From positions 1-25,886 of IMG/VR virus record IMGVR_UViG_3300037628_000999: a DNA stretch of 25,886 nucleotides. One strand, written 5' to 3'. Position 1 is the first letter of the stretch. Every line of letters begins with the position of its first letter. The translations under genes were made by a program, and so were the position numbers. This document shows positions 1-25,886 of this stretch, in pieces. The stretch is from a virus. The notes beneath the pieces were generated by a model. The model was not told where the DNA came from. It worked only from the letters and a program-made list of their open reading frames with translations, and searched no databases.

Positions 1-127
1 CACATCATGATACTTACCAAAGATCAAATATTAAAGTGTAGGCCGTTGGATTTTATTGATGTTAAGTGTAAAGGTCTTGGTGGAACGGTGCGAGTTAGTG
101 CAATGAGTGCATCAACCCGTGACATTT
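1..127 (+). repeat. Exact 127-bp copy of the start of the tail chaperone gene
   Basis: Bases 1-127 are identical to 668-794, and the match breaks at base 128 (g here, t at 795). The copy carries the chaperone start codon (7-9) and about 40 codons, then runs into TGA at 127-129, so it is not functional. It abuts, out of frame, the tail end of an unrelated gene. The length of exactly 127 equals a common de Bruijn assembler k-mer size and it sits at the very edge of the window, so an assembly-graph overlap is the likeliest explanation; a real partial duplication is possible. Confidence 0.9.
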
Positions 128-268
128 GATCAAATAACTACCTCTGGAAGTTCTCAAATATTAGAACTTGACGGACCGCTTACCGATGATTATTATAGGG
201 TTTCTTTTACCATCGCTGGTACTGGTAGCCCTTCTTTTAAGTTTATTTTACTGTTTGGAGTAATTTAG
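128..268 (+). CDS. 3' fragment of a tail-module structural protein
   Basis: An open frame runs from the repeat junction at 128 to TAG at 266-268. It encodes about 46 residues rich in beta-formers and Gly/Thr/Ser, including DDYYRVSFTIAGTGSPSF and a hydrophobic end. It ends just before the tail tube start at 270, where head-tail joining or minor tail proteins usually lie. The 5' part is missing because the 127-bp repeat replaces the true upstream sequence. The end resembles beta-sandwich structural proteins, but the family cannot be named. I call it a gene fragment from its position, its open frame and the contrast with the out-of-frame repeat before it. Confidence 0.5.
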   Translation, partial: DQITTSGSSQILELDGPLTDDYYRVSFTIAGTGSPSFKFILLFGVI

Positions 269-269
269 A

Positions 270-677
270 ATGTCGAAATTTGTATTAACAGACGCTAGCC
301 TAGTGATTAACTCGGTTGATCTGTCTGATCATGTGCGCAGTGTCACTATCAACTATGAGGCGGAACTTCAGGATGATACAACAATGGGTGATGATACCCG
401 AACAAACCTTGGTGGGTTGAAGAATTGGTCAATAGATGTCGAATTCACCCAGGATTACGCTGCTTCTAATGTTGATGCCACAATGTTCCCGATAGTTGGT
501 ACCAGTGTTCCGGTAGTTGTTAAACCAACGAGTGGTGCTGTGTCTGCAACTAACCCTAGCTATTCTGGTGATGGCGTTATAGGTGCCTATTCCCCTATTG
601 GTAATAGTGTTGGTGATTTGGCAGTTGCACCTGTTACCATTGCGCCCGCCGGTACACTAACAAGGGCCACATCATGA
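270..677 (+). CDS. Major tail (tube) protein
   Basis: This 135-aa protein fits the family that polymerises into the tail tube of siphophages. It has the typical N-terminal pattern (KFVLTDASLVINSVDLSDHV), a charged MGDDTR turn, then NLGGLKNWSIDVEF and VDATMF, and a C-terminal Ala/Thr-rich strand ending PAGTLTRATS. It is followed at once by the frameshifted tail chaperone pair, the standard order for tail tube genes. GGAG lies about 9 bases before the ATG. Its last codons overlap the chaperone start by four bases, suggesting translational coupling. The length is short but normal for this compact tube family. Function is inferred from sequence pattern and gene order. Confidence 0.85.
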   Translation: MSKFVLTDASLVINSVDLSDHVRSVTINYEAELQDDTTMGDDTRTNLGGLKNWSIDVEFTQDYAASNVDATMFPIVGTSVPVVVKPTSGAVSATNPSYSGDGVIGAYSPIGNSVGDLAVAPVTIAPAGTLTRATS

Positions 678-1024
678 TACTTACCAAAGATCAAATATTA
701 AAGTGTAGGCCGTTGGATTTTATTGATGTTAAGTGTAAAGGTCTTGGTGGAACGGTGCGAGTTAGTGCAATGAGTGCATCAACCCGTGACATTTTCGAGC
801 AAAGAATGGCTAAGGTTGGGGAACTTGAAGAAGGGGTACAACCTAATTTAAGAGCCATGTTTTTAATTCATTGTATTGTGGACGAACAAGGGTCCTTGAT
901 ATTTAATGTCGATGATATAGAATTACTAGGTGCACAAGATATCACCGAGATAGGATTACTTTTCAAATATGCACAAGAGATAAACGGACTTTTAGATGAT
1001 GAGGAGGAAACTAAAAAAAAGTAG
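674..1024 (+). CDS. Tail assembly chaperone, upstream (G-type) product
   Basis: This 116-aa protein is the in-frame product of the tail chaperone locus, corresponding to lambda gpG. Such proteins bind the tape measure and recruit tube subunits during assembly and are absent from the mature tail. It lies between tube and tape measure genes, is mostly helical, and ends in an acidic then lysine-rich tail (DDEEETKKK). The stop TAG (1022-1024) directly follows a run of eight A. The ATG at 674 overlaps the end of the tube gene and has AAGGG upstream. A second product is expected by -1 slippage (see the extension entry). No domain is claimed beyond this positional and architectural match. Confidence 0.8.
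   Translation: MILTKDQILKCRPLDFIDVKCKGLGGTVRVSAMSASTRDIFEQRMAKVGELEEGVQPNLRAMFLIHCIVDEQGSLIFNVDDIELLGAQDITEIGLLFKYAQEINGLLDDEEETKKK
1002..1021 (+). promoter_or_regulatory. Programmed -1 frameshift signal (A AAA AAG with upstream SD)
   Basis: In the chaperone frame the codons read ACT AAA AAA AAG TAG, giving the slippery heptamer A_AAA_AAG at 1015-1021, the same heptamer used by E. coli dnaX. A perfect anti-ribosome sequence AGGAGG lies at 1002-1007, seven bases before the heptamer; an internal Shine-Dalgarno at similar spacing stimulates -1 slippage in dnaX. After the shift, reading continues from 1021 (GTA GCT GGT...) without a stop to 1236. I see no strong downstream stem-loop. Confidence 0.85.
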
Positions 1025-1236
1025 CTGGTGATCTCTGGCTTAGGTTTCAAATGGGATTGTGTAGGGAATTAAAATATACACTGCATGACTTAAGGATACA
1101 TGAAACCGATGCCAATCTAAAATTATGGTATGCACTAAGGCTTGTTGAAATGGATGAGGAAAAGCAATTTAAGTTAAACAATGAGGCCTTAATAGGTTTG
1201 AAGGCAAATAAAGGCAGATTCACTAATGGAATTTGA
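1021..1236 (+). CDS. Tail assembly chaperone, -1 frame extension (T part of GT)
   Basis: This is the 71-residue C-terminal part of a 187-aa fusion made when ribosomes slip at 1015-1021. The -1 frame is open from 1021 to TGA at 1234-1236 and reads VAGDLWLRFQMGLCRELKY, then a helical segment with LHDLRIHETDANLKLWYALRL, the composition expected of the T domain that contacts the tape measure and tube subunits. The internal ATG at 1051 has no convincing ribosome site, so I do not treat the 61-aa ORF as a separate gene. Its end overlaps the next gene, whose ATG is at 1226. Producing two chaperones in a fixed ratio is conserved in long-tailed phages; the split here is inferred from sequence alone. 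Confidence 0.85.
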   Translation, partial: VAGDLWLRFQMGLCRELKYTLHDLRIHETDANLKLWYALRLVEMDEEKQFKLNNEALIGLKANKGRFTNGI

Positions 1237-1654
1237 TTTTGAAATGGATACTGGTGAATTGGAAAGTATTCTTAATAATTTACATGATGAGATTAAATTA
1301 AAAGTTACTAGGTTGGCCGTTGCTGCCGGCGCAAGGATTATAAGAGATAGTGCTAAATCACTAGCACCTTACGATTCATCACGGTCGAGCGGCGTTCACT
1401 TAAGAGACGCCATAGTTGTTTCTCGTGTCAGATCAACGAATGATGTATACATAATAGGGACAAGGTCTAAGGGAAAAAAAGCTGCACCTCACGCTCACCT
1501 ACAAGAATTAGGAACTGTTAAAATGTCACCACAGCCTTTTCTCAGGCCAGCTTCTGAAGTGAGCGCACAGGCTGCTATAAACGAGATAATTAAACGACTA
1601 GAAAAAGGCGCGTTAAGAGAAGCTAAGAAATTGGCGAAAAAAGGCAAAAAGTAA
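1226..1654 (+). CDS. HK97 gp10-like tail component
   Basis: This 142-aa protein resembles the HK97 gp10 family of minor tail or tail-completion proteins. It has the family's N-terminal helix and AGARIIRDSAKSLAPYDSS region, a central HAHLQELGT motif, the SPQPFLRPA signature near residues 110-118, and a long basic C-terminal helix rich in Lys. The PFLRPA motif and length are good matches. It starts inside the end of the chaperone extension and its stop overlaps the tape measure start (TAATG). In many phages this gene precedes the tail tube; here it lies between chaperone and tape measure. It could have a modified role in tail tip or termination. Confidence 0.75.
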   Translation: MEFDFEMDTGELESILNNLHDEIKLKVTRLAVAAGARIIRDSAKSLAPYDSSRSSGVHLRDAIVVSRVRSTNDVYIIGTRSKGKKAAPHAHLQELGTVKMSPQPFLRPASEVSAQAAINEIIKRLEKGALREAKKLAKKGKK

Positions 1655-3528
1655 TGGCTAGTGTATTTAATTTAGAAGGGCGATTAGGATTAAATGTCGT
1701 TAAGTTCAAAAATAAGCTTAACGAGGCTAAAAAGGGTGTGAGTACGTTTAAGAAAAATGTACAGAAAGATATTAAACAAATAAAGAAATCATTTAGAGGT
1801 GTTAGTAAAACCATTGGTGAAATGAATAAAAGATTATCGCAAGGTATTGCGATAGCGGCTGCTGGCTTTGGGTTACTCACCATTAAAGCAACACAGAGCG
1901 CTGAACAGATTGGACAGCTAGCATCAACAACCAACTCAACAGTTAAGGAAATACAATCCTTAACAATGGCATTTAGTCAATATAAGCTAGAGGCGGATGA
2001 CGTAGGTGATGTTCTTAACACTATCACCGACAGGGCACAGGATGCTAAGGACGGTATGCAATCGTATGTTGACGACTTCCGCTTAGTTGGTATTGAAGTT
2101 GATGACCTAAAGGGTAAACGTCCAGCTGAATTATTTAATACATTTGCCGATGCTGTGGCTAAAACTAATGATCCAGTTAAGCGCAATTCAGCAATAGTAA
2201 GGATACTAGGGGATGATCTCGGTCGAAAACTTGCCCCTGCATTGATGGGTGGTTCTAGGTTGTTTAAAGAGCTGGCAGCCGAAGCAGAGCGTGCCGGTAT
2301 TATTATGAATGCTGGCACAGTACAGGGTGCTATTAATGCCAGCAGATCATTAGAAAAGCTGAAAAATATCGTTGGTAGTGGTGTTAATAAAGTGTTTGCT
2401 AAAATGGGACCATTCATTGAATCGGCGAATAAACGATTAATTAATTTCATTAATGATAGTGTTAATTTTGACACAGTTTTTAATAAAGCATTATTTGGTT
2501 CAATTAAACTAGTTGGTACATTTGCGGATGCGTGGCGTGGAATAGAAATTATATTTGCCGGTGTTAAGGTTGCAGCGTTCGGGTTCACCACTGCCTTTAC
2601 TGGTGCATTGAACGGTATTCTAAGTTTAGCAGCTGATTTTGGCAACGCTATTAAAAATAGTGTATTACTACCTCTACGCTTCATGATTGATATGGCCGCC
2701 AAGTTACCAGGTATCGGTTCAAAGTTTAAAGCGCTTGCTGATGAAATTAATAATTTTGAATTCAAACCACCTAAATTAACTGTTGATGCTTTCAATTCTC
2801 AAATCGAGGCAATGAAGCAATCGACAGTTGAATTACAAGAATTACTCTTGAAACCTTTACCTAGTGAGGGTATTAATGAGTGGGTAGAGGGTGTTAAAGC
2901 AGCAACACTTGAATTAACAAAGGCGGCAAATGAAGCGGAAGTATTACGCATCAAACTGGGTGAAACTTCCACAAGTGCGGGTGAAGATTTTACCCAAATG
3001 AAAAAGGATGCTGAGGTTTTTGGTAATTCAATGCGTAGTGTCCTGGGTAGTGAGATATTGAACGTGATGAAGGGGAATTTTGATAGCATGGGTGATGCTT
3101 TTATATCGATGTTACAAAGAATGGTAGCCCAGGCTATTGCCGCCGATATTGCGGGTGCAATAGGATTGGGTGGTACTGGTGGTAGCGGAGGTGCTTCATT
3201 TATATCTGGCGCTCTTGGCTTCGCTGGTGGTATATTCGGTGGCGGTGGTAGTGGCGCTCTTGGTCCAGGTATGGCTGGACCACCAGTACCAGCTGGCTTT
3301 GCTAATGGTGGCACCCCATCATTAAACAGGGCCGCTATTGTGGGTGAAAAGGGGCCAGAATTATTTGTACCCAGGCAAAATGGAACAGTGGTACCAAATA
3401 ATAAAATGGGTGGTGCTGGTGGTAATACTGTTACTAATAATTTCAATATCAGTACGCCTGATGCGGCTAGCTTCAAATCTAGCCGTACCAAGATTATAAA
3501 CGATATGGCAAGAACGGTGAGGGTTTAA
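1654..3528 (+). CDS. Tail tape measure protein
   Basis: This 624-aa protein sets tail length and is thought to help DNA pass the envelope. The N-terminus is Lys-rich and helical (FKNKLNEAKKGVSTFKK). The region around residues 60-250 is typical of tape measure proteins (AAAGFGLLTIKATQSAEQIGQ, then VVKEIQ-like and DLGRKLAPALMGG-like segments). Hydrophobic segments lie near residues 295-330, and the tail of the protein is Gly-rich with the common FANGGTP...VGEKGPELFVP motif near residues 545-575. At 624 aa it predicts a fairly short tail by the usual length rule. It directly follows the gp10-like gene (TAATG). The next recognised tail gene is 542 bases away, unusual spacing for this operon. Confidence 0.93.
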   Translation: MASVFNLEGRLGLNVVKFKNKLNEAKKGVSTFKKNVQKDIKQIKKSFRGVSKTIGEMNKRLSQGIAIAAAGFGLLTIKATQSAEQIGQLASTTNSTVKEIQSLTMAFSQYKLEADDVGDVLNTITDRAQDAKDGMQSYVDDFRLVGIEVDDLKGKRPAELFNTFADAVAKTNDPVKRNSAIVRILGDDLGRKLAPALMGGSRLFKELAAEAERAGIIMNAGTVQGAINASRSLEKLKNIVGSGVNKVFAKMGPFIESANKRLINFINDSVNFDTVFNKALFGSIKLVGTFADAWRGIEIIFAGVKVAAFGFTTAFTGALNGILSLAADFGNAIKNSVLLPLRFMIDMAAKLPGIGSKFKALADEINNFEFKPPKLTVDAFNSQIEAMKQSTVELQELLLKPLPSEGINEWVEGVKAATLELTKAANEAEVLRIKLGETSTSAGEDFTQMKKDAEVFGNSMRSVLGSEILNVMKGNFDSMGDAFISMLQRMVAQAIAADIAGAIGLGGTGGSGGASFISGALGFAGGIFGGGGSGALGPGMAGPPVPAGFANGGTPSLNRAAIVGEKGPELFVPRQNGTVVPNNKMGGAGGNTVTNNFNISTPDAASFKSSRTKIINDMARTVRV

Positions 3529-3611
3529 GTCCTAAACGTTATTTCACAAACTCAATGCCCTGTAGTATATTTTAATCATACCCATTAACAAAGACAACCA
3601 AGGCGGCTAAA

Positions 3612-3698
3612 ATGTTTAATTTCTTAATGACACACCAAGTAAGCAGACTTCAATCAATGTTAGCAATTATGGTAACCCTTATAATCATCATATTTTAA
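3612..3698 (+). CDS. 28-aa putative membrane microprotein
   Basis: The ATG at 3612 is preceded by AAGGCGG five bases upstream and opens a 28-codon frame ending TAA at 3696-3698. The peptide has a polar N-terminal half (MFNFLMTHQVSRLQS) and a hydrophobic end (MLAIMVTLIIIIF) long enough for one short membrane span. Function is unknown. It is the first of three small ORFs between tape measure and distal tail genes. Its last codons lie in an imperfect 23-bp tandem repeat. The good ribosome site and hydrophobic design favour a real gene, but at this size chance cannot be excluded. Confidence 0.4.
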   Translation: MFNFLMTHQVSRLQSMLAIMVTLIIIIF

Positions 3699-3723
3699 CC
3701 CTTACAATTATCATATTTTAACC
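3674..3723 (+). repeat. Imperfect 23-bp tandem repeat
   Basis: Two adjacent units, 3674-3696 and 3697-3719, share the pattern AACCCTTA(T/C)AAT(C/T)ATCATATTTT, followed by the start of a third unit (AACC). The first unit is the end of the 28-aa ORF and the second lies between it and the 44-aa ORF. It may be a slippage product or a protein-binding site; I see no hairpin. Confidence 0.7.
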
Positions 3724-3736
3724 GAGGCGGCTTTAG

Positions 3737-3871
3737 ATGACTAAAATGAACAAGTATTTTTATGACGCTAGTGGTCACGATATTAATGGCTACGATGGTA
3801 ATGGCCTTAATGCTGGGGGCCTTAATAGTTATGGTACTAGGGTATGGATACTGGATGATAAATATTTATGA
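3737..3871 (+). CDS. 44-aa G-[YHL]-[DN] pentapeptide-repeat protein
   Basis: The ATG at 3737 has GAGGCGG about eight bases upstream and its TGA (3869-3871) overlaps the next ATG in an ATGA coupling. The peptide is organised in five-residue units after FYDAS: GHDIN, GYDGN, GLNAG, GLNSY, GTRVW. The same design, with near-identical units such as GHDxNGYD, occurs in the 72-aa protein encoded at 25009-25227 on the other strand. Gly-aromatic-Asp repeats of this kind are found in scattered bacterial and phage proteins with no firm function known to me. No signal peptide or enzyme motif is visible. Translational coupling to a two-span membrane protein suggests the two act together. Confidence 0.6.
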   Translation: MTKMNKYFYDASGHDINGYDGNGLNAGGLNSYGTRVWILDDKYL

Positions 3872-4074
3872 ATAAATTATTAGCGGTTTTAGTATTCCTT
3901 GGTTGGTACTTATTAATCAATAGTTTAGCTTGGGGTTTGGTTCTGATACATAATTTATTACTCAATGCCACGAAACTAGATATTGTAATTTTCACTCTCC
4001 TTGTCGGCACTATAGCTACCCTTATATCATGGGCTGAAGTAACCAACTTTTGTGAGAATAGGCACTACTTATGA
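3868..4074 (+). CDS. Small two-span membrane protein
   Basis: This 68-aa protein has two hydrophobic segments, about residues 5-30 (LAVLVFLGWYLLINSLAWGL) and 36-56 (LDIVIFTLLVGTIATLISW), and a short polar end with one Cys (NFCENRHYL). It overlaps the 44-aa repeat protein by ATGA at its start and the DUF2460 gene by ATGA at its end, so it is translated within the tail operon. Tail structural modules seldom carry such a protein here. Possible roles include superinfection exclusion, an accessory holin-like function or host membrane modification. None can be chosen from the sequence; the two-span prediction is the only firm statement. Confidence 0.65.
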   Translation: MNKLLAVLVFLGWYLLINSLAWGLVLIHNLLLNATKLDIVIFTLLVGTIATLISWAEVTNFCENRHYL

Positions 4075-4727
4075 CATTCTTAGAGACACCCCGTTTCCCT
4101 GTTGATCTTAATTATGGATCAGTCGGTGGACCCGTGTTTAAGACCGATATTGTTGTCTATGGTAATGGGCACGAGTATAGGAACAGCCTGTGGTCAACAC
4201 AGCTTAATCGTTATGATGCTAGATATGCTGTTAAATCAAGGGTAGATCTAGTCAATGTTTATGAGTTCTTTATTGCTCAGCAGGGTTCAGGGAGTGGGTT
4301 TAGAATAAAAGATCTATTTGATTTTACAAGTGCGACCGATGGGAAAAGTGCACATGCCAATACTGATGTGTTATTGGGTGTGGGTGATGGTATAGAAGTT
4401 GACTTCCAAATAATTAAGAATTATACCAAAGGTATATCCACAACAGCAAGGAAAATAATAAAACCTGTGGTGGGTAGTACTTTAGTTAGAGTTGATGGTG
4501 TATCTAAAACTGAAAGTGTTGATTATAGCGTTGACTCAACCGCAGGTATCATCACTTTCAATGTTGCACCAGCAGATACCGTGGATATAGAGGCTGGGTT
4601 TATATTTGATGTCCCTGCAAGATTTGATAGCGATGATTTGAGCCATGTACAACTTTTACTCTACACTACATTAGGGTCAGATTTAGCCAGTATCGAATCA
4701 ATACCGCTTATTGAGGTTAGGGAATAA
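4071..4727 (+). CDS. Distal tail protein, DUF2460 (GTA g12-like)
   Basis: This 218-aa protein matches the DUF2460/TIGR02217 family, the distal tail (Dit-like) protein of gene transfer agents and related siphophages. The N-terminus has the family pattern (FPVDLNYGSVGGPVFKTDIV, then GHEYRNSLW), followed by RYDARYAVKSRVDLVNVYEFF and GFRIKDLFDF. The distal part repeats beta strands (DGVEVDFQ-type, LVRVDGV, DYSVDSTAGIITFN, AGFIFDVPARFD). The ring it forms would join the tube to the hub encoded next. Start by ATGA coupling with the small membrane protein; the stop overlaps the next ATG. Length agrees with the family. Recognition rests on conserved sequence and on the 12-13-14-15 order that follows. 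Confidence 0.9.
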   Translation: MTFLETPRFPVDLNYGSVGGPVFKTDIVVYGNGHEYRNSLWSTQLNRYDARYAVKSRVDLVNVYEFFIAQQGSGSGFRIKDLFDFTSATDGKSAHANTDVLLGVGDGIEVDFQIIKNYTKGISTTARKIIKPVVGSTLVRVDGVSKTESVDYSVDSTAGIITFNVAPADTVDIEAGFIFDVPARFDSDDLSHVQLLLYTTLGSDLASIESIPLIEVRE

Positions 4728-5818
4728 TGGCGACAATAACTAGTACTAGAACAGATTACAAAAACGCAGGTGATATAACGGATGCCCAGTGTGTAAGAAT
4801 TGTTAGAAAAGATGGTGAGATTTTACGATTCACTAATTCTGTAAATGATCTGGTGATGAGTGATTATGTCGATTCAGATGGTGTTCAATTATCCTTACCC
4901 AACGATGTCACCTATATCAGTATTGGATTTAATACAACCGCCACCCATAGTGGTAAGGATATGTCACCAGGAACTGTAGACCTAGAGGGTGTTCTATCAG
5001 CAACAAATATTTCTAGAAATGATTTGAAAAAGGGACTTTATAATCAGGCTAGGATTTATGTTTTTTATACAAACTATAATGATCCTGTTGAAGATGATGA
5101 AAAGCTCATTAGTGGTTTTTGGGGTGAAGCAACCGTTAACGATGGCACTTACTCGATAACTTTTAACTCATTGATTGATGTTCTTAACACTCGTACGGGT
5201 AAAAGTCACTCACCAACTTGTACAGCTCGATTGGGTGATGATAAATGTGGTGTTAGGTTGACACCACCTAATTGGTCATCATTAACAGCGTACACTGTAT
5301 TGGACCCCAATGACGCAAAATTAGGGTCCCTAGTTACACCAATTACTCAGACTGGCTTCTTTTACATTTGTACTATATCAGGTACTAGTGGTGTTAGCGA
5401 ACCCATATGGCCTATTGTGGTTGATGAGACTGTGAACGATGGATCAGTCGAATGGACGGCTATTTTACATTATACCCAGAATGGTTCACTGACATCGGTA
5501 GTTGATCGTTCTGGATTTGTTGATACTGACAGAACTGAACCCGACGATTGGTGGACTCAGGGTAAAATAATATTTACCAGTGGTGCAAATGAAGGAATGA
5601 CTTTTGATATAAAACAGTCATTCTTGGCATTCAATAGTATTAGTGTAAAACAGGAGGCTCCTTTTGATTTTGAAGTGGGGGACACTTACATTATTACGAC
5701 AGGCTGCCGTAAGAGACTTATAGAAGATTGTATAGGAGAATTCAAGAATGTCTACAATAACCAAAGCAGCCCATGGATACCAGGACGCTCAGTTATTGGG
5801 AAATTCGGTGGTCAATAA
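4727..5818 (+). CDS. Tail hub protein, DUF2163 (GTA g13-like), with inserted domain
   Basis: This 363-aa protein fits DUF2163/TIGR02218, the baseplate hub of GTA-like tails. The family core includes the N-terminal CVRIVRKDGEILRFT segment and the Cys motif SPTCTARLGDDKCGV at residues 162-175, with a second pair, GCRKRLIEDC, at 326-335. Cys165, 174, 327 and 335 are candidates to bind an iron-sulfur cluster, as described for hub proteins of this kind. Residues about 184-248 break the core with a module containing YICTISGTSGVSEPIW and DGSVEW, a pattern common in tail fibre add-on domains, making this protein longer than the usual 280-300 aa. Its 3' end overlaps the NlpC/P60 gene by 71 bases. Confidence 0.88.
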   Translation: MATITSTRTDYKNAGDITDAQCVRIVRKDGEILRFTNSVNDLVMSDYVDSDGVQLSLPNDVTYISIGFNTTATHSGKDMSPGTVDLEGVLSATNISRNDLKKGLYNQARIYVFYTNYNDPVEDDEKLISGFWGEATVNDGTYSITFNSLIDVLNTRTGKSHSPTCTARLGDDKCGVRLTPPNWSSLTAYTVLDPNDAKLGSLVTPITQTGFFYICTISGTSGVSEPIWPIVVDETVNDGSVEWTAILHYTQNGSLTSVVDRSGFVDTDRTEPDDWWTQGKIIFTSGANEGMTFDIKQSFLAFNSISVKQEAPFDFEVGDTYIITTGCRKRLIEDCIGEFKNVYNNQSSPWIPGRSVIGKFGGQ

Positions 5819-6194
5819 GGCACGAGAATATATTGATGTCCCATATCGCCACTGTGGACGTGATAGAAATAGTGTTGATTGTGCAGGCTTGATTCTATGT
5901 GTGTACAAGGATATAGGTATTGAATTACCACCTGTTCCCAACTATGCAAGAATCGTTGAACCTAATTTTCTGTTGAAAATGATGAATGATAGATTTAAAC
6001 TAATTGGCGGCATTAATGACGCTAAATTAGGTGATGTTGTTGCACTTAGATTTTCACACCAACCCCAGCACATATCAATATTTGCAGGTAATACATTAAT
6101 CCATAGTTATGAGAAAGCGGGTAAGGTAATAGAACACCGGCTTGCAGATGTGTGGATTAAGCGAGTAGTAGGGGTTTACCGATATGTCAGATAA
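5748..6194 (+). CDS. NlpC/P60 tail-tip peptidase (GTA g14-like)
   Basis: This 148-aa protein is an NlpC/P60 cysteine peptidase of the phage type (TIGR02219), expected to cut peptide stems of peptidoglycan during DNA entry. The catalytic Cys45 lies in NSVDCAGL, His108 in QHISIF, and His119 is a candidate third residue. GDVVAL precedes the His motif as in the family. The start at 5748 has AGGAG about nine bases upstream and gives a 71-base overlap with the hub gene in another frame; later starts would remove the family N-terminus. Its stop overlaps the tail-tip protein start. It follows DUF2163 as in GTAs. Confidence 0.92.
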   Translation: MSTITKAAHGYQDAQLLGNSVVNKAREYIDVPYRHCGRDRNSVDCAGLILCVYKDIGIELPPVPNYARIVEPNFLLKMMNDRFKLIGGINDAKLGDVVALRFSHQPQHISIFAGNTLIHSYEKAGKVIEHRLADVWIKRVVGVYRYVR

Positions 6195-9100
6195 GCAAGC
6201 GATCGGTGCAGTAGGTGGCGGTATAATAGGGTTCTTTATCGGTGGCCCGCTCGGTGCAGTAAAAGGCGCCACATTAGGTTACAGTATAGGTACCTCATTT
6301 GATACTACGGAATTAGATGCCACCGAAGGACCACGAATAGATGACCTGACCATCCAAACATCTAAATACGGAGAATATATACCGAGGGTTCACAATACTG
6401 ACAGGCTCACCGGTAATGTATTTTGGGTGGATGGTAATCAAATCCATGAAACTAAACACACTGAAGATGTAGAACAGGGAGGGAAAGGTGGTGGCGGCTC
6501 TAAACAGTCAGTGACAACTTATTCTTATAGTGTGACCATGGCAATAATGATATGCGAGGGACCAATTACAGGCATACGTAAAATTTGGGCTGATAATACT
6601 TTAATCTATAATATGGGTAACGCTAGTGATTTATCGTCGACTGCTAAGAGTTTAGAGTCCACGGACGACATGGAAATATTCTTGGGCACTGCCGATCAGC
6701 TACCGAGTGTAACCATTGAATTAGAAAAGGGTATAGGTGCTACACCCGCATTCCGTGGTTCAGCGTATGTTGTTTTTACAAATTTAGCACTTGAGGATTA
6801 TGGTAATAGGATACCTAATTTATCATTTGAAGTTATCGATAATGAGTATGTGGATACAACACCGGTATTAATAACTCATTATTATTTACCTTCGGGAATG
6901 TCTGATCCCGATTTAGATTTTTATCCCACAGGTGATGAGACTAAAATAGATTCAGCTACTTTGCCGTGGTATTATGAGAATGGCGTATTAAATTTTATGA
7001 GGTGGGGTGTAACTCAGCCAGGTGAAACTGAAGGAATCAACGGATTGAATTATGCTAGAATCCCGCAACTACCGGGATCAGCACCTCTTGCATTAGAAAA
7101 CATGCCTTATAATTACTTTGTTTCAAAAAGTATGGATGATTTCACCACAGTACTTGCTGCGGAAAGGTTCGACTCTTACCCATGGGATTTGCCGGGCAGT
7201 ATAGATAACTATAAATCACTTTTTATTAGGCCTGTTGACAATGGCCCAGGTATGTTTTTAACAACACATTTTGCATCTAATCCCGGTAACCGGATACTAT
7301 CGTTAGGGTTAAGATTGCGCAGTGGTTCAATACGTTATGTAGGGTTTCCTGAAACGGGTGTGTCAGATATTCAGGAGTCGGTGTTAGTATCACATAGAGA
7401 CGGGTTAATTTATCTGAGCCGTCCTGATACTGGTAGTTTGTTCCCCACCATTCCAGGAAGCCTTTTTGCATTCGATATGTCTAGTGTAGATTGGACACTG
7501 TCAACTGATTATTTTACAGTATTTGACAACAACTCATATCTTGATGATTTGTTAGTTATTGAGGGGGTTTTACCACCCCTTAATGCAGAGGCGTTCAGTT
7601 GGGGATTAGATCCATACAGCACAGCATTTTATAGAATTAGAGAGACAGCAGCTCTGCTAGAAAGTTTCGACACCAGGCTAATTCAGATAGGGGTAGGTAT
7701 TGATATAACTTCATTACTTGTGGGATATACAGATCTAGGTAAACGGTTTGTGGTTAGAGATAATATAATTTATTTATCACATAAGAAGACAAGTAATTCT
7801 CATTATGTCTTACGTAAGTGGGTAGTGGAAAGCGGTACAGTCACCCAGGAATTAGAATTCGATATAGGCGTTAATAAATATATGGAGTTTAATCACTCGA
7901 TAGTCGATATCCATCCTAATATGTTTGCATATGCCCATAATGGTTCAGTTACATCACAAGGAACACTAGGGGTTAATAGGTCTACTGGTATGTTTTTATT
8001 AACCCCAGCCTTGGATAATTTCACAGAAATCACAGTACCGGATGCGGTAGGTGCAGAAATGGATCGTATTGATGTACTCACAGCATCCGATTATGATACA
8101 TCGGGTTTAAACGCCGATATTGTGGATGGGTACACTGTCTCTAGGCCGTCACCTATTAGCTCAGCACTTAAACCACTTCAGCAGGTTTTTAGATTTGACG
8201 TATTTGAAGCAGATTATCAAATAAAATTTGTTACACGTGGTACTAAAACAAGTGCGGTCACACTAACCCCAGATGATATACGCGCCCATGAAGTTGGTTC
8301 TAAAGCCCCACCTCAAGCTGTACATTCATATGGTAACCCTAATGCCGTACCTGGACGTATAGAGATCACATATAAATCTAAAGATAGGGAATACGAAGAA
8401 GGGTTTGCGATTGCTGATCGCCTTACATTAGAGCGTGAAGCGATAACAAAACTTAGTGTACCACTTGTGATGTCTGCGGATAATGCGTATAAAACGGCGG
8501 ATATATTATTACTAGATACAGAAAGAGAAAGTAAAGGTGTATATGAAATAGTAGTACCATTTAAATATTCTCATCTTGAACGCACCGACATAATCACATT
8601 GGGTACAGATAATGAGACTTCGTTAAATTTAAGAATTATAGAAATTGAAAAAGGCGCACCTGGACTTGTTAAGATCAAATCAGTACTTGAATCAGCCGGT
8701 GATTATACCAGTAATGCTGTAGGGGATTCAGGAACATTTACCGATGGTGCAATACTATCCGAACCATCCGCTCAACTATTTTTTCTTGATATTCCACAAT
8801 TGAGAACGGCGGACAATGATCCGGGATTGTATTGGGGAATGACAACTAGAGGGAACGCCACCACCTGGCGTGGTGGCGCAATATACCAATCCAAGGATAA
8901 AGGGGTTAGTTGGAATATTGCGGACACCGCCTTGAATCCAATGAAGCACGGTATAGCTATTAATAAATTAAGTGAAGATACATTTACCATATTTACTTAT
9001 AATCAAGAGTTGAATATAAATATGATAAATGGCATTCCAGAAACTAAAACGGAAACTCAAGTTAGAGCTGGTGCAAACCTGGTTGCATATGGTAGGCCGG

Positions 9101-9711
9101 GTAATTGGGAGATAATAAAATTCACAACTTCCACATTGGTGAGTGGTACTGAATATAACCTTGGCGGATTATTGCGCGGTCAATATGGTACCGACTGGGT
9201 TATGAAATTTCACCAGGAGGGTGACTTTGTAGTATTACTCGATGCGGGTGATATTCATAGGATGCAAATGACTACCGATAACTATTCACTCACATATCGT
9301 TATTTAGCAATAACTTTAAGTACTGCATTTGATGACCGATTCGGTGTAGATGCATACTCTAATGGTACTGCATTAAAACCACATGCACCAACACATGTTA
9401 AAGGTATAAGACAAAGTAACGATGATTTAGTTATAACCTGGATACCTCGTGGTCGTTACGGTTTTGATTGGAAAAATGGTGTCGGACAAACTGTTACAGA
9501 TTCACAAGTATTTACTGTCATAATACTTGATAATGAAATATCAAAGAGACAAATTACTAGCGCACCTGGTGTGAATAGTGTAGATTACAGTGCAGACGAT
9601 CAGCTTATAGACTTCGGGGTACTATTTACAGATATTGATATTCTAGTCTTCGCGATAGACAATGTGGTAGGTAATGGTATTAAAAGAGAAGCGACAATCA
9701 TTAGTAAATGA
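6184..9711 (+). CDS. Tail-tip / host-specificity protein (phage-tail_3, GTA g15-like) with large insertion
   Basis: This 1175-aa protein is the central tail-tip fibre, comparable to GTA g15 and lambda J. It begins with a Gly-rich hydrophobic segment (residues 6-36), then IDDLTIQTSKYGEYIPRVH and the YSYSVTMAIMICEGPITGI core. Around residues 645-840 the phage-tail_3 region follows (DGYTVSRPSPISSALKPL, FRFDVFEADYQIKF, PGRIEITYKSKDREYEEG). The C-terminal part has GGAIYQSKDKG and NLGGLLRGQYGTDW, common in this family. Between NLSFEVIDNE (near 215) and the segment that normally follows it closely (DVLTASDYDTSGL near 630) lie about 400 extra residues rich in beta strands. This insertion probably carries surface-binding structure. 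Confidence 0.88.
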   Translation: MSDKQAIGAVGGGIIGFFIGGPLGAVKGATLGYSIGTSFDTTELDATEGPRIDDLTIQTSKYGEYIPRVHNTDRLTGNVFWVDGNQIHETKHTEDVEQGGKGGGGSKQSVTTYSYSVTMAIMICEGPITGIRKIWADNTLIYNMGNASDLSSTAKSLESTDDMEIFLGTADQLPSVTIELEKGIGATPAFRGSAYVVFTNLALEDYGNRIPNLSFEVIDNEYVDTTPVLITHYYLPSGMSDPDLDFYPTGDETKIDSATLPWYYENGVLNFMRWGVTQPGETEGINGLNYARIPQLPGSAPLALENMPYNYFVSKSMDDFTTVLAAERFDSYPWDLPGSIDNYKSLFIRPVDNGPGMFLTTHFASNPGNRILSLGLRLRSGSIRYVGFPETGVSDIQESVLVSHRDGLIYLSRPDTGSLFPTIPGSLFAFDMSSVDWTLSTDYFTVFDNNSYLDDLLVIEGVLPPLNAEAFSWGLDPYSTAFYRIRETAALLESFDTRLIQIGVGIDITSLLVGYTDLGKRFVVRDNIIYLSHKKTSNSHYVLRKWVVESGTVTQELEFDIGVNKYMEFNHSIVDIHPNMFAYAHNGSVTSQGTLGVNRSTGMFLLTPALDNFTEITVPDAVGAEMDRIDVLTASDYDTSGLNADIVDGYTVSRPSPISSALKPLQQVFRFDVFEADYQIKFVTRGTKTSAVTLTPDDIRAHEVGSKAPPQAVHSYGNPNAVPGRIEITYKSKDREYEEGFAIADRLTLEREAITKLSVPLVMSADNAYKTADILLLDTERESKGVYEIVVPFKYSHLERTDIITLGTDNETSLNLRIIEIEKGAPGLVKIKSVLESAGDYTSNAVGDSGTFTDGAILSEPSAQLFFLDIPQLRTADNDPGLYWGMTTRGNATTWRGGAIYQSKDKGVSWNIADTALNPMKHGIAINKLSEDTFTIFTYNQELNINMINGIPETKTETQVRAGANLVAYGRPGNWEIIKFTTSTLVSGTEYNLGGLLRGQYGTDWVMKFHQEGDFVVLLDAGDIHRMQMTTDNYSLTYRYLAITLSTAFDDRFGVDAYSNGTALKPHAPTHVKGIRQSNDDLVITWIPRGRYGFDWKNGVGQTVTDSQVFTVIILDNEISKRQITSAPGVNSVDYSADDQLIDFGVLFTDIDILVFAIDNVVGNGIKREATIISK
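8856..8878 (+). other. Perfect GC-rich palindrome inside the tail-tip gene
   Basis: CGCCACCAC (8856-8864) and GTGGTGGCG (8870-8878) are exact inverse complements with a five-base loop. It codes for part of a NATTWRGGA segment common in the protein family, so codon choice may explain it. Listed because a 9-bp GC stem stands out in AT-rich sequence. Confidence 0.5.
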
Positions 9712-9733
9712 TATATAAAAGAGTGGTAATACA

Positions 9734-12025
9734 ATGAGTACTGAATTATTATTAATTGATGAAATCACACAAAGCGACAATGATAAATTTATCACTCACA
9801 ATACAGCCAACAGACAAATTGAAGGTCAGCGAACAAGGATAATCACCCGCACCAATGGTGGCCCACCAATATCGCCATCGGCCGGTGATACATACATGGT
9901 AGATGTCACCAATAGCTCTTGGGTTACGGCGGCAATAGGGGACTTAGCGCATTTTTACGGCGGTCAATGGTTCTTTTACACGCCAGCCGAAGGTATCCAA
10001 CGGGTGTGGGTTAATGACGAGGATGTCGCCATAACATTTGATGGTACTGCATGGGTTAATGAATCAGGTGTAAGCCTGGGTATCACTGTAGAAACGGGTG
10101 GTGGGTTAATTTTTAATACCTCCCTTACTCAAACCAGTACTATTGAACCGACTGTTCTAGGCACACTACTTGATAGCACTAATTTAAATGTGCCCGTTGA
10201 TATATTTGTCAGAGGCGATTATGCTTATATAGTGTCGCAAACAGGTGATAGTTTAACAATCATTGATATAAGTGACCCTATGCTGCCAATACTTGAGGGT
10301 GTGTTAATCGATGGTACTAACTTGAATGGTGCCCATGGTGTGGCCGTCGCGGGTGATTATGCTTATATAGCATGTAATACTGGTAATTCAGTTACCGTGA
10401 TTAATATAAGTGACCGTACAACTCCCGTCTTTACTGGTATTATTGTTGATGGCACTAACTTGAATGGTGCAAGTGATATCCAAGTTGTGGGCACTTACGG
10501 ATATGTTACAGCAACAACAGGAGATCGATTGACTATCATTGACTTGAGTATAGTCGAGTCCCCATTAGTTATTGGTTCGGTTACAGATGGAACTAATCTA
10601 AACGGTCCTATAGGGTTAGATATTGATGGTAATTTTTGCTATGTTGCATGTAACACTGGTGATAGTCTAACTATTGTTGATATCACCAGTGTTACGACCC
10701 CTACTATTACGGGTCAGCTTATCGATGCTACCAACCTGAATGGTTGTAATAGTGTTACGATTCAGGGTAAATATGCCTATACTGCATGTGGTGACAACGA
10801 TAGCATGAGTGTTGTTGATATAAGTGACCCCACCACCCCCATCTTTGCAGGCAGTGTTGTTGATGGTACTAAACTCAATGGTGCTTTTGGTGTTGCTATC
10901 GCTGGACATTATGCTTATTTAACCAATGAGGCTGCTGATTCAGTAAGTGTAATTGATATAAGTGACCCAACCACGCCTGTAGAAGTAAATACCCTTACAG
11001 ATGTAACTAATCTAAACGGTGCCTATGGTATTTTTCTTTCGGGTAACTACCTTTATATTACAGCAAAAGATGGTGACAGAATAACAGTCATTAATATTAA
11101 CGGTGCACGATTATTGTCAGCAGATATTGGCAATATCAAAACACACCACATCGAAGTCAATCAAGAAGCTCAGGTTGGTGCACTAACAAGTAAAGGTGCT
11201 ATATTTGCTGGCGGTGGAATAAAAACACAAGGTGACATTAGTCTAAGTGGTACCCTTGATCGAATGTTTAGAGCAACGTCGACAACCTCATGCTATTTCG
11301 ACCTCAATAGTGCTACAGCTAAGAATGCTGGTTTTCGATTATTTAAAGATAAAATATTTAAATGGCAGATCTACAACGATGGTGATGGATCGGATAAGCT
11401 TTCTATTGAGAATAGTAGTGGGGTCATTATCTTAGACATGACTCAGGCTGGTGCATTGAAACTTAAAGACGGGACCGATGCCTTACCCCCCTATACATTC
11501 ATTGATGAACCTAATAAAGGAATGTATAGTGCAGGGGTTAATACTATAGGTTTGTCAACCGATAGTGTGCAACGCATGAAAGTTGATAATAACGGAGTAT
11601 CGGTCACATCGGGAATATTGACTATAGACAATGGCCAACTCTTTGCACCAGGGCATAACACAACAGCAAGTGCGGCTAATGCCCACCTCGATAGTGGTAC
11701 AGGTGAATTGAAGCGCTCCACATCATCACGTAGGTTTAAACGTGATATTGTGGCCGCTGATAAAAAATGGTTGAAATCAATATTAAACGCCACCGAGGTG
11801 GTTACTTATAGATCTGCAATTAAAGGTGATGACCATAGTCTACAGCTAGGTTTAATTGCAGAAGATACACACCCCTTGTTGGTATGTTACGATAGTGATG
11901 GTAAACCGAATGGTGTACAATATGAACGTGTGGCACTGTTGGCTATTTCTGAGCTGCAAGATACAAACAAGCGATTAGATAAATTGGAGGTATTGGTTGA
12001 GAAGCTTTTATTTGATAAGGAATAG
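9734..12025 (+). CDS. Receptor-binding tail fibre: DUF2793, seven LVIVD repeats, S74 chaperone
   Basis: This 763-aa protein looks like the adsorption fibre. Residues about 40-108 match DUF2793 (GDTYMVDVTNSSWV, FYGGQWFFYTP, ITFDGTAWV). Residues 141-462 hold seven consecutive 46-residue LVIVD-type repeats, each with DGTNLNGA, GDYAYIA and SLTIIDISDPTTPV-like elements, predicting a seven-bladed beta-propeller. A linker with beta-helix-like repeats follows (VEVNQEAQVGALTSKGAI-type). Residues about 662-763 form a Peptidase_S74 intramolecular chaperone with the conserved S-S-R-R-F-K-R-D-I start and a C-terminal coiled coil (ISELQDTNKRLDKLEVL). S74 domains usually trimerise the fibre and cut themselves off. 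It follows the tail tip directly. Confidence 0.9.
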   Translation: MSTELLLIDEITQSDNDKFITHNTANRQIEGQRTRIITRTNGGPPISPSAGDTYMVDVTNSSWVTAAIGDLAHFYGGQWFFYTPAEGIQRVWVNDEDVAITFDGTAWVNESGVSLGITVETGGGLIFNTSLTQTSTIEPTVLGTLLDSTNLNVPVDIFVRGDYAYIVSQTGDSLTIIDISDPMLPILEGVLIDGTNLNGAHGVAVAGDYAYIACNTGNSVTVINISDRTTPVFTGIIVDGTNLNGASDIQVVGTYGYVTATTGDRLTIIDLSIVESPLVIGSVTDGTNLNGPIGLDIDGNFCYVACNTGDSLTIVDITSVTTPTITGQLIDATNLNGCNSVTIQGKYAYTACGDNDSMSVVDISDPTTPIFAGSVVDGTKLNGAFGVAIAGHYAYLTNEAADSVSVIDISDPTTPVEVNTLTDVTNLNGAYGIFLSGNYLYITAKDGDRITVININGARLLSADIGNIKTHHIEVNQEAQVGALTSKGAIFAGGGIKTQGDISLSGTLDRMFRATSTTSCYFDLNSATAKNAGFRLFKDKIFKWQIYNDGDGSDKLSIENSSGVIILDMTQAGALKLKDGTDALPPYTFIDEPNKGMYSAGVNTIGLSTDSVQRMKVDNNGVSVTSGILTIDNGQLFAPGHNTTASAANAHLDSGTGELKRSTSSRRFKRDIVAADKKWLKSILNATEVVTYRSAIKGDDHSLQLGLIAEDTHPLLVCYDSDGKPNGVQYERVALLAISELQDTNKRLDKLEVLVEKLLFDKE
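10154..11119 (+). repeat. Seven in-frame 138-bp units encoding propeller blades
   Basis: Seven units of 138 bases encode 46-residue blades, at residues 141-186, 187-232, 233-278, 279-324, 325-370, 371-416 and 417-462 of the fibre. Each holds (D)xTNLNG and xVxxISxxxxP positions. The units have diverged at the DNA level, so this is an old array. Seven blades close a ring, which explains the copy number. Confidence 0.85.
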
Positions 12026-12386
12026 TAATAGGCCTGGGGTTCTGATATCACCAGAGGTTGGTCATGTGTGCTTTATACTTGAGCCACCATGGCGTGATAA
12101 TCGTTCCAATGTGTCATGCATACCCACGGGTGATTATACAGTTAAATACCTGCCCCGTAGTGCTTCGGGTAAGTACAAGGACTGTTACCATGTCCAGGAT
12201 GTAGAGGGTAGGTTTGCAATACTCATCCACAAAGGGAATACCCGCCGTGATACTATGGGGTGCCTATTACCAGGTTCAAGGATTGGAATTCTGGGTGGTA
12301 GGCTTGCTGTTCTAGGGTCAGCCATTGCAATGCGTAAAATTCACAAGGTTACCGAAAGAAAGGAATTTTTATTACATGTCCGCTGA
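11997..12386 (+). CDS. DUF5675 protein, candidate wall-active enzyme
   Basis: This 129-aa protein matches the DUF5675 pattern: LEPPWRDNRSNVSCIPTGDYTV (residues about 29-49), then RFAILIHKGNTRRDTMGCLLPG (72-93). Residues H78, G80, N81, T86, G88 and C89 recall the H-x-G...(S/T)-x-G-C arrangement of YkuD L,D-transpeptidases, so a Cys-based cell-wall activity is plausible but unproven. It lies between the receptor-binding fibre and the holin, and no standard endolysin is seen nearby. The start is TTG at 11997 with GGAGG six bases upstream, overlapping the fibre gene by 29 bases. It could alternatively be structural. Confidence 0.7.
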   Translation: MRSFYLIRNSNRPGVLISPEVGHVCFILEPPWRDNRSNVSCIPTGDYTVKYLPRSASGKYKDCYHVQDVEGRFAILIHKGNTRRDTMGCLLPGSRIGILGGRLAVLGSAIAMRKIHKVTERKEFLLHVR

Positions 12387-12415
12387 TAAAATAATATTTT
12401 ACTTGGTGATTCGTA

Positions 12416-12667
12416 ATGTCTAAAAGAAAAAATACCATGCAGCTAACAAACATTGCACTAGAAAGGTTCCCAAAATCTGCGAGTATCCGTAATATTCAGA
12501 CATACGGTACTAGTACCGGCTCTATAGTTTTCGACTGGCAAGACCTCGTAGTCAGAATTGACGGATCTCTCGAGGTTACAGTAGCTGGTGATAGACGCAT
12601 GTCGGATCAGGCCGCAAGAATAATCGGTCTGATACTGACCGAGTTGATTAAATATAGGGCTGACTAA
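12416..12667 (+). CDS. Hypothetical small protein of the lysis region
   Basis: This 83-aa soluble protein is not recognised. It starts MSKRKNTMQLTNIALERFPKS, has a beta-rich middle (GSIVFDWQDLVVRIDGSLEVTVAG) and a C-terminal helix (QAARIIGLILTELIKY). It has no signal peptide, Cys or membrane span. It lies 29 bases after the DUF5675 gene and 42 before the holin, in the same direction, so it is probably co-transcribed with lysis genes. The ribosome site is weak (GGTG). The composition and frame position support a real gene; a role in lysis control is only suggested by position. Confidence 0.65.
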   Translation: MSKRKNTMQLTNIALERFPKSASIRNIQTYGTSTGSIVFDWQDLVVRIDGSLEVTVAGDRRMSDQAARIIGLILTELIKYRAD

Positions 12668-12709
12668 CCATCACGCAACCAGTTACTTAAACAGATAGGA
12701 GAAATTAAA

Positions 12710-13240
12710 ATGCTAGAAATATTATCAATGCTAGGCAGCGCTACCGGGGGTGGCCTATTGGGTATCGCTGGGAACTTCTTAAAATCACGCACTGAAATTA
12801 AACTAAAAAAGATTAATCATGAGCATGAGGTTACATCTCGTATCCATGATATTGAGGAAATGAAGCTAGAAGCAACGCTACGTAAAGAACAAATCCTTCT
12901 TGAAAATGCGGGACAATTAGCACTTGCTAATGTTGAGGCTCAACGCTCCCAGGATGTGGCGGCTTCGGAACTAATGGCGGATAGTTTCACAATGGACAAG
13001 GCTAGTTATGGTGGTGGTTTTGTGGACACCATACGAGGATTAATACGGCCATTAATTACTGTATACCTTTTGGTTGCTTTTAGTTACCTTTGTTACAAGG
13101 TAACCACCATGGTAATGGTTTTGGATGCAATAAGTAATGATGAGTTAGTTGAACTCTATACGGAATTAATCCATTCTGTAATTTTCCTGACCACAACTGC
13201 TACTTGCTGGTGGTTTGGGTCACGTGCCACCAACAAATAG
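12710..13240 (+). CDS. Holin-like membrane protein (3TM type)
   Basis: This 176-aa protein resembles the 3TM holin family (GTA_holin_3TM) that opens the inner membrane for release. It has a Gly-rich hydrophobic N-terminus (residues 5-23), a long charged helical middle (about 28-90), then two membrane segments near residues 112-130 (IRPLITVYLLVAFSYLCYK) and 152-170 (ELIHSVIFLTTTATCWWFG), with an SRATNK tail. AGGAG lies eight bases before the ATG. It is the last plus-strand gene of the tail/lysis block and ends convergently with the VRR-NUC gene. I know the family by architecture and the FIRGLIRP-like motif; length agrees. A spanin role is less likely because no lipobox is seen. Confidence 0.75.
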   Translation: MLEILSMLGSATGGGLLGIAGNFLKSRTEIKLKKINHEHEVTSRIHDIEEMKLEATLRKEQILLENAGQLALANVEAQRSQDVAASELMADSFTMDKASYGGGFVDTIRGLIRPLITVYLLVAFSYLCYKVTTMVMVLDAISNDELVELYTELIHSVIFLTTTATCWWFGSRATNK

Positions 13241-13249
13241 CACCACCAG
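13207..13249. terminator. Possible hairpin between convergent gene ends
   Basis: CTGGTGGT (13207-13214) pairs exactly with ACCACCAG (13242-13249) across the holin stop; the VRR-NUC stop lies at 13253-13255. Only 12 bases separate the two genes. There is no T-run, so a terminator is a weak inference from position. Confidence 0.25.
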
Positions 13250-13252
13250 GAC

Positions 13253-13726
13253 TCATGGAAGAGTCTTTATTATTTCCTCACTGTTAGCAAACCCACCAAT
13301 ACCACCTAATGATTTAACCACTTTATGGAACATGGCCTGGGCTTTTTCATGGTCGTTCCCTTTGTATTGCCAATCACCCCCCTTCACCTCAATTGCTGTA
13401 AATATACCAATCGTTTTACCGACATCCGCACGATGTACATTATGTGGAGTAATGCCAATCAGATCACTGGATTTAATTTTCCTGTTCATTCCGGTCGATT
13501 CATTAGCTAAACCGTATCTAATGAAGTTCCCATATTTATCCTCATATGCACCTACATTATTGCGCCATAATCTCATCCCCTTCTTACTTCCATCAAGTCT
13601 TATGCGTTGCTGGACACTTGCCTCACTCATCCTGGGATGAGTGATTTCAGGGTTAGGCTCATTCAGTAAATCACTAAGTGCCTCCAACGGTATATTCCAC
13701 TTAATAGCCCACTCGTTAATATTCAT
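13253..13726 (-). CDS. VRR-NUC domain nuclease
   Basis: This 157-aa protein has a VRR-NUC fold of the PD-(D/E)XK nuclease class, often fused or coupled to phage helicases and thought to process branched DNA. Residues 55-60 read RNNVGA, 86-92 SSDLIGI with Asp88, and 113-115 EVK (Glu113, Lys115), giving the catalytic D...ExK set. A 50-residue N-terminal extension (NEWAIKWNIPLEALSDLL) may bind DNA. Its ATG lies inside the 3' end of the upstream helicase gene (11-base overlap), so the two are translationally coupled. It ends convergently with the holin gene. The catalytic residues are all present. Confidence 0.9.
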   Translation of the reverse strand: MNINEWAIKWNIPLEALSDLLNEPNPEITHPRMSEASVQQRIRLDGSKKGMRLWRNNVGAYEDKYGNFIRYGLANESTGMNRKIKSSDLIGITPHNVHRADVGKTIGIFTAIEVKGGDWQYKGNDHEKAQAMFHKVVKSLGGIGGFANSEEIIKTLP

Positions 13727-15335
13727 CTATAATTACCTTTAATTTTTCAGCTTCTTTTTTGTCCAAAGTTTGGGCAGTTAAAACATCTATTTTAAATTTA
13801 ATAAAAAATAATTTTTGCCGTTCCCTTTTGTTGTACTTACCCTTATTGTGAGTAGACCACTTAGCCATACTTAAACGTAGTGCTTCCTGTGCCTCTTTCC
13901 GCTCATTGTGCCTTCTAATCACAGACCGACACACCATACTACCCTTTCTAATGGGTAGTGCTGGGTCATCACTGTCAATACGTGATATTTCCTTATGTAA
14001 TTCATCTATGGAACTGAAATCTAAGAGGGTTAGATCGCCGTCCACAAACTTAGGTGAACTCCTCACATCGGGAATATTGGTATTCCCACAATAGGGGCAC
14101 TCAGTATGAAATGCTTCATATACCCCTAGGCATTTACGGCATGATTTTAAAAGCATATGGTCAGGGTCAACCTTAGACTTACCTGTCTTTTCTTTTCTTT
14201 CGAGCGTCCAAAATCTATTTTGTGTCGGTAAACCATGCCGTAGTACATTACCAACGTGATCAATGATTATACCGTGGGATTTACCGGCCATTAATCTTAG
14301 TACCCTCCCAAATTGTTGGACATAAAGCCCATAGCTTGCTGTAGGTCGAGCAAAGCTGATTACCTCTATTGATGGTAGGTTGAACCCTTCTCCTAGAATA
14401 TCTACGTTTACTATTTGTAATATTCTACGTGCTTCAAAATCATCAAGGGTTTGAGCCCTTAGTTTGTCTGGGGTGTTTGCTGTTATTAAGGCACAAGGGA
14501 CACCTGCAGCTTTGAAATTTTCAACGGTTTGTTCGCCAACTTCAATATCAGGAACGAATGTCACGCCTAATTTACCACTAGCAAGTTTTAAATAGTGTTC
14601 CACAACATCGCCAGTGATTGTGGATTTCAGTGCGGCCTTACTTACTTGAGGTTTTGAAAAGTCACCAGATGGTGTTATATTAACAGAGCTTAAGTCTATA
14701 CTGGATGGTGGTGCATATATTTTAAACTTTGTTAGACTACCATTTTTTATGAGTTCGCCCATACTCATAGTGTTTTCTATTAATACGTCAAAGACGCCAT
14801 CATATTCTCTACCCAACCCTTTCCCATCCGCTCGTTCGGGTGTGGCGGTGACACCCAGACCCAGTGCGTTGGGGAATTTACCAATAGCCCTACCCCACGT
14901 ATTACAAGACAATATGTGGTGTGCTTCGTCTATAATCCACAAACCTACTCTTGACGGATCAATATTATCACGGTTAATGATTGTATTAACACTAGCAACA
15001 ATAACTGGTGCTTGCATTCTGAAATAGGAGCGTTTGAATTTTCTGACATGTCGTTTCTGTATGAACCCTACTGTTGACCTAGCAGCAATGATATTGTGCT
15101 CAATATCATTTTCAGCTAACGACATGCTCAGCTGACTAACTAATTCTTGTCTGTGTGCAATAACAACCACTAGCTTACTGGGGTGTAGTTGTTTGAACTT
15201 ATGGGTTATGTTAGATATTAAAACGGTTTTACCTGAACCCACCGAGCTTGTTAGTAATACATTTTTATTCCCAGCACCCCATTCATTGAACGTTTTATTA
15301 TGTAAATCAGCTTGATAATCTCTATATTCAAACAA
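13716..15335 (-). CDS. Superfamily 2 DEAD/DEAH-box helicase
   Basis: This 539-aa protein is an SF2 helicase of the SSL2/type III restriction-like group. Motifs in order: Walker A GSGKT (33-37), DEAH (136-139), TATP (163-166), GEGFNLP (313-319) and QQFGRVLR (338-345). Four Cys (CRKC 397-400 and CPYC 411-414) form a likely zinc ribbon after the motor, and the C-terminus is basic and helical. It probably remodels forks or recombination intermediates with the coupled VRR-NUC nuclease. The start is TTG at 15333-15335 with a strong AGGAG ten bases away; it lies in a mirror-image start region shared with the divergent gene at 15408. Confidence 0.92.
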   Translation of the reverse strand: MFEYRDYQADLHNKTFNEWGAGNKNVLLTSSVGSGKTVLISNITHKFKQLHPSKLVVVIAHRQELVSQLSMSLAENDIEHNIIAARSTVGFIQKRHVRKFKRSYFRMQAPVIVASVNTIINRDNIDPSRVGLWIIDEAHHILSCNTWGRAIGKFPNALGLGVTATPERADGKGLGREYDGVFDVLIENTMSMGELIKNGSLTKFKIYAPPSSIDLSSVNITPSGDFSKPQVSKAALKSTITGDVVEHYLKLASGKLGVTFVPDIEVGEQTVENFKAAGVPCALITANTPDKLRAQTLDDFEARRILQIVNVDILGEGFNLPSIEVISFARPTASYGLYVQQFGRVLRLMAGKSHGIIIDHVGNVLRHGLPTQNRFWTLERKEKTGKSKVDPDHMLLKSCRKCLGVYEAFHTECPYCGNTNIPDVRSSPKFVDGDLTLLDFSSIDELHKEISRIDSDDPALPIRKGSMVCRSVIRRHNERKEAQEALRLSMAKWSTHNKGKYNKRERQKLFFIKFKIDVLTAQTLDKKEAEKLKVIIDEY

Positions 15336-15416
15336 TTTTTAATTCTCCTAAATATTATGTTATAATATTTCATACGCTTATATAAATCAATTATTAGGAG
15401 AAATAAATTGTTTGAA
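15327..15416. promoter_or_regulatory. Mirror-image ribosome sites and TTG starts of divergent genes
   Basis: The arms are 15327-15350 and 15395-15416. Each reads outward as TAGGAGAA, a short A/T spacer of seven or five bases, then TTGTTTGAA, so both divergent genes have the same Shine-Dalgarno, the same TTG start and the same first codons (M-F-E). The two proteins are otherwise unrelated after that point. The arms flank the promoter region. Confidence 0.7.
15362..15390 (-). promoter_or_regulatory. Candidate sigma70-type promoter for the helicase operon
   Basis: Read on the minus strand, TTGATT (15385-15390) and TATTAT (15362-15367) are 17 bases apart, leading to the helicase ribosome site about 12 bases downstream of the -10 box. 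The only sequence between the divergent genes is this 72-base stretch. On the plus strand TATAAT occurs at 15361-15366 with a weak -35 (TTTAAT at 15338-15343), so overlapping divergent promoters are possible. This is a consensus match only. Confidence 0.4.
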
Positions 15417-15986
15417 TTGACAATCGGATTTACTACACTTGAAGAACTAGAGAGAGCGGTGGAAGCGCTTACAAACCTCCCTGGGTTCAATAGTACTCCA
15501 TTACCTATACCAACCCCGCAAGACCCGGTACCAATAGTTAGTGAGCAAGACCCGGTACCAATAGTTAGTGAGCAAGACCCGGTACCAATAGTTAGTGAGC
15601 AAGACCCGGTGCAGCCTGGTATTATGCAAAAAGTCATTGTACAAAAAGAGCAGCAACAACAAGCCTTATTGGACAAAAGCAACATACCATGGGATGCTCG
15701 TATTCATACAAGCACTAAGGGTCAAACAAAGCACGGGATATGGAAAAGAAAACCACGCATTGAAGATGAGTTCTTCAATGCGATTGTTGAAGAACTATCA
15801 AGTGGTAAATTAAATCATTCCCAGTTGTTGCAAAAAATGTTTGATGCTGTTGCGACTAGTAAAGTTTCAGTATGCACCATAGGTGATGCATTGAATGCCC
15901 TTGGTTTAAAAACTCTTGATGATGCTAGTGGTAAGCCTGAAATAATAGAGAGTTTAGCGAAAACACTAGGATTATCAGATGAGTGA
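15408..15986 (+). CDS. Unknown replication-module protein with exact QDPVPIVSE repeats
   Basis: This 192-aa protein opens the plus-strand replication block. The start TTG (15408-15410) has AGGAGA seven to twelve bases upstream. After about 37 residues come three exact QDPVPIVSE units plus a fourth partial one (residues about 38-67), a Pro-rich spacer, then a Gln-rich stretch. The C-terminal half has IPWDARIHTSTKGQTKHGIWKRK near residues 85-110, a WDxRIHxxxK...G.W(R/K)(R/K) motif common in uncharacterised phage proteins near replication genes, then helical segments. The function is unknown; binding to DNA or a replication partner is a guess from position. The stop overlaps the DUF2800 start. 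Confidence 0.8.
   Translation: MFELTIGFTTLEELERAVEALTNLPGFNSTPLPIPTPQDPVPIVSEQDPVPIVSEQDPVPIVSEQDPVQPGIMQKVIVQKEQQQQALLDKSNIPWDARIHTSTKGQTKHGIWKRKPRIEDEFFNAIVEELSSGKLNHSQLLQKMFDAVATSKVSVCTIGDALNALGLKTLDDASGKPEIIESLAKTLGLSDE
15519..15610 (+). repeat. Exact 27-bp tandem repeat, 3.4 copies, in frame
   Basis: Units 15519-15545, 15546-15572 and 15573-15599 are identical, followed by 11 matching bases to 15610. Each adds nine residues (QDPVPIVSE). With no base differences, the array is recent or maintained by slippage; unit gain or loss keeps the reading frame. Confidence 0.95.
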
Positions 15987-17073
15987 TCATTCTAGCGTTC
16001 CGCCTAGTGGTTTAGGTCGTGCTGTAAAATGTAGTGCCGCATTAGTACCTAATGCCTCAAATAATACACCTAATGAGGCGGCACTTGAAGGTAGTACTGC
16101 ACATTGGTCGAATGATGAACGATTAAAAGGTATTGATGTAAAAGTTGGTGATATCTGTCCAGAAACTAATTTACCGGTAGATCAGGATATGCTTATCTAT
16201 GGTGATTTATATATTGATTATGTTAGAAAATTAGGAGGTGAAGTAGGTTCAGAATACCGTGTATCTATCCCACAGATACATAAGCTATGTTGGGGTACAC
16301 TCGATTATTATGCGTACTATAAAACCTTAACAATCGTTGATTACAAGTATGGTTTTATCACTGTCAATCCCGCCGATTCAATACCATTGGTAGCATACGC
16401 AAGGGGAAAGGCTAACGATCTCAACTTAGATTCAAATACACAAGTGAAGCTTGTTATTGTACAGCCTCGACCATGGCACGAAGCCGGCAGGATACGGGAA
16501 TACCACACAACATTATATGATATCGATAAACAGATCGAGATTATACATAATGCAGTGAAAGAGGGACTTAGTCAAAATAGGACGGCTAGGACAGGTGGCC
16601 AATGTATGTATTGTGTAAAGGCCGCAAGATGTGAGGCGCTGACACTCGCAACATATAATGCTGTAGACATAGCTCGACGTGATTATGATGTTATTGATTT
16701 TGGCAATAAACAGTTATCAATCTGCTTAGATAACTTAGAAAAAGCGGAGGCATTAATTAAAATTAGAAAGGACGCACTGGCAGAAAAAGCAAAAGATTCC
16801 CTATTGAGGGGTGATAGGGTCCCTGGTTATTCAATTAGGTCCACTTATAGTAGTAAAAAATGGACGAAACCAGATGATGAGATTATAATGGCTGGTGAAT
16901 TGTTGGGTGTGACACTATCTAAGGAGACATTAATTACACCAGCACAGGCAAAAAAACTAAATGTACCAAGTGATATTATTGATAAGCTTTCAATAAGTGT
17001 TCAAACAGGTACTAAATTAACCAGGTCGGATGATAATCTGGCAAAACTAATATTTTCAAAAAAGGCGGAATAA
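15979..17073 (+). CDS. DUF2800 PD-(D/E)XK nuclease, Cas4/RecB-like
   Basis: This 364-aa protein fits DUF2800, a phage family of the PD-(D/E)XK superfamily. It opens with PPSGLGRAVKCSAALVPN, where Cys18 stands alone, and GSTAHW (39-44). The catalytic set is likely Asp109 (WGTLDYY) and Asp121-Tyr-Lys123 (VDYKYG), with Glu92 a possible partner. Cys209, 212 and 218 (QCMYCVKAARC) plus Cys18 have the one-plus-three layout of Cas4 and AddB iron-sulfur nucleases. A coiled region follows. It sits directly before the ssDNA-binding protein gene, as in Enc34-like phages, and may supply 5' or 3' end resection for recombination. Polarity cannot be told. Confidence 0.85.
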   Translation: MSDHSSVPPSGLGRAVKCSAALVPNASNNTPNEAALEGSTAHWSNDERLKGIDVKVGDICPETNLPVDQDMLIYGDLYIDYVRKLGGEVGSEYRVSIPQIHKLCWGTLDYYAYYKTLTIVDYKYGFITVNPADSIPLVAYARGKANDLNLDSNTQVKLVIVQPRPWHEAGRIREYHTTLYDIDKQIEIIHNAVKEGLSQNRTARTGGQCMYCVKAARCEALTLATYNAVDIARRDYDVIDFGNKQLSICLDNLEKAEALIKIRKDALAEKAKDSLLRGDRVPGYSIRSTYSSKKWTKPDDEIIMAGELLGVTLSKETLITPAQAKKLNVPSDIIDKLSISVQTGTKLTRSDDNLAKLIFSKKAE

Positions 17074-17074
17074 A

Positions 17075-17755
17075 ATGGAACAATTAATTACACCATTGGG
17101 TAGGCTTGTACAAGGTTCACTTTTCGTACCTAACACAAAAAACATGGATGGCCAACCACTTGTAGACAAAAAGGGGAACCCTACTGTGCAATATTTTATT
17201 GCACTTGCTATTGAGAAAGTGAACCCAGACATCGGACCGCTATTGGCTGAAATGCAAAATAGTGCAGGCCAACATTGGCCCAGTGGTGAATCAACAAAGA
17301 GTGGTTTTAGCTGGAAAATTATAGACGGTGACACCCGCACAGATAAGGAAGGATTCAGTGGTTGTTGGGTCCTTAAATTTTCTTCTATATTTGCGCCTAC
17401 AGTCTATGAAGATGGTGGAACAACAACCATTACACAACCCGACAGAATCAAACGTGGTGATTATGTTAGAGTTGCCGGGAATTATGTTGGCAATAAATCA
17501 ACAATATCACCAGGTATGTTTTTAAATCTAAGCATGGTTGAATTCAAGGGATATGGTGAAGAAATAAAGACAGGACCCACTGGTGAAGTGTTCGGTGCCA
17601 CCCAGGTAGGTTACATTCCATCAGGGATGAGCACAACCCCCACGTCAAACCCCAATAGTACATTTGGCCAGCAAGTGGTAGCACCCATGCAGCAAGCTCC
17701 TGCTCAGCAAGGCACAATAGCCGAGGATGTGCCTGACTTCAGTTTCCTAAGTTAG
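17075..17755 (+). CDS. Single-stranded DNA-binding protein, Enc34 type (DUF2815)
   Basis: This 226-aa protein matches DUF2815, characterised in phage Enc34 as an ssDNA-binding protein with an OB-like fold. The family N-terminus is LITPLGRLVQGSLFVPN, followed by PTVQYFIALAIEKVNP, FSWKIIDGD-type and GCWVLKFSS segments. The last 35 residues are Pro/Gln/Ser-rich and end EDVPDFSFLS, an acidic tail with a terminal Phe as in many SSBs, which normally recruits partners. It coats unwound template during replication and recombination. AAGGCGG lies seven bases before the ATG and the gene follows DUF2800 after one base. Two hairpins follow its stop. Confidence 0.88.
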   Translation: MEQLITPLGRLVQGSLFVPNTKNMDGQPLVDKKGNPTVQYFIALAIEKVNPDIGPLLAEMQNSAGQHWPSGESTKSGFSWKIIDGDTRTDKEGFSGCWVLKFSSIFAPTVYEDGGTTTITQPDRIKRGDYVRVAGNYVGNKSTISPGMFLNLSMVEFKGYGEEIKTGPTGEVFGATQVGYIPSGMSTTPTSNPNSTFGQQVVAPMQQAPAQQGTIAEDVPDFSFLS

Positions 17756-17763
17756 TAGGCACC

Positions 17764-17820
17764 GGTAGGCAACTACCTAATCCTTACGTGACAGGGGCAC
17801 CCCACTATAGGGTGCCCCTG
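17764..17820 (+). terminator. Two hairpins after the SSB gene
   Basis: A small hairpin has stem GGTAG/CTACC (17764-17768, 17773-17777) closed by a GCAA tetraloop of the GNRA class. A stronger one pairs CAGGGGCACCC (17792-17802) with GGGTGCCCCTG (17810-17820), an exact 11-bp stem with a seven-base loop. No T-run follows, so it may stabilise the SSB message or give partial termination rather than act as a standard terminator. Confidence 0.6.
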
Positions 17821-17843
17821 GATCAACACAAGGTAATTATCAA

Positions 17844-18305
17844 ATGAACCAATTAATAAAACAAGTGAACGAATGGGCCAATAGTCGCCACATCTATGAA
17901 AATACCACGGCTAATACTCAGTTAGCCTTAGCTTATGTTGAATTGGGTGAATTCGTGGACTCTGTATTAATGAATGAAACAATTACCCACAGTGCACTTG
18001 AATTAGGTGATATTATTGTGTGCCTAATTAACTATGTAACCATGGGGCCGGCTCCATGGTTATTAAATATTAATCGAATCTTGGAATTCGATGACCCATA
18101 TGATGTACCACCATCGGAAAATATAGAGAAAGTTTTTCTATACGCCTTCACCATACTAGAAGATACTGAATATTTCATTGAACATATAATACCTTTTCTA
18201 GCTGGTTTAATTCGTAAAACACCAAGGGAGTGCTTACAGTTAACCTATGAAAAAATTAAAATTAGAAAGGGTGATATTAAGAATGAAAAATTTATTAAGT
18301 TATGA
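17844..18305 (+). CDS. MazG-like nucleotide pyrophosphohydrolase
   Basis: This 153-aa protein looks like a phage MazG-like NTP pyrophosphatase. The N-terminus QLIKQVNEWANSRHI and residues 24-37 (NTQLALAYVELGEF) hold the first metal-binding ExxE (Glu33, Glu36); ELGDII at 53-58 supplies the second pair (Glu53, Asp56). The C-terminus CLQLTYEKIKIRKGDIKNEKF closely follows the usual MazG end, where AYEKI..RKG is typical. Between them about 60 residues are unlike the common form. Such proteins may remove modified dNTPs or lower alarmone levels during infection. It starts after the hairpins, 88 bases past the SSB stop. Confidence 0.75.
   Translation: MNQLIKQVNEWANSRHIYENTTANTQLALAYVELGEFVDSVLMNETITHSALELGDIIVCLINYVTMGPAPWLLNINRILEFDDPYDVPPSENIEKVFLYAFTILEDTEYFIEHIIPFLAGLIRKTPRECLQLTYEKIKIRKGDIKNEKFIKL
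18037..18062 (+). other. Palindrome within the MazG-like gene
   Basis: TAACCATGG (18037-18045) and CCATGGTTA (18054-18062) are exact inverse complements around GGGCCGGC-like sequence, extendable by G-C and G-U pairs. It contains NcoI-like CCATGG twice. It encodes NYVTMGPAPWL, so it may be chance; noted for its length. Confidence 0.4.
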
Positions 18306-20139
18306 TATAGAAACCTACCCTAATATTTTTACTTTTGTTGCAAAACATGAACCCACCAATAGATGGGTGTGGTTTGAAATATCAGAACGGCGCAATCATA
18401 TAAAGAACTTATTCCAATTCCTTGTTTCTTGTTCTGATAATAAAATTAATATGGTTGGGTTTAATAATTTAGGTTTTGATTACCCGGTAATACACCTCTT
18501 ATTAATGAGGTACCAATATTTAGTAAATCAATCTGGATTAACTACTGCTTTTGAATTATATGAAAAAGCCCAGTCTATAATTGACTGTAGGGATAGATTC
18601 GCCCATACCGTAGGTACCTGGGATATTTTAATAAATCAAATAGACCTTTACAAAATACACCATTTCGATAACCACGCAAAGTCCACATCATTAAAAACTC
18701 TAGAATTCAACATGGGCAGTCGAACTATTGAGGATCTACCCTTTGAACCAGGGAAACCTGTACATATATGGAGTTTCAATCAGCTGATCGAGTACAATAT
18801 ACGGGATGTACTCGAAACTAGTAAATTTTTACATAAGTCAAAGAAACCATTGGAATTCCGTGAATCAATGTCGAAAATACTAGAGATGGATTGTACCAAT
18901 TTTAACGATGTAAAAATTGGTAAGCAGCTTTTTATAAGCAGACTAGAGAAACAAAACCCAGGATCATGTTATACAAAAAGGCCAAGAAAACCAAGGCAAA
19001 CACTACATGATTCAATCAATTTAGGTGAGGTGATACTGCCTTATATTAAATTTGAACGCACTGAATTCATAAAGATACAAGAATGGATTGCAGCCCAGAC
19101 AATTACCGAGACTAAAGGTACATTTAAAGGCCTAAATTGTACTGTGGATGACTTCAAATATGTTTTTGGATTAGGGGGCATCCATGGCTCAATCCCCTCA
19201 TCAATTGTAAGTAGTGATATTGATTATGTTGTACTTGAATATGATGCCACTAGTTACTACCCCCTATTGTCAATAGTGAACAAATTATATCCCGAACACT
19301 TAGGATTAGATTTTTGCAGTGTGTATCAAGAACTATTTGAACAGAGGAAGAAACACGATAAGGGAACAGTTGAGAATTCATCACTCAAGTTAGCGCTTAA
19401 TGGTGCCTATGGTTCTAGTAATAATAAATATTCCCCATTTTTTGACTCTCGATTTACCATGGCAATTACAATCAACGGTCAATTATCGCTTTGTATGCTG
19501 GCTGAACAATTGATCAAGATTCCGAATTGTTCAATGATTCAGATAAATACCGATGGTTTAAGTATTAAAATACCACGTATATACAGTGATGGCGCTAATA
19601 ATATTGTGAAATGGTGGGAAAGAATAACAGGATTAAACATGGAAAGGGTTGACTATTTGGCAATGTATATTAGGGATGTTAATAACTACATTGCCATTAA
19701 TTCCGATGGCAAACGTAAAAGGAAAGGGTGTTATGCCCATGGTGATGATCTGGGGTGGCATCAAAATCACAGTGGGCAAGTTATAGCAATTGTTGCAGAA
19801 CAGGTGCTAACAGAAGGTAAGAACCCCTTGAGTTGTTTATTACACCACCCCAATAAATTAGATTTTCTGATGTGCACAAAGGTACCTAGAAGTAGTAAGT
19901 TGTTGTTTGGTGGGCAAAAAGTGCAAAACATATGCCGCTATACAGTAACCAAAGAAGGTAAAGACTTAATTAAATTAATGCCACCATTGAAAGTCAAGAC
20001 AGAATGGCGTAAAATAGGTATTAATAAGGGATATAATATAACCTTATGTAATAACGTTAATGAAATAAATACAGATTTTGATTATTTATTCTATCTAAAT
20101 GAAGTCAACAAGATTACTAAACCACTACTTGGTAAATAG
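18283..20139 (+). CDS. DNA polymerase, family B-like with 3'-5' exonuclease
   Basis: From the ATG at 18283 this is 618 aa. The exonuclease has YDIET (Asp8, Glu10), NNLGFDYP (Asp66) and YNIRD (Tyr171, Asp175). The polymerase has motif A EYDATSYYP (Asp321), motif B KLALNGAYG (369-377) and motif C INTDGL (Thr423-Asp424). These are family B-type motifs, but motif C reads NTDG rather than DTDS, as in a group of phage enzymes. The length is short for family B. An upstream ATG at 18247 lies in frame inside the MazG gene but has no ribosome site; AAGGG precedes 18283, so I prefer that start. It is the replicative polymerase of this phage. Confidence 0.88.
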   Translation: MKNLLSYDIETYPNIFTFVAKHEPTNRWVWFEISERRNHIKNLFQFLVSCSDNKINMVGFNNLGFDYPVIHLLLMRYQYLVNQSGLTTAFELYEKAQSIIDCRDRFAHTVGTWDILINQIDLYKIHHFDNHAKSTSLKTLEFNMGSRTIEDLPFEPGKPVHIWSFNQLIEYNIRDVLETSKFLHKSKKPLEFRESMSKILEMDCTNFNDVKIGKQLFISRLEKQNPGSCYTKRPRKPRQTLHDSINLGEVILPYIKFERTEFIKIQEWIAAQTITETKGTFKGLNCTVDDFKYVFGLGGIHGSIPSSIVSSDIDYVVLEYDATSYYPLLSIVNKLYPEHLGLDFCSVYQELFEQRKKHDKGTVENSSLKLALNGAYGSSNNKYSPFFDSRFTMAITINGQLSLCMLAEQLIKIPNCSMIQINTDGLSIKIPRIYSDGANNIVKWWERITGLNMERVDYLAMYIRDVNNYIAINSDGKRKRKGCYAHGDDLGWHQNHSGQVIAIVAEQVLTEGKNPLSCLLHHPNKLDFLMCTKVPRSSKLLFGGQKVQNICRYTVTKEGKDLIKLMPPLKVKTEWRKIGINKGYNITLCNNVNEINTDFDYLFYLNEVNKITKPLLGK

Positions 20140-20150
20140 GAGTAATTGAG

Positions 20151-20426
20151 GTGAGTAAAGAAAAAGAAACATTCATTCAAGAATTTGTTGTTAAGTTTAT
20201 ACGTGATATGGGATTAGAAGGTGAGTGCGATGGTATTGATTATAATGAGGATATATTGAGGTTCGTTATGGCTGATGAGAGTATAGAATTTGTCATAACT
20301 TTATTAACTATTGATCGTCCTGAAGATGCATCACTTATACTAGACGAAATCATCAGCAACCATATATATGATGCTGCGTTGAAATATGCAGAATTTGCCT
20401 GGGGAATCTTAAACACTAAAATATAG
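20151..20426 (+). CDS. Small acidic hypothetical protein
   Basis: This 91-aa protein is strongly acidic and mainly helical, with no known motif. It starts with GTG at 20151, eight bases after AGGAG, twelve bases past the polymerase stop. The sequence includes RDMGLEGECDGIDYNEDILRF and LTIDRPEDASLILDEIISNH. It lies between polymerase and primase-helicase genes, so co-expression and a role as a replication accessory or inhibitor are possible but not shown. The frame, ribosome site and tight packing support a real gene. Confidence 0.75.
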   Translation: MSKEKETFIQEFVVKFIRDMGLEGECDGIDYNEDILRFVMADESIEFVITLLTIDRPEDASLILDEIISNHIYDAALKYAEFAWGILNTKI

Positions 20427-20432
20427 GGCTGA

Positions 20433-22547
20433 ATGAACTACATAAATTCCAATACAGATAAACAACCGATTGATAGTAATGGCTACCCTGTAGACACTAC
20501 TAATCAATTGAACCTTATACCATACGACGAAGCCTTGAAAAATAGGATACTTAAAGGCTTCGAGGTATCTAGAGTATTGACTAATTCAGATGTCTGGTGT
20601 TTAGATATCGATAATTGTATCGATGGAGGATTGATGAATGAGTTAGCCCAGGACTTATTAAAGCTTTCAATATCAAGTGAGGTCTACATTGAGACCTCGC
20701 TGAGTGGTAAAGGCCTGCATGTCTGGGGTAAGTATAGTGGTGAATTCCCGCCACATAATTGTAAAAATACCAAGCTTAATATTGAACTTTATACAGACAA
20801 AAGAGTTATTATATTAGGTGATAAAATAGAAGTATCACCCCTACCTACAATCCAATCAATTGACATAGCCACCCCGTCAAATTCAATCTTTGATACCTTA
20901 GTTAATTCATATTTTGGTGAATCATTAAAAACTCTAGTTAACCCTAACAATTGGCAAACTGATGCTGAGCTCGATGGTATAACTATGCTGAGTGAAATAA
21001 GGAAACGGCCACCCTCAAAGGTATCAAATCCGTTCAATAGCGGTATGTCACTTAATGAACTACTTGAGATGAAAAAAGAGGAATGGGAGAAATCAGATAA
21101 ATCTAGCCTTGATATGTCTCTATTGAACAATTTAGCGTTCCACTGTAAAAAACACCATGAACAAATCGAGCTTGTCTATAGAGCCTCAAATATAGGTAAG
21201 TACCGAATGAATGAAAAAGTCAATAAGCTTGATAGGTCTGCGGGTGGTGGTATGTCTTATTTAGTTAGATCAATACTACAGGCTGTAGGGGATTGTAGCA
21301 ATGTATTTATTAGTAATATTGAACGAGTACGCGACAAAATAGAAAACCACACAGAGGGTTTACCAGACAGCCCAGCGGGGTATTACCTTAAGGACTTTTA
21401 TCTGATTTATGATGGTGAAGGATGTAAGTTTCACCATCAGCCCAGTAAACGGGAAATGAGTAAAACGTGTTTCAAGGATGCATTCAGGATTGGACCCTAT
21501 GATTTTGAGATCGCAGCCGTAGACAGAATCTTAGGGGGTAAAACATACTATCCAGGTGAAGGCTTGATATTAAAAGATAAGTCTATAAAGATGATTAATT
21601 TATGGATGGCACCCCCAGAACCAGAAGAACTAAGCGCAAGCGATAAGGATCTAATCGATGATTACTTTAAGGCAATGTGTCCACTTGATATCGAACGTGA
21701 ACACCTTAAGAAATGGTGTTCACATTTAATCCAACACCCACAGGATAAAATCCTGCACGCTATACTACTTTATGGCTTCGATACAGGCACCGGTAAAAGT
21801 ACATTAGGTGAGATATTACAGAAAACATTAGGTGAGGATAATACAGCTCGAATTAATAACAAAACTATCAATGATCAATTTAATGGTTGGTTAACAAGGA
21901 ATACATTCGGTTGGTGTGATGAAATCAATACTAGTGTTATGACTAAATATAAAAAAAATATGGTCAATGAAACTATCAAGGAGTGGATAACAAACAGATC
22001 TTTACCTATTCGTGAGATGCAAACATGTACAGTTAATGCAAAGAATTGGATTAATGGAATTCTATTCACCTCCAATAATGATGACGCACTTCTTGTGGAC
22101 GATGAAGATAGGAGGCTGTTTATCGTCAAGGTGGTTAATAATATGCTCATCAATAGAATAATAAATAGTGGTGGGTTTACTCGATTAAATCATGAGATCA
22201 CAGGTGGGGAATATGTATCGTATTTTAATCAGATCAATATTGATGATTTCAATCCTTCACTCAAGGCACCGGTGACTTCAGCAAAAAGAGAAATGATTGA
22301 GAACACCAAAGACCCAATTGAGGAGATAATAAAAGATGAAATCGAATCAGGTGGAAGATTGGCAACCAATGATTATGTATTCCTAGGTAAACTAGCAGAA
22401 CGTGAAGGAATCACAGGACGATCAATAGCGAAGCAATTAAGAAAAATGGGCTATGTTAAGCACAATACGGGTGGTGCCAGATATTGGTATAAGCATAATA
22501 CTCAACTATCACACAGTGAAATAAAAGGGCTAATGAAATTATGTTAA
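20433..22547 (+). CDS. Primase-helicase: AEP-like primase plus SF3/DUF5906 helicase
   Basis: This 704-aa protein joins an archaeo-eukaryotic-type primase domain to a D5-like superfamily 3 helicase. N-terminal motifs are CLDID (Asp58, Asp60) and SLSGKGLHVWG (Ser91 to His96), the DxD and SxH of primases. A helical linker follows, then Walker A GTGKST at 452-457 and Walker B CDE (Asp496-Glu497), and a basic C-terminus with a winged-helix-like segment (GRSIAKQLRKMGYVKHNTGG). It would unwind the fork and lay primers for the polymerase encoded upstream. The ATG follows AGGG. The last bases overlap the metallophosphoesterase start. Confidence 0.88.
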   Translation: MNYINSNTDKQPIDSNGYPVDTTNQLNLIPYDEALKNRILKGFEVSRVLTNSDVWCLDIDNCIDGGLMNELAQDLLKLSISSEVYIETSLSGKGLHVWGKYSGEFPPHNCKNTKLNIELYTDKRVIILGDKIEVSPLPTIQSIDIATPSNSIFDTLVNSYFGESLKTLVNPNNWQTDAELDGITMLSEIRKRPPSKVSNPFNSGMSLNELLEMKKEEWEKSDKSSLDMSLLNNLAFHCKKHHEQIELVYRASNIGKYRMNEKVNKLDRSAGGGMSYLVRSILQAVGDCSNVFISNIERVRDKIENHTEGLPDSPAGYYLKDFYLIYDGEGCKFHHQPSKREMSKTCFKDAFRIGPYDFEIAAVDRILGGKTYYPGEGLILKDKSIKMINLWMAPPEPEELSASDKDLIDDYFKAMCPLDIEREHLKKWCSHLIQHPQDKILHAILLYGFDTGTGKSTLGEILQKTLGEDNTARINNKTINDQFNGWLTRNTFGWCDEINTSVMTKYKKNMVNETIKEWITNRSLPIREMQTCTVNAKNWINGILFTSNNDDALLVDDEDRRLFIVKVVNNMLINRIINSGGFTRLNHEITGGEYVSYFNQINIDDFNPSLKAPVTSAKREMIENTKDPIEEIIKDEIESGGRLATNDYVFLGKLAEREGITGRSIAKQLRKMGYVKHNTGGARYWYKHNTQLSHSEIKGLMKLC

Positions 22548-23683
22548 CAGCAAGGCAGCAAGAAATATGGGATACCTACCATGAAAATGATAAGAACGCA
22601 ACTAAAACAGCGGAAAAACTAGGTATTGCACGGCAAACAGTGAGCGCTGTAATCAACTCATGCCGATTAAAACGCTCACAAATGGGTATTACAGATCACA
22701 TGGATGTGACCCCTCATGTTGGTGAGGGTTATGCAATTAAAGGAGTGAGTACCCTTGTGGGTGAGGACGGTGAGGCCAAATTAAGGTGGGTAAAGACAGA
22801 TAAGGATAAGGAAACCCAGGAAGCAATCCTAAGAGCTGTTATTGATGCCCTAAATGATGAAATCAAACCCGCAGTACCCATATTAAGGAGTGCAGTATCT
22901 AAACCTAATGAATTAATAAATCTTTATACTATCACAGATTTCCATTTAGGCATGTTGTCATGGGAGGAAGAAACCGGTGATAATTGGGATACTAAAACAG
23001 CAGAAGATTGCCTTATTGCTTGGTTCACTCAGGCCATTACTCAAAGCCCATCAAGCAATAGAGCAATCTTTGCCCAGTTAGGTGATTTCTTACACTGGGA
23101 TGGATTCGATGCAGTAACCCCAACAACAGGACATTTACTAGACGCCGATACAAGATTCCAACGTCTAGTCCGTGTGGCCATCCATGTAATAAGACACATT
23201 ATCACCATGCTACTCGAAAAACATAATGATGTTGTGGTGATAATGGCGGAGGGTAACCATGATATGAGCGCAAGTATCTGGTTGCGTGAGCTGTTTAGTA
23301 CTTTTTACAGTACTGAGCCAAGGGTAATAATTGATGTTAACCCAGATCCTTATTATTGTGTCGAGCATGGTGATTGCTCTATTTTCTTCCATCATGGTCA
23401 TAAAAAGAATTTTAAAATGATAACAGAAGTATTCGCAGCCAAATATAGAGAAGTTTTTGGAAGAACAAAGTACAGTTTTGTACACATGGGCCACTTACAC
23501 CATGGTAAAATAGAAGAAAACAGCCTTATGGTAGTTGAACAACACAGAACTCTAAGTGGAAAAGATGCTTTTGCATCAAGAGGTGGATTCCTTTCTGGCC
23601 GTGATGCAAAGGTTATTACATATCACTCTAAATATGGGGAAGTATCACGGGTGACTATAAATTATTATATGGTGGGGAAGTGA
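22541..23683 (+). CDS. Metallophosphoesterase with N-terminal helix-turn-helix
   Basis: This 380-aa protein is a calcineurin-like phosphoesterase. Metal-binding motifs are DFH (133-135), GDFLHWDG (181-188), GNHD (238-241), HHGH (284-287) and HMGHLHH (315-321). Residues 1-45 form a helix-turn-helix (NATKTAEKLGIARQTVSAVINS) of the kind that scans DNA. Phage proteins of this build occur at the end of replication operons; the substrate is not known, and a nuclease acting on DNA is a reasonable inference from the HTH. It overlaps the primase-helicase stop and, at its own 3' end, the converging HD gene by 29 bases. Confidence 0.85.
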   Translation: MLTARQQEIWDTYHENDKNATKTAEKLGIARQTVSAVINSCRLKRSQMGITDHMDVTPHVGEGYAIKGVSTLVGEDGEAKLRWVKTDKDKETQEAILRAVIDALNDEIKPAVPILRSAVSKPNELINLYTITDFHLGMLSWEEETGDNWDTKTAEDCLIAWFTQAITQSPSSNRAIFAQLGDFLHWDGFDAVTPTTGHLLDADTRFQRLVRVAIHVIRHIITMLLEKHNDVVVIMAEGNHDMSASIWLRELFSTFYSTEPRVIIDVNPDPYYCVEHGDCSIFFHHGHKKNFKMITEVFAAKYREVFGRTKYSFVHMGHLHHGKIEENSLMVVEQHRTLSGKDAFASRGGFLSGRDAKVITYHSKYGEVSRVTINYYMVGK

Positions 23684-24203
23684 AATGATGGTACATTTCT
23701 AGAAATAATCGTTTAGCCTTATTTCTACTAAGGGGTTTGATCTCATAATTGTAAGGTTTAACCCCTTTAAGTATTGGCCATGTTGTTGTCTGATCATCGA
23801 ATAAATCCCTACGCTCAGTTGCTAATATTCTTAGGTCGGCTTCTTTTACTTGATGGCTATTTAGTTTCCACAGTGGAATACTGAACTTATCAGCCATTTC
23901 ACCCTGAATACGGTTCTCGAGTTCACGATATCTCCCTCCTACATTATCCTTAACCGGTGTGGGTAGATCACTAACAAACGCCTCTTGCATATCATGTAAT
24001 AATGCAGCTAATGCAAATTCAGGGGGTACCACTGCACTCATAATACAACAATGTTGAGCCACATTGTACCTTTTTTTAGTGTGACCATTAAATCTAACAA
24101 TACTGGACAATGAATGAGCTACTTCTTCAATTGAATAATCACATGTGGTTGTGTCGTTAAGATCGAGCATTGAACCATTGCTAATCATGATTAAGTTATT
24201 CAT
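23655..24203 (-). CDS. HD-domain phosphohydrolase, YfbR-like
   Basis: This 182-aa protein has the HD fold of 5'-deoxynucleotidases. The metal ligands are His51 (YNVAQHCCIMS), His70-Asp71 (ALLHDMQEAF) with Glu74, and probably Asp142 (EADLRILATE). The N-terminus (LDLNDTTTCDYSIEEVAHSLSSIVRFNG) is typical of phage YfbR-like proteins that dephosphorylate dNMPs and so tune nucleotide pools. Its ATG overlaps the end of the dNMP-kinase-like gene by eight bases, so two enzymes of opposite effect on dNMPs are coupled. It ends convergently over the metallophosphoesterase gene. Confidence 0.85.
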   Translation of the reverse strand: MNNLIMISNGSMLDLNDTTTCDYSIEEVAHSLSSIVRFNGHTKKRYNVAQHCCIMSAVVPPEFALAALLHDMQEAFVSDLPTPVKDNVGGRYRELENRIQGEMADKFSIPLWKLNSHQVKEADLRILATERRDLFDDQTTTWPILKGVKPYNYEIKPLSRNKAKRLFLEMYHHFTSPPYNNL

Positions 24204-24744
24204 TGTCTAAATATTCCCCACTTAAGTAATCAACAATCTGCTCCGACATATCAGGGATGAATTTTAGCAGATTAATAATAATTTTCAACAGACCAACCTG
24301 AGCAGCAAGATCATCTAGGCTACCATTATTGGTTAGTACTAAATCACATAAATCACGGGTCATTGTGCAACTAGATGTGGGCTCGGGTGGATGACGTTCC
24401 GAAGCATCCACCCATATAGACAAATCAAAAAGACCTGCTCTCTTGAGTGCTAGGAATTCGTAACGACAACGAATTCCACAATAAGTATCGCATATTTCAA
24501 GAATAATCCTACCTAACCTGGTTTTATCTGGTGTACAAAACTTGCTGATCATTCGATGCCACCAATCCCTATGTTGGTGTCTATCATTGAAACAATCTTC
24601 AGGCGTTGCATAGTGATTAATTCCCCACAAAGGCCAAATCACCGCCTCATTTGCTACCTCTGACGATGATTTGAAATCCAGTCCTAACATTTCACAAACA
24701 GTATCTTTACCATGCCTACCATAACCGCATACCATAATTTTCAT
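24196..24744 (-). CDS. Deoxynucleoside monophosphate kinase-like protein
   Basis: This 182-aa protein has a P-loop GYGRHGKDT (7-15) and the segment FKSSSEVANEAVIWPL...CFNDRHQHRDWWHRMISKF typical of phage dNMP/adenylate-kinase-like proteins, then GRIILEICDTYCGIRCRYEF and LSIWVDASER. These phosphorylate dNMPs from degraded host DNA. The C-terminal 35 residues are helical and less conserved. It is followed by the HD phosphohydrolase with an eight-base overlap. A moderate ribosome site (AGG) precedes the ATG. Substrate preference cannot be read here. Confidence 0.85.
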   Translation of the reverse strand: MKIMVCGYGRHGKDTVCEMLGLDFKSSSEVANEAVIWPLWGINHYATPEDCFNDRHQHRDWWHRMISKFCTPDKTRLGRIILEICDTYCGIRCRYEFLALKRAGLFDLSIWVDASERHPPEPTSSCTMTRDLCDLVLTNNGSLDDLAAQVGLLKIIINLLKFIPDMSEQIVDYLSGEYLDNE

Positions 24745-24838
24745 AATTAACCTATCAATTGTTGAGTTACTAACAAGCTTATCATTGTTTGCCTTTCCTA
24801 TAATTTTATATACACTGAAGTTCCTTCATTTAAATCAT
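24745..24838 (-). other. Leader of the kinase gene, no clear gene
   Basis: The 94 bases hold only frames of 12-14 codons and a weak hairpin TGAAG/CTTCA (24816-24828). TATATAAAAT-like sequence on the minus strand could be a -10 region but lacks a good -35. I see nothing else. Confidence 0.3.
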
Positions 24839-24982
24839 TCATTGTAATCCTATAACCTTATTTACCGGTAAAGTGTAGAAGAAATCACAAGCCTTTTCAT
24901 GATGATTTAAACCCCAAAAGTAACGTACTGCACCACTATAGAATACGGTAGTATAGAATGTGCTAGTTTCTGTGTGTTTCAT
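24839..24982 (-). CDS. 47-aa microprotein
   Basis: On the minus strand ATG at 24982 (a second ATG lies one codon upstream at 24985) opens a 47-codon frame closed by TGA at 24839-24841. AAGGG lies seven bases before the inner start. The peptide, with TSTFYTTVFYSGAVRYFWGL and HHEKACDFFYTLP, is rich in aromatics and looks protein-like, with one Cys and a His pair. It lies 26 bases after the G-Y-D repeat protein stop and before the kinase, in the same direction. The function is unknown. It fills most of a 264-base gap with no other gene. Confidence 0.5.
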   Translation of the reverse strand: MKHTETSTFYTTVFYSGAVRYFWGLNHHEKACDFFYTLPVNKVIGLQ

Positions 24983-25008
24983 CATAATGCCCTTATCATT
25001 AACTACAC

Positions 25009-25227
25009 CTATATATCTTTTAAAGGCCTATAAGAGTAGTACCCGTATTTATCATAACCATTGTGATCAAAACCACCACTATTATACCCGTATTTATCAT
25101 AACCATTACAATCATAACCACTCCGATCATAACCATTACAATCATGACCACTCCGATCATAACCATTAACGTCACAATAAAAAATATCAAGGGTACCACT
25201 GTGTGGATGACGATTTCGATAACTCAT
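25009..25227 (-). CDS. 72-aa G-[YHF]-[DN] pentapeptide-repeat protein
   Basis: This 72-aa protein has nine five-residue units from residue 21 to 65: NGYDR, SGHDC, NGYDR, SGYDC, NGYDK, YGYNS, GGFDH, NGYDK, YGYYS. The units alternate with a ten-residue period. The N-terminus (MSYRNRHPHSGTLDIFYCDV) is basic and has one Cys; the end is RPLKDI. AAGGA lies about ten bases before the ATG. A related 44-aa protein is encoded in the tail operon (3737-3871). No membrane span or enzyme motif is visible. Asp and Tyr at fixed spacing could bind metal or form a beta-solenoid-like fold; both are guesses. Confidence 0.7.
   Translation of the reverse strand: MSYRNRHPHSGTLDIFYCDVNGYDRSGHDCNGYDRSGYDCNGYDKYGYNSGGFDHNGYDKYGYYSYRPLKDI
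25033..25167 (-). repeat. 15/30-bp coding repeat of the G-Y-D protein
   Basis: The array holds nine 15-base units that pair into 30-base repeats (AATGGTTATGATCGGAGTGG-type). The first two 30-base repeats differ by one codon (CAT/TAT). They encode the pentapeptide units, so this is an in-frame expansion and not a CRISPR array; there are no unique spacers. Confidence 0.85.
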
Positions 25228-25233
25228 ACTATT

Positions 25234-25314
25234 TTATTCCTTATTTTGTAGACTAAAATGGGTGTGTGCACAGTATTTACAAAACCACACTTCGCAGTAA
25301 TAGCACTTATACAT
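25234..25314 (-). CDS. 26-aa Cys-rich microprotein (zinc-knuckle-like)
   Basis: The ATG (25314-25312) overlaps the TAA of the upstream 190-aa gene as TAATG, and the frame ends TAA at 25234-25236, seven bases before the G-Y-D gene start. The peptide is MYKCYYCEVWFCKYCAHTHF followed by a polar end. It has two CxxC pairs (Cys4, Cys7, Cys12, Cys15) and two His (His17, His19), a dense metal-ligand set suited to one zinc ion. Perfect packing between two genes and the CxxC...CxxC order argue for a real gene despite its size. The function is unknown; it may be a regulator or adaptor. Confidence 0.6.
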   Translation of the reverse strand: MYKCYYCEVWFCKYCAHTHFSLQNKE

Positions 25315-25886
25315 TATAGCGCCAACCACTCATATGAATAGTAACAATCTAAGATTCTTAAATCACTCACTATGCCCATATGACGACCGTGTAAAGTCAC
25401 CACAAATAGCCCCTCTTTATCCTTGACCGCTTTACCAACCGTCTTGTGATTGTCAAGGATTAGGTAGTTACCTATTCGTGGCGGTGTTAGGTTGCGTGTT
25501 TTGTGTTTCAGTGGCGGTTGTTGTGCTACCGGTGCTGCTGGTGGTGCTGCTGGTGGTGCTGCTGGTGGTGCTGCTGGTGGTGCTGCTGGTGGTGGTGCTG
25601 GTGCTACCGGTGCTACCGGTATTGTTGGTGTTGCCATATCCACCCCCACCACCTTAGCTTGGGATTTACCGGCACCACACCGGCGCGAATTGCTGATTAT
25701 TCGATCTCTTGTCACCTGCCAACCATCAGCACCACTACCTTTTCTTGGTGCTGCCACCCTATCCACTCCCATGATTAATGTAACCACACCATGAAGAGCA
25801 GTAGACCAATCGAGGAATGGTTGTTCACTATAAGTAGCCTTAGATGTGTCAAACATTTCCGTGATCATTGAAGCGCTCCCATACAT
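25314..25886 (-). CDS. Pro/Ala-rich protein of unknown function, possibly partial
   Basis: This frame encodes at least 190 aa and reaches the window edge; an ATG sits exactly at 25886, but the gene may start further upstream. Residues about 1-85 are polar (MYGSASMITEMFDTSKATYS, DGWQVTRDRIISNSRRCGAG). Residues about 86-120 are a Pro-Ala linker with PPAA repeats, and about 128-190 form a second domain with IGNYLILDNHKTVGKAVKDK and FVVTLHGRHMGIV, which looks beta-rich. The linker between two compact parts suggests a two-domain structural or binding protein. No family is recognised. It is coupled to the 26-aa microprotein by TAATG. Confidence 0.7.
   Translation of the reverse strand: MYGSASMITEMFDTSKATYSEQPFLDWSTALHGVVTLIMGVDRVAAPRKGSGADGWQVTRDRIISNSRRCGAGKSQAKVVGVDMATPTIPVAPVAPAPPPAAPPAAPPAAPPAAPPAAPVAQQPPLKHKTRNLTPPRIGNYLILDNHKTVGKAVKDKEGLFVVTLHGRHMGIVSDLRILDCYYSYEWLAL
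25540..25587 (-). repeat. 12-bp tandem repeat encoding PPAA
   Basis: Four exact 12-base units (GGTGGTGCTGCT on the plus strand) with partial units on both sides encode a P-P-A-A repeat linker. Units keep the frame, so length can vary by four residues. Confidence 0.9.

Follow-up and report, generated by a model that had tools for sequence, protein, structure and literature searches.

The window analysed here is a viral record of 25,886 bases from IMG/VR (IMGVR_UViG_3300037628_000999) in which end repeats are absent. Positions 1654-6194 encode a GTA-like tail module consisting of a tape measure protein, a DUF2460 protein, a hub protein carrying Gp84/BR0599 domains, and a peptidase of the NlpC/P60 type. 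In RcGTA, the tape measure protein, the distal tail protein and the peptidase are encoded by g11, g12 and g14, respectively (PMC7296036). The gene order in the window (tape measure, DUF2460, hub, NlpC/P60, large central protein) resembles this RcGTA-type module of g11, g12 and g13-g15. In the RcGTA-like modules examined here, DUF2460 follows the tape measure gene with no gene in between, whereas the window carries an insert at this position. The features of the locus are listed in Table 1.

Table 1 Features of the inserted interval, its flanking genes and a related repeat ORF in the window
Feature	Position	Strand	Evidence and remarks
Tape measure protein	1654..3528	+	Upstream neighbour of the insert; PHROG 9483, E 1.9e-44
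Inserted interval	3529..4070	+	542 bases from the tape measure stop (3528) to the DUF2460 start (4071); absent in the relatives scored, present in the identical sibling L003
Sigma-70-like boxes TTCACA-17-TATATT	3543..3571	+	Consensus scan, 10/12 matches; overlaps the start of leader copy 1
Leader copy 1 (ATATTTTAA...AACCAAGGCGGCT)	3567..3608	+	Its end lies 3 bases ahead of the ORF1 ATG
ORF1, 28 aa, probably not a gene	3612..3698	+	Codon score; repeat-derived hydrophobic C-terminus
23-bp tandem repeat	3673..3723	+	TRF, 2.2 copies, 92% matches; also found by repeat search (family D10)
Leader copy 2 (ATATTTTAA...AACCGAGGCGGCT)	3690..3732	+	Ends 4 bases before the ORF2 ATG
ORF2, 44-aa G-[YFHL]-[DN]-x-x pentapeptide-repeat mini-protein	3737..3871	+	Codon score; related repeats elsewhere in this genome
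ORF3, 68 aa, two hydrophobic spans (~residues 3-25 and 33-57)	3868..4074	+	ATGA at both ends; hydropathy; fixed-stop chance 0.002
DUF2460 distal tail protein (RcGTA g12 position)	4071..4727	+	Downstream neighbour of the insert; PF09343, E 5.4e-59
Second G-Y-D repeat ORF, 72 aa	25009..25227	-	Similar to ORF2 (E 0.01); codon score 0.207, coding-like

The interval is a real, unusual and lineage-specific insertion. A first-pass annotation of this DNA had described a gap of 542 bases between tape measure and DUF2460 as an extra unit within a late tail operon and had suggested a comparison with related phages. The gap is present as described, and the comparison was performed with relatives sought via the tape measure, hub and major tail proteins, which yielded L004, L010 and L100. 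Of the relatives spanning the junction, L010 and L100 are the nearest two, and both lack the insert. In L010 (DUF2460 68% identical), the end of the tape measure gene overlaps the start of DUF2460 in TAATG, and in L100 (DUF2460 53% identical) the two genes are 1 bp apart. Across 83 scored relatives the spacing reaches a maximum of 133 bp, compared to 542 in the window. Five of six annotated phages with the module (from Paracoccus, Rhodobacter, Desulfofustis, Roseobacter and an uncultured freshwater source) have -1 to 11 bases between the genes. The sixth, a Dinoroseobacter phage, has an annotated gap of 71 bases, but its DUF2460 alignment match begins inside the annotated end of the tape measure. 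The sole other carrier found is the sibling fragment L003, which is 100% identical over 8982 bp and has the same insert. The extra unit is therefore missing in every scored relative apart from this identical fragment, which supports the earlier description. The GC content of the interval is 34.5%, compared to an average of 39.1%; 7.7% of windows of the same size are equally low.

The interval had been described as a three-gene cassette. All three ORFs are present at the sizes given earlier, but the third gene did not hold up. The codon score of ORF1 is -0.115 bits/codon, below the 5th percentile of real-gene stretches of equal length (-0.01), and its hydrophobic run (residues 21-28, VTLIIIIF) is encoded inside the 23-bp tandem repeat. 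No homologue of ORF1 was found in Pfam, PHROGs, PADLOC, the phage and plasmid collections or the viral contigs. ORF1 is non-coding-like and probably not a gene. Since it is without coding support, the cassette is reduced from three genes to two. The interval holds two likely genes, of which ORF2 is better supported than ORF3. ORF1 may just be sequence trailing an older or newer copy of a leader that is duplicated in the interval.

The two leader copies, each of about 43 bp, align locally with a score of 35 that was reached by none of 3000 Markov shuffles. No third copy was found elsewhere in the window or in the loci searched. The same GGCGG ribosome site had been proposed ahead of both small ORFs; GGCGG is indeed located at 3602 and 3726, a few bases ahead of the ORF1 and ORF2 ATGs and within the duplicated leader, and the duplication accounts for the shared motif. 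GGCGG also occurs at 17064, just upstream of a gene for a ssDNA-binding-like protein at 17075, and for this reason the phage may be able to use it as a ribosome site. In the region, the consensus scan returned 11 promoter-like matches on both strands, compared to 3.2 expected, and no terminator-like site was found in 3300-4300. A structured RNA in the leader was considered and rejected: the window has no Rfam match, and the leader folds more weakly than its shuffles (z +2.3).

The description of ORF2 as a G-Y-D repeat protein agrees with its consecutive motif units in an open frame (GHDIN GYDGN GLNAG GLNSY) and with coding-like codon use. Its codon score of 0.325 bits/codon lies well within the range of real genes and above the 95th percentile of wrong frames (0.062). 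Three such motifs in a row are found at only two loci in the window, ORF2 and the 72-aa ORF on the minus strand, and nowhere in 698 kb of relatives. ORF2 and the 72-aa ORF share 10 of 20 compared residues, and 6 of those 10 codons differ, synonymously only. The synonymous differences suggest that the likeness lies in the protein and not in recently copied DNA, in an alignment that was itself picked by protein likeness. The 72-aa ORF is partly made of a 30-bp tandem repeat.

A scan of viral contigs for four consecutive G-Y-D units returned 95 stretches, which include stand-alone ORFs of 43-157 aa as well as repeats inside long proteins. Examples are a stand-alone ORF of 43 aa in L150 (1053-1184) and, in L130 (930-8337), several of 80-123 aa that are dispersed between replication genes; L122 is also among the contigs with small G-Y-D repeat ORFs. 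The repeats are further present in gp70 of Rhodococcus phage E3, which is annotated as structural, and in hypothetical proteins of Gordonia plasmids. ORF2 shares with the G-[YF]-[DN]-x-x proteins of phages (E3 gp70 and the L150 and L130 ORFs) the period of five residues and the motif of glycine, aromatic residue and acid or amide. It differs in having only about four degenerate units, with Leu replacing Tyr/Phe in two of them. By its motif units, ORF2 is a short, degenerate example of this class. No family model in Pfam, PHROGs or NCBIfam matched the repeat, and no paper on it was found under the names tried. ORF2 itself gave only chance-level matches in Pfam, PHROGs, NCBIfam, PADLOC, the phage and plasmid collections and the viral contigs, and the 72-aa ORF has no homologue among PDB sequences. 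Judged from their sequences, the G-Y-D mini-proteins are an unnamed recurrent accessory element, found several times per genome in some phages and twice here, that is cheaply testable.

ORF3 had been described as a two-span protein joined by ATGA overlaps to ORF2 and to DUF2460. The overlaps are located at 3868-3871 and 4071-4074, and the hydropathy profile has two maxima with a 19-residue mean of about 2.0 each, on a hydropathy scale and not from a topology predictor. The two spans suggest a membrane protein, for which the proposed action on the host membrane is plausible, and the late position and the coupling suggest that it is made together with the tail proteins. Among Markov sequences, 0.2% give an ORF that begins with ATG, runs for 68 codons or more and ends at the fixed stop of ORF3. 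The whole-codon score is borderline (0.029; real-gene 5th percentile 0.062, other-frame 95th percentile 0.051), and the synonymous codon choice is typical of the genes of this phage (0.061 vs. a median of 0.066). Beyond L003, no homologue was found in Pfam, PHROGs, NCBIfam, PADLOC, PDB sequences, the phage and plasmid collections or the viral contigs. A minus-strand ORF that overlaps ORF3 (3837-4046) is unsupported, with a total codon score of -0.034.

The unit had also been called moron-like, and this description stands for its position only. As in the morons of lambdoid phages, the insert separates genes that are adjacent in relatives. Its GC content, below that of most of the genome, and its promoter-like box, a consensus match, might be further moron-like traits. 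In contrast to these morons, it shows no terminator in the stretch scanned and is translationally coupled, through ORF3, to the downstream tail gene. Without a terminator the insert falls outside the morons in the strict sense and, with this coupling, it is built into the operon and does not form an autonomous unit. The insert is plausibly an ordinary accessory gene insertion in a phage late operon.

In HK97, the gene for gp15 is located in the tail gene region. Its product, the superinfection exclusion protein of a moron, is predicted to lie in the inner membrane and is connected to tape measure function (PMC10883804). ORF3, beside a tape measure gene, resembles this accessory siphophage gene in encoding a predicted small membrane protein. 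The two differ in that HK97 gp15 is expressed from the prophage, whereas ORF3 is coupled to the translation of a tail gene and accompanied by a second small gene. Neither an integrase nor a repressor was recognised among the scanned proteins of the 26-kb fragment, which leaves a prophage-expressed exclusion role unsupported, and no lysogeny gene was recognised among the proteins scanned. ORF3 has no significant match to known exclusion proteins in Pfam, PHROGs, NCBIfam or PADLOC.

As a tentative explanation, which we hold to be possible rather than probable, the interval is a gained insertion of about 540 bp with coupled ORF2 and ORF3, and ORF3 is an inner-membrane exclusion protein like HK97 gp15. 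The phage lineage would have gained the insertion between its tape measure and distal tail genes, and ORF2 and ORF3 would be translated late with the tail genes, either starting at the duplicated leader or by read-through out of the upstream tape measure gene. ORF3 would insert into the host inner membrane as a helical hairpin and, as HK97 gp15 does, hinder the genome entry of competing siphophages; ORF2 would be a soluble partner or an independent passenger. It is a weak analogy of size, hydropathy and neighbourhood that points to exclusion, and the replication and tail genes seen suggest no other obvious role for ORF3. If the function is confirmed, ORF3 would be a new small membrane protein without sequence kinship to the known exclusion factors, encoded beside a tape measure gene in a GTA-like tail group, with no such protein seen at this site in the relatives examined. 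A wider version would make ORF2 and ORF3 partners in a two-component late membrane system that excludes competing phages, and the G-Y-D mini-proteins a general unnamed class of scattered accessory genes; it is quite improbable.

The interval could instead be a non-functional spacer that recombination left behind, in which the ORFs merely happen to be open and the tandem repeat and the duplicated leader are debris. The repeat-derived, non-coding-like ORF1, the borderline codon score of ORF3 and the low GC content would fit such a spacer, and 8% of random intervals with the same composition contain a plus-strand ORF of 68 aa or longer at some position. Two ATGA couplings in succession, the second onto a tail gene, would not be expected of debris; nor would the low chance of ORF3 at its fixed stop or the coding score of ORF2 and the related repeats elsewhere in this genome. 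We regard a spacer as rather unlikely. The reverse history, an ancestral interval that was lost in relatives and not gained here, would require the interval to have been lost separately in L010, in L100 and in every distant relative, and is highly improbable. What speaks for it is that L004, the nearest relative with a tape measure 84% identical, breaks off inside that gene before the junction, so that a gain within this pair is not datable.

Other functions of the two genes were weighed as well. The position of ORF2 and ORF3 between tape measure and distal tail genes, their coupled order and the G-Y-D repeats in E3 gp70 and in long proteins of other phages would agree with one or both being part of the tail tip or aiding its assembly. 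Every relative makes this tail module without either gene, and the usual components of a tail are less hydrophobic than ORF3, so that a virion role appears unlikely. A two-span holin, pinholin or antiholin would share with ORF3 its small size, two hydrophobic spans and late position. No endolysin adjoins ORF3, however, and by position the lysis genes more probably lie downstream of the tail genes, where a DUF5675 protein (11997-12386) and a protein of 176 aa with hydrophobic spans at its C-terminus (12710-13240) are encoded. This argument from position is weak because the libraries assigned a lysis function to neither of them. A role in lysis is considered improbable, and the gained pair with a gp15-like ORF3 is kept as the preferred, tentative reading.

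Several further observations were made in the window and its relatives. In L100, the hub protein of DUF2163 type contains an in-frame extra domain of about 160 aa (9277-9759), and the NlpC/P60 gene is absent between the hub and the next large tail gene. Positions 1-127 and 668-794, at the start of the contig, form a 127-bp direct repeat with 100% identity, and the start of L003 is a 98% copy of window 465-806, placed directly upstream. These repeats suggest a tandem duplication of the end of a tail-tube-like gene (270-677), or an assembly effect. A putative tail fibre (9734-12025) has LVIVD beta-propeller repeats with a 138-bp period and a weak C-terminal match to endosialidase-chaperone. At 15518-15610, exact 27-bp tandem repeats code for QDPVPIVSE units, and on the minus strand at 25531-25603, 12-bp repeats code for a Pro/Ala-rich stretch.

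Follow-up and report, generated by a model that had tools for sequence, protein, structure and literature searches.

The 72-bp gap from which a helicase gene and the gene of a 192-amino-acid partner protein diverge in this viral DNA is probably (with a rough probability of 0.6) a compact bidirectional promoter with mirror-placed ribosome-binding sites, while the further identity of the two start regions is best explained either by a coincidence confined to this lineage or by a single short copying event. The window, i.e., the whole stretch of DNA that was analysed, comprises a 25,886-base virus record, probably a partial genome, and none of 50,697 phage records matched it closely. Its tail genes are followed by a minus-strand gene pair and then by a plus-strand operon, with the following features at and around the gap:

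13253–13726, minus strand: endonuclease-like gene, paired with the helicase gene
13716–15335, minus strand: superfamily 2 helicase gene (ResIII/DEAD and Helicase_C; Pfam and PHROG), with a TTG start
15326–15338: left arm of the perfect 13-nt inverted repeat, covering the helicase start codon and first codons
15343–15350, minus strand: helicase ribosome-binding site TAGGAGAA, read from the sequence
15361–15367: predicted shared -10 element TATAATA, giving TATAAT after TGT on the plus strand and TATTAT on the minus strand
15385–15390, minus strand: predicted -35 element TTGATT of the helicase promoter, with a 17-nt spacer to TATTAT
15395–15402, plus strand: partner ribosome-binding site TAGGAGAA, read from the sequence
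15405–15417: right arm of the perfect 13-nt inverted repeat, covering the partner start codon and first codons
15408–15986, plus strand: divergent partner gene, 192 amino acids, phage PWDxRIH family, with a TTG start

The helicase matched Pfam ResIII (1e-24), Helicase_C (1.9e-11), and the DNA helicase family PHROG 16 (2.9e-89), and residues 88–132 of the partner matched the divergent gene adjoining the helicase in other phages. The plus-strand operon encodes, in order, the 192-amino-acid partner, a DUF2800 exonuclease, an Enc34-type single-stranded DNA-binding protein, a MazG-like protein, a DNA polymerase, and a primase. The partner gene also contained three tandem 27-nt repeats (15518–15610) with the nine-residue repeat QDPVPIVSE near the N-terminus, as well as a terminator-like hairpin on the minus strand (15756–15782), and another terminator-like hairpin was located on the plus strand at the junction of the tail-side genes and the helicase operon (13248–13267). 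No known RNA family or tRNA was found at the divergent gap, and an origin of replication was considered for the gap and not proposed, because the sign of the GC skew follows gene direction only.

The first-pass annotation had described both genes as starting with TTG TTT GAA downstream of TAGGAGAA and the gap as a near-perfect inverted repeat, and the sequence bears out both descriptions. The helicase start region reads TTTAGGAGAATTAAAAA-TTG-TTT-GAA-TAT on the minus strand and that of the partner TTATTAGGAGAAATAAA-TTG-TTT-GAA-TTG on the plus strand, such that the 13 nucleotides AAATTGTTTGAAT at 15405–15417 are perfectly complementary to 15326–15338. Together with the mirrored Shine-Dalgarno sequences, this repeat forms a quasi-palindrome, whose arms differ between ribosome site and start codon by a 2-nt difference in the length of an A-run and by one substitution. 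Both TTG starts were well supported by an upstream stop, a conserved motif, or the spacing to the ribosome site. For the helicase, an in-frame TAA two codons 5' of its TTG, together with the YRDYQ motif conserved at codons 4–8, leaves the TTG as the only usual start, the next one occurring not before codon 32; for the partner, the TTG lies 7 nt from AGGAG, with the next in-frame TTG 16 nt away. TTG starts were assigned to 3 of the 24 called genes in the window, two of them at the divergent pair. The 8-mer TAGGAGAA was also detected 5' of the ATG genes at 5748 and 12710, and a mirrored TAGGAGAA is thus expected wherever two such genes diverge.

Statistical analysis indicated that the mirror match is genuine but modest. 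Among the 276 start-region pairs formed by the 24 window genes, this pair had the longest shared run (13, followed by 11 and 10), and under a position-specific null the probability of a run of at least 13 was 6.5e-5 per pair and ~0.02 across all 276 pairs. An inverted repeat of this strength occurred in a fraction of 0.0055–0.0068 of 4000 position shuffles in which both ribosome sites were fixed, and in 0.015 of 600 shuffles under a second scheme fixing the promoter-like boxes, the starts, and the start-proximal bases, the mirrored pair having been chosen out of the whole window. Accordingly, the earlier claim that such a match is unlikely by chance held against a naive null, but the excess shrinks to a modest ~0.5–1.5% of shuffles once the sites are fixed, and the additional identity is of borderline significance. 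In related viral contigs, a run of 13 occurred once among 992 same-contig control pairs and never among 125 divergent pairs, and the divergent pairs showed no clear excess over the controls (p = 0.07). In these contigs, a mirrored start region at a divergent gene pair is no general sign of regulation, and its treatment as a general trait of divergent pairs was left unsupported by this comparison.

The divergent gene order is shared with other phages. Among the matches listed, the closest helicase relatives were 40–48% identical, with near records possibly absent from the collections; a search via the partner protein found no close relatives, and the exact mirrored motif had no match in viral contigs. 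The helicase stands opposite a divergent operon in Shewanella phage SppYZU01, Acinetobacter phage Scuro, Klebsiella phage JD001, and Vibrio phage CP-T1, and likewise in Edwardsiella phage MSW-3, with small extra genes. In several named phages, the helicase faces away from the gene of a PWDxRIH-type protein that is followed by an exonuclease and a single-stranded DNA-binding protein. As judged from these relatives, the divergent pair is ancestral, so the scar of a gene capture or inverted duplication raised by the first-pass annotation is not needed; gene capture or a large inverted duplication was rejected given the same divergent pair in several named phages, which also makes a chimeric assembly unlikely. 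Common ancestry of the two N-termini was rejected as well, as each protein conforms to the pattern of its own counterparts in relatives, the helicase to M-x-x-[LY]-R-x-[YF]-Q and the partner to M-x-x-[IL]-[TSN]-[IL].

The start regions themselves were not conserved. In 34 relatives (37 rows minus three copies of the window, with partners called by the PWDxRIH motif), the helicase began with ATG in 33 and GTG in one, and the partner with ATG in 29 and GTG in five, under a start scoring that favours ATG by construction; the helicase of locus L051 was called with TTG in a looser relative set. Start-region similarity was 5.21 within genomes versus 4.99 between genomes (p = 0.16) in 38 relatives, some of them near-duplicates, retained from 84 loci with a divergent open frame on the basis of a gap of 40–150 bp and a partner of at least 110 codons, and mirrored start regions were therefore rejected as a family-wide trait. 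Locus L041 had mirrored ribosome sites (TGAGGWAAATAAATG) with a shared run of 9. The first-pass annotation had suggested alignment with relatives and had named conservation of a single arm as evidence against its reading; neither outcome was obtained, as both arms differ in relatives whose helicases are at most ~48% identical.

The bidirectional promoter that had been proposed between the two genes is likely real, with start sites that are predicted. Both directions would be served by a single -10 element with reciprocal -7T/-11A positions (A at 15362 and T at 15366 on the plus strand, and T and A on the minus strand), placing the predicted transcription starts at 15373 (plus) and 15355 (minus), 18 bp apart, with predicted leaders of 20 and 35 nt. 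According to the available text of PMC10268837, the reciprocal -7T/-11A arrangement with an 18-bp start spacing is the commonest layout among bidirectional promoters, and the portions of PMC12825309 at hand describe such promoters as pseudo-symmetrical sequences to which polymerase binds in either orientation. Divergent starts 7–25 bp apart are expected of a bidirectional promoter with a shared -10 element, and the predicted 18 bp would fall in this range. The gap resembles such bacterial promoters (Warman/Grainger; PMC10268837, PMC12825309), as far as the excerpts describe them, in its reciprocal -7T/-11A, the predicted 18-bp spacing, and its location in a divergent gap, whereas it differs in its additional helicase -35-like box, its mirrored ribosome sites and start codons, and the predicted status of its starts.

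Comparison with the relatives uncovered a conserved promoter-like arrangement at this locus. In 43 of 84 loci, the 600 bp upstream of the helicase contained a face-to-face TTGAC-N29-34-GTCAA pair, and in a separate count, 34 of 43 box pairs were spaced by 31–34 bases (near-duplicates included in both counts). Of 70 occurrences in 748 kb, 44 fell upstream of the helicase, and five other spacing bands of TTGAC...GTCAA yielded 0–4 loci each. Moreover, -10-like hexamers were present between the facing boxes of relatives. The boxes themselves have the appearance of -35 elements belonging to two divergent promoters that overlap, and the pair is a strong candidate for a bidirectional promoter of this overlapping type across the family. 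Carriers include the loci L004, L005, L008, L028, L041, L048, L058, L069, and L089; in L089, the region upstream of the helicase also holds a very strong inverted repeat with a score of 19.5 (18.5 in the window), which surrounds mirrored -35-like boxes and reaches the ribosome sites. In addition, short TTGAC-N6-GTCAA palindromes (e.g., TTGACGGTACGGTCAA) were detected upstream of the helicase in L018, L019, and L037, which are possibly the operator of a dimeric regulator, and downstream of the helicase, several named relatives have a gene with the annotation "putative TetR transcriptional regulator".

The window shares with the carriers of the facing TTGAC pair (SppYZU01, Scuro, CP-T1, and IMG/VR contigs) the gene pair, the divergent order, and a similar distance of the helicase -35-like box, which lies at about the position where relatives have TTGAC. 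Unlike them, it has lost the partner-side box, and its -10 elements coincide, whereas theirs lie a few bases apart. A relaxed scan for TTGA[CT]-N26-36-[GA]TCAA between the two window genes returned none, and only the helicase-side -35-like box is retained; since the second TTGAC box is absent, the promoter of the window was inferred from weak matches. Promoter scanning of the surrounding 6 kb gave 17 sites versus 17.1 in shuffles, and such scans alone are no evidence. A literature search listed no account of a promoter at this locus.

Taken together, a two-way promoter would separate two operons of a tailed phage, that of the helicase and that for recombination and replication. Each transcript would carry a short leader along with a strong ribosome site like those used elsewhere in the phage. 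As both transcripts would use TAGGAGAA, an inverted repeat of the two facing sites is unavoidable. The mirror identity beyond these sites (AAATTGTTTGAAT, including both TTG starts) would be particular to this lineage and have no shared regulatory role, arising from coincidence among A+T-rich start regions or from one inter-arm copying event. Pure coincidence is uncomfortable, given that the pair is the best of 276 and holds two of only three TTG starts in the window. A template switch, whereby one arm was copied onto the other during replication together with the TTG start and the first codons, is a possible though doubtful account of the whole similarity. The quasi-palindrome would have been seeded by the facing ribosome sites, and a single event would give both TTG starts, consistent with an identity that runs from the ribosome site via the start into codon 4 and is broken by the length of the A-run and one substitution. 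Template switching is described in the available text of PMC8604942 as homogenising arms and making quasi-palindromes more perfect, changing coding codons too. Furthermore, in 26 relatives hand-chosen from 42 loci (near-duplicates and unusual spacings dropped, except L018 at 21), the flanks of the TTGAC boxes matched at 7.69 of 20 positions within genomes versus 6.43 of 20 between genomes (p = 1e-4). This excess was largest at zero shift, with most shifted comparisons at ~0, but it also appeared at shifts of -1 and -3. Inverted repeats reached p ≤ 0.05 with motifs fixed in 7 of 26 non-redundant relatives (six near-duplicates having been dropped, one of them with p = 0.037), and L041 likewise mirrors its ribosome sites. 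However, 43 of 254 tandem gene gaps in the same contigs also reached p ≤ 0.05, compared with 8 of 32 gaps at the helicase–partner locus (Fisher p = 0.19, also 0.16; plain shuffle as the null for tandem gaps and dinucleotide shuffle for the helicase–partner gaps), such that the divergent gap is not clearly special and the idea of inverted repeats peculiar to it was weakened. A before/after state was seen in no close relative.

The remaining alternatives assign a function to the mirror. Insulation against read-through is an unlikely one, according to which RNA entering from outside would pair the two arms and hide the ribosome site and start, whereas RNAs from the internal promoter, without the far arm, would stay open. 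Both 106-nt strands (15320–15425) were predicted to fold strongly (-22.6 and -25.1 kcal/mol; z of -4.9 and -5.1) with ribosome site and start paired, and the predicted promoter-born leaders were unstructured (z of 0.17 and -0.19). There is a precedent in T4 gene e, where, according to the available text of PMC3014915, a leader hairpin hides the ribosome site and start in long but not in short transcripts. The window would resemble that account in a ribosome site and start hideable in long and free in short transcripts, and would differ in that its hairpin is predicted, would affect both divergent genes, and is not conserved. On the other hand, such a hairpin follows automatically from any mirrored arms, hairpins with z < -3 were found in only 5 of 38 relatives and mostly centred on -35-like boxes, and the terminator-like hairpin at the tail-side junction is already located where the upstream plus-strand genes end. 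A similarly improbable composite holds that recurrent arm-to-arm copying perfects the quasi-palindromes of divergent promoters, which here spread the TTG and adjoining codons, and that the hairpin silences both genes in read-through RNA.

A translational regulator shared by both starts, as suggested by the first-pass annotation, is unlikely, and the specific form in which one RNA-binding repressor of the T4 RegA type would act on AAAUUGUUUGAA at both starts is highly improbable. The sequence AAAUUGUU at both starts resembles the 5' part of the RegA SELEX consensus aaAAUUGUUAUGUAA given in the available text of PMC3014915, but RegA sites include AUG in an A+U-rich context, and the window match, although A+U-rich, contains the UUG start instead at both genes. 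The relatives have retained neither arm. When up to two mismatches were allowed, the window contained no additional copy of the 13-mer in a start region; the only two other matches, one with a single mismatch and one with two, lie at minus-strand positions 19022 and 24598, away from called starts. Moreover, no RegA-like protein (PF01818) was detected in 11 records (the window, probably partial, and 10 related records) in a search run without a positive control, and none of the 20 window proteins scanned against PHROGs was a regulator; the absence of such a regulator is inferred.

For the biology of these viruses, a useful result is the conserved facing promoter-like pair between the helicase and recombination operons in a broad phage group. 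If the further identity of the start regions came from one copying event, it would represent a clean natural template switch by which an unrelated gene had its start codon and N-terminus rewritten.
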